This document shows, piece after piece, positions 1 through 51,638 of a stretch of DNA of 51,638 nt. This DNA comes from Nitrosotalea sp. Its GTDB lineage: Archaea > Thermoproteota > Nitrososphaeria > Nitrososphaerales > Nitrosopumilaceae. The translations under genes and the position numbers were made by a program. Position 1 is the stretch's first letter; every line of letters begins with the position of its first letter. The DNA lies in the NCBI GenBank assembly GCA_023252235.1, contig JAHEXH010000005.1:1-51638 (forward strand), in the 5' to 3' direction. Under the pieces are notes generated by a model. The model did no database searches. It saw only the letters and a list, made by a program, of their open reading frames with translations, and was not told the origin of the DNA.

Positions 1-109
1 AATAAATCGGAACCTGTCTGACAAACCCTTCTCCTACAAATACCCCAATAAGTACCAAAAAAGCTATAGAACCAACAAGTGCTACAAGCACAAGCTTTGA
101 ACTACTCAT
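1..109 (-). CDS. N-terminus of an unknown membrane-anchored protein (partial)
   Basis: Only the first 36 codons are inside the window; the gene continues past the left edge. It opens with ATG at 109 and reads MSSSKLVLVALVGSIAFL followed by VLIGVFVGEGFVRQ. This is one hydrophobic segment with a short N-terminal cytoplasmic lysine, so a signal anchor or signal peptide is likely and the body would be outside the membrane. A purine stretch (AAAAAGGA) lies directly upstream of the ATG. Too little is visible to name a family. The open frame, start codon and membrane segment make a real gene likely. Confidence 0.6.
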   Translation of the reverse strand, partial: MSSSKLVLVALVGSIAFLVLIGVFVGEGFVRQVPIY

Positions 110-222
110 TCCTTTTTGATTTGACAATGTTATGTCCCCGCAAAGAATAGATCGTTTTTTCTATTATAGTACTCTGAAGAATCTCAAAAATGATAGCATG
201 TGATTATCAAGTTTGGTAATGT

Positions 223-747
223 TTAGTTTATGACGTGGAGTAGGTCTTTAGCCCCTCTTGTTGTTTTTTCCTTTGGTTTTTCATTTTCATAACCTATGGG
301 AAGAATTGCAACGGGTCTTTGGCCTTTTGGAATATGCAGTATCTCTGATACCCGTTTTTCATCGAATGCTCCTATCCACACTGTGGATAATCCTAGTACG
401 TACGCTGTCAGTTGAGCATAAGTTGCTGCAATAGTGGCATCCTGAACAGAAAACAGTTGTGATCTTTCCCCAAATCGTTCAACAGAACGAGATGGATTTG
501 CACAGAAGACAAGTAGCAAAGGAGCTTGGGCAACAAAGGTTTGGTCTTTTGCAGCTGAAACTAGTCTTTCTTTCATTTCTTTATTTTTGATTTGATAAAT
601 TTCAAAGGTTTGCAAACCACCAGATGATGGAGCCAAGTTACACACTTCCAATATTTTACTTAGTTTAGATTCTTCGATGGGATCACTTTTGAATACTCGA
701 ATTGAACGTCTCTTACTTAGCAATTCAAAGAATAGTTTTTCATCCAA
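223..747 (-). CDS. nitroreductase family FMN oxidoreductase
   Basis: This is a small FMN-dependent NAD(P)H oxidoreductase of the nitroreductase superfamily; the physiological substrate cannot be told from sequence. Family landmarks are the N-terminal SKRRSIRVF segment (FMN phosphate binding), LAPSSGGLQ, the central GLSTVWIGAFDE and the C-terminal LPIGYENEKPKEKTTR. About 174 residues is usual for the single-domain subclass, which works as a dimer. I chose TTG at 747 because a TATA-like element (TTATAA on the minus strand, 771-776) lies about 26 nt upstream, as for a leaderless mRNA. An upstream ATG at 795 would add 16 hydrophobic residues with no family match and would lie upstream of that promoter. 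Confidence 0.85.
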   Translation of the reverse strand: MDEKLFFELLSKRRSIRVFKSDPIEESKLSKILEVCNLAPSSGGLQTFEIYQIKNKEMKERLVSAAKDQTFVAQAPLLLVFCANPSRSVERFGERSQLFSVQDATIAATYAQLTAYVLGLSTVWIGAFDEKRVSEILHIPKGQRPVAILPIGYENEKPKEKTTRGAKDLLHVIN

Positions 748-770
748 TATTCTAGTACAAAAAAGATTTG

Positions 771-776
771 TTATAA
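771..776 (-). promoter_or_regulatory. TATA-like box for the nitroreductase gene
   Basis: TTATAA on the minus strand, about 26 nt upstream of TTG at 747. This is the spacing expected for a leaderless archaeal transcript and it decides the start choice. Confidence 0.45.
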
Positions 777-1013
777 TGACACTGAAAAATATCAAAATTG
801 AGAATCTGATTTACAGGCTAAATACTACCTTACAATGAATTTGACATGGCTAAATTCTTCATGTGCTGACATGAGATTCTCATGCTGATAGACAGCTTCT
901 GCAGAATCCAAAAAGGGATACAAACAGTGTAAACGGGAACATGAAGAGAAAATATGGTACAAATTTTGACATTGTTGCAAAAATATGGTGTGCTGGAAAA
1001 CTGTGATCATCTT

Positions 1014-1022
1014 TTTATTTTA
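1014..1022 (+). promoter_or_regulatory. TATA-like box for the structured RNA candidate
   Basis: TTTATTTTA-type AT-rich element about 23-27 nt upstream of the first base of the outer helix at 1041. This spacing fits independent plus-strand transcription of the folded RNA that follows. The rest of 796-1040 shows no gene I can support. Confidence 0.35.
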
Positions 1023-1040
1023 TGATGTTGTAATATAATG

Positions 1041-1136
1041 AGTAGCAAACGATGGGAAGAAACACTGACGCGCCTATGCCGGATCAGTGGTTGAGTGGTC
1101 TGAGGATTGCTCTGTAATTCCCATTGGTATGCTACT
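1041..1136 (+). ncRNA. candidate structured non-coding RNA of unknown class
   Basis: A compact fold is visible by eye. The outer helix pairs AGTAGCA (1041-1047) with TGCTACT (1130-1136), 7 of 7. After an AA/GTA internal loop, CGATGGGAA (1050-1058) pairs with TTCCCATTG (1118-1126), including one G-U. Inside sits a hairpin CACTGA (1063-1068) with TCAGTG (1084-1089) and a 15-nt GC-richer loop. The remaining 1090-1117 is unpaired or weakly paired. The element sits in a gap of about 460 bp between nitroreductase and thyX-like starts, has a TATA-like box at the right distance, and is richer in GC than its surroundings. It lacks a T-loop and acceptor stem, so it is not a tRNA. An H/ACA-like guide RNA or a lineage-specific sRNA are possibilities. 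The strand is inferred from the promoter. Confidence 0.45.
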
Positions 1137-1207
1137 TGATACTTATACGATAATCTGTTATCTTGTCAAGTTGTAATTTGACGCAGTGAATTTTATGTTA
1201 TATTTGA

Positions 1208-2818
1208 CTAAGCGAGTTTCTTGCGCTTTTCTTCAATTCTTTTTTCTGCCTCTAATCTCTCAAGTTTGTAGGATTTCATGTCAACAAATTTGATTATACT
1301 GGACAGGTTGGGATGGACTTTTTTTATTGCCTTGAACATTTCCTGTGCTACTTTTCTGTAATCTTGGTGTCCCTGTGGTACGGTTCTAAGTTCAATTAGA
1401 TGCACAGCTTCTCGGAGATTTAATTTCATAAAGTATGGATAATTGTATGCAAAGTTTACAACATACTGAGCTTGTTCTGGAATCTTTGTTTTCATGATAT
1501 CATAGACTTCTTTTGATTTGTACATGCAATCATCATAATCTTTTTTGATTCCTAATTGCTTGATTTCATCTGGTACAACATAGCCATGATTTGTTGTAAG
1601 CAATTGTCTTTCCAATGTCAAGACTCGGTGTCTGTGAAAGTCTCTAAACATTCCAAAGTTTGTCAGAAAATCAAAAGTGTATTCAGTCATTTCAAATGCA
1701 CGTGATGGTCTCTGTCTTCTATTCTGTCTTATACTTGCAAAGGTCCTGACTATCTTCTTTCTATCGGTTTGACTCATCTTTTGAACCTGTGATGATATAT
1801 CTCTAAACGAAATTCCATTTGACTGCTCGTATAGTATGGCAGAGATTATCTTCTCTTCAGCTTTTTTCTGAGATTCAAAATCAATCAAGTCTGCAAGAAA
1901 ATTTTTCCTACTTTTTGCTTTGAGGTATTTTTTGCTCAGCGCACCTGACTTTGTTTTTATCTCTCCTAGATATTTTTGCAATGCCTTACCATGGATATCG
2001 TCTGCCCTTCTTACAAATGACCTAATTGTGGTATTCAACTCTCGGTGAATCTTCTCAGCAAGTATCCTCTCTTCTTGCAGGTTTGATGAATACAGTATCG
2101 TGAGCAAATACTCAAATGCTCTACCATTTCCTGTGATTCCCACGTTAGTGAGAGTAGATGCAGGAAGTATTCCTCTGAGAATGTCTAGTGCTTTGGCTCT
2201 AATTGTTGCATTGTAAATTCTAGTTGCAGACTTTGCCTCGTCTTCTGAGAGTTTTGAAAATTGTACATCTACCCCATCTGAATTTCTAAACTTTTGACTT
2301 TCTATCGGCTCTTGTTCCTGCATGTAATTTATCACTGGCTGGATATTTCTTGAATAGACTTCGAAATCTAGATTACACGCCTCGATGTATTTATCCGCAA
2401 ATTTTGAACTCATTATTTCGGGTTCTCTGTAAAACTTGAACTCACCGTTTACCTTTTTGTCCCATGCAACATATCTTGATGATTTCTCAAGATATGACAA
2501 TCCTATTCTCCTATCTTCTATTTTTTTTACAGCTATATTGGATAGTCCTTCAATTGCAATCTGTGCCTCTCCAAGTTCTGCGACTGAATCGTCTCCATAT
2601 TCCAGCAAGACTTTGTTGTAAAATTCTTCACCGCGATTTTCATTTTGTAAAAATTCGTCAAGGAAGATCTTTCGCATGCTCTTGTCAGTTCTACTATATC
2701 TTGACATCAAGGCACCTCTGTCAACTTGCCTTGGACTAATTATTGCAAATACGTAATCATCTACATTTGAAAAATGTTTCAAGAGATTTTCCTTTTCAGA
2801 ATTTGAAAACTCAGACAA
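1208..2818 (-). CDS. tandem ThyX-like (FAD-dependent thymidylate synthase family) protein
   Basis: About 536 residues with two ThyX-related halves; a canonical ThyX subunit is only about 220-250. Canonical ThyX makes dTMP from dUMP using FAD and methylene-tetrahydrofolate, with signature RHR-X7-S followed by RY. In the N-half, [20 protein letters not shown] matches the GHxSxxEH region and KSSRYV gives the SxRY part, but RHR is replaced by DRR. In the C-half, [12 protein letters not shown] carries RHR, but SxRY is replaced by TTNHGY. The motif is therefore divided between halves, and true synthase activity is uncertain. TTG at 2818 is preferred because TTATTTATA (2841-2849, minus strand) lies 27 nt upstream; TTG at 2839 is the alternative. 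No operon partner is evident. Confidence 0.75.
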
Positions 2819-2849
2819 TACGATTTGAATTCCACCCAATTATAAATAA

Positions 2850-3134
2850 CTACTTCTTTCCAATCTGGATTAGATCGGACGGCCCAGTCTTTGGAGCATT
2901 ATGTTTTGATTGCCATCTAAGTAAAACTTCTTTAAATGATTCTGCCTCTTGTGCATCTTCGGTATACATCAACATTGTAATCCACTTACCTTCACCGGCA
3001 GTACCTCCCATGGAGTTCATCCAAAAATCAGTTGGTATGTTTTCAAATGCTTTATGTTTTTCATCCCTGCTCATGTCAACCCAGCGCTTTGAAACAAAGT
3101 GGAGTATCTGATCCAGGTCTTCCTTGGTAATCAT
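2850..3134 (-). CDS. conserved small protein of unknown function
   Basis: A 94-residue soluble protein that I do not recognise by family. It begins MITKEDLDQILHFVSKRW and has a central GGTAGEGKW turn, then a basic C-terminus ending in GKK. There is no signal peptide or membrane segment and it contains no cysteine. Acidic and basic residues alternate in predicted helices. It lies directly upstream of the ThyX-like gene on the same strand, but the promoter of that gene sits at the end of this one, so they need not be cotranscribed. The balanced amino-acid composition and ATG start argue for a real gene. Confidence 0.65.
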   Translation of the reverse strand: MITKEDLDQILHFVSKRWVDMSRDEKHKAFENIPTDFWMNSMGGTAGEGKWITMLMYTEDAQEAESFKEVLLRWQSKHNAPKTGPSDLIQIGKK

Positions 3135-3248
3135 TATTGGACCATTACTATTACTATGATTATAAAATTACGTATTTTTTCATTTTTGAATGATTCCTTA
3201 GCTAAAATGATCTTACCAAAACTGGAAAGCTTGTTAACACTTTGCTGA

Positions 3249-3254
3249 TTATAT
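3249..3254 (+). promoter_or_regulatory. TATA box of cdvA
   Basis: TTATAT centred 25 nt upstream of the cdvA ATG at 3276, consistent with a leaderless mRNA. Confidence 0.5.
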
Positions 3255-3275
3255 GAAATTTAAAACACCTATCCA

Positions 3276-4097
3276 ATGAGCAAGGAAGAGATCGAATTTA
3301 TCGGCAAGCAAGTTAAGGACATGTACGGCACCTATATCGGCAAAGTAATAGGTACCATAACTGACATCGACGGAAGTGTACAAACCGTAGGCGTTGACTG
3401 TGGTTCTGAAGGACTTAAGCAGATAGCATTCGAGCAACTAGTCATACAGGGACAATATGTAATCTTCATCCCTAGGTGGAGATTAGATGCCCAAAGATTA
3501 TTGCGAGAGAAGGGGCTTACCATGCGCCGTATACGAGCTCTGATGGATATCGTATCTGAAAACGATGACATGAAAGAGGATGCTGAACTGATCCATGAGA
3601 AGTATAGGGTAAAACTGTTAACTCTGGATGAGACCGAAAGACAGATCAAAGAAAAGTTAGAGAAAAGACTTGCAGAACTTGAGAATCAACTAAAGTCAAT
3701 TCGGATGCTACGATTTGACGCAAAGTTGCAAAACAAGAGCAATGAAATTTCTGATGCCAAGTATGACCTAGTCAAGACTCACACGGTCGAAATCATAGAA
3801 CACATCGAACATGAAAAGGCAGAGATAACAAGTATCCAACGTCGCATCAACGATCTTTCAGTTGAGAGTGGAGAGCGCATCGAGAGTCCAAAACAGGACG
3901 TTCATTCAGCCGCCATTTCATATCTTGGAAAGGTAGAAAATCCTTCGCCTTCAGTGCCACAAACTCCGATATCTGCTAACGTAGGAGTTGGTAACAGTAT
4001 TCCCACTGCACCGACACCAAAACCAGTAGCAATTGGAGCCGATGGTGATGAAGCCCCTCAAGATTCAGATTGGCTTAAGAGAATATCATCTTCTTAA
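3276..4097 (+). CDS. cdvA: cell division protein CdvA
   Basis: CdvA is the archaea-specific membrane- and DNA-associated scaffold that recruits the ESCRT-III homologue CdvB to mid-cell. The 273 residues show the expected order. An N-terminal PRC-barrel-like beta domain (about 10-80) includes GTYIGKVIGTITDIDGS. A long charged coiled coil follows (about 100-200, rich in KLEKRLAELENQLK-type heptads). Then comes a Pro/Ala-rich linker and a short C-terminal DSDWLKRISS peptide. In Sulfolobus the C-terminal peptide of CdvA binds the winged helix of CdvB; the conserved tail suggests the same here. cdvB and cdvC are not in this window. The ATG is set by the TATA box 25 nt upstream. Confidence 0.92.
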   Translation: MSKEEIEFIGKQVKDMYGTYIGKVIGTITDIDGSVQTVGVDCGSEGLKQIAFEQLVIQGQYVIFIPRWRLDAQRLLREKGLTMRRIRALMDIVSENDDMKEDAELIHEKYRVKLLTLDETERQIKEKLEKRLAELENQLKSIRMLRFDAKLQNKSNEISDAKYDLVKTHTVEIIEHIEHEKAEITSIQRRINDLSVESGERIESPKQDVHSAAISYLGKVENPSPSVPQTPISANVGVGNSIPTAPTPKPVAIGADGDEAPQDSDWLKRISSS

Positions 4098-4112
4098 TTT
4101 TAATCTGATGGG

Positions 4113-6089
4113 ATGAAGGATTCGCTCCCAACTCCATTTGAGCGAACCTTTTTTTTGACATACACACAACCAACTGTGTTGGATTCTGTTTATACAATAG
4201 GTCTTGGAAATAACGATCTCAAGACTCGAAGTGATTCTAATGGTAATAGAGTAAAATTTTGGGAAGCGCAAGCTGCCAAACTTTACTGGTTTGAAAAATG
4301 GCATACTGCTTTAGATTGGAACCCTCCATTTGCAAGATGGTTTGTAGGTGGCAAGACAAACGCTTCATACAATGCACTGGATGTAACTGTACAAAAAACC
4401 CCAAACAAAAAGGCGATAATCTGGGAAGGCGAGGACGGGAAAAAAAGGGAACTGACCTATCAAGAACTGTTATCTGAAGTATCCAAACTTGCAAATGCGT
4501 TAAAGTCACTTGGGGTACAAAAAGGAGACCGAGTAACAGTCTATCTCCCAATGATACCAGAACTGATTGTAGCATTGCTTGCCTGTGCAAGGATAGGTGT
4601 CATCCACACTGTAATATTTTCAGGCTTTAGTGCCAAATCCATAAAAGATAGAGTTGAAGACTCTAAATCCAAAATAATTATAACTTCAGACGGAGGACTG
4701 CGACGCGGAAATATCATCAAACTAAAAGATGTTGTAGATGAAGCTATTCAGGACCTTGACTTTGTAGAAAATGTAATCGTTTTAGAACATACAAAAAATC
4801 CAATAACTTTGACAAAACGTGACAAGAAATGGCACGAACTTGTTGGAACAATATCATCATCCTGTGATGCAGAGATACTTGACAGTACACACCCGCTTTA
4901 CATTCTCTATACTTCGGGAACAACGGGAAAACCAAAAGGCGTACTACATGGAACCGGAGGCTATCTTACCCATGTTTACAGCACATTCCAGTGGATTTTT
5001 GATATCAAAGATTCTGATGTTTATTTTTGTACTGCTGATATCGGATGGGTTACAGGTCACAGCTATGTTGTATATGGACCATTGATGCATGGAGCAACTC
5101 AAATAATGTATGAAGGTGCTCTGGATTTTCCAACACCGGGAAGAATTTGGGAGATGATATCTAGATACAAAGTTACTATACTGTATACCACACCAACTGC
5201 ACTTAGGATGTTCATGAAATTCGGAGACGATCTTCCAAACTCTAATGATCTTTCTAGTTTGAGATTGCTTGGGACAGTTGGAGAGCCAATCAACCCACAA
5301 GTTTGGAAATGGTATTTTGGAATAATTGGAAAAGGGAGATGCCCAATTGTGGATACCTGGTGGCAGACTGAAACAGGAGGTGCACTAATCTCTCCAGTTC
5401 CAGGGCTTGAAACAATTCCATTAAAACCCGGTTCTGCAACAAGGCCAGTTCCCGGAGTTTCATTATCTGTAGTTGACGAACATGGAAAGCAAGTCGAGCC
5501 TGATTCCAAGGGATATCTTGTGGTGACAAATCCTTGGCCAGGAATGCTTCTTACATTGTGGGGTGATGATGAAAAATACAAAACAGTCTACTGGTCCAAG
5601 TACAAGAACATGTACTATCCTGGAGATTATGCCATACAAGACAAGGATGGATACATCTGGATGCTTGGAAGGGCAGACGATGTACTAAAAGTGGCAGGCC
5701 ATAGGCTAGGTACTGCGGAACTAGAGAGTGCATTTGTGTCTAACAAGGCAGTGGCAGAAGCGGCAGTATGCGGAATACCCCATGATGTAAAAGGTGAAGC
5801 CATCATATCTTTTGTTGTACTAAAAGATGGAGTTATCCCAACATCACAACTAAAAGAAGAACTTGTAAATCATATAAAAAAAACTATAGGTCCAATCGCA
5901 GCACCAGATCAGCTACACTTTGTTAAAAAACTTCCAAAGACTCGTAGTGGAAAAATCATGCGACGACTGCTCAAGGCAATGGCAAAGAATGAACAGATTG
6001 GCGATATCAGTACATTGGAAGATGAAGCATCTGTTAATGAAATAAAAACTGCATTTGCAGAACTAAAACAGTCACTAGGAAAATTCTAA
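4113..6089 (+). CDS. acs: acetyl-CoA synthetase (AMP-forming)
   Basis: This enzyme activates acetate, and possibly propionate or 3-hydroxypropionate, to the CoA thioester through an acyl-adenylate in the cytoplasm. It shows the ANL-superfamily motifs: the phosphate loop LYTSGTTGKPKG near residue 268, WWQTETGG (A5), and a C-terminal PKTRSGKIMRR containing the catalytic lysine that acetylation silences in many Acs enzymes. The N-terminal FWEAQAAKLYWFEKW segment is typical of Acs. The size (658 residues) is usual. The first 40 or so residues before FWEAQ look poorly conserved, so a later start is possible; ATG at 4113 lies 16 nt after cdvA. In a CO2-fixing thaumarchaeon it may salvage acetate or feed the 3HP/4HB cycle (inference). 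Confidence 0.92.
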   Translation: MKDSLPTPFERTFFLTYTQPTVLDSVYTIGLGNNDLKTRSDSNGNRVKFWEAQAAKLYWFEKWHTALDWNPPFARWFVGGKTNASYNALDVTVQKTPNKKAIIWEGEDGKKRELTYQELLSEVSKLANALKSLGVQKGDRVTVYLPMIPELIVALLACARIGVIHTVIFSGFSAKSIKDRVEDSKSKIIITSDGGLRRGNIIKLKDVVDEAIQDLDFVENVIVLEHTKNPITLTKRDKKWHELVGTISSSCDAEILDSTHPLYILYTSGTTGKPKGVLHGTGGYLTHVYSTFQWIFDIKDSDVYFCTADIGWVTGHSYVVYGPLMHGATQIMYEGALDFPTPGRIWEMISRYKVTILYTTPTALRMFMKFGDDLPNSNDLSSLRLLGTVGEPINPQVWKWYFGIIGKGRCPIVDTWWQTETGGALISPVPGLETIPLKPGSATRPVPGVSLSVVDEHGKQVEPDSKGYLVVTNPWPGMLLTLWGDDEKYKTVYWSKYKNMYYPGDYAIQDKDGYIWMLGRADDVLKVAGHRLGTAELESAFVSNKAVAEAAVCGIPHDVKGEAIISFVVLKDGVIPTSQLKEELVNHIKKTIGPIAAPDQLHFVKKLPKTRSGKIMRRLLKAMAKNEQIGDISTLEDEASVNEIKTAFAELKQSLGKF

Positions 6090-6580
6090 ACAGAGATAAT
6101 TTCCATCTTGGATTTTTCAGTAACGTGGAACTTGTCTGTAAACCCAGCAGTTACTTCCAAGACATATTTTGCTTTCTTGCCTTCAGCATTTTGTACCGTA
6201 CATGTTGCAGTCTCCAAAGCGGATTTACATGGTGGAACATTTTTCTCAATATGTAGAACATTTCCATTTGCATCAAACCAAATTATATCCAATGGAAATT
6301 GCATGTTTAACATCCAAATTGGTACAATCTGTTCTTGGCTAAATACGAAGATCATCCCTTGATCATCAGGCAACTCATTTTGAAACATCAAACCTCTTGT
6401 TTTTTGTGCATCAGTTTCTGCAATTTGTACATCTAATACTTTACCCTCTATCTTTATGGTTCCTCTTGGGAACTTGACTTCGGCAAGTTTGGCATCCGAA
6501 GGAATTGTAAGTACTCCTACTATTCCAATTATCACTGCCGCAATTGCTATTGGAATTAAAACTTGGGCTCGAGTTGCCAC
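6086..6580 (-). CDS. membrane-anchored DUF192 family protein
   Basis: A 164-residue protein with a GTG start at 6580. An N-terminal hydrophobic helix (about residues 7-27) is followed by an extracytoplasmic DUF192 (COG1430) domain. Family hallmarks are the TRGLMFQNELPDDQGMIFVF segment, the IPIWMLNMQFPLDIIWFD segment and the NVPPCKS cysteine region. Two cysteines (PPCKS and TATCTV) could form a disulfide. The family has no established biochemical function. It is convergent with acs, and the two genes overlap by about 4 bp at their stops. Confidence 0.85.
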   Translation of the reverse strand: MATRAQVLIPIAIAAVIIGIVGVLTIPSDAKLAEVKFPRGTIKIEGKVLDVQIAETDAQKTRGLMFQNELPDDQGMIFVFSQEQIVPIWMLNMQFPLDIIWFDANGNVLHIEKNVPPCKSALETATCTVQNAEGKKAKYVLEVTAGFTDKFHVTEKSKMEIISV

Positions 6581-6644
6581 AAAAAATTATGCCCAATATC
6601 CAGTTAAAAACTAATGCAAAAATAATGAAGAGTTTTTTTTGTGA

Positions 6645-7064
6645 CTAGTTTATCTTGTCTTTGATGCTTGACATGTCTGAAAAAAAGTTCTTGGTCTCTT
6701 GACCTACATCCTTGATAGTTGTACCATTGTACACCTTTTCGAGATACTTTCCAGCTATAATCATGGGGACTCCAAAAGGAGTAGTAAATGGATCCGGTGA
6801 AAGAAGCATGATGAATCCTATCTTTGTAATCTTTTTTCCTGGTGCTGGTGCTCTCTGAACAGAGCCTAATGCACGGGCAACGCCCCTATCATCTAACGTT
6901 CCAAGGTCCGAGTAAACCTTTGCTCTTCTATGAAGAGAATCTCTTACTTTCTTAATTTTATCAATACCTGCCTTGACTCCTTCATCCATGCCGTCTATCC
7001 TTGAGATGATAGTTAAGATCCCATGCAAAAGATCAATCACACCTGGGTGAAGATTTCTGATCAA
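6645..7064 (-). CDS. conserved hypothetical protein divergent from mntR
   Basis: A 139-residue protein with a TTG start at 7064 that I do not recognise. The N-terminal half is helical and basic (KAGIDKIKKVRDSLHRRAK). The middle contains a short hydrophobic patch, IGFIMLLSPDPFTTPFGVPMI, that could be one membrane-dipping or buried segment. The C-terminus is charged and ends in a helix, SDMSSIKDKIN. It is transcribed divergently from the MntR-type regulator with only about 40 bp between the two starts, so it is a candidate target of that regulator (inference). Confidence 0.65.
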   Translation of the reverse strand: MIRNLHPGVIDLLHGILTIISRIDGMDEGVKAGIDKIKKVRDSLHRRAKVYSDLGTLDDRGVARALGSVQRAPAPGKKITKIGFIMLLSPDPFTTPFGVPMIIAGKYLEKVYNGTTIKDVGQETKNFFSDMSSIKDKIN

Positions 7065-7073
7065 CAGATTAGG

Positions 7074-7079
7074 TTATAT
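7074..7079 (+). promoter_or_regulatory. TATA box of the mntR-like gene
   Basis: TTATAT centred about 28 nt upstream of ATG 7105. It overlaps an alternative upstream ATG at 7078, which argues that translation starts at 7105. Confidence 0.45.
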
Positions 7080-7104
7080 GATTTCAAATGTACACATCCA
7101 AAAT

Positions 7105-7560
7105 ATGAAAGAAAAGCGTGCTGAACGTCTAGAATCAATAAAAGAGGCTCATAAATCTGCAAAAACCGACTATTCTAGAATCGAGGACTACCTTGAGGTC
7201 ATATCTGAACTTGTGGAACTCAAAGGGTATGCAAATACTCTAGATATCTCAAGGTACCTTAACGTCAGTGCTCCATCTGTCACAAAGATGCTCCAAAAAC
7301 TCGGAGATGGGGGATATCTTGAATATGAAAAATATCGCGGAATCAATCTAACACAAAAAGGCACATCCTTGGCTGATGCTGTAAGACAAAAGCACGGAAC
7401 ATTACTTGAATTCTTTAGACTGCTTGGGGTAAACCATGAAATTGCAAATCAAGATATAGAAGGAATTGAACATCACCTAAACCCTCAGACCATAAAACAA
7501 CTGCGCAAGTTTGTTACCTTTTTAAAATCAAATCCAAAACTTTTAGAAAATTTCCAGTAA
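7105..7560 (+). CDS. mntR: MntR/DtxR-family metal-dependent transcription regulator
   Basis: A winged-helix repressor that senses Mn(II) or Fe(II) and controls metal uptake. It closely resembles Bacillus MntR: IEDYLEVI, SAPSVTKMLQKL and EKYRGINLTQKG occur in order, followed by the dimerisation domain. All MntR metal ligands have counterparts: D28 and E31 (D8, E11), H97 (H77), E119, E122 and H123 (E99, E102, H103). It has a 20-residue basic N-terminal extension but no SH3-like C-terminal domain, so it is MntR-like rather than DtxR/IdeR-like. The start at 7105 fits the TATA box; 7078 is an alternative. The stop abuts the convergent PIN-ATPase gene. Confidence 0.88.
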   Translation: MKEKRAERLESIKEAHKSAKTDYSRIEDYLEVISELVELKGYANTLDISRYLNVSAPSVTKMLQKLGDGGYLEYEKYRGINLTQKGTSLADAVRQKHGTLLEFFRLLGVNHEIANQDIEGIEHHLNPQTIKQLRKFVTFLKSNPKLLENFQ

Positions 7561-9366
7561 CTAGTGAACAGTTACCTTGATGTCGTTCTTTGACATTACT
7601 GCATCAATTAACCTTCTACCCGCAGTAGATTTCTTTGCAATTATTATCTTGCCGTTTTTTCCAACTCTAGTAGACAAGATGTTTTTATCATTGACATGAA
7701 TTTCTGCATCCATGCCGGAATTTGATGTATCTACTTCTAAAATGAAATTATTTCCTGACTCTGATAAATCAAACCATTCTCCACCTCTTGAAGAACCGCC
7801 TTCCTTTGATACTACATCGATATGAACACCAAGTGTCTTCTCTAGCTCATTTACAGTAGAGCCGCCGCGGCCGATGATTGACGGTATGGATTCCTTGTCT
7901 ACTCGGACTCGTATACTGTTGTTTGATAAGATCTCAATCTCAGCATCGGAATCAAATCTTCGTATTGTATCTCTTATTTTGGATTCTGCAAGTTTTTCAA
8001 TTCCGCCGCTTTTACTCTCCTTTGATATTGGGATGACTATGTTCTCCTCACCATATGTGTAGATCTCGTATTCTAGAACATGGTCTTCGAAGTTTCTTAT
8101 CTCTATTACTGGCCTTGCCAAGTCCTGCTCTGTCATTCCCGTAGGAACTTTGACCTTGAATTCTAGTTCGTATACTTTGGAGATCTGACCTGCTTGAATG
8201 AACACCACAGTATCCAAGATGTGTGGAATCATGCCAAGCTCAACTTTTCCTATAAATCTCTGTATCGCATCAAGAGGAGCATGTGCGTGTACGACTCCTA
8301 CCATGCCAACACCTGCAAGTCTTAGGTCTGAAAATACTCTGAAATCATGATATCTTCTTACTTCGTCAAATATGGTGTAATCTGGTCTTACAAGTAATAA
8401 TATGTCTGCAGCATTTTCAAAACTTCCTTCGAGCTGCGTATACTGTGTGACTTTTTTGCTTACTTGAAGGTCTCTTGGGGATTCGAATGTCTTTACTATC
8501 TTGCCTTTATTTGAATAAAAGTCTGCAAGACTAGATGCAAAAGTACTCTTGCCAGAACCGGGTGCTCCTGAAATTAAAATTCCTTCTGCTTCTTCAGAGA
8601 TGCGCTTCATCAGTTTCTCTGAAATTGTATACTGCTCTAATGACATTTTTATAATCGGATGAGTTATTGTGATTTCGTAACTGTTTGAAAACGGTGAATG
8701 TGTAACAACCACTCTGAAATCTTTGTATTGAATTACTAGAACTCCCGATTTTGATATCTCGATCATTCCCAACTGAGTAGCTCTTGATGCTTCTAAAATT
8801 TCAGTAGTGATTCCCTCCAAGTATTCCTTTGTCAGTGGTGTCTCTCCAATTGCTACTAGACCAAATGATCCTGGCTTGCCTCGTTTTGCAAGAGGCAGCG
8901 TTCCTTCCTTGAGGTGAATGCTCATGGTTTGGTTTTCAAAGAATTTCTCAAATTCTAAATCTGAAATTTTAATCTGCGGTTTTGAGTAGCTAGTCTTTAC
9001 TCCTTCTGCTTGGGCTACTAATGCCTGGACATAGTCTGCTGTATAAAATATGGCGCCGTTCTTTTTTGCAATGTCTTTTATTATTGCATCAATTCTACCA
9101 TGTCTTGCAAGTTTGATATCCTCCATGCTTGGTCGCTCACCCTCAAATCTTAAGATGATGTTGTTCTTCTCAGCAAGTTCACGAATCTTTTTGATCTCTT
9201 CAAGACCTACAAAACCGTAATCTTTGTGTTGAGATGCCTGTGATTGTAACTCATCTAAAACTGCAACAGGGATTATTATTTCACAATTTGTTAGTGTGCC
9301 CGCTTCAATTAGTTTGGTAATCTCTCCGTCTATTATGATGCTAGTATCTACGACATACTTTTCCAT
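7561..9366 (-). CDS. PIN domain - secretion-type ATPase - KH domain protein
   Basis: An archaeal PINc/VapC-ATPase of the COG1855 type, 601 residues. The N-terminal PIN nuclease domain (about 1-130) keeps acidic residues in VVDTSIIIDGE, LDEL and YTADY. The central RecA/PilT-like ATPase (about 240-420) has Walker A GAPGSGKST, a Walker B-like YTIFDEVRR and VVHAHAP. The C-terminal third has a KH-like RNA-binding segment with IPSIIGRGGSTVNELE. The combination suggests an RNA-handling or RNA-degrading motor, but the cellular role is not established. The gene is convergent with and directly abuts mntR. The ATG at 9366 gives the canonical PIN N-terminus MEKYVVDTS. Confidence 0.9.
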   Translation of the reverse strand: MEKYVVDTSIIIDGEITKLIEAGTLTNCEIIIPVAVLDELQSQASQHKDYGFVGLEEIKKIRELAEKNNIILRFEGERPSMEDIKLARHGRIDAIIKDIAKKNGAIFYTADYVQALVAQAEGVKTSYSKPQIKISDLEFEKFFENQTMSIHLKEGTLPLAKRGKPGSFGLVAIGETPLTKEYLEGITTEILEASRATQLGMIEISKSGVLVIQYKDFRVVVTHSPFSNSYEITITHPIIKMSLEQYTISEKLMKRISEEAEGILISGAPGSGKSTFASSLADFYSNKGKIVKTFESPRDLQVSKKVTQYTQLEGSFENAADILLLVRPDYTIFDEVRRYHDFRVFSDLRLAGVGMVGVVHAHAPLDAIQRFIGKVELGMIPHILDTVVFIQAGQISKVYELEFKVKVPTGMTEQDLARPVIEIRNFEDHVLEYEIYTYGEENIVIPISKESKSGGIEKLAESKIRDTIRRFDSDAEIEILSNNSIRVRVDKESIPSIIGRGGSTVNELEKTLGVHIDVVSKEGGSSRGGEWFDLSESGNNFILEVDTSNSGMDAEIHVNDKNILSTRVGKNGKIIIAKKSTAGRRLIDAVMSKNDIKVTVH

Positions 9367-9433
9367 GTGTGGTACTCATTTCTAACGCCTTTTAATCATA
9401 GCTGTGTTTTCTTTAAGAATAATATAGTATGAC

Positions 9434-10366
9434 ATGGACAAACACTTTGTGTCTGGAAGAAAAAATGATGTTCTTATAATAGAAGACAGTATGGCAACCG
9501 CTATTTTACTGACTGACTTTCTTAAGAAATTGGGATATGAAAATATTGAGAAATGTAATAATGGCAAGTCTGGAATCCAGATGTTCTCTGAACTTGAAAC
9601 TGCAGGAAAAAGGCCCATAGTTTTACTTGATTTTCATCTCCCAGACATGAACGCAAACGAAGTAATGGCAAGCATCTTTAACATACGTCCTGACGCAAAA
9701 ATAATTCTTGAAACTGCAGATTCCAAGTCAGACGAGCAAATCAAAGATGCTCTCAGGGGTGGGGCTTATCTGTATATTGAAAAACCAATAAGATTTGAGA
9801 ATCTCAAAAATGTCTTTGAAACGCTAGAACAAGAAAGACGCATTCTTGAAGAAAAACCATCTGATGATCTTGAAAGAATCTCGTCACACTTGAAATCTTC
9901 CTCAAGGATGAGTTTTGCAAGACTGTCTGAATATTCTGGCACAGAAAATATGCTGTTGGAAAAATACCTCTTACAGCTTGAAAGTGAAAAAATGATTATG
10001 AAGATCTCTGATATCAAAGAGGTTTCATGTAATCAGTGTAACTCGTTAAAAATTCTTCCTAATTTTTTCTGCCCTGCTTGTAAAAGTACCAACTTTATCC
10101 AGGGAAAACTAATCGAGCATTTCAAATGTGGCAATGTTTCAATTGAGGATTCTTATAAAGAAAACAAATGCCCTAAATGTCATAAGGAGATTAAAATTCT
10201 AGGAGTAGATTACAAATCTATTGATAATTATTACGTCTGTAAAGACTGCGGAGACAAGTTTCCAGATCCATCACAGGATTACGTTTGTGTTAAATGCAGT
10301 AACAGATTTCCATTAGAAAAGGCAAAATGGGTTACTAGTCCTGGATACAAGATAGTTAATCTATGA
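9434..10366 (+). CDS. response regulator: REC domain with zinc-ribbon output (TackOD1-like)
   Basis: 310 residues. The N-terminal receiver domain (about 10-130) has acidic pocket E17/D18, phosphoacceptor D66 in VLLDFHLPD, and the conserved lysine in YIEKPIR. A helical winged-helix-like region follows (about 150-195), then a cysteine-rich C-terminus with four CxxC-type pairs: CNQC, CPAC, CPKC with CKDC, and CVKC. This matches the idea of the thaumarchaeal output domain TackOD1 described for archaeal two-component systems; I assign it by cysteine pattern, not by a search. It probably acts as a cytoplasmic regulator of transcription or protein interaction. It is convergent with cheY, overlapping it by 6 bp, and close to Hpt and histidine kinase genes, suggesting one relay. 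Confidence 0.82.
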   Translation: MDKHFVSGRKNDVLIIEDSMATAILLTDFLKKLGYENIEKCNNGKSGIQMFSELETAGKRPIVLLDFHLPDMNANEVMASIFNIRPDAKIILETADSKSDEQIKDALRGGAYLYIEKPIRFENLKNVFETLEQERRILEEKPSDDLERISSHLKSSSRMSFARLSEYSGTENMLLEKYLLQLESEKMIMKISDIKEVSCNQCNSLKILPNFFCPACKSTNFIQGKLIEHFKCGNVSIEDSYKENKCPKCHKEIKILGVDYKSIDNYYVCKDCGDKFPDPSQDYVCVKCSNRFPLEKAKWVTSPGYKIVNL

Positions 10367-10723
10367 TTTCTCTACTTGACTGATTATGTCTAATACTTCT
10401 TGAAAATTGAATGGCTTTAAAATATATGCTCTGGCTCCGGCATTCATGCATTCTTTCATGGTCTGTTGATTATCACTGGCTGTGATCATTACTATGTTCG
10501 CATTTGGATCAATGACAATAATTTCTTTGAGAGCAGTAAGTCCGTCTTTTTTGGGCATTGCCATATCTAAAAGTAAAACATCTGGTTTTGATTTGACATA
10601 TGCCTCTACTGCTTCTATACCATTAGTAGCTTCTGCAACCAACTCATGCTGACCAATGTTCAGAATATCTTTCATGACCATTCTTATTGCATCCGAGTCA
10701 TCTGCTATGACTATGCGAACCAT
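10361..10723 (-). CDS. CheY-like single-domain response regulator
   Basis: A 120-residue stand-alone receiver. D8 and D9 form the acidic pocket, D53 in LLLDMAMPKKDG is the phosphoacceptor, T81 in MITAS and K103 in ILKPF complete the switch. There is no output domain, so it works by protein-protein contact or as a phosphate shuttle between kinase and Hpt. No che or archaellum genes are visible in this window, so a role in motility should not be assumed. It lies downstream of the Hpt gene on the same strand with a 44-bp gap, so they may share a transcript. Confidence 0.88.
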   Translation of the reverse strand: MVRIVIADDSDAIRMVMKDILNIGQHELVAEATNGIEAVEAYVKSKPDVLLLDMAMPKKDGLTALKEIIVIDPNANIVMITASDNQQTMKECMNAGARAYILKPFNFQEVLDIISQVEKS

Positions 10724-10767
10724 GTTAGCTGTAATCTAATATTTCATATATAAATACAAGAGTATAA

Positions 10768-11136
10768 CTACAACCCAAAAACTTGTGGAAACGCATCTCG
10801 TATCTTGTTTGTGAAATTCTTCATATCCGAATCATCATGACCGCTGAAGGTTTTATTCATTTTTTGAATAGCTTCTAAAATAATCTTGCATGAGCCATTT
10901 AACACTCCATTACTTATCATGTGCTTCAAAACCATGTCGCTTACTTGTGCAATTTCGCCCACTTTGTCTTGATTCATCATTGGTGCTAATCCCTTTATCT
11001 TGTGCAGGTGACTTTCAATATCATTTGATCTCTCATAGAGTTGACTATCGCTATGACAGACAGCCAGTATTCTTTCTAAACTATCCAGATCGGCTTGTAT
11101 TTCTTGTCTTGCAATTGTTAGAAACTCGTCAGACAT
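10768..11136 (-). CDS. stand-alone histidine phosphotransfer (Hpt) protein
   Basis: A 122-residue all-helical protein with the Hpt signature HLHKIKGLAPMM, in which H45 of HxxKG is the predicted phospho-histidine. The pattern resembles the P1 domain of CheA and bacterial Hpt proteins. It would pass phosphate from a REC domain or histidine kinase to the neighbouring CheY-like and REC-zinc-ribbon proteins. It lies back-to-back with the membrane histidine kinase gene at 11201, with a 64-bp intergenic region between the divergent starts, which suggests co-regulation. The lack of catalytic kinase motifs rules out CheA itself. Confidence 0.72.
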   Translation of the reverse strand: MSDEFLTIARQEIQADLDSLERILAVCHSDSQLYERSNDIESHLHKIKGLAPMMNQDKVGEIAQVSDMVLKHMISNGVLNGSCKIILEAIQKMNKTFSGHDDSDMKNFTNKIRDAFPQVFGL

Positions 11137-11200
11137 TTATCTAATTGATTAATGTCTTTTATACTAACTTTTATAGACTCTCTTTTGGCAATTCAATTGA

Positions 11201-13075
11201 ATGAAACTAAGTCAAAAGACGTATCTTTTGCTAGGTGTAATAATTATTGTATCTGCTATCAATCTTTATCTTCTTTTGTCCACGTCAGAAGATAATCAGC
11301 AGGTTTATCATTCTATAACAAAGTCAAGTGATCTTAAAGTTATTGTTGAAAGAATATCTGGTACTGCTAATTCGATTGCAGGTGGTAATGAAGGGGATAG
11401 ACAATCTTTGGCATATGAGATATCTGAATTTGATAATATTTACACAACTCTGGGAGAAGGCGGTTCAATTGATGGTCTATCTGTTATGGCAGTTCCAGAA
11501 AACACAAAATCAATATATGATGATGTAGGCAAATCGTGGATTTTATACAAAGGTGAAGCAGAAAAAATAAAACAAGAATCTATTTTTGATCCTAAGGTTA
11601 AGGACGGAATAACATACATACTTGGTAAGAATGGAGAATTAATTTCTCTAACCAATAGTATTACTAATGATATTTCCACTTTGGATCGAAATTACAACAG
11701 ACACAAAATAATTGCTGCCGAGCTAGTAACTATTGCAAAAGACATAGGTGAAAAAACATTACTGTATTCAATTGGTGAGGGTGGAAATGTTACTTCAGTA
11801 TTGAAACAAGATACAGTTCTTTTTGACGCAGATCTGAAAAAACTGGAAGGACTTCCATTGGATGATCCGGAATTTGTAAAATATGGTATTGTACAAGAAC
11901 AACTTGCACCTATCCCAAGACAAAATTCTGATTCTCTAAGGCAAATTGATCCTCTTTGGGAATCAGTTAAAAGTAAATTATCCTTTATAGGCTCTAACAC
12001 CTTACTCTCAAAGGAATTCGGAGCTGCTTTATCAGGGTTAAACACACAAAGAAATGTATTACTTGATGTGACATCCAAACTTGTTGATCAATGGAACAGT
12101 CTTATAGATTATAAATTACACGAAAAAGTTTTGGCAGTACAATTATTGATAGTAGTTGATATCATAGTTTTTGCAATAGTGATACTCTTAATTAGAAAAT
12201 CATTGGTACCTCTTGAATATCTGATAAGGGCCATAGGTCGTGTTAAAGAAGGATTTTACGGAGAGCGAATAGAATATAATTCAAAAGATGAAATAGGTGA
12301 ATTGGCAAAAACCTTCAACTCTATGTCTGAAACCATTAAACAAAAGGACGACGAGTCAAAGAAAATCGAAATATCCAAGAATGAATTTCTTGCCATGGTT
12401 ACACATGAGTTAAAAACTCCTCTAGTTCCGATTCAGGGATATTCTGATATCTTACTTGGAGAACATCTTGGACCTCTTAATACAAACCAAAAAGAGAGAC
12501 TTAACGTAATTCGTTCAAGTGCATCTACTCTGTTACAACTTATCTCAGATTTGCTTGACGCACAAAAGTTAGAATTAGGTCAACTCAAAATTAAGAGTGT
12601 ACAAAATAATTTGAAGAATACGATTGATGACATTGTTGTTACTATGAAACCTCAGTCAATTTCTGAGGAAATTTCACTTACTCATAATCTAAAACGTGAT
12701 ATTTATGCATCATACGATGATAATAGAATTAAACAAGTACTTACAAATTTGGTCAAAAATAGCTTCAAGGCATCTTCACAAAAAACAGGTAGAATAGAAA
12801 TATCAGTAGATGATAAATCTGATGAGATTGTTTTATCTGTAAAGGATGACGGACGAGGAATACCCTCAAATGCAATTCAAAATATTTTTAAAAAATTCTA
12901 TCAGGTGGATACCTCAAGTACACGAGAAAAAGGTGGCAGCGGGTTGGGTCTATCAATATGTAAAGGAATTGTGGAAGCTCATGGTGGTAAAATTTGGGTA
13001 CAAAGTGAATTGGGTAAAGGAACTACATTTTTCTTTACCATTCCAAAGACTGGGGAATCTCGAACTCCAATATAA
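11201..13075 (+). CDS. membrane sensor histidine kinase with HAMP domain
   Basis: 624 residues. TM1 spans about residues 8-28, a large extracytoplasmic sensor region about 30-305, and TM2 about 308-330 ([17 protein letters not shown]). These are followed by a HAMP linker, a HisKA domain with phosphoacceptor H about 401 ([12 protein letters not shown]), and an HATPase with N-box [11 protein letters not shown]1 DDGRGIP, F-box KFYQVD and G2 GGSGLGLSI. The sensor part is mostly helical and contains no recognisable PAS or CACHE motif, so the signal is unknown. It is divergent from the Hpt-CheY pair and probably feeds phosphate into that relay (inference from context). Confidence 0.92.
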
Positions 13076-13108
13076 GACAGAAATAGTTCCACGTACGCCT
13101 AGAAATCA

Positions 13109-14524
13109 TTGCTTGAAGATTATTCTGATAAAATGGTCCAGTTTGCCCTTGCAAATGGTTCTCAATATTGCGATGTACGCGCAGAATCTGTACAAACCAC
13201 TGGACTTGTTATTGAAAATGGAGAAGTTGAAAATTTTATCTCATCAAGTGATTCTGGATTAGGGATAAGAGTACTAGTAAACGGTGCATGGGGATTTTAC
13301 TCTGTTTCTGATCCCAAATCATTTGATAATGTACAAGAAAATGTTATTGATGTCATAAAATCAGCAAGGTATTATTCTGAACATACAAAACAGAAGGTAA
13401 AACTTGCAGAAATTCGATCTTCTGTTGACGAGGTAAATTTTAGAGTACAAGTTGAACCAACTACTGAAGAGATGATACGTATTGGTCTTGAGTCTGATAA
13501 AATAATTCGAAATAAAAAAAGAATAATTAAATCATCTGTGTCGATTCATCATGATCAATTTCATAAATACTTTGTAAATAGCGAGGGAACTAAAATTACC
13601 CATAACTTTGATGATGTTATAGCAAACTTGTCAGCAACTGCTCATTATTCTGGATTAACAGAGTCAGTAAATACTACTGAAGGGGGTAGGGGAGGACTAG
13701 AATTGCTTACGGGAAAAAATAACATACTTGTAACTGCACAATCGATATCAGAAAAAGCCGACGCATTACTTGATGCAAGAACAGTAAAAGAGGAAAAGGC
13801 AACTGTAGTAATGAATCCAGATTTTGTTGCATTGCTTGCTCATGAAATTTTAGGTCATCCATCAGAAGCTGACAGAGTTCTTGGAAAAGAGATGGCATGG
13901 GCAGGTGGTGCATGGTGGGCAGGAAAAATTGGAACAAAGATTGGCTCACCTGAACTTAATGTAATTGATGACCCAACAATCCCTTCTAGTTTGGGGTGGT
14001 ACAAGTACGATGACGAAGGAGTGCCTGCAACAAAGAAGACCCTCATAGAAGATGGAATTCTGTGTACTCATATGCAAAGCAGAGAGACGGCTGCTCTTTT
14101 CGATGCTTCTCCGAACTCATCAATGCGGGCTACTGGGTATTCATTTATGCCTCTTATACGAATGGCTTGTACCTGCATATCTCCTGGAAACTGGAATCCT
14201 GATGAGATGATTAAAGATGTAAAAAATGGATATTTGATTTGTAATATGAAAATACCTTCAATAGACATGATGAGGTATAATTGGAGTATATCATGTCAAT
14301 ATGCTCAAAAAATTGAGAATGGAGAATTGGGTGAATTGCTAAGAGATGTTATTGTAATGGGTAACTCGCCTGAATTTTTTGAATCAATTGATGCTAGAGG
14401 AAAAGATTTCCAAGTGCGACCAATTGCAAACTGTGGAAAAGGAGACCCTATGCAAATAATGAGGATGGGAAATGGCGGTCCACATATACGTGGCAAATCT
14501 ATTGTAAAAAGCGTGGCAACATAA
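13109..14524 (+). CDS. tldD: TldD/PmbA family metalloprotease
   Basis: 471 residues with a TTG start (13109) 33 nt after the kinase stop. TldD-type zinc proteases degrade unfolded or small peptides; in bacteria TldD pairs with TldE, also called PmbA. The zinc motif HEILGHPSEAD (HExxxH) is present near residue 245, and a C-terminal cysteine-containing region (MACTCISPG) matches the TldD subfamily rather than the motif-less PmbA subfamily. No pmbA partner is adjacent, so it must lie elsewhere or be absent. The UDG gene follows with only 1-2 bp between, suggesting an operon. Confidence 0.88.
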   Translation: MLEDYSDKMVQFALANGSQYCDVRAESVQTTGLVIENGEVENFISSSDSGLGIRVLVNGAWGFYSVSDPKSFDNVQENVIDVIKSARYYSEHTKQKVKLAEIRSSVDEVNFRVQVEPTTEEMIRIGLESDKIIRNKKRIIKSSVSIHHDQFHKYFVNSEGTKITHNFDDVIANLSATAHYSGLTESVNTTEGGRGGLELLTGKNNILVTAQSISEKADALLDARTVKEEKATVVMNPDFVALLAHEILGHPSEADRVLGKEMAWAGGAWWAGKIGTKIGSPELNVIDDPTIPSSLGWYKYDDEGVPATKKTLIEDGILCTHMQSRETAALFDASPNSSMRATGYSFMPLIRMACTCISPGNWNPDEMIKDVKNGYLICNMKIPSIDMMRYNWSISCQYAQKIENGELGELLRDVIVMGNSPEFFESIDARGKDFQVRPIANCGKGDPMQIMRMGNGGPHIRGKSIVKSVAT

Positions 14525-14525
14525 A

Positions 14526-15107
14526 ATGTCTGAAAAATTAAACGATATACGAAATAGGGTGATATCATGTGTTAAATGCAGTCTTTCAAAATCAAGAACA
14601 AATGCAGTACCGGGAATCGGCAATGAAAACTCTGATGTAATTTTTGTAGGAGAGGCTCCTGGAAGAAATGAAGATCTACAAGGCAAGCCGTTTGTGGGAA
14701 CTGCAGGTCAAATTTTATCTGAAGCATTAGAATATGCTGGATTTGCAAGAGACCAAGTCTATATCACTAATGTGGTAAAATGCAGGCCTCCAAATAACAG
14801 ACAACCAATTACAGAAGAACGCGATGCATGCAGGCAATACTTGTCAGAGGAATTGGAGATAATCAAACCCAAAATAATCTGCATATTGGGCAATACCGCA
14901 TATAGCTCACTGCTTGATGGAAACTCTATAACTAAAAATCGTGGCAAACTCGTAAAAAATAATGACCAACTCTATTTTGTTACAGTTCACCCTGCTGCAA
15001 TAATTTACAATCCTGGTTTACGACAAGTTCTGAAAGATGACTTTGTTTTATTAGCAAAAACACTCGATAAATTAAGAAAGGGTTTGGACGTAGAAATCTC
15101 AAAATGA
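14526..15107 (+). CDS. type-4 uracil-DNA glycosylase with Fe-S cluster
   Basis: 193 residues. It removes uracil from DNA at the start of base-excision repair. Family 4 hallmarks are the water-activating/uracil-binding motif VGEAPGRNED, the C-terminal motif VTVHPAAI, and four cysteines that bind a 4Fe-4S cluster: C15 and C18 (CVKC), C86 (VVKCRPP) and C102 (DACRQYL). It starts just after tldD and its stop overlaps the ATG of the alkyl-adenine glycosylase gene by 4 bp, so the two glycosylases are translationally coupled. Confidence 0.93.
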   Translation: MSEKLNDIRNRVISCVKCSLSKSRTNAVPGIGNENSDVIFVGEAPGRNEDLQGKPFVGTAGQILSEALEYAGFARDQVYITNVVKCRPPNNRQPITEERDACRQYLSEELEIIKPKIICILGNTAYSSLLDGNSITKNRGKLVKNNDQLYFVTVHPAAIIYNPGLRQVLKDDFVLLAKTLDKLRKGLDVEISK

Positions 15108-15685
15108 GTATAGTCAAGCGTTCATTTTATGCTCAAGATACGGTAAAAGTTGCCCAAGATTTGCTTGGGAAAACTCTGGTTCGAAATATTAATGAAAATA
15201 TCATTTCTGGAATAATCGTAGAGACTGAAGCTTATCGATACAACGATGATGAAGCAAGCCACTCGTTTAGAGGTATGACTGAACGAAACAAGGCAATGTT
15301 TGGAGAGGTTGGAAGAGCATATGTCTATTTTACATATGGGATGCATTATTGCGTAAATGCTGTAGCACGAAGTCCAGATTATCCGGCAGGTGCAGTCTTG
15401 ATAAGGTCTCTTGTTCCACAAAATGGAGTGGACTTTATGTCAAGGCAGAGAAAAATCTCTGACGTTTCTAATTTGACAAATGGTCCTGCTAAATTAACTC
15501 AGGCATTAAAGATAACAAAGAAGGAATATGGCAAAGATCTAACTAAAAGATCTACGCTGTATGTTATAGATGGGATTAAAGTAAAAAAATCAGAGATAGA
15601 ATCTAGACCGAGAATTGGAATAAAAAAAGCAACTGACAAACTATGGAATTTTAAAATTTCCAAAAATGTTCTTGAAGATAATTAA
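15104..15685 (+). CDS. 3-methyladenine DNA glycosylase (AAG/MPG family)
   Basis: 193 residues, the usual size of the minimal AAG/MPG fold. It excises alkylated and deaminated purines, including hypoxanthine. Recognisable stretches are LLGKTLVRNI, the catalytic-glutamate segment IVETEAYRYNDDEASHSFRG, the YVYFTYGMHYCVNAV strand and NGPAKLTQALKI. The ATG overlaps the stop of the UDG gene (ATGA-type), so repair of deaminated cytosine and damaged purines is genetically linked here. It is convergent with the htrA-like gene, with a 4-bp overlap. Confidence 0.92.
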   Translation: MSIVKRSFYAQDTVKVAQDLLGKTLVRNINENIISGIIVETEAYRYNDDEASHSFRGMTERNKAMFGEVGRAYVYFTYGMHYCVNAVARSPDYPAGAVLIRSLVPQNGVDFMSRQRKISDVSNLTNGPAKLTQALKITKKEYGKDLTKRSTLYVIDGIKVKKSEIESRPRIGIKKATDKLWNFKISKNVLEDN

Positions 15686-16902
15686 GATGATGGAGTAGGT
15701 CTTGCATCAAGTGTGGCAGTTACGTCCACTGATTTTCCTAGTCTGTTAATTGATACCACTACTTTGTCACCAACATTTTTCTGCTCGTCAAGATATGCAA
15801 TGACATCATAGATTGTCTTTACTGGATGGCCGTCTAGTGCAGTTATGATGTCTCCCCCATGAGGAATGTTGTTTTGGTCAGGTGTAGCTGGTGTTATTCC
15901 TGCCTTATCTGCAGGTCCTCCCTTGACTATTTTTTCAATTAGTACACCCTTGAAGTTTCTTGCTAGTCCGTTTGCAAGTGCAACATCTGGGTCTAAACTT
16001 CTTCCAGATATCCCAAGGTATGGATGAGAATAGGTTCCATTTTTGATTAAAACTGGAGCAATCTTGCTTATAGTATTAGATGGTACTGCAAATCCAATTC
16101 CTGCAAAATCACCAGTGCTGGTTCTGATAGCAGTATTCATTCCTATGACTTGGCCATTCAAGTCTAATAGTGGTCCACCAGAATTTCCTGGATTGATTGC
16201 AGCATCCACTTGTATTACATCTGGTATTGAAAATCCTGCAGCGTTCTCATTTGGAAGCAGTCTTCCAACTTGGCTTATTATTCCAGTTGTCATTGTATCA
16301 CTGAGCCCAAATGGATTGCCAATTGCAATGACTTGCTGGCCAACATCAAGTTCTGAGGAATTTCCAAGAGTTAAGGGATAGAGTGGCTCGTCTGAGAAAT
16401 TATCAATTATTTGTATAACTGCAATGTCATTTCCTGGATCAGTACCTACAACTTTTGCAGTGTAAGTATTTCCATCTACAAAAGATACGTTTACTGTCTT
16501 TGATCCGTCAACTACATGATTGTTGGTAATTATTCTTCCATCTTTGTCATACACAAAACCCGAACCAAGTCTTGTAGATTGACTCTCCAGTGGTTGACCA
16601 TTAATTATGATGCCGTTATCTACTGATGATACTTTGCTTGTTATCTGGACTACGGAATTTTCAACTTTCTTGAAAATATGTGTAAGTGTGGAATCTGTTG
16701 TTAATACACTTGAAGATCCAGATCCTGCTGGTCCTGGAGGTCCGGATGGACCTGGTGGACCAGGAGGACCAGGAGGACCAGGAGGACCTTGAACTGTTGC
16801 CTGTGATATGTCGTTTAATGTCCTCCCGTTAGTGAATTGTACTAGAACTGTAACAGATAACGTAATAATTATTCCAATTAGGATCACTTCAAATTTTTTC
16901 AT
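15682..16902 (-). CDS. HtrA/DegP-like serine protease with a collagen-like stalk
   Basis: 406 residues. A signal anchor (about 5-24) is followed by a Gly-X-Y stalk of seven triplets (residues 39-59, GPP four times, then GPS, GPP, GPA). The trypsin-like protease domain has H129 (TNNHVV), D159 (GNDIAV) and S241 (GNSGGPL), and there is one C-terminal PDZ domain (about 300-400). HtrA proteases are trimers that act in envelope quality control outside the membrane. A collagen triple helix is also trimeric, so the stalk could pre-organise or space the trimer from the membrane (inference). The proline/glycine insert is unusual for the family. Confidence 0.92.
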   Translation of the reverse strand: MKKFEVILIGIIITLSVTVLVQFTNGRTLNDISQATVQGPPGPPGPPGPPGPSGPPGPAGSGSSSVLTTDSTLTHIFKKVENSVVQITSKVSSVDNGIIINGQPLESQSTRLGSGFVYDKDGRIITNNHVVDGSKTVNVSFVDGNTYTAKVVGTDPGNDIAVIQIIDNFSDEPLYPLTLGNSSELDVGQQVIAIGNPFGLSDTMTTGIISQVGRLLPNENAAGFSIPDVIQVDAAINPGNSGGPLLDLNGQVIGMNTAIRTSTGDFAGIGFAVPSNTISKIAPVLIKNGTYSHPYLGISGRSLDPDVALANGLARNFKGVLIEKIVKGGPADKAGITPATPDQNNIPHGGDIITALDGHPVKTIYDVIAYLDEQKNVGDKVVVSINRLGKSVDVTATLDARPTPSS

Positions 16903-17027
16903 ACTAAAATCTTAGCCTAAATTGTGAAAACCGAAATATTATCTTTTACTATCAATTGTTCCTATTCTGAACTAGTGACCATTGATCTCTTGGTATAACT
17001 TGTTACTAGATCATGGTAATCATTACC

Positions 17028-17036
17028 TAAATATAC
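17028..17036 (+). promoter_or_regulatory. TATA box of the cupredoxin gene
   Basis: TAAATATAC about 26 nt upstream of GTG 17058, matching leaderless spacing and supporting the GTG start. Confidence 0.45.
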
Positions 17037-17057
17037 ACACATTTAGCTAATTTTATC

Positions 17058-17549
17058 GTGGTAAAGAAGCAGAAGAACAAGGCGAAGGGTAGTATGGTTT
17101 CTAAGGGTACGATAATAACAGTCGCAATTTTAATCGCCGCCGTAGCAGGCGGTGTGTATTATCTTTGGATCTCTGCAGTTCCAGTAAATGGTACCACACC
17201 TGTATTTGCAACTGCTTCGAATGTCTACATAAAGGCAATCCATACTGATCAAGGTTATGCTTTTGATGAGCAATCCACAAAAACTGGAAAGAGAACATTG
17301 TCTGGTACTAATATTGATCCATCAATTCACATTCCTAAAGGAACACTAGTTGCATTACATGTGATAAACGAAGACAAGGATACTGGCTCTGAACAAGACC
17401 TAAACATTGATGCCTTTAACGTTCATACGAAACATCTAAAATATTTTGAAGCCCAAACCATGAACTTCCTTGCAGACAAGGAAGGTACATATCCGTATTA
17501 TTCTACTCTACACCCAGAAATGAAAGGTACTATAGTCGTAGATCCTTAA
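17058..17549 (+). CDS. membrane-anchored cupredoxin-like protein
   Basis: 163 residues with a GTG start. A lysine-rich N-terminus precedes a transmembrane anchor (about 17-37), then a beta-sandwich domain resembling cytochrome-oxidase subunit II and plastocyanin-like cupredoxins. The C-terminal ligand loop reads YYSTLHPEMKG, where the family usually has C-T-x-H-x-x-M. His and Met are kept but the copper-ligating Cys is Ser. An upstream His (NVHTKH) could be the first ligand. A classical blue type-1 site is therefore unlikely; a red or type-2 site, or a non-metal structural role, is possible. Thaumarchaea use many copper proteins in electron transfer. Confidence 0.85.
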   Translation: MVKKQKNKAKGSMVSKGTIITVAILIAAVAGGVYYLWISAVPVNGTTPVFATASNVYIKAIHTDQGYAFDEQSTKTGKRTLSGTNIDPSIHIPKGTLVALHVINEDKDTGSEQDLNIDAFNVHTKHLKYFEAQTMNFLADKEGTYPYYSTLHPEMKGTIVVDP

Positions 17550-17599
17550 AACTGAATAAATTCTAATCTACTTATAATACACGAAACAGTATTTTATTT

Positions 17600-19042
17600 C
17601 TAATAGCTTCTTGCAAAGATTGCACTAGTCTTACTTGGTTTTTCGCATACGATACAGGTTGAATTTTCATTCTTTGTATCAAATGGAATTACTCTGATAT
17701 CTGCACCTGTTGATTCCTTGATTATCTCCTCACATTTGGTCTCTCCACACCATGGCGAATAGAGAAATGCTCCCTTTTCCATCTCTGATTTGAATTCTTC
17801 AAAGTCTGTTACATTTTTTGTCTTTTCCTTTAAGAGATTCTTGGCATTTTCAAAAAGTCCTTGTTGGATCTCATCTAACATACTTGGAATTCCTTTTTCT
17901 GTGTTTTCAAATGCAAGATCAGTTTTTTTTAGATTATCTCGGCGCACTAGAACCATCTTGCCTTTTGAAAGGTCCTTTGGACCTAATTCGATTCTCAAAG
18001 GAACCCCCTTCATCTCCCAATCATGGAACTTGTACCCTGGAGTGACTTCGTCTCTTACATCCATGTGAACTCGAAGATTGTGTTTTGCTAATGCTTCTTT
18101 AATCTCTGAAGCTTTACCAAGTACTGCTTCTCTATCTTCTGGTGAATAATATATTGGAACTATGACAACTTGAATTGGTGCAACTCTTGGCGGTAAAACG
18201 AGTCCCTTATCATCCCCATGTATCATGATGAGCGCTCCTATGAGTCTCCATGATACACCCCATGATGTCTGCCAAGCAAAAGTCTCTACGTTTTGTTTGT
18301 CTAGGAATTTTACATCAAATGGTTTTGAAAAGTTTTGTCCCAAAAAGTGGGATGTTCCCATCTGTAATGCTTTACCGTCTGGCATGATTGATTCCATCGT
18401 AGTAGTATAAACGGCTCCAACAAATTTTTCCTTGTCACTCTTCTTGCCTATAATTACTGGGATTGCAAGTTCTTCTTCAACTGTTTTTTTGTACATGTCT
18501 AAAATGATCATGACTTCTTCTTCTGCCTCTTCTTTTGTAGTGTGTACAGTATGGCCCTCTTGCCATAGAAATTCTGAAGTTCTCAAAAATGGCTTTGTTG
18601 CCTTTATCTCTGCTCTGAGGGCAGTATTCCAAAAATTAATTTTCATTGGAAGGTCTCTCCAACTCTTGATCCATTTTGAATACATGGAATAGGCAAGTGC
18701 CTCAGAGGTAGGCCTTAACGCCAATCTATCTCCAATCTCTGCATCTCCTGAATGAGTGACCCAAAATACTTCAGGTGTAAATCCAGCAAAGTGATCAGAT
18801 TCTTTGCTTAGTAATGATTCTGGTATTAGAACTGGAAGAAAGCCGTTCTCATGACCTGTAGCCTTTAATTTTTGGTCAAGTGATGATTTGAGAGATTCCC
18901 ATATTGAATATCCGTAAGGCCTTAGAACGATGAGGCCTTTGACAGGAGCATAATCGGCAAGATGTGCCTTTAGCACAATCTGTGTATACCATTCACTAAA
19001 GTTCTCATTTTTCTTAACTGTAATTCCTATTTCTTTACTCAA
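17600..19042 (-). CDS. proS: prolyl-tRNA synthetase, archaeal/eukaryotic type
   Basis: 480 residues with a TTG start at 19042. It charges tRNA-Pro. Class II motifs are visible: motif 2 around RAEIKATKPFLRTSEFLWQEGH and motif 3 around GLVLPPRVAPIQVVIVP leading into the anticodon-binding domain. The C-terminal zinc-binding extension of the archaeal type carries paired cysteines (SPWCGETKCEEI and TCIVCEKPS) and ends with a terminal tyrosine (ARSY), as usual in this type. There is no editing insertion. No operon partner is clear. Confidence 0.96.
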   Translation of the reverse strand: MSKEIGITVKKNENFSEWYTQIVLKAHLADYAPVKGLIVLRPYGYSIWESLKSSLDQKLKATGHENGFLPVLIPESLLSKESDHFAGFTPEVFWVTHSGDAEIGDRLALRPTSEALAYSMYSKWIKSWRDLPMKINFWNTALRAEIKATKPFLRTSEFLWQEGHTVHTTKEEAEEEVMIILDMYKKTVEEELAIPVIIGKKSDKEKFVGAVYTTTMESIMPDGKALQMGTSHFLGQNFSKPFDVKFLDKQNVETFAWQTSWGVSWRLIGALIMIHGDDKGLVLPPRVAPIQVVIVPIYYSPEDREAVLGKASEIKEALAKHNLRVHMDVRDEVTPGYKFHDWEMKGVPLRIELGPKDLSKGKMVLVRRDNLKKTDLAFENTEKGIPSMLDEIQQGLFENAKNLLKEKTKNVTDFEEFKSEMEKGAFLYSPWCGETKCEEIIKESTGADIRVIPFDTKNENSTCIVCEKPSKTSAIFARSY

Positions 19043-19085
19043 TTCAGATCTTTTTTATCGTAGTACTAATGAGCTTTCTGGTTTT

Positions 19086-19370
19086 TTAGAGTGAGTCGCC
19101 TTTACAGAGTACTTTACCAGATACTCTACTTTGGAAGTTACTACATATAAAACACTGGATGAATGCAAGTTCATTTTTCAAAACAGGGCAGTCAACTGAC
19201 TCCTCTTTCATGCGCTTGAGCATTTTTGGACTTACACCCTTTAACTTGAGTTTTCCCTTGTCATCCATCATGCCTGATGCTTTGAGCTCTTCTTTTGTCT
19301 GATCTGTTAGCTTGATAGCTTTCTCAACAACTTTTACTGGGACTTCATATTTGTGTGGAAGTTCAGCCAT
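19086..19370 (-). CDS. small four-cysteine protein, unknown function
   Basis: 94 residues. I chose ATG at 19370 because AATATATT (19393-19400) lies 26 nt upstream on the minus strand; extending to 19526 would overlap the neighbouring gene on the other strand and adds unconserved-looking sequence. It begins MAELPHKYEVPVKVV, has a lysine-rich middle, and ends with CPVL...QCFICSNF...VLCKGDSL, four cysteines that could bind zinc or form an Fe-S site. I do not recognise a named family. It is divergent from the serB-like gene. Confidence 0.65.
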   Translation of the reverse strand: MAELPHKYEVPVKVVEKAIKLTDQTKEELKASGMMDDKGKLKLKGVSPKMLKRMKEESVDCPVLKNELAFIQCFICSNFQSRVSGKVLCKGDSL

Positions 19371-19392
19371 GTTCACCAACTTGGTAACCTTG

Positions 19393-19400
19393 AATATATT
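19393..19400 (-). promoter_or_regulatory. TATA box of the four-cysteine protein gene
   Basis: AATATATT, 26 nt upstream of ATG 19370 on the minus strand. It decides the start of that gene. Confidence 0.4.
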
Positions 19401-19471
19401 ACTAGTGGTGAAAAGATCTGAAAACCGCTTAAGATTAATATAATCTGATTTGTGGTTGAAAGAAGAAACTG

Positions 19472-20122
19472 ATGTTAGCAATTTTTGATGTGGAAGGCGT
19501 ATTACTTGACGCAGAATTTCTTCCAATCCTTGCCGAAAAAATTAACAAGCAAGATGAAATTTGGGCTATAACAAGACAGGGCATCGAGGGAAAAATAAAC
19601 TGGGAAGAGGGACTAAAGAAAAGAATTGAACTCCTTAGAGGTATAGATTACCAAACATGCAAGGAAGTTTCTGACTCGCTACAAATAATGACTGGCGCAA
19701 AAGAGGCATGTAGGGCATTAAAGGCAGCGGGATGGAAGATAATGGCAGTATCTGGAGGATTTACAATAATGACTGATAGACTGAAACATGAACTGGACCT
19801 CGACTATATCTTTTCAAATGAACTGATATTCAAGGATGGAAAATTGGATGGTGTGACAATAGATGTTGATTCTGACAAAGCAAAGTCTGCAATTATAAAA
19901 ATAAGAGAATGGAAAGAAGAGAAAAAGAATATTGTAGTAGTTGTCGACGGGGCAAATGATGTAAAGTTATTTGATATCTGCGGTCTTGGAGTGGCATTTA
20001 GAGCTCAGGACATGGTAAAAGAATTGGCAACCGTAACACTGGAAGAAAAAGATCTTTCCAAACTCATTGATTTAATTAACAAACACTATGGTTTGAAAAT
20101 CCCATTACAGACAATAGCCTAA
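19472..20122 (+). CDS. HAD phosphatase, phosphoserine-phosphatase-like
   Basis: 216 residues of the HAD superfamily, PSP/SerB-like group, which dephosphorylates phosphoserine in serine synthesis. Motif I is FDVEGVL: the nucleophile D6 is present, but the general acid is E8 rather than Asp, as in the ThrH-type DLEGVL. Motif II is AVSGGF and motif III/IV is VVVDGANDVKLF. The four-helix cap typical of PSP fits residues 15-80. Substrate could be phosphoserine or another small phosphomonoester. The ATG lies about 34 nt after an AT-rich element at 19433-19441. cofE follows on the same strand with a 41-bp gap but has its own TATA box. Confidence 0.8.
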   Translation: MLAIFDVEGVLLDAEFLPILAEKINKQDEIWAITRQGIEGKINWEEGLKKRIELLRGIDYQTCKEVSDSLQIMTGAKEACRALKAAGWKIMAVSGGFTIMTDRLKHELDLDYIFSNELIFKDGKLDGVTIDVDSDKAKSAIIKIREWKEEKKNIVVVVDGANDVKLFDICGLGVAFRAQDMVKELATVTLEEKDLSKLIDLINKHYGLKIPLQTIA

Positions 20123-20133
20123 ACAAGATATCA

Positions 20134-20139
20134 TTTTAA
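20134..20139 (+). promoter_or_regulatory. TATA-like box of cofE
   Basis: TTTTAA centred 27 nt upstream of ATG 20164; leaderless spacing. Confidence 0.35.
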
Positions 20140-20163
20140 GCAGTAAAAAATTAGACTTGTAAG

Positions 20164-20904
20164 ATGTCCCTACAAATAATCCCTGTTCATATTTCCAAGG
20201 ATATAGTACCTAGAGATGATCTGGTTAAACTTTTACTTGATACCAAAACTGGCAGAGGACTAAAAGATGGAGACATTTTGGTATTTACACAAAAAATTAT
20301 CTCAAAACAGGAAGGCAGAAAAATTGACCTATCCCAGGTAAAACCTACTCTTCTTGCAACGGGAATTGCAAGTGCTTATGCTAAAGACCATCGAATTGTC
20401 CAGCTAATTCTTGATGAAACTAAAAGAATAATTCGCATGAAAAACGGGATTATAATCTCTGAAACACATCAGGGTCTAGTATGTGCAAATGCGGGAATTG
20501 ATGAAAGCAATATTGAAGCAGGATTTGCAACTTTGCTTCCAAAAAATGCCGACAAGTCTGCACAGAAATTAAAAAGACGGATAAAAACAAAGACGGGAAA
20601 AAATATTGCAGTCGTAATATCTGATACATTTGGCAGGCCGTTTAGAGAAGGTCAAACAGACGTTGCAATAGGTGTATCTGGAATATCTTCAATAATTGAT
20701 TATGCTGGAAAACGTGACAATTTTAATCGTATTCTTAGGGTCACTGCAATTGCAATTGCAGATGAGCTCTGTTCTGCAAGCGAACTGGTAAGAGGAAAAA
20801 CACTTCATACACCAATTACAATTATTCGAAACTACAAATTTGATAAAAAAAATGGCACATTAAAAGATCTATTGAGAGTCAAAGCACTCGATCTATTCAG
20901 ATGA
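20164..20904 (+). CDS. cofE: coenzyme F420:L-glutamate ligase CofE
   Basis: 246 residues, the normal size of archaeal CofE. It adds glutamates to F420-0 using GTP, finishing the deazaflavin cofactor. Recognisable are DGDILVFTQKIISKQEG, GLVCANAGIDESN, VVISDTFGRPFREGQTDVAIGVSG and the DELCSASELVRGK segment. It lacks the extra flavin-reductase domain of actinobacterial FbiB. Other cof genes are not in the window. It is followed by an unrelated PHP-domain gene that has its own promoter. Confidence 0.95.
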   Translation: MSLQIIPVHISKDIVPRDDLVKLLLDTKTGRGLKDGDILVFTQKIISKQEGRKIDLSQVKPTLLATGIASAYAKDHRIVQLILDETKRIIRMKNGIIISETHQGLVCANAGIDESNIEAGFATLLPKNADKSAQKLKRRIKTKTGKNIAVVISDTFGRPFREGQTDVAIGVSGISSIIDYAGKRDNFNRILRVTAIAIADELCSASELVRGKTLHTPITIIRNYKFDKKNGTLKDLLRVKALDLFR

Positions 20905-20926
20905 TTAAAAATTCCCAAAACAAAGA

Positions 20927-20932
20927 TTATAT
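20927..20932 (+). promoter_or_regulatory. TATA box of the PHP-domain gene
   Basis: TTATAT centred about 28 nt upstream of TTG 20958; supports the TTG start and a leaderless mRNA. Confidence 0.45.
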
Positions 20933-20957
20933 CAATAGGCGGTGGATTCGATAAACA

Positions 20958-21878
20958 TTGGCTGGATTAAGAATAGAACTACACTGCCATAATGAATTTT
21001 CAAACTTTCAACTTGGACCAAAAGAGACACCCTATGATTGTGGAGTGACAATTAGAGAGCAATTGGAGAAGGCATATGAGATGGAACTTGACGCTTTTTT
21101 CATTACAAATCATAATACTCTAAACGGTTACAGCTCGCTTTTAGAGTATAAAGAAAACTATGGAAAATACAAAAAGATCAAAGTATATCCTGGCGAAGAA
21201 ATCACCACAGACCAAGGGATACATATTCTTGCATTTGGTCTCAATGAAACCATAAAGGCTGGAAACAGCATGGAAGAGACTCTTGACACTATAAAATCAC
21301 AAGGTGCAATGTCATGTGCACCTCATCCGTTTGGTCTGAGTAATGGGTTACGAGAAAAAGCAATTTTATGTGATTTGATTGAGGTCTTTAACAGCAATAA
21401 TGTAGACCGTTATTCCAACTTACGAGCTTCTCATTTTGCTAAAGCAAACAACATGATCGAAGTGGCAGGAAGTGACTCACATGTTGTTTCTACACTTGGC
21501 AGGTGCAGCAACTTGATTGATTCTGAAAATAATCTAGATGACATATTGTATGCAATGAGACGCGGCAAAATCACGATAGATAGTTCAGGATATACTACAA
21601 GTAGGGAAATGATAGAGCACGCATTATACAAGATAGAAAATTCCAAAGAAGACATTATTGTATACTTTAAAGAAAATCATCCTCACCTAACTGGACTGTG
21701 TAGATTTTTGATTAATGCATTTGAGTCAAATCCGGATAGCGTAGTTTGGACAACTGCTTACAAAGTTGCAGTACGAATGATAACAAAACTCTCAAACAAA
21801 ATCAACTTCAAAGATCAAGATCATACAGTTTTGTATCAAAGAAATCTAAGGGCAATCTTGCCGATGATTTTAAAATGA
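20958..21878 (+). CDS. PHP-domain metal-dependent phosphoesterase
   Basis: 306 residues with a TTG start. The PHP (polymerase and histidinol phosphatase) motifs appear in order: ELHCHNEFS (HxH), TNHNTL, YPGEEIT, HILAFG, CAPHPF and GSDSHV, giving the usual set of His/Asp/Glu ligands for a trinuclear metal site. The closest functional relatives are stand-alone PHP phosphoesterases (COG0613-like, e.g. nucleotide or nucleic-acid phosphatases); substrate unknown. The last 90 residues (after about 215) form a helical extension of unclear role. TusA follows after about 70 bp. Confidence 0.85.
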   Translation: MAGLRIELHCHNEFSNFQLGPKETPYDCGVTIREQLEKAYEMELDAFFITNHNTLNGYSSLLEYKENYGKYKKIKVYPGEEITTDQGIHILAFGLNETIKAGNSMEETLDTIKSQGAMSCAPHPFGLSNGLREKAILCDLIEVFNSNNVDRYSNLRASHFAKANNMIEVAGSDSHVVSTLGRCSNLIDSENNLDDILYAMRRGKITIDSSGYTTSREMIEHALYKIENSKEDIIVYFKENHPHLTGLCRFLINAFESNPDSVVWTTAYKVAVRMITKLSNKINFKDQDHTVLYQRNLRAILPMILK

Positions 21879-21938
21879 CTGAACTTTTTTGCGTCTATGA
21901 ATAGATTTTAATATCTCGTGAGCGATTTTTTGCTTATA

Positions 21939-21943
21939 GGTGA
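21939..21943 (+). promoter_or_regulatory. ribosome binding site deciding the ATT start of tusA
   Basis: GGTGA ends 6 nt before ATT 21950. A TTTAATAT element at 21906-21913 would start a transcript near 21936, so this gene has a short leader with a Shine-Dalgarno site rather than a leaderless start. Confidence 0.5.
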
Positions 21944-21949
21944 ACCGAT

Positions 21950-22189
21950 ATTTCAGAATTAAATCCTACTAAGACTATTGATGTACGCGGTATGTTCTGT
22001 CCAGAACCTGTCTTTAGAACAAAGATCGAGATGGAAAGAATGGCAGTAGGAAATATCTTAAAAATCACTGCAGATGATCCTGCATCTGAAGAAGATATTA
22101 CAAGGTGGGTAAACAGAAACGGACACCAATTAATTGGTGTTAAAAAGACAGGCAATGATCTAGAGTTTACCATAAAGAAGGTGAAATAG
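21950..22189 (+). CDS. tusA: TusA-family sulfur carrier protein, apparent ATT start
   Basis: A TusA/SirA-like persulfide carrier of about 79 residues. The motif DVRGMFCPEPV contains the sulfur-carrying cysteine, and EEDITRWVNRNGHQL the second helix. The only ATG in frame (21992) falls inside the signature, just before FCPEP, which would delete the first beta strand. Reading upstream, the frame stays open to a TGA at 21941-21943 and contains no ATG, GTG or TTG. ATT at 21950 gives the natural N-terminus (M)SELNPTKTIDVRG and is preceded by GGTGA (21939-21943) at 6-nt spacing. It probably delivers sulfur with CysK as genomic neighbour; target unknown. Confidence 0.85.
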   Translation: MSELNPTKTIDVRGMFCPEPVFRTKIEMERMAVGNILKITADDPASEEDITRWVNRNGHQLIGVKKTGNDLEFTIKKVK

Positions 22190-22192
22190 TTC

Positions 22193-23197
22193 TTGGCTAC
22201 TAAAACATTAGATGATGCCGAGATACTTCTCAAGAAAATTGGTAACACTCCTATTGTAAAACTAGACTCGCTTTCAAAAAATCAAACTGAATTTTATGCT
22301 AAATTAGAATTCTACAATCCGTTTGGTTCTGTAAAAGACAGAGCTGCGTTTTGGATGGTAAAAATTGCAGAAGAAAATGGCACAATAAAGAGAGGACACA
22401 CCATAATCATAGAGCCTACCTCTGGAAACACCGGCATTGCACTTGCAGGCATAGCAAAACTTCTCGGGTATAAAGTTGAAATTGTGATTCCAGAAAAAGC
22501 AAGCGCCGAGACCAAGAAAATAATTGAATCACTTGGAGCTGTTTTGTATCAAACAACAGATGACTTGTGTCCGAAAGTTGGCGCTGGAACTGATCAAAGC
22601 ATTGCACTTGCACGTTCGATTGCATCTGCAAGACCTGACAAGTATTATTCTCCTAATCAATATGCAAATGAGGCAAACTTTTTGGGTCATTACAAAGGAA
22701 CGGGACCAGAAATTTGGGAGCAAACCAAAGGTAAAATAACTCATTTCTTTAGCGGTGTGGGAACTGGAGGAACTATAACTGGAATAGGTGCATATCTAAA
22801 AGAAAAGAATCCCGAAATCAAAGTCATAGGAGTACAACCGCAACAAAACCACTTGATTCAAGGTCTGAGAAACTTTGAAGAATCTGCAAAACCCGATTTA
22901 TTCATCAAGCGTGAAAAAGTAGTTGATGATTGGATTACCATTACTAATGAGGAAGCATTTACTTCAGTAAAAGAAATTTTCCAAAAAGAAAAGATGCTAG
23001 TTAGTCCATCATCTGCTACCGTGTATACTGCCATGAAAAAATACGGTGTTGGAAGCGATGGCTATGTAGTTGGAATATTTGCAGATGATGGAAGAAAGTT
23101 CAAGAGTCTTTATACTCAGCAAGGAATTTTCACGGAAGCAGAATTTGATGCCGCACTAAAAGAATCCAAATACATTTCACAAGTACAATCTGTCTGA
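22193..23197 (+). CDS. cysK: cysteine synthase / PLP-dependent beta-replacing enzyme (CysK/CBS-like)
   Basis: 334 residues of fold-type II PLP enzymes. NPFGSVKDRAA holds the PLP lysine, PTSGNTGIALA binds the substrate carboxylate, and GVGTGGTITG is the PLP-phosphate loop. It makes cysteine from O-acetylserine or O-phosphoserine and sulfide; a cystathionine beta-synthase role cannot be excluded, though there are no CBS regulatory domains. The TTG start lies 3 nt after the tusA stop, and a GGTGA (22180-22184) sits 8 nt before it, so it is cotranslated with tusA. The pairing implies sulfur incorporation. It is convergent with trxB, whose stop abuts. Confidence 0.92.
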   Translation: MATKTLDDAEILLKKIGNTPIVKLDSLSKNQTEFYAKLEFYNPFGSVKDRAAFWMVKIAEENGTIKRGHTIIIEPTSGNTGIALAGIAKLLGYKVEIVIPEKASAETKKIIESLGAVLYQTTDDLCPKVGAGTDQSIALARSIASARPDKYYSPNQYANEANFLGHYKGTGPEIWEQTKGKITHFFSGVGTGGTITGIGAYLKEKNPEIKVIGVQPQQNHLIQGLRNFEESAKPDLFIKREKVVDDWITITNEEAFTSVKEIFQKEKMLVSPSSATVYTAMKKYGVGSDGYVVGIFADDGRKFKSLYTQQGIFTEAEFDAALKESKYISQVQSV

Positions 23198-24163
23198 TTA
23201 GGCCTTGTGTTCTGACAAGTACTTGTCTACATCAATTGCAGCCATGCAGCCAAAAGCAGCTGCTGTTATTGCTTGTCTGTATCTGTGGTCATGAACATCT
23301 CCTGCAGCAAAGACTCCTTCTACGTTTGTATGTGTGTGGTTCTTTAATGCAATGTAGCCTTGGTCATCAAGCTCAATCTGCCCTTTGAATAATTTTGTAT
23401 TTGGTTCATGTCCTATTGCAACAAAGAGTCCTCCCACTTCTAGCGTCTCAACCTTGTTTGCCTTTGTATCTTTTACTGTTATCTGCGTGACTTTTTGATT
23501 TCCTTTTACTTCTTCAATTACTGTATTCCAGTGAAATTGTATCTTTTTGTTTTCAAAGGCTCTATTCTGCATTACTTTGCTTGCACGGAGTGTGTCTTTT
23601 CTGTGAACTAGATGTACCTTGTTTGCAAATTTTGTAAGAAATATTGCCTCTTCCATGGCCGAATCTCCACCTCCTGCGACAACAATATCTTGATTTTTGA
23701 AAAATGGTCCATCACATGTGGCACAATATGAAACACCACGGGCGCTAAATTCCTGTTCACCTTTTACCCCTATCTTTCTTGGAGTAGCACCTGTTGCAAT
23801 TATTACTGCTTCTGCTTCATATTCTTCAGAATAAGTCAATATCTTAAATGGCTTGTGTCGAAAGTCAACATTTACTACTTCATCATCTATGATTGTAGTC
23901 CCCATTCGTTCAGCTTGCTCTCTCATCGTAGTCATTAATTCTGGTCCGAGAATTCCTTTAGCAAAACCTGGAAAGTTTTCTACTTCAGTTGTAAGCATTA
24001 ACTGGCCCCCTGGTAAAATGCCTGAGATTATGAGCGTATCGCGTTTTGCACGCGATGTGTATATGGAAGCAGTATATCCGGCTGGACCTGCACCAATAAT
24101 TATTACGTCAAACTTTCTTTTTGTTTCAGGTTTTTTATTCTCCGATCTTATTTCAGCTTGCAC
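23198..24163 (-). CDS. trxB: thioredoxin reductase
   Basis: 321 residues with a GTG start. It is a low-molecular-weight flavoprotein reductase: FAD-binding GAGPAGYTASIYTSRA, redox-active YCATCDGPFF, NAD(P)H-binding GGGDSAMEEA and the C-terminal FAAGDVHDHRYRQAITAA. It keeps the thioredoxin system reduced. The N-terminal 15 residues before KFDVIIIG are extra but short. It is convergent with cysK with no gap. Confidence 0.95.
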   Translation of the reverse strand: MQAEIRSENKKPETKRKFDVIIIGAGPAGYTASIYTSRAKRDTLIISGILPGGQLMLTTEVENFPGFAKGILGPELMTTMREQAERMGTTIIDDEVVNVDFRHKPFKILTYSEEYEAEAVIIATGATPRKIGVKGEQEFSARGVSYCATCDGPFFKNQDIVVAGGGDSAMEEAIFLTKFANKVHLVHRKDTLRASKVMQNRAFENKKIQFHWNTVIEEVKGNQKVTQITVKDTKANKVETLEVGGLFVAIGHEPNTKLFKGQIELDDQGYIALKNHTHTNVEGVFAAGDVHDHRYRQAITAAAFGCMAAIDVDKYLSEHKA

Positions 24164-24193
24164 GAATCAAACTCATTCAAGTTCATATTTAAA

Positions 24194-24982
24194 TTATTCA
24201 TGTTTTCTAACGGATTCCAGAATTTCTTGATGGGCACTACAGAGTTTTCCTAATTCAATTTGAGCATGTATTAGATCTTCTTGCCAATGTGCATTGTTTA
24301 AAACACAATCCTTTGAATCACAAAATGGTTCTGCAGTAAGATAATAAAAAATGGCTTGCAGCGCATATCCTCTGATAACTTTATCCAGATTCTTGTCGTG
24401 ATATTCTAAAAACCTGCCTTTGAATTGTTTCTTTAATGCGTCCGAGTTTAGTCCTTGTGCAATACTGAGATACATGCTGATGTAATATGCACGTGGCTTT
24501 GCTGGTGCCTCAATTATTCCTGTAGTTGAAATTATTGAGGGATTTGAACATATGATTGCTCTTCCATGATATCTGTAATCTTCATAATCATAGGTACAGG
24601 TAAGTCTTGTCGTAAAAACAAGATGAAATTTATCTAAAGATGATTCTTCTTCGGGAATTATTTTTTTCAAGAAATTTTGTATCTCAAAACCGTCATATGG
24701 TATTATATTGTTTGAGATGGAACTGTTTGTAAATGATTCTTCTTCAAAATTAATTTCTTCTTCTGTTGGCTTATGTCTTTCAAAGGATGAATATGGATTA
24801 AAAATTCTAAATGATGATAATTCACGTGCTACATTATTGTCTGATTTGAAATGTTCAAAAAAGTTTTTTCGTATTTCTACTTGGATGCCTAGTGTTTCTT
24901 TTATGAATCTAGCAAGGTCGTTAATTTTGATTTCTGGAACAGACGACTCATCATAGAGAAAAACTTTGGATATCTTCAACAA
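24194..24982 (-). CDS. thaumarchaeal conserved protein, possible metallopeptidase-like family
   Basis: 262 residues, cytoplasmic, no membrane segment. I recall similar thaumarchaeal proteins carried under a putative-metallopeptidase DUF label (DUF6775), but cannot verify this here. Seen directly: the C-terminus has EPFCDSKDCVLNNAHWQEDLIHA and KLCSAHQE, three cysteines and two histidines that could form a zinc site, reminiscent of the cysteine tail of archaemetzincin-type proteins. There is no HExxH motif, so proteolytic activity is doubtful. It starts with TTG (24982); trxB lies downstream on the same strand. Confidence 0.65.
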   Translation of the reverse strand: MLKISKVFLYDESSVPEIKINDLARFIKETLGIQVEIRKNFFEHFKSDNNVARELSSFRIFNPYSSFERHKPTEEEINFEEESFTNSSISNNIIPYDGFEIQNFLKKIIPEEESSLDKFHLVFTTRLTCTYDYEDYRYHGRAIICSNPSIISTTGIIEAPAKPRAYYISMYLSIAQGLNSDALKKQFKGRFLEYHDKNLDKVIRGYALQAIFYYLTAEPFCDSKDCVLNNAHWQEDLIHAQIELGKLCSAHQEILESVRKHE

Positions 24983-25004
24983 GTACTTTTGAAATCTAAT
25001 TGAT

Positions 25005-25823
25005 TTATCTTCTTAGTTCTTTTAGCTTTGCTGCGGTAACTTCAGCTGCCTTTTTACCTGATAGTAACATGGAGCCATAGGTTGGACCCATTCTTGCTAA
25101 TCCATAAGTCTCAGTAACAGACATTCCAGAAATAACTAGTCCTGGATATAGTTCTCCTGTCTTGTAGACTACTCTGTTTTCTCCATCGTCAATCCACATC
25201 GGGTCCATTCCTTTCCATTCTACGAGTTTTCTGTCTACCAGTCTTTTTACTGCAACAGAATCATGGCCTGATGCGTCAATTACCATCTTTGCTTCCAATG
25301 CAATAGGATCTACACATGTTATGTTTCTTGGAAGTGCTGAAACTGGCATCCAGTTTACAACGACTCCTGCTACTCGGCCGTTTTTCAAAACTAGATCATC
25401 AAACTTGGTTAATTGTAAGAATTTTACTCCTGCATCACATGCTGCTGCTATCAATTTGGATACTGCATGTGGACCTGGTGTTAGAAAGAGACCTTCGGAA
25501 ATTTGCTTGTATGGAATTCCTAACTCGTCCCACACCTTTTGAGCAGGTGCTCTCACTGTTACTGGATTCATCATGTAACCTCCTAGCCAGTAGCCACCGC
25601 CTAGGTAATTGTTTTGTTCAATTACAAGAACTTTGAATCCCATTAACGATAATTCTCTGCTTGCGGTAAGTCCTGCAGGGCCTGCACCAATAATTATTAC
25701 ATCTGAATCTGATCTGTCAATTAGAACTGAATGAAATTCGTTGGCAATTGCTCTAGTAATTTCTACTTCTCTTAAATCTGCAAAGATTTTTGGAGCTTCA
25801 TCGTTTCGAGTTAAACTTTGCAT
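25005..25823 (-). CDS. thi4: Thi4-type thiamine thiazole synthase
   Basis: 272 residues. Thi4 makes the thiazole precursor of thiamine from NAD, glycine and a sulfur source. It shows the dinucleotide fold IIIGAGPAGLTASREL, GGGYWLGGYMMN, the VVNWMPV strand, VIDASGHDSVAVKRL and the C-terminal ARMGPTYGSMLLSGKKAAE. At the sulfur-donor position it has Cys170 (NITCVDP), corresponding to yeast Cys205, where the Methanocaldococcus enzyme has His. This suggests the single-turnover enzyme that gives up its own sulfur. A TATA-like CTATTAATG (25847-25855, minus strand) is about 28 nt upstream of ATG 25823. Confidence 0.93.
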   Translation of the reverse strand: MQSLTRNDEAPKIFADLREVEITRAIANEFHSVLIDRSDSDVIIIGAGPAGLTASRELSLMGFKVLVIEQNNYLGGGYWLGGYMMNPVTVRAPAQKVWDELGIPYKQISEGLFLTPGPHAVSKLIAAACDAGVKFLQLTKFDDLVLKNGRVAGVVVNWMPVSALPRNITCVDPIALEAKMVIDASGHDSVAVKRLVDRKLVEWKGMDPMWIDDGENRVVYKTGELYPGLVISGMSVTETYGLARMGPTYGSMLLSGKKAAEVTAAKLKELRR

Positions 25824-25860
25824 GAAAAATTATCCTCTGTTTAGCACATTAATAGTTTGC

Positions 25861-26880
25861 TCAGTTTAGAAACGAGTCTTCGAAAGCCTTGATGCATTCT
25901 CGTATGTGCATCTTCTTTGTTGGGTTTTTGAAGGCATATGCAGAAATAATGTCTACTTTTGCAAAGTCTTTGCTAGATAGGGATTTCTTTGCAGCCCTTA
26001 TGGAATCTACTATGACATTACAGCCGTTTGTACTATCATTTGTTCGTAATGAGAGATCTAATTCTACCGGGGAATTGAGAAAGCCTCCTGCTTCCATCCA
26101 ATAGTAACTTACTCTTGAATCGCCTAATTGTTCTGCATATTCTGTAGTACCTGCAGTTGACTGGAATGGAATCGGCGATTCAATTGCAATGGACTGTGTC
26201 TTGATCTGTCTCTTTCTTTCTCTTGTTTCTTCTGCCATTGTATTCTGAGTGTCCTGATTACCTCCAACATCAAGCTGATATGCTTTTCGCAAAAAGATTC
26301 CTCTACTTGCCATGAAATCTATCATGCCTCTGTGAAACGCAGTACCTCCAAATTGGCTCATCAAGTCATCACCTAGTATCATAATTCCTTTGGATTCAAA
26401 CGCTTTTCTTGTTTGGTCTGTAACTGTATGTGCAGCTGTTGCATTAAAGAAAGAACAACCTGCGTCTAATGCGGCTTTGGCATATTTTTCACTACTTTTT
26501 TCCATTCCTGAGGAAATTAGATTTACAACAAAATCTGGTTTTACATTCTTGAGAGCATTTACAAACTCGTCATAACTTGCTGATTTTACCTGGCCGTTTT
26601 GTGCTATGTGTGAAGGTGCAGTATCTTCTGCAATTCCTGGTTGTATTGTTAGATTGCCAAAGTCTGATTTGTGATTTTTTACTATGTCGCCTATTTTTTT
26701 TCCTACTTTTGATGCATCTATATCATATACTGCAGATATTGTAAAATCATTTAGTGTCAATCCTGCTATTTTTGGATGCCACAGACCTTGTGTAGAATTT
26801 TTGTAAAATTCAAAACCTTTGACAAGTGTAGTAGCTACATTGCCAACACCAATTAGTGCTAGACTTATCTTGCCTGTCAC
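25861..26880 (-). CDS. inositol-3-phosphate synthase (archaeal type)
   Basis: 339 residues with a GTG start. It converts glucose-6-phosphate to inositol phosphate with internal NAD redox. Typical segments are ALIGVGNVATTLVKG, LISSGMEKSSEKYA, FFNATAAH, GDDLMSQFGGTAFHR, AYQLDVGGNQDTQN and GFLNSPVELDLSL. In archaea it supplies headgroups for archaetidylinositol lipids and sometimes inositol-type compatible solutes. Thi4 lies 37 bp downstream on the same strand but has its own promoter-like sequence. Confidence 0.93.
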   Translation of the reverse strand: MTGKISLALIGVGNVATTLVKGFEFYKNSTQGLWHPKIAGLTLNDFTISAVYDIDASKVGKKIGDIVKNHKSDFGNLTIQPGIAEDTAPSHIAQNGQVKSASYDEFVNALKNVKPDFVVNLISSGMEKSSEKYAKAALDAGCSFFNATAAHTVTDQTRKAFESKGIMILGDDLMSQFGGTAFHRGMIDFMASRGIFLRKAYQLDVGGNQDTQNTMAEETRERKRQIKTQSIAIESPIPFQSTAGTTEYAEQLGDSRVSYYWMEAGGFLNSPVELDLSLRTNDSTNGCNVIVDSIRAAKKSLSSKDFAKVDIISAYAFKNPTKKMHIRECIKAFEDSFLN

Positions 26881-26921
26881 GGTGTTTTTTTCTTGGCGGT
26901 CATCATTTAACTCTTTTCTGA

Positions 26922-26935
26922 TTAGTTGAAACTAA
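26922..26935. repeat. small inverted repeat in a divergent promoter region
   Basis: TTAGTT-GA-AACTAA is a perfect 6-bp palindrome with a 2-bp centre. It lies between the divergent inositol-phosphate synthase and nirA-like genes, about 42 bp from the first start. An operator is possible; chance in AT-rich DNA is also possible. Confidence 0.25.
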
Positions 26936-27021
26936 CCCGATTTCCTTGATGAGTTGTGAATAAAATGTGCAACTTTTGCCACAAATATGCTGGGTTTAAC
27001 TAAAATTCCCATAATACAAAA

Positions 27022-27028
27022 TTTATAT
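27022..27028 (+). promoter_or_regulatory. TATA box of the nirA-like gene
   Basis: TTTATAT centred about 29 nt upstream of ATG 27054. An in-frame ATG at 27027 overlaps this box and is therefore unlikely to be the start. Confidence 0.5.
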
Positions 27029-27053
27029 GCATTCTGGAGGCTATCTATCAATA

Positions 27054-28859
27054 ATGAGTAATACTAGTGTAAACCAATCCAAGCCTGATAATATTCCGAA
27101 ACACAAGATAGACTGGGGACGATTGGAAGAAGCCGAACGATTTGCAGAATTGGTAAAGCAATTCCGACAAGGAAGTCTTAACCGGGATGATTTTAGACGT
27201 TTTAGATTACAACATGGTGCTTACGGTAGCAGAATGACTGATGATTATAGTATGATTAGGCTGAAACTTCCTGCTGGGGAAGTTTATCCAGAACAATTAG
27301 ACAAAATTGCAGACTTGAGTGATTCTTTCTCAATAGGAAATGCTCATGTCTCAACTCGACAGAACTTTCAACTTCACTGGGTTGCTTTAGAGGATGTATC
27401 AGAAGTTCTTAGAGGATTAGCAGAAGTAGGAGTGACAACAAGAGAAGCATGTGGAAATTCTGTACGAAGTATAATGTGTAGTCCTCTTGCAGGTGTTTGC
27501 CCAGAAGAAATCTTTGATCCTACTCCATACGCAGTAGCTACAACTAAATTCCTTTTACGAAATCCCATGAGTCAATCGCTTCCAAGAAAATTCAAGATCA
27601 ATTTTACTTGCTGTGAGAAACACGGCATGGCAAGAATGGTAGACATTGGTCTAATTCCACAACAAGTAGAAATAAATGGCAAAACGCAACGTGGTTTCAA
27701 AATTTTCCTTGGAGGAGGATTAGGAGCACAATCATTTGTAGGGCATCAGCTTGAAACCTTTACTTCGGAAGAAGAGTTGTTGTATACTATTATTTCAGTA
27801 ATTAGAATATTTGATAGACTTGGTAATAGAGAAAACATGGCAAGGGCCAGAATGAGATACCTTGTTAACGAGATGGGTTGGGAAAAATTCCAAAACCTTG
27901 TACTAAAAGAAAGAGCAATGGTCAAGATGCTTTTGTCTGTTGTAGTGAAATTGGAAGTTGATAAAACACCTGAAGTGTTAAGAAAGATTTCAATTAGTTC
28001 AGAGATACCGTCTATCCCACAAGGATATTCCAGATGGGTGAAATCTAATACCGTAAAACAAAAACAACCTGGATTTAGTTCTGTGTTTCTAACACTGGAA
28101 TCTGGCGATGTAACATCAAATCAACTAAGGGCTATTGCTGAAATGGCCAGAGAACTTACTGCTGATGGTCAAATACGTAATGGATTTTCTCAGGATATGG
28201 TATTTCGATGGGTACAAGATGAAGATCTTCCCAGACTTTACGCAAAACTCCTAGAAGTAGGTCTTGCAAACCCTGGTGCGTTAACGATGGCCTCTGTTGT
28301 TGGATGTTCTGGAACTACTTCATGTAATTTGGCACTAACAAACTCACACAGACTTGCAAAAGAAGTGCAAAGAAAGTTCATTGAATTAAAAATTGATGAA
28401 GACGATGATCTTAGAAATTCTACTATCAAGATAAGTGGATGTCCAAACTCTTGTGGTCAGCATGAAATAGCAACAATCGGATTTTATGGTGGCGGAGGAA
28501 GACTTGGCAAGGACATGTATCCACTGTACACTATGTTGTTGGGAGGAAGATCCGACGAAGATACAACCCTTGGTCATACATGTGTCAAAGTTCCAGCAAA
28601 AAGAGTAATCCCGATAATCCTCAAAATAGTTGAGATATTCAAATCTGAAAAAAGACCAAATGAAACTCTTGATCTATGGATACGTAGAGTCTTGGAAGGA
28701 AATGGTGGTCCGAATGTTAAATCACTTGATGATATCAAGGAATTACTGAAGTCTGCTGTTGTAGTACCTACAAAAGAACAAGATGAAGACTTTTACGCTG
28801 ATTATGGAAATGACGGAAGCTATCATGCAAAAACAGGAAGGGGCGAGTGTGCAGCTTGA
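27054..28859 (+). CDS. siroheme/4Fe-4S nitrite or sulfite reductase
   Basis: About 601 residues. It is a ferredoxin-dependent nitrite/sulfite reductase: two ferrodoxin-like half domains (STRQNFQLHWV near residue 100, and again in the C-half) and the siroheme/4Fe-4S cysteines VVGCSGTTSC and ISGCPNSCGQHEIATIGFYGG. It catalyses a six-electron reduction, nitrite to ammonia or sulfite to sulfide; sequence alone does not settle which. The coupled rhodanese gene favours sulfur, while ammonia oxidisers have long been annotated with NirA here. The protein ends in a charged tail with a cysteine (GRGECAA). The start follows the TATA box. Confidence 0.92.
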   Translation: MSNTSVNQSKPDNIPKHKIDWGRLEEAERFAELVKQFRQGSLNRDDFRRFRLQHGAYGSRMTDDYSMIRLKLPAGEVYPEQLDKIADLSDSFSIGNAHVSTRQNFQLHWVALEDVSEVLRGLAEVGVTTREACGNSVRSIMCSPLAGVCPEEIFDPTPYAVATTKFLLRNPMSQSLPRKFKINFTCCEKHGMARMVDIGLIPQQVEINGKTQRGFKIFLGGGLGAQSFVGHQLETFTSEEELLYTIISVIRIFDRLGNRENMARARMRYLVNEMGWEKFQNLVLKERAMVKMLLSVVVKLEVDKTPEVLRKISISSEIPSIPQGYSRWVKSNTVKQKQPGFSSVFLTLESGDVTSNQLRAIAEMARELTADGQIRNGFSQDMVFRWVQDEDLPRLYAKLLEVGLANPGALTMASVVGCSGTTSCNLALTNSHRLAKEVQRKFIELKIDEDDDLRNSTIKISGCPNSCGQHEIATIGFYGGGGRLGKDMYPLYTMLLGGRSDEDTTLGHTCVKVPAKRVIPIILKIVEIFKSEKRPNETLDLWIRRVLEGNGGPNVKSLDDIKELLKSAVVVPTKEQDEDFYADYGNDGSYHAKTGRGECAA

Positions 28860-29656
28860 GCAAAGAAAAAAGCACCAGAGTTACAATCGATGCCGATAAC
28901 CTTAGATCTGAAATACGAGACAAGAGTGTCAAAGTTCTGGATATAAGAAAAGAAGAAGACTACAAACAAGGACATATTCCAGGAGCAATCAATCTTCCAC
29001 TTGCTAGTCTACTTGCAGATGACAGTCCAGAGAAAGTTCTACAATATACTCAATCATTTGGAATTGGTGATGAAACACCTGTTGTAGTATATGATGATAC
29101 ATTTGGTGCACTTGCATCACGAGTTGCGTGGACCCTTGAATATATCGGCCATGAAGATGTCTCGCTTCTTGACATTACTTTTGGTACTTGGAAGAAACTT
29201 GGTCTTGAGACTAATGCCGACTCTCCTTCTCTTAGTAAGAGTAACCACTCATTAAAGATACAACCACATATTCTTGCAACTTCTGATTATCTTGTGCCTG
29301 CCAAGGAAAAGGGCGCAGTTTTAGTAGATAATAGAGAACGACTCAACTTTCTTGAGCAGCATATTCCTGGTGCAATAAACATACCATACAGAATGCTTGC
29401 ATCAGGTCAAAATATCCTGAGACCAAAAGAGGAACTTAAAAGGTTGATGCAAAATAGGAACATTACTTCTGATTCTGAAATTATAACATATTGTGGAAGT
29501 GTGGGTACTCTATCTGGCCTTGGTTACTATGCACTAAAATCCATAGGTCTTGATAATGTAAAACTATACGTTCGTTCCTTTAAGGAATGGAAATCTCTTG
29601 AAAAACCAATAGAGAAACAAAAGGATGCAAACTATTGGGATCTATCTGCTGAATAG
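28856..29656 (+). CDS. tandem rhodanese-domain sulfurtransferase
   Basis: About 266 residues in two rhodanese domains (about 10-115 and 135-255), as in thiosulfate/mercaptopyruvate sulfurtransferases. The N-domain has VVVYDDTFG with Asp at the active-site Cys position, so it is structural. The C-domain has TYCGSVGTLSG with the catalytic Cys. TTG at 28856 overlaps the TGA of the nirA-like gene (TTGA), which points to translational coupling; GTG at 28847 is an alternative start. The coupling suggests that persulfide or thiosulfate handling accompanies the reductase. Confidence 0.9.
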   Translation: MSKEKSTRVTIDADNLRSEIRDKSVKVLDIRKEEDYKQGHIPGAINLPLASLLADDSPEKVLQYTQSFGIGDETPVVVYDDTFGALASRVAWTLEYIGHEDVSLLDITFGTWKKLGLETNADSPSLSKSNHSLKIQPHILATSDYLVPAKEKGAVLVDNRERLNFLEQHIPGAINIPYRMLASGQNILRPKEELKRLMQNRNITSDSEIITYCGSVGTLSGLGYYALKSIGLDNVKLYVRSFKEWKSLEKPIEKQKDANYWDLSAE

Positions 29657-29658
29657 GT

Positions 29659-30810
29659 TTAGGAATTCTGTGCGGCTTCGTTTCGGAGCTTCTTTGTAAT
29701 CATCATTTCAATATTGTCGAGAAGATCAATCATTTTTTGTTTATTTGCTTGAAGATATTCTGAACCTTTGTCAATCAGTCTGGCCTTAAACAATCTGATG
29801 TCTCTATGCTCTTCAAAGAAATATTCTATCATCTGTCCTCCCTTCCTTGACGGTTCTATGAATACATCAAACTTTGAAATTATTTCTTTAACATCTCCTT
29901 CTTCAATTGCAGTCTTTGCAGCATGTACTGCCTCGCTTATCTCTTTAAGATTCTGTATTACTATTGGCTGTGATTTTTTTGCAGCTCCCAAGAAACCCTT
30001 CTTTTCTACACCAATCTTTTCAGCCAACTCTGGAACTATTTCATATTCTTCTACCTTTTGTAATCCTAAACTCTTTTCAGTTTTAACGAGTAAACCTTTC
30101 TCAACTAATTTTCTTGCGGCATCTTCTATTTCTAATTTGCCTACCATTGTAGTCCAAACAATTTGGCCGACTTTGCGGTAGCCTTGTCTGACCGATTCCA
30201 ATACTACAACTTCCACAATTCTCCTATATCCTTCATCAGTTCTAATGTTTTCAAAATCTTTGTCTCTTACTGCCTTCTTGGCGTTTTTAACATCGATTTC
30301 AATTGAACGCTTGAGTGCTTCGATTGATTCTGGTATGTGATTCAAAAGTGAGTGATAACATGCTTTGTTGTACCAAGACATTCCATCTGTAGGATTTGAG
30401 TCGATTGCTTTTTCTACACATTCTAAAGCTTTATCGTAATTCTTTTGCCTGTAATAGATCAAACCCTTCAAATTCCAAGATTCTGCATTTGTAACATCGA
30501 TTTCATGAACCTTGTTGTAGGCCTCCATTGCACTTGCTAAATCATTCATGTGAAAACGGGTATATCCTAATTTGAGTAATGAATCAACATGGCCTGGATC
30601 AATTCGTAAAGCATCTTCAAAGGCACGGGCGGCATCATCCATTCTTTCATCTGCCATAAGGGAAACTCCTTTCTTGTAATGCTTGTTTCTAGAATAGTTA
30701 GAATCTGTTAATTTTATATCACTGGATTTATTGTCCATTTCTGACTCTACATTCTCTATCTCCTTGGAAGACTCGCCTTTTTTGTCTCCAAACAATTTCC
30801 TCATGGTCAT
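29659..30810 (-). CDS. TPR-repeat protein with C-terminal winged-helix-like region
   Basis: 383 residues, cytoplasmic. After a charged, probably disordered N-terminus (about 1-40), four tetratricopeptide repeats span about 42-180 (for example DDAARAFEDALRIDPGH and NYDKALECVEKAIDSNP). Residues about 200-270 resemble a winged helix (VGQIVWTTMVGKLEIEDAARKLVEKG), followed by a long helical charged C-terminus. It is probably a scaffold or regulator; partners are unknown. It is convergent with the rhodanese gene (2 bp apart) and divergent from the collagen-like gene, with which it shares a 150-bp promoter region. Confidence 0.85.
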   Translation of the reverse strand: MTMRKLFGDKKGESSKEIENVESEMDNKSSDIKLTDSNYSRNKHYKKGVSLMADERMDDAARAFEDALRIDPGHVDSLLKLGYTRFHMNDLASAMEAYNKVHEIDVTNAESWNLKGLIYYRQKNYDKALECVEKAIDSNPTDGMSWYNKACYHSLLNHIPESIEALKRSIEIDVKNAKKAVRDKDFENIRTDEGYRRIVEVVVLESVRQGYRKVGQIVWTTMVGKLEIEDAARKLVEKGLLVKTEKSLGLQKVEEYEIVPELAEKIGVEKKGFLGAAKKSQPIVIQNLKEISEAVHAAKTAIEEGDVKEIISKFDVFIEPSRKGGQMIEYFFEEHRDIRLFKARLIDKGSEYLQANKQKMIDLLDNIEMMITKKLRNEAAQNS

Positions 30811-30911
30811 AAAAATATGGTTCAGCCGTAGATAAATACATTAGTTTGAAAAATAGGCAGTTAGGCAGGTAGAAAACCGATTTCCAAGTATCTAAAAATT
30901 CACAAATGGGC

Positions 30912-30918
30912 TTTATAT
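30912..30918 (+). promoter_or_regulatory. TATA box of the collagen-like gene
   Basis: TTTATAT about 46 nt upstream of ATG 30961, predicting a leader of roughly 20 nt, longer than for most genes here. Confidence 0.45.
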
Positions 30919-30960
30919 CATATTGAAAATACAAAAATACTTAGGAATTACACGTAGAAT

Positions 30961-32601
30961 ATGTCATCTAAAGATAACACTATTGAGATAACTGGCGAAT
31001 CGCCCTTTAAGTTATCATCGGGTGTCTTTGAAGTACAAATTGCAATTTGCGATGCTCAACCCTCTTCAGATGAAATTAGACGAAAAAGTTTTCATTCGTT
31101 GTGGAAGGATAACTTTCATCTTAGAGTAAAGGACAAGAGATTTTCACAAACTCTAGGATCTGCAAAAAATCCTTTACCTGATTCAGTATTCCAAAGAGGA
31201 AATGTTTGGATTGTTGTAATTGACCAATTCTCTTCGATTCATACTGGGTTTCAAATTGAGATTCCAAGAACTGGCTCGGAATTTACCGAGCATGCAAAAC
31301 CAGAACAGGAAGTTACAACTCATTTTATAAAATCAGAGCCAGAAATTGTTAGCAGAACAAAACCTGTTACAGAACACTATCCAGGTGAAAGAGGTTCAAG
31401 AGGACCGTCAGGACTTATGGGTCCGCCGGGACCAATGGGACAACCAGGACAGATGGGTCAAGCTGGTATACAGGGTCCTCCCGGACCTATGGGTGTACAA
31501 GGAGACAAAGGCCCACCAGGTCCACCAGGTGATAAAGGAGACAAAGGCCCACCAGGTCCACCAGGTGATAAAGGAGATAGAGGAGACAAGGGACCAATAG
31601 GCGAAAAAGGAATCACTGGAGACAAAGGTCCGCCTGGACCTCATGGTCCACAAGGTGATAAAGGTCCACACGGTCCACCAGGTGATAAAGGAGATAGAGG
31701 AGACAAGGGACCAATAGGCGAAAAAGGAATCACTGGAGACAAGGGTCCACAAGGTGACAAAGGTACTCGAGGCGATGAAGGAGAAAAAGGAGAACGTGGT
31801 GATAAAGGCGACAAGGGTGACAAGGGCGATAAAGGATTAACCGGAGAACTTGGCCCTCTGGGAGAAAAGGGACCAACAGGTCCTCCAGGCCCACAAGGCG
31901 ATAAAGGAATCATCGGACCACCCGGTGAACAAGGTCCAAAAGGTCCAATCGGTGTACAGGGAGACAAAGGTCTACCTGGTCCACAAGGTCCACAAGGTGA
32001 CAAGGGATTAACTGGTCCACAAGGACCCACAGGTGAAAAAGGTCCACAAGGTCCACAAGGTCCAGCCGGAGAAAAAGGTCTCACTGGAATTCCGGGCCCA
32101 CAAGGCGAAAAAGGTCCAAGGGGATTACCAGGCCCAAGTGGTGACCAAGGTCCAAGGGGTACCCCAGGTCCACAAGGTCCTCCAGGTCCACAAGGAATTC
32201 AAGGCCCACAAGGCGAAAAAGGTACTACTGGTCCGCAAGGTGCACCAGGTGATAAAGGTCCTTCTGGAATTCAAGGTTTACCGGGGCCATTAGGCCCATT
32301 AGGTCCACAAGGACCGTCTGGAGATAAAGGTCCACAAGGTGTTCAAGGCCCACAAGGTGACAAGGGATTGACTGGTCCACAAGGACCGTCTGGAGATAAA
32401 GGCCAACAAGGCCCACAAGGACAACAAGGCACACCCGGTGAACAGGGTCCACGAGGCCCACCTGGCCCACCTGGAGATAAGGGTCCTACAGGATTCTCAG
32501 AACAGGAGCGTGCTTTGATAACGCAATTGCTTGAGATTTTATCTTCTAAAAATATGATCACGACTGAACAGCAGATAAAACTGATGAGCTTCCTATACTA
32601 A
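30961..32601 (+). CDS. large collagen-like Gly-X-Y repeat protein
   Basis: 546 residues. A globular head (1-141) that I do not recognise, with no signal peptide or membrane segment, is followed by an uninterrupted run of Gly-X-Y (residues 142-510, exactly 123 triplets by coordinate count). The run is rich in GDKG, GEKG, GPPGPP and GPQGPQ units. A 36-residue tail ([16 protein letters not shown] onwards) is predicted helical and could trimerise the chain. The charge-rich triplets (DKG, EKG, DRG) are the kind that stabilise bacterial collagens without hydroxyproline. The absence of an export signal makes location unclear: cytoplasmic, or exported by an unknown route. Confidence 0.9.
31561..31742 (+). 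repeat. 117-bp-offset internal duplication in the collagen-like gene
   Basis: The stretch beginning CCAGGTGATAAAGGAGATAG at 31561 recurs at 31678 and stays essentially identical for about 65 bp (protein [22 protein letters not shown]). The offset is 117 bp, exactly 13 Gly-X-Y triplets, so unit duplication preserves frame. This is coding-repeat expansion, not CRISPR. Confidence 0.75.
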
Positions 32602-32609
32602 ATCAATTT

Positions 32610-32772
32610 TTAGATTTTTACTTCATCAGCAATACATGCACATTCCATTAAATCTGTAAATATTCTTTCAACATCCTTTAGATCAAGATACAACCGTAGA
32701 GTCATCACAAGTTATATTTTTTGTAATTGTGATGTCATATGGAATCAAAATATCATCAATGTAAACTAACAT
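32610..32772 (-). pseudogene. two overlapping short frames, possible frameshifted small gene
   Basis: On the minus strand ATG 32772 opens a 29-residue frame (MLVYIDDILIPYDITITKN, then ITCDDSTVVS). Within its end another frame, ATG 32705 to TAA 32610, reads MTLRLYLDLKDVERIFTDLM then ECACIADEVKI (31 residues). Joined by one shift near 32690, they would make one small protein of about 55 residues with natural-looking composition. It could be a decayed gene, two overlapping microproteins, or a sequencing error. The rest of the 355-bp gap (32602-32956) shows nothing I can identify. Confidence 0.3.
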
Positions 32773-32956
32773 CTCTTCTAATGATGTGATATTTTTTCAA
32801 CGAACAAATATTTCGATCGAAAACTATCCTTTTAGGCATTACTTGTAATTGATTCTAATCATCGATCTATGTTTTTAGAAATGATCTGCATTTCATATTT
32901 TGTTATCGTATCTCCATTACGTTTACTTCAAATAACTCAAACTAGATCCAATTGGC

Positions 32957-33238
32957 ATGAGTACAAAAGATAAAATCGAATTCAAAATGTTAGATCATCA
33001 ACGAGTGGGAGATGAACATGTCACTTTCAAGCTTGAAGATGGTACAATGGTGAAGGTAAAAGTTGATCTTGACAGAGTAGGAATTGCGATAAACTACAAG
33101 AATCCTGATGGAACACCACATTATGCAGTTAATGCATCGCTTAAGCTGTCTATAATTCCTAATGAAAGAAAATTTTTCGTAGAGCCTGATGCAATTAAAG
33201 GTAAATCACCATCACCACCAGGTCAAATGTTTAGCTAA
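32957..33238 (+). CDS. small conserved hypothetical protein
   Basis: 93 residues, soluble, no cysteines. Beta-rich sequence such as DEHVTFKLEDGTMVKVKVDLDRVGIAINY, then PHYAVNASLKLSIIP, and a flexible C-terminus with SPSPPGQM. I do not recognise a family. It is likely a small beta-barrel or sandwich. It lies between the collagen-like gene and the basic repeat protein. Composition and the clear ATG make it a probable gene. Confidence 0.7.
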   Translation: MSTKDKIEFKMLDHQRVGDEHVTFKLEDGTMVKVKVDLDRVGIAINYKNPDGTPHYAVNASLKLSIIPNERKFFVEPDAIKGKSPSPPGQMFS

Positions 33239-33286
33239 AATATTACAAATTATCGCCTACTAGGAAGCGATAACTTGTTTAAAATT

Positions 33287-33499
33287 TTATCTTCTTCTTT
33301 TTGAAGCTGTTCTCTTAGCTTTTCTTGCAGCTGGTTTTCTTGCAGCTGCTCTTCTCTTTGGAGCGGATCGCTTTGCAGCAGATCTTCTCTTTGGAGCACT
33401 ACGCTTTGGAGCAGATCTTCTCTTTGGAGCGGATCGCTTTGCAGCAGATCTTCTCTTTGGAGCGGATCTTTTAACAGCTCTTGTTGATCGTTTTGCCAT
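33287..33499 (-). CDS. lysine/arginine-rich repeat protein resembling a linker-histone tail
   Basis: 70 residues made almost only of K, R, A, S and P. Units such as KRSAPKRRSAAKRSAPKRR and KPAARKAKR resemble the C-terminal tails of eukaryotic histone H1 and bacterial H1-like (Hc1/AlgP-type) proteins. It should be intrinsically disordered, strongly basic and DNA- or RNA-binding; a role in nucleoid compaction is inference. The coding DNA holds a near-perfect direct repeat with a 66-bp (22-codon) period (33351 and 33417). It has no acidic residue. The ATG at 33499 starts MAKRSTRAVKRS. Confidence 0.8.
   Translation of the reverse strand: MAKRSTRAVKRSAPKRRSAAKRSAPKRRSAPKRSAPKRRSAAKRSAPKRRAAARKPAARKAKRTASKRRR
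33351..33464 (-). repeat. 66-bp-period direct repeat inside the basic protein gene
   Basis: A stretch of about 47 bp from 33351 (CTTCTCTTTGGAGCGGATCG onwards) recurs at 33417. It encodes a repeated 22-residue unit, so the gene has grown by in-frame duplication. Confidence 0.65.
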
Positions 33500-33817
33500 T
33501 GTGATTTATTTGATTTACTAGTTTTTCTATCGTGACGCTTAAGAAAATTACACTAAATGATGAGTAATGTAGACACAATTTTTTCACAGAAAATTAAATT
33601 TTTGATCATGATTTACTAAAATATTCATCTGATGATCTTTCGTTGTATTGGTGACAATGTTTCTTTCTCTGTAATTTATACTATCATATTTTTTTGTATG
33701 TTGTAATGTGTGCAATGAAAATGATTTCTTGTTTTGTTTTTGTAAAATACTTCTTACATGTTGTATATGTTAGGATTTATCTGAGAAGAAAAGTTTTCTT
33801 GTATGAAAAAGTTTTTT
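33500..33817. other. 318-bp gene-free AT-rich stretch
   Basis: Between the basic repeat protein and drg I find no convincing coding frame, tRNA or helix. It is T-rich on the plus strand (several TTTTT runs near 33780-33815), which could terminate transcripts. A C-box-like ATGATGA near 33556 lacks properly spaced D boxes. Confidence 0.4.
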
Positions 33818-34918
33818 CTATTTAGCTTTTATGATTGTAAGAACGTCTTCATCTTGTAACACATGATTGATGCTAACTCGTTGTCCTCCGAACTTTACAC
33901 TCTTTCCCCATACTAGACCATATCTGAAATCTTTTTTGAGGTCACGATGAAGCTTGTTACATATATCTAAAACTGTAGAGTTTCTTCTTGCTATCAATGG
34001 CTCTTTATAGTCTGTTTCACCACCTTTTGGTCTCATGTAAATTCTGATAAAGTCTAATTTTTCAAAAATAGCATCTTTTAATGCGTTTACGTTAATGTCC
34101 GAGTCTGCTGATATGGGTATAAATTTTGATTTTGACTTTTGCTGTAATTCCATCACAAAGCCTTGGTTTACGAGATCAATCTTATTCATTATTGAGAGTG
34201 ATTCTACGTAAAATTTGTTCCCTGAAATAAAATCAGTGATTTGATCAGCATCTACATCCTCTCGAACCAGAACTCTACCGTTATTCATGCCATATAGTCT
34301 AAGAATATCTTTCATCAAACTGATAGACATTTTGGTAAGGGGAACTTGTTGACTTACAGATATTCCACCATCTCCTGTTTTTTCTACTACTATATCTGGA
34401 GGTTTTTGATCAAGTCGAATTCCTATGTTTCCAAGTTCTGTTCTTATGACATCTTCATGATATGGCTGAAATACGTCAAGAATTATCAATACAAGATCTG
34501 CGCTTTTTGCAACAGCCAGAACTCTTTTTCCGAGACCTTTTCCAGTTGATGCTCCCTTGATAATTCCAGGTAAGTCAAGTACTTGGATCTTGGCACCACG
34601 ATGTTCCATCATTCCAGGAACTACGGTAGTTGTCGTGAATTGAAAAGCGCCAACTGCAGATTTTGCTCCGGTTAATCTGTTAAGTAATGTTGATTTTCCT
34701 ACACTTGGAAGACCGATGAACACTACTGTTGCATCACCAGTTCTTTTTACATCAAAACCAGCTGAACTTCCAGATGACCTTGATTTTACATCTTCTTGTT
34801 CTCTTTTCAGTTTAGCAAGCTTTGCCTTGAGAAGACCAACATGATGCTCAGTAGCTTTATTGATCTGAGTCCTTGACATTTCATCTTTAATGGACTGGAT
34901 TTTTTCTGGAATTCCCAT
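33818..34918 (-). CDS. DRG-family GTPase (developmentally regulated GTP-binding protein)
   Basis: 366 residues. A universal archaeal/eukaryotic translation-associated GTPase of the OBG-HflX class. An N-terminal helical region (about 1-50) is followed by the G domain with G1 GLPSVGKSTLLN, G3 DLPGI and G4 NKID (in IMNKIDLV), an inserted S5D2L-like segment, and a C-terminal TGS domain (about 290-366) ending SINHVLQDEDVLTIIK. It probably binds ribosomes or helps resolve stalled translation, as known for the family. It has no visible operon partner. Confidence 0.94.
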   Translation of the reverse strand: MGIPEKIQSIKDEMSRTQINKATEHHVGLLKAKLAKLKREQEDVKSRSSGSSAGFDVKRTGDATVVFIGLPSVGKSTLLNRLTGAKSAVGAFQFTTTTVVPGMMEHRGAKIQVLDLPGIIKGASTGKGLGKRVLAVAKSADLVLIILDVFQPYHEDVIRTELGNIGIRLDQKPPDIVVEKTGDGGISVSQQVPLTKMSISLMKDILRLYGMNNGRVLVREDVDADQITDFISGNKFYVESLSIMNKIDLVNQGFVMELQQKSKSKFIPISADSDINVNALKDAIFEKLDFIRIYMRPKGGETDYKEPLIARRNSTVLDICNKLHRDLKKDFRYGLVWGKSVKFGGQRVSINHVLQDEDVLTIIKAK

Positions 34919-34998
34919 CTGCAGATTAGATGGTATCTTGCTGAATAAAATCTTATTACTTTGTATTTACAGGTCGTGCCTGATTTTTTCTTGAAATT

Positions 34999-35487
34999 CT
35001 ATGTTTTGATGTATTGGAGAAACATGTTTCCAAAATAAACCATAGCAAGTGCACTAGCTACTCTTGCAATACTCATGGTTATTACAAATTTCTTAAAATC
35101 ATACTTTTTTACACCTGCTATTATTGTTACAACCTCTGTCAGTATGGGAACAAAGCTTAGGGCAAAAATTATGCTCCAGCCGTACTTGTTTAACCACGCA
35201 AAGCTCTTTTGATGATGATCATCTCTGTGTGTTCTTCGTAAAATATTGTAAATTTTTCCACCATCATATCCTATAAAATAAGTGACAACTCCTCCTATGA
35301 CTGAACCGATTGCCATTACTGTGAATACAGCGATTTCACTTTGACCATCCAAAAGTAATGCAGTGGATGTGACTACGATTGGAAAAGGAATGATTGCGGC
35401 AAATACTGCATTAAGAAAAAGACCCAGTAGTCCATACTTGACAAAGAAAGGATTCTCAAGTATCGGTCTTAGGAAATCAATTAGCAT
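34999..35487 (-). CDS. VTT/DedA-type membrane protein
   Basis: 162 residues, several hydrophobic segments (about 15-45, 50-75, 105-125, 135-158). It matches the SNARE-associated/DedA/VTT family by FPIVVTSTALLLDG, the IGGVVTYFIGYDGG segment and ALSFVPILTEVVTIIAG. Such proteins act as lipid scramblases or polyprenyl-phosphate transporters in other organisms; the substrate is unknown here. It is shorter than bacterial DedA (about 200) but keeps the core. Confidence 0.82.
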   Translation of the reverse strand: MLIDFLRPILENPFFVKYGLLGLFLNAVFAAIIPFPIVVTSTALLLDGQSEIAVFTVMAIGSVIGGVVTYFIGYDGGKIYNILRRTHRDDHHQKSFAWLNKYGWSIIFALSFVPILTEVVTIIAGVKKYDFKKFVITMSIARVASALAMVYFGNMFLQYIKT

Positions 35488-35540
35488 GAATTGGGGGTGA
35501 TCTCTTCCTCGTAATAGAGCTAACTGCGTTTAAAATATGA

Positions 35541-35780
35541 TTAAATTTGATCGCGTTTCTTTTTGTTTTCTTTCTTTGAATATAATGTAGTGTTTTCTTT
35601 CTTAATGTATGTAATTCGGCTTGCAGGTATGACCTCAAAGTTTTCAGATAGTCTTAGAAATTCTAAAAGTGCAATCTCTTTTATTTCACCCAAATCGACA
35701 TATCCTACTGTGTATAGATCTGGATTGTCCATATGCAATGCCTTGCTAAAAATTTCTGCAACTAGACCTTTTCTTGCCAT
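35541..35780 (-). CDS. small conserved hypothetical protein
   Basis: 79 residues from ATG 35780 (MARKGLVAEIFSKAL); ATG 35798 would add six residues. I chose 35780 because a CTAAAAT-type element at 35803-35809 lies about 26 nt upstream. It has one alpha/beta core (YTVGYVDLGEIKEIALLEFLRL) and a highly basic C-terminus (KKENKKKRDQI) that suggests nucleic-acid or ribosome contact. The family is not recognised. Confidence 0.6.
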   Translation of the reverse strand: MARKGLVAEIFSKALHMDNPDLYTVGYVDLGEIKEIALLEFLRLSENFEVIPASRITYIKKENTTLYSKKENKKKRDQI

Positions 35781-35837
35781 GTGAATTTGATAATTCAAAA
35801 CTATTTTAGTTAGCAGTTATTATGTCCACCATTATAC

Positions 35838-36542
35838 GTGATTCTAGTGAAACCCAAGATCTTTGCCGTAGATATTGACGGAACTATAACTGATAACAAG
35901 GGTGGTAGGGTTGACCTTGACGCTCTTGCTGCTCTTAGGTATCTTGTAAAACTTGGACACAAAGTAATCTATGTGACTGGAAGATCCTCGATTGAAGCTT
36001 ATGTTCTGTCAGTCTTTGGAGGAACAACAAGAATTGCAGTGGGTGAGAATGGTGGAATTATAACTTCAGGTCCAAATGAACACAAACTAATTGGAAATAA
36101 ACAGGAATGTATCAAGGCTTTTGAATTTCTAAAAATAAATATTCCAGAGGCCGTAGAAAAACCGGTCTTTCCTCGTATTACCGAAGTCGTACTGGAAAGA
36201 AATTTTGATGTAAATCTGGGTAAGAAACTTTTTGCCGATAATAATTTTGACGTACAACTAACTGACAGCCAATATGCGTATCACATCAACTCAAAAGGTG
36301 TCAATAAAGCAAATGGCTTTCTTGAGGTTATGAACATGTTTTCAGCAAAAAAAGAAGACATAATTGCAATTGGTGACAGTGAAACTGATGTCCCGTTATT
36401 CAAATTAGCAGGAGTAAGTGTAGCTCTTGGAAATGCACCTGATGATGTAAGATCACATGCAACAATCTCTGTTGCAGGACATGCTGGTGATGGTGTTATT
36501 GAGGCACTTGAAACAATTCAATTAAAGCTATTGGCAGAATGA
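35838..36542 (+). CDS. phosphoglycolate phosphatase (archaeal HAD type)
   Basis: 234 residues. HAD superfamily with a C2-type cap, close to the archaeal PGP/TA0175 group. Motif I is AVDIDGTITD, motif II VTGRSS, motif III the lysine of KGVNKANG, and motif IV AIGDSETDVPLF. It hydrolyses phosphoglycolate or a similar small phosphate ester; a sugar phosphatase role is possible. The start is GTG at 35838; GTG 35847 (MKPKIFAVD) is equally plausible. argS follows 4 bp after the stop, so they form an operon. Confidence 0.88.
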   Translation: MILVKPKIFAVDIDGTITDNKGGRVDLDALAALRYLVKLGHKVIYVTGRSSIEAYVLSVFGGTTRIAVGENGGIITSGPNEHKLIGNKQECIKAFEFLKINIPEAVEKPVFPRITEVVLERNFDVNLGKKLFADNNFDVQLTDSQYAYHINSKGVNKANGFLEVMNMFSAKKEDIIAIGDSETDVPLFKLAGVSVALGNAPDDVRSHATISVAGHAGDGVIEALETIQLKLLAE

Positions 36543-36546
36543 TATC

Positions 36547-38424
36547 ATGACTCTGAGACTGATTTTTAATGAAATTCGATTGGGTGTAAAACAAGTATGT
36601 GATAAACTTGGCTATCCTGAAACAGAATTTGATATATCTGAAGCGTCAAGGCCTGAATTTGGAGATGTCCGATGTAACATTGGATTTTTGTTGGCAAAGG
36701 CACTGAAAAAAAGACCGTTTGATATTGCACAAACACTTGCAGAAGAATACACAAACTCCAAAAAATATGTCTCAGAAATCTCAGCACATAATTCTGGTTA
36801 TCTTAATTTTACAGTAAATTACTCCATGTTTGTTCCAGAAGTAATTCATGCTTCGCTATTGCCTGATTATGGTAAAGTAGATCTTGGTAAAAACTCTAGG
36901 ATGGTGGTAGAACACACTAGTGTAAATCCAAACAAGGCACTTCATGTGGGACATGTGAGAAATATCATCATAGGAGACACCATTGCAAGAATTCTTCACA
37001 AAGCATCCTATGATGTAAGCGTTCTAAATTATGTAGACGACTCAGGACTTCAAGTAGCAGACATCATAGTAGGTTTCAAGTATGGCGGGTATTCCGACAA
37101 AGCTCCTGAGGGACAAAAATTTGATCATTATTGCGGAGATGTAGTTTATGTCAACATCACAGAACGATATGAAACTGACAAACATCTTGCAGAATTAAGA
37201 TCGCAAGTTCTAAAAGAACTTGAGGAAGGTACATCTGAAATTGCCAAATTTGGTGATGAAATAACAAGACGCGTTCTCGAAGAGCAGCTTAAAACTTGCT
37301 GGCGCCTTGGTGCTACATATGACTGTCTCAACTTTGAATCCCAGATAGTTCGTTCTAATTTGTGGTCTTTTGCATTTGAAAAAATGAAATCAATGGGAAT
37401 TACAGAATTGGAAAAAGACGGTAAGAATGCAAAATGCTGGGTGATAAAGGCCGAGTCTGAAGAAGATAAGGTTCTTGTAAGAAGTAATGGAACTGCCACC
37501 TACATTGCAAAAGATATCCCATATGCCGCATGGAAGCTTGGAATTTTAGAAGATCCGTTTTACTATAAACATTACACCGTACAAAAAACAGGACGTGTAT
37601 TGTGGCAGACTACACTTGATGAAAAAGAAACAAAACTAAATTTCAGAGGCGACACTGTTATCACTGTTATAGATTCCAGACAGTCAAGGTTACAGAAACT
37701 TATAACAAAAATAATGTCTGATTTTAAATCTAAACAAGACTCTTACATTCATCTAGGATATGAATCGGTGACTCTTAGTCCTGATACTGCAAAGACTCTG
37801 GATCTTGATACTGGTGGAAAGTCCGTACAAATGTCTGGAAGAAAAGGAATCTATGTAAGCGCAGATTATGTTTTGGATGTTCTAAGCTCAAGAACATTTG
37901 AAGAAGCAAAGAAGAGAAACCCCGAACTTGACGAAATGAGTCTGGTAAAGATATCTGAGCAGGTTGCAATCGGAGCACTCCGTTATACCCTGATAAAACA
38001 AGATCTTGACAAGATTATTACTTTTGATCTGACAGAATCTCTTAGCTTAGAAGGCGATACGGGGCCATACATCCAGTATGCTTATGCACGTGCAATAAGG
38101 ATTTTAGAGAAGGCAGGAAAAGATCCCCACTTTGAAACAAACTTTGATCAAATGCAAACTGTATATGAAAAAGACTTGGCAAAAATTATTGGCAAATTTG
38201 ACTTACAAGTGGAAGATGCGGCAAAGAATCTATCTCCAAAAATAATTGCCAAGTATTGTTATCAACTAGCTGTGACTTTCAGTTCATTTTATGAACACGT
38301 CAAGGTATTGACTGCCGAATCTGAATCTCTAATTGATGCAAGACTTTGTCTAGTTTATTCATTCAAAGAAACACTTGGTAAGGCATTACACCTTCTTGGA
38401 ATTGATGCTCCGGATAGGATGTGA
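36547..38424 (+). CDS. argS: arginyl-tRNA synthetase
   Basis: 625 residues. Class I synthetase: an N-terminal Arg-tRNA domain (about 1-100), the HIGH-like signature NPNKALHVGHVRNIIIGD, the catalytic Rossmann domain, a KMSKS-like loop VQMSGRKGIYVS, and a C-terminal DALR anticodon-binding domain (EGDTGPYIQYAYARAIRIL onwards). The length is normal. It follows the PGP gene by 4 bp and is followed by a small membrane protein gene starting 10 bp later. Confidence 0.96.
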   Translation: MTLRLIFNEIRLGVKQVCDKLGYPETEFDISEASRPEFGDVRCNIGFLLAKALKKRPFDIAQTLAEEYTNSKKYVSEISAHNSGYLNFTVNYSMFVPEVIHASLLPDYGKVDLGKNSRMVVEHTSVNPNKALHVGHVRNIIIGDTIARILHKASYDVSVLNYVDDSGLQVADIIVGFKYGGYSDKAPEGQKFDHYCGDVVYVNITERYETDKHLAELRSQVLKELEEGTSEIAKFGDEITRRVLEEQLKTCWRLGATYDCLNFESQIVRSNLWSFAFEKMKSMGITELEKDGKNAKCWVIKAESEEDKVLVRSNGTATYIAKDIPYAAWKLGILEDPFYYKHYTVQKTGRVLWQTTLDEKETKLNFRGDTVITVIDSRQSRLQKLITKIMSDFKSKQDSYIHLGYESVTLSPDTAKTLDLDTGGKSVQMSGRKGIYVSADYVLDVLSSRTFEEAKKRNPELDEMSLVKISEQVAIGALRYTLIKQDLDKIITFDLTESLSLEGDTGPYIQYAYARAIRILEKAGKDPHFETNFDQMQTVYEKDLAKIIGKFDLQVEDAAKNLSPKIIAKYCYQLAVTFSSFYEHVKVLTAESESLIDARLCLVYSFKETLGKALHLLGIDAPDRM

Positions 38425-38434
38425 GATGAAGTAA

Positions 38435-38620
38435 TTGATAACTAAAAAAACAACAATTCCGGTAATATTTGCGGCTGTTGGTCTAGTCTGTACTGTTTGG
38501 GGAATGTTTGGTGAATCTAGAGTTATGTTGTGGACCGGAGTGGGATTGTGGGTAGCATCTGTAGTGTCTGGAAAATTGCTTAAAGGAAAATCTAAGGCTA
38601 AGGAAGAACCACACAACTAA
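38435..38620 (+). CDS. small two-helix membrane protein
   Basis: 61 residues with a TTG start 10 nt after argS. Two hydrophobic helices (about 8-23 and 31-46) are joined by a short loop (GESRVM), with a lysine-rich cytoplasmic tail (LLKGKSKAKEEPHN). No family is recognised. It probably rides on the argS transcript. Size and membrane pattern support a real small gene, but evidence is limited. Confidence 0.55.
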   Translation: MITKKTTIPVIFAAVGLVCTVWGMFGESRVMLWTGVGLWVASVVSGKLLKGKSKAKEEPHN

Positions 38621-38650
38621 ATGTGAATAACCAATTTTCTAGAGTGAAGC

Positions 38651-38657
38651 TATTTAT
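38651..38657 (+). promoter_or_regulatory. TATA box of trmI
   Basis: TATTTAT centred 26 nt upstream of ATG 38680; leaderless spacing. Confidence 0.45.
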
Positions 38658-38679
38658 CCACATTTGATTAGGTTGAGTT

Positions 38680-39558
38680 ATGGAAAAAATAAAACAAAAT
38701 GATAATGTATTGTTTTTTTATAATGATTCAAAAAAGTGGTTAATGAGAGTTGCACCAAAACAAAAATTCCACACACATGTTGGAATAATTGATCATAAAA
38801 AAGTAATTGGAAAACCATATGGTACTGCAATCAAGACTAACAAGGGCAAACTAATCTTTGCTCTCAAACCCACAATCTATGATTATGTAATGAAAAGTCA
38901 GCGTAGCACTCAGATTGTTTATCCAAAGGATCTTGGGTATATTGCAGCAAGAATCGGATTACAGAGTGGACAAAAAATAGTAGAGATTGGAACCGGGAGT
39001 GGCTCCTTTACAACTTTTCTTGCTAGCATTGTAAAACCAAAAGGCCATGTTTACACTTATGATGTTGACGAAAGTTTTATGGCAATTGCAAGGAAAAACA
39101 TCGAAAAAGCTGGAGTCTCAAAGTATGTGACAATGACAAAATTTGACATAAAAACTGCTAAAAAAATACCACAAAAAGATGCAGATGTAGTCATTGTTGA
39201 TCTTGGAGATCCTTGGGTGGTTGTTCCTCAGGCAAGAAAGATGCTCAAAGGTAGTGGGGCATTTGTTGCAATATGTCCAACAATGAATCAGCTAGAGAAA
39301 CTGGCTGCAGCGTTACGACAAAATGATTTCTTTGATATCGAATGTTCAGAGCAAATTGTACGAACTATAGAGGCAAGAGATGGTAAGACAAGACATTCGT
39401 TTAGAGCTATAGGTCATACTACATACGTAGCATTTGCAAGAAAGGTTACAACACCAGCAAACTTGCGCAAAATATTGGTACCTGTTGAACATCTTGATGT
39501 TGAAGCTGAGGAGATCGAGTCTTCTGAAGACGAAAGTTTATCCGCTGTTAAAAAATAA
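38680..39558 (+). CDS. trmI: tRNA (adenine-N1)-methyltransferase TrmI
   Basis: 292 residues. It methylates A58 (and in archaea also A57) of tRNA using SAM. An N-terminal beta domain (to about 75) precedes the Rossmann domain with motif I VEIGTGSGSFTTFLA, YTYDVDESF, VIVDLGDPW and RKMLKGSGAFVAICPT. The C-terminal 30 residues are acidic and probably disordered. It starts a run of same-strand genes (trmI, nnrD, M20 peptidase) with gaps below 10 bp. Confidence 0.92.
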   Translation: MEKIKQNDNVLFFYNDSKKWLMRVAPKQKFHTHVGIIDHKKVIGKPYGTAIKTNKGKLIFALKPTIYDYVMKSQRSTQIVYPKDLGYIAARIGLQSGQKIVEIGTGSGSFTTFLASIVKPKGHVYTYDVDESFMAIARKNIEKAGVSKYVTMTKFDIKTAKKIPQKDADVVIVDLGDPWVVVPQARKMLKGSGAFVAICPTMNQLEKLAAALRQNDFFDIECSEQIVRTIEARDGKTRHSFRAIGHTTYVAFARKVTTPANLRKILVPVEHLDVEAEEIESSEDESLSAVKK

Positions 39559-39566
39559 AACGACTG

Positions 39567-40427
39567 TTGGCAAAAATTCTCCAATCTACAATTGTTAGAA
39601 GTTTCATACCGTCACGCAAGGTCTTGTCTAGGAAAGGAGACAATGGAAAAATCCTAGTTCTTGGTGGGAATTATCTCTATCACGGAGCTCCAATACTGTC
39701 ATCTATAGCTGCATTACGGACAGGAACAGATCTGGTATACACATGTGTTCCAAAAATCAATGTAATGTCGACACGCGCATTCTCTCCAAATCTTATCGTT
39801 ATACCGTTAGTTGATGTAAAACTCACTAGGGGTTCGGTTCAAAAATTACTAGGAATTATACCAAAAGAATTGGATTCTGCCACAATAGGTATGGGTCTTG
39901 GAATTCAAGACCGTGAAGCAATAAAAATTCTGATTAGGTCTCTTTTGGATAGGGCGGTCATGCTCTCTCTTGATGCAAGCTGTCTAGTACCAGAAATTCT
40001 TCCTGAAATAAAAGACAAAAAAGTAGTGGTTACCCCTCATGCAGGTGAGTTTAGGCGGCTATTTGGAGAAATGCCTCCAGATAATGTAAGGCAGAGAACT
40101 ATCATGGTTGAAAAATATGCCAAAGAGAATGGTGTAACAATTTTACTAAAAGGTCCCACTGATATTGTATCTGACGGAAATCAAACATACTTGAATCCAA
40201 AAAATATTGCAGCTATGACTGTTGGAGGGACAGGTGATGTACTATCAGGTGTAGTCGCAGCAATGCTTTCAAAGAATAAAAATCCAATACAAGCAGCCTC
40301 TGCAGCAGTATTTGTTAACGGAAAGGCTGGCTATTTGGCACAAAAAAAACATGGTTTGCATATTGTGGCTACTGATCTGTTGGATTTTATACCATATGCA
40401 ATGAAACCCTTTGATAAAGTGAAATAA
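39567..40427 (+). CDS. nnrD: ADP-dependent NAD(P)H-hydrate dehydratase
   Basis: 286 residues with a TTG start. It repairs hydrated NAD(P)H using ADP. The ribokinase-like fold is shown by GKILVLGGNYLYHGAPILSS, VVTPHAGEFRRLFG, LLKGPTDIVSDG and the nucleotide-binding MTVGGTGDVLSGVVAAML. The NnrE epimerase domain, often fused N-terminally, is absent; this is the stand-alone dehydratase. It sits 8 bp after trmI and 3 bp before the M20 peptidase. Confidence 0.93.
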   Translation: MAKILQSTIVRSFIPSRKVLSRKGDNGKILVLGGNYLYHGAPILSSIAALRTGTDLVYTCVPKINVMSTRAFSPNLIVIPLVDVKLTRGSVQKLLGIIPKELDSATIGMGLGIQDREAIKILIRSLLDRAVMLSLDASCLVPEILPEIKDKKVVVTPHAGEFRRLFGEMPPDNVRQRTIMVEKYAKENGVTILLKGPTDIVSDGNQTYLNPKNIAAMTVGGTGDVLSGVVAAMLSKNKNPIQAASAAVFVNGKAGYLAQKKHGLHIVATDLLDFIPYAMKPFDKVK

Positions 40428-40430
40428 TTT

Positions 40431-41780
40431 ATGCAAGAAAATTATGTTGATGAGAATTTTTCTAGACTCGTTTCAGATTTACAAAAGCTAATTCAGCAAC
40501 CAAGTGTATCTGCAAAAAATCTGGGACTTGAAGAATGCTCTGGACTTATTGTTCAAATGATGAGAAAGTCCGGTATACAGGCAGAAATTCTTCGTATCAA
40601 AAAAGGAGTTCCTCCAGCAATCTATGGTGAAATTAAATCAAAACAGAATCCTGGCAAGACACTGCTTTTCTATAATCATTATGATGTACAACCAGAAGAA
40701 CCACTTGAATTATGGGATGATAAACCGTTCAGTGGAAAAATTAAAGGAAACAAGATTTTTGGGAGAGGCTCTGCTGATGACAAGGGTGAACTGATTACAA
40801 GAATAAAGGCAGTAGAGGCATTTCTGAAAACAACAGGAGATGTTCCTTGTAACATTAAATTTTTCATAGAGGGAGAAGAAGAGATTGGAAGCGTACACAT
40901 TGAAAACTATCTAAAAAAATACCAAAAGAAATTATCATGTGATGCAGTTATTTGGGAATTTGGCTATGTGGATGAAAAGAATAGACCGATAATCGGTCTT
41001 GGGATGAAAGGTCTACTTTATGTTGAATTATCTAAAATAGAATCAATACGTGATGCTCATTCTAGCTTGGCAGTACTGATAGAGAATCCTGCATGGAGGC
41101 TTGTTGAAGCATTAAAGACACTTCGTGATGTTGATGGCCGAATATTGATAAAAGATTGGTACAAAGAAGTGGATGCATTTACCAAAGAAGATCTTAAGAT
41201 GATAGCATCTGAACCATTTGATGAAAACTCATTCAAAAAAGAATATGGCATTAGAAAATTTGTCGGAAATAAAAAAGGTATAGCAATAAAAAAAGCACTT
41301 GTTGGAGAACCCACTTGTAACATAGCTGGATTTACATCTGGCTATGAAGGACCAGGTGCAAAAACTGTCTTGCCTTCCAAGGCATTAGTGAAAATTGATT
41401 TCAGATTAATTCCAAAAATGGATCCGCAAAAACAACTGCTTAGACTAAAGAAACATCTTGAAGAAAATGGTTTTGATGATATTGAAGTAACAATGATTCA
41501 CGGAGAGGCAGCAGCTAGAACCCGGCTATCTGATCCTTTTGTCAAAACAGTAAAGAAAGCAGCAGATGACTCGTTTGGAACTTCCATAATAAGCGTCTCA
41601 TCTGCAGGAACTGGTCCGATGTTCTCATTTGTTAAATTCTTGAATTCTCCTTGCATTGCAATAGGGAGTACATTTGTTTTTTCAAGAATCCATTCGCCAA
41701 ATGAATTTGCAAGAATTGACTTGTTGAGAAAAACAACAAAGTGCATGTGTAAAATAATACGAAATTTTGCATCTCAATAG
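40431..41780 (+). CDS. M20-family metallopeptidase (dipeptidase-like)
   Basis: 449 residues, close in size to CNDP-type dipeptidases. Zinc ligands are visible in FYNHYDVQPE (His with catalytic Asp), GRGSADDKGE (bridging Asp), FIEGEEEIGS (catalytic and ligand Glu), and RIHSPNE (His). The lid/dimerisation domain has VELSKIESIRDAHSSLAV. It probably cleaves dipeptides or acyl-amino acids in the cytoplasm. It is the last gene of the trmI-nnrD run. Confidence 0.92.
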   Translation: MQENYVDENFSRLVSDLQKLIQQPSVSAKNLGLEECSGLIVQMMRKSGIQAEILRIKKGVPPAIYGEIKSKQNPGKTLLFYNHYDVQPEEPLELWDDKPFSGKIKGNKIFGRGSADDKGELITRIKAVEAFLKTTGDVPCNIKFFIEGEEEIGSVHIENYLKKYQKKLSCDAVIWEFGYVDEKNRPIIGLGMKGLLYVELSKIESIRDAHSSLAVLIENPAWRLVEALKTLRDVDGRILIKDWYKEVDAFTKEDLKMIASEPFDENSFKKEYGIRKFVGNKKGIAIKKALVGEPTCNIAGFTSGYEGPGAKTVLPSKALVKIDFRLIPKMDPQKQLLRLKKHLEENGFDDIEVTMIHGEAAARTRLSDPFVKTVKKAADDSFGTSIISVSSAGTGPMFSFVKFLNSPCIAIGSTFVFSRIHSPNEFARIDLLRKTTKCMCKIIRNFASQ

Positions 41781-41880
41781 GTTTTCATAAAATGCTATTT
41801 TGAAAAGGTTGGAAAATCTGGAAATTTGCTGATCTCTTGCCTCTGGATAATTGATCTATGAATGATCACACAGAAAGGCC

Positions 41881-41886
41881 TTTATT
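41881..41886 (+). promoter_or_regulatory. TATA-like box of the proteasome beta gene
   Basis: TTTATT centred 26 nt upstream of ATG 41909; leaderless spacing. Confidence 0.4.
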
Positions 41887-41908
41887 GTGCTCATTTTGAT
41901 GTTCAAAC

Positions 41909-42502
41909 ATGGCTTACATGTACATGCCAGGAGCTACTGCAGTTGGTATTACATACGACGGCGGAGTAGTTATGGCAAGTGAGCGAAGAATTTCTTATGG
42001 TAATTTCGTGGTAAGTAAGACTACCAAGAAAACATTCAAGATTACTGAATTTGTGGGTGCATGCTGTGCTGGAATGGTTGCAGATATGCAGGTTCTTGCA
42101 ATGCAGATGCGCGCCTTGACTAAGATTAGAAAGATGGAACTCAAACGCGAGATTCCTCCAAACTCAATAGCCAAGATGATGTCAAGTTTCATGTATGAAC
42201 GCAGATACTATCCTCTCATGACCCAAGTAATTGTAGGCGGAGTAGATGGAGAACCATTGATTTACACATTAGATCCACTAGGTTCAGTTTTACCTGATGA
42301 TTATGCCGCAGTAGGAACAGGTGCAGAGATGGCACTTGGAGTTTTAGACCAGGAATTCAAACCAAAAATGAATGAAAAGGATGCAGTAAAACTGGCAATC
42401 AAATCCATAAAGGCTGCAATAATGCGAGATAATGCAAGCGGAGATGGAATTGACGTACTAGTAGTTGATAAAAACGGAACAAGAGAATTTACTGAAATCT
42501 AG
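41909..42502 (+). CDS. psmB: proteasome beta-type subunit lacking the catalytic threonine
   Basis: 197 residues. A 20S proteasome beta fold: GITYDGGVVMASERR, the Lys33-like SKTTKKTFKI, ACCAGMVADMQ, and AVGTGAEMALGVLD. Canonical archaeal beta subunits are cleaved at Gly/Thr1 in the pattern G-TTTVGI. Here the segment is PGATAVGIT, so position 1 (residue 9) is Ala, and the eight-residue N-terminus is too short for a normal propeptide. The subunit should be unprocessed and inactive, assembling with an active beta elsewhere, as in crenarchaea and thaumarchaea that carry two or more beta genes. It is convergent with the PUA gene. Confidence 0.9.
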   Translation: MAYMYMPGATAVGITYDGGVVMASERRISYGNFVVSKTTKKTFKITEFVGACCAGMVADMQVLAMQMRALTKIRKMELKREIPPNSIAKMMSSFMYERRYYPLMTQVIVGGVDGEPLIYTLDPLGSVLPDDYAAVGTGAEMALGVLDQEFKPKMNEKDAVKLAIKSIKAAIMRDNASGDGIDVLVVDKNGTREFTEI

Positions 42503-42503
42503 T

Positions 42504-42980
42504 TTACTTTTTTATCAGTTTAGCAGCTTCCCAATATTTGTCAGAAATATAATGTAAATTCTTTACAACTTCACCTTTTGTTATGGTCGACATCTCCTCG
42601 CTTGATACTAGTGCTTTTCCAATCGCAAGAAACTTGTTGTGTGCTTCTTCAACTACACAAATTATGTCATCTTTTTGAAACTCTGTAAATTTTTTAATTC
42701 CAGGACGCATTACATTAGCTCCATTACAAACAAACTTTATTGCTCCTGCGTCTACCACTGCTTTTGGAAATTTCTCCAGTAATCCTGTCTCTGAAAGAAA
42801 TGGGAGATAAATTTCTCCTATTCGTATAGCTGTTATGCTGTCCCCAGTTATCAGGCTGGTACTGTCATCAAGTTCATGTAAAACCAATGTTTTTGCCTTT
42901 GGCAACTCAATGTGCCACTGTTTAGTTATTTTATCAATGACTTCAGTAATCTCACTTTTGGATATGTTATGCGATTTCAA
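42504..42980 (-). CDS. PUA-domain RNA-binding protein (MCT-1/Tma20-like)
   Basis: 158 residues. An N-terminal alpha/beta domain (about 1-75) and a C-terminal PUA domain (about 78-150) with VVDAGAIKFVCNGANVMRPGI and AIGKAL. The arrangement matches archaeal COG2016 proteins related to eukaryotic MCT-1/Tma20, which bind the 40S subunit with DENR; a translation or tRNA-binding role is likely. It overlaps the end of the homoserine dehydrogenase gene by 14 bp, so the two are probably cotranscribed although functionally unrelated. Confidence 0.88.
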   Translation of the reverse strand: MKSHNISKSEITEVIDKITKQWHIELPKAKTLVLHELDDSTSLITGDSITAIRIGEIYLPFLSETGLLEKFPKAVVDAGAIKFVCNGANVMRPGIKKFTEFQKDDIICVVEEAHNKFLAIGKALVSSEEMSTITKGEVVKNLHYISDKYWEAAKLIKK

Positions 42981-43986
42981 TTCTTGACATTTCCTGTTTG
43001 ATATCTAACAAATCACGTAAAATTGAACTAGCTGTTTCTATGCCTCCTGCACCGCGTCCGATTATTGTCTGCTGACCAGAATGCTCCGAATTGAATGTGA
43101 TTGCATTGAGAGTGCCATTGACACACATTGGATCGTCAAGAGGTATCTCTTTTGGTGATACAGTTAACTCTCTATCACAAGAAGCAACCAATTTTACTGC
43201 ACAATCATGAGATGCGGCCTTTTTGATATCTGAAGTTGTAACGTCTCTAATTCCTATCCTCTTGATGTCTTTTATGGTTACTTTCATATCCATTATCCAA
43301 TTGGCAAGTATGACAAGTTTGGCAGCAGCGTCAAAACCGTCAATGTCAAGTGACTCGTCTGCTTCAACATATCCTTTCTTCTTGGCATCTGCAAGAGCCG
43401 CCTTGAATGTTAACCCGGTAGCCATGTTTGTCAGTATGTAGTTTGTAGTTCCATTTAGGATTCCTTGGAATGAAACTATGCGTTCTCCACGCAAACTGTT
43501 CTTTGCATAATCTAGGATTGGAGTTCCGCCTCCAACAGTTCCACTAAATTTTAGTTGGACCTGATTATATGTTGCCAATTCAATCAAGGATGGAAATGCA
43601 AGAGCGAGTGGTCCTTTATTTACAGTGATAACATGTAATCCTTTTTTCATTGCACTTACAATATGTGACATGCCAGGCTCGGCATCTTTGTAGTTACTTG
43701 GAGTGGTCTCAATTAGTACTTCGGCATCCATTCCATTTATCATATCTAGGCCGTTTGCATCTTTTTCCTTATTGTGATATTTTCTTATGTTTCCATATTT
43801 TTTCTTCATCTCTAACAGTCTGTTCAAATCAAGACCTGCAGAAGAAGCGGCTGAACCTTTTGAATCAAAGACGCCAACTATTCTTGGTTTTAATCCATGT
43901 TTTGCATACAGATCTTCTGATCTAGAAAGTAATAATTTTGCAAAGCTTTGCCCAACAACCCCAAACCCTGATAATATTATTCGCAA
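42967..43986 (-). CDS. hom: homoserine dehydrogenase
   Basis: 339 residues with a TTG start. It reduces aspartate semialdehyde to homoserine for threonine and methionine. The N-terminal Rossmann motif GFGVVGQSFAKLL, the TVNKGPLAL segment, GGGTPILDYAKNSL, FQGILNGTTNYIL and YVEADESLDIDGFDAAAKLVILAN are standard. There is no ACT regulatory domain and no fused aspartokinase. An AT-rich TTAATTAATA at about 44009-44019 (minus strand) lies 27 nt upstream of the start. Confidence 0.94.
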   Translation of the reverse strand: MRIILSGFGVVGQSFAKLLLSRSEDLYAKHGLKPRIVGVFDSKGSAASSAGLDLNRLLEMKKKYGNIRKYHNKEKDANGLDMINGMDAEVLIETTPSNYKDAEPGMSHIVSAMKKGLHVITVNKGPLALAFPSLIELATYNQVQLKFSGTVGGGTPILDYAKNSLRGERIVSFQGILNGTTNYILTNMATGLTFKAALADAKKKGYVEADESLDIDGFDAAAKLVILANWIMDMKVTIKDIKRIGIRDVTTSDIKKAASHDCAVKLVASCDRELTVSPKEIPLDDPMCVNGTLNAITFNSEHSGQQTIIGRGAGGIETASSILRDLLDIKQEMSRIEIA

Positions 43987-44040
43987 TATTCACAAGACAC
44001 ATTTTGGTATTAATTAAGATTGACGAATTGTAGGATTACT

Positions 44041-44048
44041 TTATTAAA
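44041..44048 (+). promoter_or_regulatory. TATA box of the secreted unknown gene
   Basis: TTATTAAA centred 26 nt upstream of ATG 44070; leaderless spacing. Confidence 0.4.
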
Positions 44049-44069
44049 GCATTAACGAGAAATTATCAT

Positions 44070-44726
44070 ATGAAGTCTAAAAAGTATGTCTATTTGGGAA
44101 TATCTGGCGCTGCCATAGCTGCAATCATTATTGTAATTACTCAGTTTAACATTTTTCCTGTAATGAATCAGGGTAATCAACCGTCTAGTCAAGTGGCATT
44201 TCTCGATTTTTCATACGATGAGGCCCACTCTGATATCAAATCTGCTTTGGCTTTACATCATATCAACATGACAAATCCTATTAGATTGAGCAGCCAAAGT
44301 GATGTTCATCAATATTGCAACTTCCTTACTGATCCAAAAAAACAATCTCTTGTAACATATTGTACCTCTACTGTGCTCAAAGATAGGCTGGGTTTTCTCG
44401 GAGAAGTTAACATGGTAGGTTCACCTGATATGCCAGGGCTTGTGGTGGTGGCGTTACAGTCAAATCCAATGCTTACCAATTATGATGACGTAAAAACCGT
44501 TTTTGGAGTAGTTGTCAATAATACCATATGTCAATGCTGGGAAAAAGAAGTCCCTGATGGTTTTCTTACTTTATCTGCGCTAGTCGATAAACTACGTGAT
44601 ACTCATCTAGATACTAAACAACCTACTACAAGCACCCACGTAATTCCGTTAGGAAACAAGCATTTCAAGATTGAACTTACTACGAATGAAAGTGGTTATC
44701 TGTGGAAACTTCTTGTATCCAAGTAA
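44070..44726 (+). CDS. membrane-anchored extracytoplasmic protein, unknown function
   Basis: 218 residues. A basic N-terminus (MKSKK) and hydrophobic segment (about 6-27) form a signal anchor; the rest should be outside. It has four cysteines, HQYCNF, TYCTS and a CQCW pair, suggesting two disulfides or a metal site. Two N-glycosylation-type sequons (NMT, NNT) are present. I do not recognise the family. It stands just upstream of the TauE-like gene on the same strand with a gap of about 60 bp. Confidence 0.72.
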   Translation: MKSKKYVYLGISGAAIAAIIIVITQFNIFPVMNQGNQPSSQVAFLDFSYDEAHSDIKSALALHHINMTNPIRLSSQSDVHQYCNFLTDPKKQSLVTYCTSTVLKDRLGFLGEVNMVGSPDMPGLVVVALQSNPMLTNYDDVKTVFGVVVNNTICQCWEKEVPDGFLTLSALVDKLRDTHLDTKQPTTSTHVIPLGNKHFKIELTTNESGYLWKLLVSK

Positions 44727-44787
44727 TTAACTCAATATCTTGGTTTACGAAGGTTGACGTGACTCTTTAATCTGTGGAAAATATCTT

Positions 44788-45558
44788 TTGGTGTTATCAT
44801 TGTTTGAATATTTGTGGCTCTTGCCACTTGGTTTTGTAGCAGGCATAATAGGTTCTATTATAGGACTTGGAGGCGGGTTCATAGTAGTACCGGTGTTGAC
44901 CTTTTTTGGATTTTCACCAACCCTTGCAGCAAGTGACAGCCTCTTTGCAGCTTTTAGTAATTCTGTAGCATCCACTGCATCTTATGCCAGACAAAAAAGA
45001 ATAGTCTATTCACTTGGAATTAAACTTGCACTTATTTCAATACCTGGAACGATTTTGGGCGCATATGTTTCAGAAGATGTTTCTCCATCTTTGTTCAAGT
45101 TGTTATTTGGTATCGTACTGGTAGCATCTGGCATTTACATTTATTTGCGAAGGAAAATAGAATCAAGAGAATATAATTTATCGAAACAAATCATGATTCT
45201 TGCAGTAGGTGCAAGCTTCTTTGCAGGAATTATATCTAGTTTATTTGGAATTGGGGGCGGAGTTATTTTTGTTCCGTTGATGGTGATTGTTATAGGGCTA
45301 TCAATGAAATTGGCTGCTCCTACATCGCAATTCATCTTGATGTTTGCATCAGCATCTGGCATGATAATGCATTCCATATTGGGTCATCCTAATTATTATG
45401 AGGCAGGGATGCTTTCGATAGGATCCTTCATAGGTGGCATTATTGGCAGCAAGCTATCTACACGTATTGATGAGAAGAAACTTAGAATATTTGTAACTAT
45501 TGTAATTGGGGCTACTGCAGTTAAACTAATTATTGACGCACTGGGGCATCCTTCTTAA
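44788..45558 (+). CDS. TauE/SafE family membrane transporter
   Basis: 256 residues with seven to eight hydrophobic segments. Duplicated motifs, GSIIGLGGGFIVVPVLTFFG in the first half and SSLFGIGGGVIFVPLMVI in the second, mark the TauE/SafE (DUF81) family, whose members export sulfite or other small sulfur-containing anions. Substrate specificity is not predictable; given the sulfur genes nearby, sulfite is reasonable. The start is TTG 44788, GTG 44791 or TTG 44800. It overlaps the convergent hotdog gene by 29 bp at the 3' end. Confidence 0.88.
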   Translation: MVLSLFEYLWLLPLGFVAGIIGSIIGLGGGFIVVPVLTFFGFSPTLAASDSLFAAFSNSVASTASYARQKRIVYSLGIKLALISIPGTILGAYVSEDVSPSLFKLLFGIVLVASGIYIYLRRKIESREYNLSKQIMILAVGASFFAGIISSLFGIGGGVIFVPLMVIVIGLSMKLAAPTSQFILMFASASGMIMHSILGHPNYYEAGMLSIGSFIGGIIGSKLSTRIDEKKLRIFVTIVIGATAVKLIIDALGHPS

Positions 45559-45997
45559 TCTGGTAGAGATTTCTCTTTGAAATTACAACTGTCTTTCCGT
45601 CTTCGTTGACACCTTCAAAATCCACTCCGATCAGTCCAAACTCTTCATTAATTTCTCTTTTATCTGAAATTTTAAATTTTATTTTCAGTTTTTCATCGGT
45701 AAAAAGAGGTTTTAGAAATCTAGTTTGTCTGTTATTCCAACTTGGATCTCCATCAATTCCATAAAAAATCAAAAGATTGCCGTACATTTCATCCAATTTT
45801 GTAAATTCTCCTTCCATCTTTGACAAGATGGCTCTTCCTGAAACCATTTTTTTCTCTTGATCTGAAAATTCCTTATTCTCATAAATTATATTTTTAATTC
45901 CTGAAAATGAAAGATATCTTTCAAGTTCTAAAGAAGATATTCTACATTCTGAATAAAACTCGTCACCGACGTTTAACTGTGCAAACTTTTTCATCAA
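45530..45997 (-). CDS. MaoC-like hotdog-fold protein without hydratase residues
   Basis: 155 residues. The pattern QLNVGDEFYSECRIS, VSGRAILSKMEGEF, FLKPLFTDEKLKIKFK and LIGVDFEGVNEDGKTVV fits a single MaoC-like hotdog domain. The hydratase-2 motif (D-x4-H within a conserved SGDxNPxH block) is missing: the corresponding segment reads YLSFSGIKNIIYENK. It therefore probably binds, rather than hydrates, an acyl-CoA, or has another role. It directly follows the tandem SDR gene with a 4-bp overlap, implying cotranslation and a joint function. Confidence 0.65.
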   Translation of the reverse strand: MMKKFAQLNVGDEFYSECRISSLELERYLSFSGIKNIIYENKEFSDQEKKMVSGRAILSKMEGEFTKLDEMYGNLLIFYGIDGDPSWNNRQTRFLKPLFTDEKLKIKFKISDKREINEEFGLIGVDFEGVNEDGKTVVISKRNLYQIKKDAPVRQ

Positions 45998-47781
45998 GTC
46001 CTTGTTTCATCTGGATAGTAAATTATCTCTGCATTACTGGTTGATTTTCCAGAAGTGAGATAATTTACTGCCTTGATTATGTTTTCATTGTTTGGCTCAG
46101 TACCATCAACGCTTCCTGGCAAAACCAAGTAAATTCTAAGTTTTGATTTTAGTACATCACTTAGTTCTTGGTTTACGGTGGTGGCAAACGGTCTAAGGGC
46201 ACCTCTGAACACTTCTACTCTTGCTCTGTCTCCGCCAGTGACTTTTCCACCTGATGGCATGTCTGGTCCTATTACTATCATGGTTCCTTCTTTATTCTTG
46301 AAAAGCGGTGGGTTCTTTGCTCCTCCTGGTACAAATGTATTGAGAGATTCTTGTAAAAAGATGGCTGGCGTGTTTATGAATTTGTCAACAAGGCCATCCC
46401 AGTCCTTTCTTGATAGATCAATAAACTTGCCAACTTGAGGGACCTTTCCAGTTATGTAGACTACTGTGCTTATTGGTCCTATTTTCTGAGTTGCAGTATT
46501 CAGCATCCTCTTCACACTTTCTTGATTTGATAGATCCATTACATGAGAGTGGAACTTTGATAGTCGTTCTTCAGCGATTTTTGGGCTTGTTTTTGAGATT
46601 AGAATTACGGTTTTTCCTCCGTTGCTTTCTACTTTTTGTGCTAGAAATTCAGTTCTTGCAACATCAGACTCGTCTGTAGCATCAACTGCAAACAAAACAA
46701 CTTTGGAATTAAAGTCTGGCTGAGTCTCTGGAATAGAACATGCTATGTGCGGCTTTACTGGATAAAATACACGGTCGCCAGGTATTACCTTGCCATTTAG
46801 GATTTGTCCTATATTATCATCACTTAGCATCAAAACTGTTTCTGCTACTTGTTGTTGTGTTAGGAATTGTTCGTCTGCAATCATTTTACTTGTATTGTTT
46901 TGGATCTTTTCTGCAATCTGCTGAATCTTGGCAAGCAGCGCAGAGATTGTACTGCCTAATTTTTGTATGTCTGATTCTGAAGTAATTGATTTTAATTTTG
47001 CAAGTTTGGATGCAGCTTTACTAATTCCGTCTTTTACTATTTTTTCATCTTCTCCAAGTAGTGGAAGTATGTCTCCATTTACTATTTCCACCTCTTCTGG
47101 TGTGATGTTTTCAAAACCGCTTACCCTCATAAATTCTGCCGCTGCTTTTGGATATACTGTTTTGTAAATTCTGTCAGAGTGAACTGGTCCTGGATTTGTA
47201 GCTATTGATATAATTCCTTTGTCTGTTAGCTCCCATGACATTGCTTCGGAAAGTCTGTTCTTTGCTCCTTGGGATGCAGTGTATGGACTTCTGAATCTGT
47301 ATGGGCGTTGCTCATATGGTCGCTCTTCAGTAAAGAATGTAGATATTGTTACTATTTTTGCACCATGCTTCATTGTCTTGATTGCCTGAGAAGATGTCCA
47401 AAATGTACCGGTCAGATGAATTCCGACTGTACTCTTAAATTCAGAAATTGGAGAGTTGGCAAAACAAGTAACGGGTCCAGAAACCCCCGCATTATTAACA
47501 ACTATATCTACAGCACCATGTGCTTTTTTGAGTTCGTCAAACATCTTTGAAACTCCTTCCTCATCACTTACATCTACACCTGAGAAAATTTTTACAAATG
47601 AACCGCTTTTTACTTTTGAAATTACCTGCTCTAGTTCTTTGGCCGCTTCTTCAAGCGGTTCTTTTCTTCTTCCCAAAATTACAATGCTTGCACCGTTTTC
47701 AGCAAACTTCATGGCTATCGCCTTTCCTATTCCAGTTCCACTTCCAGTTATTACTACAATTTTATTTTGAAATTTCAGCAT
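45994..47781 (-). CDS. tandem short-chain dehydrogenase/reductase (two SDR-like domains)
   Basis: About 595 residues. Domain 1 (about 1-215) has TGSGTGIG, NNAG and the segment SPYTASQGAK, in which the YxxxK lysine is Gln; GPVHSDRIYKT follows. A helical linker (about 215-335) leads to a degenerate second SDR domain (about 345-595) without a clear TGxxxGxG. The SDR-linker-SDR arrangement, with GPV-SDRI-like and V-LS---GQ-LNG-like segments, recalls half of Chloroflexus malonyl-CoA reductase. Thaumarchaea fix CO2 through malonyl-CoA, so this is a candidate, but the changed catalytic lysine argues for caution. ATG 47781 is preferred over TTG 47796. It is coupled to the hotdog gene. Confidence 0.82.
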   Translation of the reverse strand: MLKFQNKIVVITGSGTGIGKAIAMKFAENGASIVILGRRKEPLEEAAKELEQVISKVKSGSFVKIFSGVDVSDEEGVSKMFDELKKAHGAVDIVVNNAGVSGPVTCFANSPISEFKSTVGIHLTGTFWTSSQAIKTMKHGAKIVTISTFFTEERPYEQRPYRFRSPYTASQGAKNRLSEAMSWELTDKGIISIATNPGPVHSDRIYKTVYPKAAAEFMRVSGFENITPEEVEIVNGDILPLLGEDEKIVKDGISKAASKLAKLKSITSESDIQKLGSTISALLAKIQQIAEKIQNNTSKMIADEQFLTQQQVAETVLMLSDDNIGQILNGKVIPGDRVFYPVKPHIACSIPETQPDFNSKVVLFAVDATDESDVARTEFLAQKVESNGGKTVILISKTSPKIAEERLSKFHSHVMDLSNQESVKRMLNTATQKIGPISTVVYITGKVPQVGKFIDLSRKDWDGLVDKFINTPAIFLQESLNTFVPGGAKNPPLFKNKEGTMIVIGPDMPSGGKVTGGDRARVEVFRGALRPFATTVNQELSDVLKSKLRIYLVLPGSVDGTEPNNENIIKAVNYLTSGKSTSNAEIIYYPDETRT

Positions 47782-47928
47782 TATAGAGTCTGGCAAGTCT
47801 TTGGACTATTTATTCGATTATGCTTGTGATGGGAAACTGTGAACTCTGATCTATACTTGTTCTGACTCACTGGAAACCGGGTATTTAGATCTGGCAACAA
47901 ATTGGGTTGGTTGGGGATTCTACAGACA

Positions 47929-47936
47929 TATTTATT
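47929..47936 (+). promoter_or_regulatory. TATA box of the 47960 gene
   Basis: TATTTATT centred 27 nt upstream of ATG 47960. It excludes the longer frame that would begin within the box. Confidence 0.45.
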
Positions 47937-47959
47937 TGTGGGCTGACCAAATCCCACAC

Positions 47960-48196
47960 ATGCACGATTCTGAATCTGATACATTTCATCCCATGAACAA
48001 ACACGAAGAGTTTTGTGAGTCACTTAAAAAAATTGGCATTGATGCAGAAGCAAAACCTCTTGATACAGACGAAATAGAAAAAGAAAATTATTATTCAAAA
48101 AACTTTACACACTCTCCTACCATGGTGACAAATCATGGAATTGTCAAACTCAAAGGTTCAAACATTGACGCAGTACAGATAATTCAAAAGGGTTGA
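47960..48196 (+). CDS. small conserved hypothetical protein
   Basis: 78 residues, acidic, soluble. It begins MHDSESDTFHPMNKHEEF, has one cysteine (EFCESLKKIGIDAEAK), and a C-terminal beta stretch (VTNHGIVKLKGSNIDAVQIIQKG). No family is recognised. The ATG is set by the TATA box 27 nt upstream. Its stop lies 2 nt before the ATG of the next gene, so the two small genes form an operon. Confidence 0.7.
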   Translation: MHDSESDTFHPMNKHEEFCESLKKIGIDAEAKPLDTDEIEKENYYSKNFTHSPTMVTNHGIVKLKGSNIDAVQIIQKG

Positions 48197-48198
48197 AA

Positions 48199-48603
48199 AT
48201 GACGCAAGATCTTAATCCTGTATCGTGGGGAGCTCAAGATAGGTTTCAAGCACACTTTATTGTGAAAACTCTAAATGATAACATACAGGAAGAAAATTTT
48301 CTCACAAGACCAAAACTTGAGACAAAAGGATACTTTGCAACAAAGAGAGTAACTGGAATCCAGTGGATTGGCGGTACTCTTGCAGATGCTTTGAATTCTG
48401 ATAGCGAACTTAAGAGCATGATGACAAAATTGTCATACGAAGATGCACAAATCTGTGTGGAACCAACTAAAGGCAGTATTCGCATTCATGGCAAATGGAA
48501 AGACAGTCATAATTTCACCATGACAAAGCAATTGTTTGCAGTATATGACAGAATTGCTTCTCACATTAAAAGAGAGTTAAGCTCTCCACCAGTCCAAAGC
48601 TAA
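48199..48603 (+). CDS. conserved hypothetical protein
   Basis: 134 residues from ATG 48199. Alpha/beta composition with TKRVTGIQWIGGTLADALNSD and ICVEPTKGSIRIHGKW; no signal peptide, no obvious metal motif, one cysteine. I do not recognise it. It follows the 78-residue protein with a 2-bp gap and is convergent with endA, overlapping it by 27 bp. The operon with another unknown protein suggests a shared, undescribed function. Confidence 0.72.
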   Translation: MTQDLNPVSWGAQDRFQAHFIVKTLNDNIQEENFLTRPKLETKGYFATKRVTGIQWIGGTLADALNSDSELKSMMTKLSYEDAQICVEPTKGSIRIHGKWKDSHNFTMTKQLFAVYDRIASHIKRELSSPPVQS

Positions 48604-49110
48604 GCAATCCACTTTATCTCCTTTTGGAATTGCCAGGATGAATTGTTTTCTTACAGTTGTTGCTAATCTCCCAGCTAAAACTACACTTGTAGCAGATATT
48701 GTATCTGTGGAATTATACACTTGGAGTAGATATGGGGCGTGGTCGATTCCGGGACCTTTCTGATATACTGCAAAATCGCAACCAAATTTGATTCCGGGAT
48801 TTACAATGTATCCCTTGTCCCTGAAATCTTTGTAGACCGTGTATTTCTTGTCAAAATTATGATATTCTCTTCTACATCTTTCCAAAAGTTCTTCTTGCGT
48901 AACGGGTTTTTTGACATGAAATACTTTTAGTTTTGATTTCTCTTGCAGGTAATATCCTTCTATTAGATCCAAAATCAATGGCACGTTTATGTCCTCAGGC
49001 TTTGGTTTTGTCATACCGATTGGTTTTCCGTAATACCCTGCAACAAAGAGTGCGCGTGAATCTTTGATATCCCAAACTATTATCCTGTTTTCTATTAGAT
49101 CTCCTTTCAA
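48577..49110 (-). CDS. endA: tRNA-splicing endonuclease
   Basis: 177 residues with a TTG start. It cuts bulge-helix-bulge introns from tRNA. The catalytic triad is visible in FAVYQKGPGIDHAPYLLQV (Tyr and His) and TTVRKQFILAIP (Lys). The single-domain length fits an alpha-type subunit that assembles as a homotetramer or as alpha2-beta2 with a second subunit. It ends with the usual LDWWRA. Intron-containing tRNAs are common in thaumarchaea. Confidence 0.94.
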   Translation of the reverse strand: MKGDLIENRIIVWDIKDSRALFVAGYYGKPIGMTKPKPEDINVPLILDLIEGYYLQEKSKLKVFHVKKPVTQEELLERCRREYHNFDKKYTVYKDFRDKGYIVNPGIKFGCDFAVYQKGPGIDHAPYLLQVYNSTDTISATSVVLAGRLATTVRKQFILAIPKGDKVDCLALDWWRA

Positions 49111-49189
49111 ATCATTTCTAGTATGACCGATAATCGATTTTAGTGTTTACAATTAATTGGCAAAAAAAGAAAAAGAGTATTTCAAAATT

Positions 49190-49846
49190 TTATAGACTAA
49201 GAGCCAGCAAAATGAATGAATCTGATACCTGTAGAACTTTATCTGACATCTCTTCAATTCCCTCTACAATATCTTTGAGAAGCAATAGCTCTTTTGTTGT
49301 GGCAGTTTCATCAAGTACTCTGATACTTAGTGCTCGGTACTTGTCATCTACCAATCTCTCTATCTTTTGTGCCTCGTGAGCAAGATCAATGGCCACTGTA
49401 CTGTTGTTACTTGCAAGAGACCTGATGATTTCATTAATTTTCTGAATTTGGTCTACAGCCAATTCTATTAGTTCTTTGAGTTCCTTCTCGAGCTTTTCTT
49501 TTTTGAGTGTAGCTGCTTTGATATTTGAGAGTTTGAAGGCAATTCCTGTGATGTATCCTGCAATTTCATCCATTGTGTATGCCGAATTCAAAAGATTCTC
49601 TCTATGCATCATGAGACCGCCGACATCTGAAATCTCTCGAGTGATTTTCCTACGAAGAGCTTCTACTTCATCTTCTGTATTCTTTATTCTCTCAAGTACT
49701 TGTTTTATCTCAGCTTTGTCTGCCTTGACAATCAAACCGGGCAGAATTGATAGATCTCTGACAGCGTTGAGAATTCTGTTTATTTCGTCTTGTAAAACGG
49801 CAAGTGCCTTTCTCTTTGCCTGAACTTCAAGTTCTCCGCTATACAT
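49190..49846 (-). CDS. DUF47 (PhoU-like) helical protein
   Basis: 218 residues, all-helical, with long charged amphipathic helices such as RIKNTEDEVEALRRKITREISD and IERLVDDKYRALSIRVLDE. It matches the DUF47/COG1392 proteins, distant PhoU relatives often encoded beside Pit-type phosphate transporters. PhoU proteins bind metal clusters through E/DxxxD motifs and regulate phosphate uptake; here EEMSDK and NTEDEVE are candidates. No pit gene is adjacent in the window. Confidence 0.85.
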   Translation of the reverse strand: MYSGELEVQAKRKALAVLQDEINRILNAVRDLSILPGLIVKADKAEIKQVLERIKNTEDEVEALRRKITREISDVGGLMMHRENLLNSAYTMDEIAGYITGIAFKLSNIKAATLKKEKLEKELKELIELAVDQIQKINEIIRSLASNNSTVAIDLAHEAQKIERLVDDKYRALSIRVLDETATTKELLLLKDIVEGIEEMSDKVLQVSDSFILLALSL

Positions 49847-49915
49847 CTAGAGATTTTAAACTAGGCCTGCGGCTAATAATCCTTGCGTAAATACTGCGTA
49901 AACATGAAAATTTTC

Positions 49916-51638
49916 TCAAGTCTGTCTTTCGTCTTGGATGACACGTTTTTGACTGTTGTATAAAGTTAGGATCTCATCAATGGTGGTAGCATTTTCAGAT
50001 GTTTTCTCAAATCTTATTTTTCCTGTAAATTTTGGAAATCGAAGAGCAAGGCCACTACCTTTTCTAATTTTATCCATGGCAACTTTGTGAATTGGACTCA
50101 GGGTTATCTCTGATGCCACGATTTCTATTACTACTTCTGGATCAAACCAGACGTCTGCTTCAAGGCCACTCTCAATTCTTGGGTCTTTTTTCACAGTGAT
50201 TTTGTCTGAAAGAATTTGATAGAATTGATCCAAACTCTCATCTGTAAATCCGGTACCAACTTTACAAATGCTGGGAAAGGTGTCAGTTTGATCGTCATAT
50301 GCTGATAACAACAATGCGCCATATCTCCCGGTTCTTCTACCTCTACCATAAAATGCACCGACTACGACCAAATCTAGACTATCTCCCAATTCGTTTCTAT
50401 ATTCACGCTTGAGTTTTAGCCAATTACTTGCCCTTGCACCTGCACGGTATGGCGTGTCAAGCTGTTTTAGCATCAATCCCTCACACCCAGAGTTTATTGC
50501 ATTCTCCAAACTGTCTTCTACTTCATTATCTGTTTTTACCAATGTCATTGGCATGACCTTTGCAAATGAATCTTCGACTACAATTTTCTCAAGAAGGTTT
50601 CTTCTTTCTTTGTATGGTATGTCAAGACAACTTTTCCCATCTGAAAATAATACGTCAAAGAAATTTACTGTTATGGGATATTCTTGAACCGCTTTTGCAA
50701 TCTTGTACTTGCGTCTCCTATGCATTAATTCTTGAAATGGAAGAAATTCTCCAGTGTCATCATTTATTGCTACAATCTCTGCTTCTAGTATGACTTCGTT
50801 GGCTTTCAAAGACTTGCCAATGTTTTCTACAATGTCTGGATAGTAGTTGGTGATGTTCTCAAGACTTCTTGAATATAGGATAATCTTTTCTCCCTGTCGA
50901 TGAATCTGGACCCTCTCACCATCTAGCTTATACTCTGATGCAAATTCCGGACCCATCTTTTCATGAGCCTCTTGTGGACTTTTTACTCTCTCTGCAAGCA
51001 TTGGACGAATTGGACTGAAAATTGTTACCTGGAAATCTTTCAAAGAATTTATTCCATCTTTTGCAACTGCTTGGGATACTTTTCCCAAATCGCTGCAAAC
51101 ATTGTATGCATGTTCTAGAACTGGTCGATTTTCTTTTGAGCCTGTATATGCTATGGATAATGCATCAAGAATTGTAAAATCTGCTATTCCTAATCTGAGA
51201 TTGGATGTTATTATTTTTGCAATAAACCCACCTTCTGTAGGAGTTGCATCATTTAACAGACTAGAAATGTACTTCATTTTCATATCTTGAGACCTTGCAC
51301 CCTTGAGATCTGCAATTTTGTAGAGGGTATCGTATACTCTCTCAACTGTGATATCTTCGCTTAGAAAAGTCGTCTGTGTCTTCTGTTCAAGTATGTTTGA
51401 AGCGACCTGACCGAAATCTCCAGTCTCTTTGTATTCACGCTCTATCCTTTTGACTGATATTCCAGACGACTTTGATAATGCTCTTATTGCAATTTTTTCT
51501 GCAATGCCTATCTCGACCCCTTCGTGATCAGGCCTGAGTTTTCCTTGAAGGAGATAGACAACTTTTGGTATTATATCCGGAGGTGTAATTTTAAAAAGAT
51601 CTACTAGATGCTGTGTAAGTTCAAGTCTCTTTGTTGTA
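49916..51638 (-). CDS. lig: ATP-dependent DNA ligase (N-terminus beyond right edge)
   Basis: About 573 residues are visible; the frame stays open to the window edge, so only the first 15-20 are missing. It seals nicks in replication and repair. The N-terminal DNA-binding domain (TKRLELTQHLVDLFKITPPD, then VYLLQGKLRPD) lies beyond 51283, so an internal Met near 51283 is not the start. Motif I is SEYKLDGERVQIH, whose Lys is adenylated. Further motifs are SRSLENIT, ILEAEIVAI, GCEGLMLKQLDTPY and WLKLKREY. The OB domain ends ALRFPKFTGKIRFEK. The archaeal length is typical. Confidence 0.96.
   Translation of the reverse strand, partial: TTKRLELTQHLVDLFKITPPDIIPKVVYLLQGKLRPDHEGVEIGIAEKIAIRALSKSSGISVKRIEREYKETGDFGQVASNILEQKTQTTFLSEDITVERVYDTLYKIADLKGARSQDMKMKYISSLLNDATPTEGGFIAKIITSNLRLGIADFTILDALSIAYTGSKENRPVLEHAYNVCSDLGKVSQAVAKDGINSLKDFQVTIFSPIRPMLAERVKSPQEAHEKMGPEFASEYKLDGERVQIHRQGEKIILYSRSLENITNYYPDIVENIGKSLKANEVILEAEIVAINDDTGEFLPFQELMHRRRKYKIAKAVQEYPITVNFFDVLFSDGKSCLDIPYKERRNLLEKIVVEDSFAKVMPMTLVKTDNEVEDSLENAINSGCEGLMLKQLDTPYRAGARASNWLKLKREYRNELGDSLDLVVVGAFYGRGRRTGRYGALLLSAYDDQTDTFPSICKVGTGFTDESLDQFYQILSDKITVKKDPRIESGLEADVWFDPEVVIEIVASEITLSPIHKVAMDKIRKGSGLALRFPKFTGKIRFEKTSENATTIDEILTLYNSQKRVIQDERQT

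Follow-up and report, generated by a model that had tools for sequence, protein, structure and literature searches.

A collagen-like protein without a recognisable export signal is a predicted core gene product of the Nitrosopumilaceae

Results and discussion

A long collagen-like gene in Nitrosotalea

The window analyzed here is a 51,638-nucleotide stretch of DNA from Nitrosotalea sp., a member of the Nitrosopumilaceae whose genome is incomplete (54%). An open reading frame at 30961-32601 on the forward strand encodes 546 amino acids by translation, and its predicted product is a real collagen-like protein. The match to the Pfam Collagen family (PF01391; E=1.5e-62, 207.7 bits against a cut-off of 27.2) lies far beyond chance, and the repeat that produces it is the sole part of the protein matching a known family. 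It is flanked by an N-terminal head of 141 aa (30961-31383, +) and a 35-aa C-terminal tail (32491-32598, +). Glycine occupies every third residue from residue 142, 124 times consecutively (31384-32499), and the 124th triplet (GFS) opens the tail, hence a collagen domain of 123 uninterrupted Gly-X-Y triplets (31384-32490, +). An earlier note made from the DNA letters had described 123 triplets over 1107 bp with an unbroken frame and a richness in charged triplets; translation gave the same count and the same composition (GDK 23, GEK 8), with GPQ (18) and GPP (13) also frequent. The DNA coding for the collagen domain carries recent internal duplications (31499-31748, +), with a 36-bp unit at 100% and a 117-bp unit at 93%, both multiples of 9.

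Distribution and gene neighborhood

A search with the head detected orthologues in 166 of 200 Nitrosopumilaceae genomes, in 111 of the 119 of good quality, and in all 22 genera searched. Across the class, a profile search matched 188 of 400 genomes and 22 of 82 genera; none of the 60 other genera had a match, and among the matches listed all were Nitrosopumilaceae. Some of the genome misses are probably assembly gaps, because contigs frequently break off within the repeat. Open-ocean Marine Group I members still carry the gene (five loci). The organism is an archaeon rather than a bacterium, and on the basis of these searches the collagen-like protein is the product of a core gene of the whole Nitrosopumilaceae, not an oddity.

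The order of neighboring genes (reductase, rhodanese, divergent TPR, collagen, GTPase, phosphatase and ArgRS) is largely common to members from soil through open ocean. The TPR protein (29659-30810, -) adjoins the collagen gene throughout the Nitrosopumilaceae and was considered as a co-inherited partner, but this was rejected since it is older than the collagen gene and order-wide, so that adjacency alone is no evidence of interaction. On the other side, duf93 (32957-33238, +) encodes a conserved 93-aa protein. At four loci in sister families, TPR and duf93 lie directly beside each other, 49-251 bp apart with no intervening collagen gene, whereas in Nitrosopumilaceae with duf93 at the locus the collagen gene lies between the two. 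This suggests that the collagen gene most likely appeared at that site in the ancestor of the Nitrosopumilaceae and has been retained since. In many genera, the neighborhood also includes a gene for a very basic 70-aa protein (33287-33499, -) with KRSAPKRRSA-type repeats encoded by a 33-bp tandem repeat, which is perhaps nucleic-acid-binding.

Selection on the repeat

Codon changes were compared in 98 pairs of equal-length orthologues. X and Y codons were replaced at 16% and 18%, respectively, whereas glycine codons showed 47% synonymous differences and zero replacements in 11108 comparisons, a zero that is partly by construction because the runs were picked by unbroken glycine. Every chosen run spans from the head linker to the tail (with an N gap in L079). 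The lack of glycine replacement against the rates at X and Y argues that the triple helix itself is selected for. Triplet numbers across orthologues cluster at 68-72, 101-103 and 117-124, with a few longer, up to 185. The collagen triple helix rises 0.286 nm per residue, which gives a predicted rod of 58-159 nm across orthologues and roughly 106 nm here.

The repeat could instead be a disordered low-complexity spacer that forms no triple helix and changes length by repeat slippage. The internal duplications do show slippage, and hydroxyproline is not expected. Salt-bridge enrichment through KGD/KGE charge pairs was also looked for and rejected, with 7 pairs observed compared to 10.1 in shuffled triplet order. 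We consider such a spacer improbable, as the glycine register is unbroken in orthologues despite frequent replacement at X and Y, proline strongly prefers X (43%) to Y (16%), as expected without hydroxylation, and the GPP-rich C-terminal end of the repeat is near-invariant.

Head and tail domains

AlphaFold2 predicted a beta-sandwich for residues 8-100 of the head, with pLDDT mostly above 90 (mean above 90 for residues 11-100), and a disordered stretch linking it to the collagen domain. WKxNFH and DQFS are among the patches that do not vary between orthologues. The head had been described beforehand as of no known kind, and structure prediction and homologue searches left it as a confidently predicted beta-sandwich to which no known relative could be assigned with confidence. 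No known family was found in Pfam, NCBIfam, PHROGs or PDB sequences, and a fold search of the PDB returned no match below E=0.001; one of the higher-probability matches among solved structures was the adhesin domain 5fce, which was not significant (E=0.07). A fold search of viral models gave two marginal matches that superposed poorly (rmsd 24 and 10). The head also shares the motif LW..V.V..G.FSV.LGS..PLP with a module at the N terminus of secreted bacterial proteins of the 'tail fiber domain' type. Against an approximate consensus of that module, hhalign gave a probability of 62%, while one real member (Flammeovirga) aligned over only 25 columns at 0.4%, and plasmids, phages and viral contigs yielded no usable real relatives. 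It is a lead only.

The tail was predicted as a helical hairpin, with two helices, at positions 28-43 and 49-59 of the modelled C-terminal 60 aa (pLDDT 93-97), consistent with the helical tail anticipated from the letters. Among 38 distinct tails, 11 of 33 positions are invariant, conservation is near-invariant to the final LY, and a 12-residue motif forms the carboxyl end. The tail occurs once per genome, always and only on the collagen-like protein, and is preceded by a near-invariant GPP-rich clamp, the last 10 residues of the collagen domain, kept in almost all orthologues. Sequence and fold searches returned no relative. The SHOCT short C-terminal oligomerisation domain was considered and found no support, with no Pfam SHOCT match at E up to 10 and 3.9% by hhalign to an approximate SHOCT consensus. 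The natural reading of the tail is a putative C-terminal nucleus for a trimer.

Gly-X-Y repeats are common in phage fibers, the repeat has PHROG matches, and virion proteins normally lack a signal peptide, all of which would fit a tail or head fiber from an integrated virus. The head, by comparison, had no PHROG match, no relative in viral contigs and only a marginal match in phages (42 residues, E=0.2). In addition, the gene sits among housekeeping genes in an order shared across the genera sampled. A viral origin is thus largely refuted, and we regard it as very improbable.

Start codon and export signal

An in-frame stop lies two codons 5' of the ATG of the collagen gene, so no upstream start is possible. 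A conserved TATA-like box, AAAATACAAAAATAC (30926-30941, +), lies roughly 26 nt upstream of the start codon. The spacing of the AAATACAAAAATAC box to the start codon is near-constant in 18 of 18 aligned loci, though the starts vary between ATG, GTG and TTG. In archaea, a TATA-like box approximately 26 nt upstream places the start of transcription at the start codon, which suggests that the collagen transcript is leaderless and speaks against a signal concealed further upstream. A hidden upstream start that adds a signal was rejected on both grounds; in one high-GC member (L116), the 5' end is uncertain.

No signal peptide, membrane segment or LPXTG motif was present in any of 52 orthologues scanned, with the absence of a signal peptide judged by hydrophobicity and inspection. 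Over the first 60 aa, the highest Kyte-Doolittle mean for any 12-residue stretch was 1.4, versus 3.05 for an anchored HtrA in the same window. The earlier note had claimed that the protein lacks a signal peptide, which holds for every orthologue read, and had named an upstream start with an added signal peptide as the observation that would count against it; this was looked for and none was found. Its further suggestion, that the protein is either cytoplasmic or uses a novel export route, is supported, as the absence of a signal is no annotation slip.

Signals or anchors are, by contrast, present on other collagen-like proteins encoded in the same order or the same genomes (eleven loci). Those of the Nitrososphaeraceae and relatives likewise contain Gly-X-Y repeats, but differ in often having a signal peptide or N-terminal anchor, in their heads and tails, and in their repeats, most of which are short (about 40-160 aa). 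Two complete genomes belonging to a single genus each have a second, very long collagen-like ORF, one of 2518 aa (L115, G076 C1:1250779-1255806), which opens with a signal-like segment and helical repeats, and one of 1347 aa (G017 C1:551188-553278). Of the eleven loci, L120, L130 and L139 (genome G287) encode large proteins in which an N-terminal anchor is combined with a collagen-like stretch and with CxxCH motifs that recall multihaem cytochromes. The HtrA/DegP-like protease of the window (Trypsin_2 and PDZ; 15682-16902, -) has an N-terminal membrane anchor, then eight collagen-like triplets, mostly GPP, and then the protease domain. These triplets are possibly a collagen stalk on a trimeric protease; a second member of the order has an HtrA with a Gly-X-Y-like start (L122).

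Comparison with known collagen-like adhesins

Similar to streptococcal Scl1 and Scl2 (NCBIfam NF038330 and NF038329), the protein combines a head with a rod of long unbroken Gly-X-Y repeat, through which it scores 291.3 bits to NF038329. It is unlike them in being archaeal, in lacking a signal peptide and LPXTG, and in its unrelated head and tail, and the score is below the curated cut-off of 325, which is exceeded in 1 of 101 family genomes and barely (326.3). The Legionella adhesin Lcl (NCBIfam NF046116) also has a Gly-X-Y repeat with non-collagen end domains, but Lcl is exported, and the match here, at 193 bits, falls short of the cut-off of 500. Judged by these features, this signal-less archaeal collagen does not fit the public label 'LPXTG-anchored collagen-like adhesin'.

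The functions of prokaryotic collagen-like proteins have been listed in a review (PMC8968730). We found no description of this signal-less collagen in the open literature, save a possible mention in PMC13037477; a Red Sea paper (PMC5069720) was rejected as a description because it concerns Euryarchaeota. In the passages of the former report (2026) that concern Ca. Nitrosotenuis chungbukensis MY2, another of the Nitrosopumilaceae, 'LPXTG-anchored collagen-like adhesins' were highly expressed at low salinity, one was detected in the proteome, and a role in the S-layer was proposed. It is plausible that the MY2 adhesin is an ortholog of the gene described here.

The main rival to a cytoplasmic protein is a cell-surface or extracellular fiber exported by a novel route, without a classical signal, for instance in stabilization of the S-layer at low salinity. 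Analogy with other prokaryotic collagens, the beta-sandwich head and the MY2 report speak for such a fiber. The passages of that report on the adhesins, however, give no localization, and the name is that of the streptococcal Scl models; the MY2 gene may also be a different one, as a second collagen ORF, with a signal, is present in some genomes. Since no orthologue scanned has a signal, anchor or LPXTG, and the same group puts ordinary signals on its other collagens, we consider export of this kind less likely than a cytoplasmic location.

A putative cytoplasmic rod

The lack of a recognisable export signal means that the collagen rod may work inside the cell. A homotrimeric cytoplasmic rod of roughly 106 nm, trimerised at its C-terminal end, spacing two partners and vertically inherited, is the best explanation of these sequence features, and we give it about an even chance. 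The orthologues are signal-less, the start is fixed, signal-bearing collagens provide a contrast, glycine is constrained, lengths cluster and the tail is conserved. Against it, the head is predicted to be a beta-sandwich of a kind common in extracellular proteins, with an adhesin domain among its non-significant structural matches, and KGD/KGE pairs are no commoner than in shuffled triplets. To our knowledge, characterized prokaryotic collagen-like proteins are also nearly all on surfaces, spores or virions.

In the proposed assembly, three chains would join by means of the helical hairpin at their C-terminal end and the clamp next to it, nucleating the triple helix. The 123 triplets would then close up in the direction of the N terminus to give a stiff rod, a step suggested by the repeat and by the selection on its glycines. 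At the other end of the rod, three predicted beta-sandwich heads would be carried on flexible linkers. With heads at one end and the trimerised tail at the other, the rod may keep two binding ends at a fixed distance from each other, serving inside the cell as a spacer or scaffold. That it is a collagen dedicated to the cytoplasm, a core-gene product of the Nitrosopumilaceae acting as an intracellular scaffold or ruler, is a more tentative proposal, which we hold at slightly under an even chance.

Prokaryotic collagen-like proteins have been thought of as parts of surfaces, spores or virions that are gained sporadically. Here, a collagen is the product of a near-universal, position-conserved and family-defining gene of ammonia-oxidizing archaea and carries no export signal. 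The labels of 'LPXTG-anchored adhesin' in these genomes can also mislead physiological interpretation. If the protein is exported, it would point to an undescribed archaeal export route. If it is cytoplasmic, cultured species would allow direct tests of how collagen folds and is used within a prokaryotic cell, and archaea that rank among the most abundant on Earth would possess an intracellular collagen ruler or scaffold, outside the usual settings of prokaryotic collagen.
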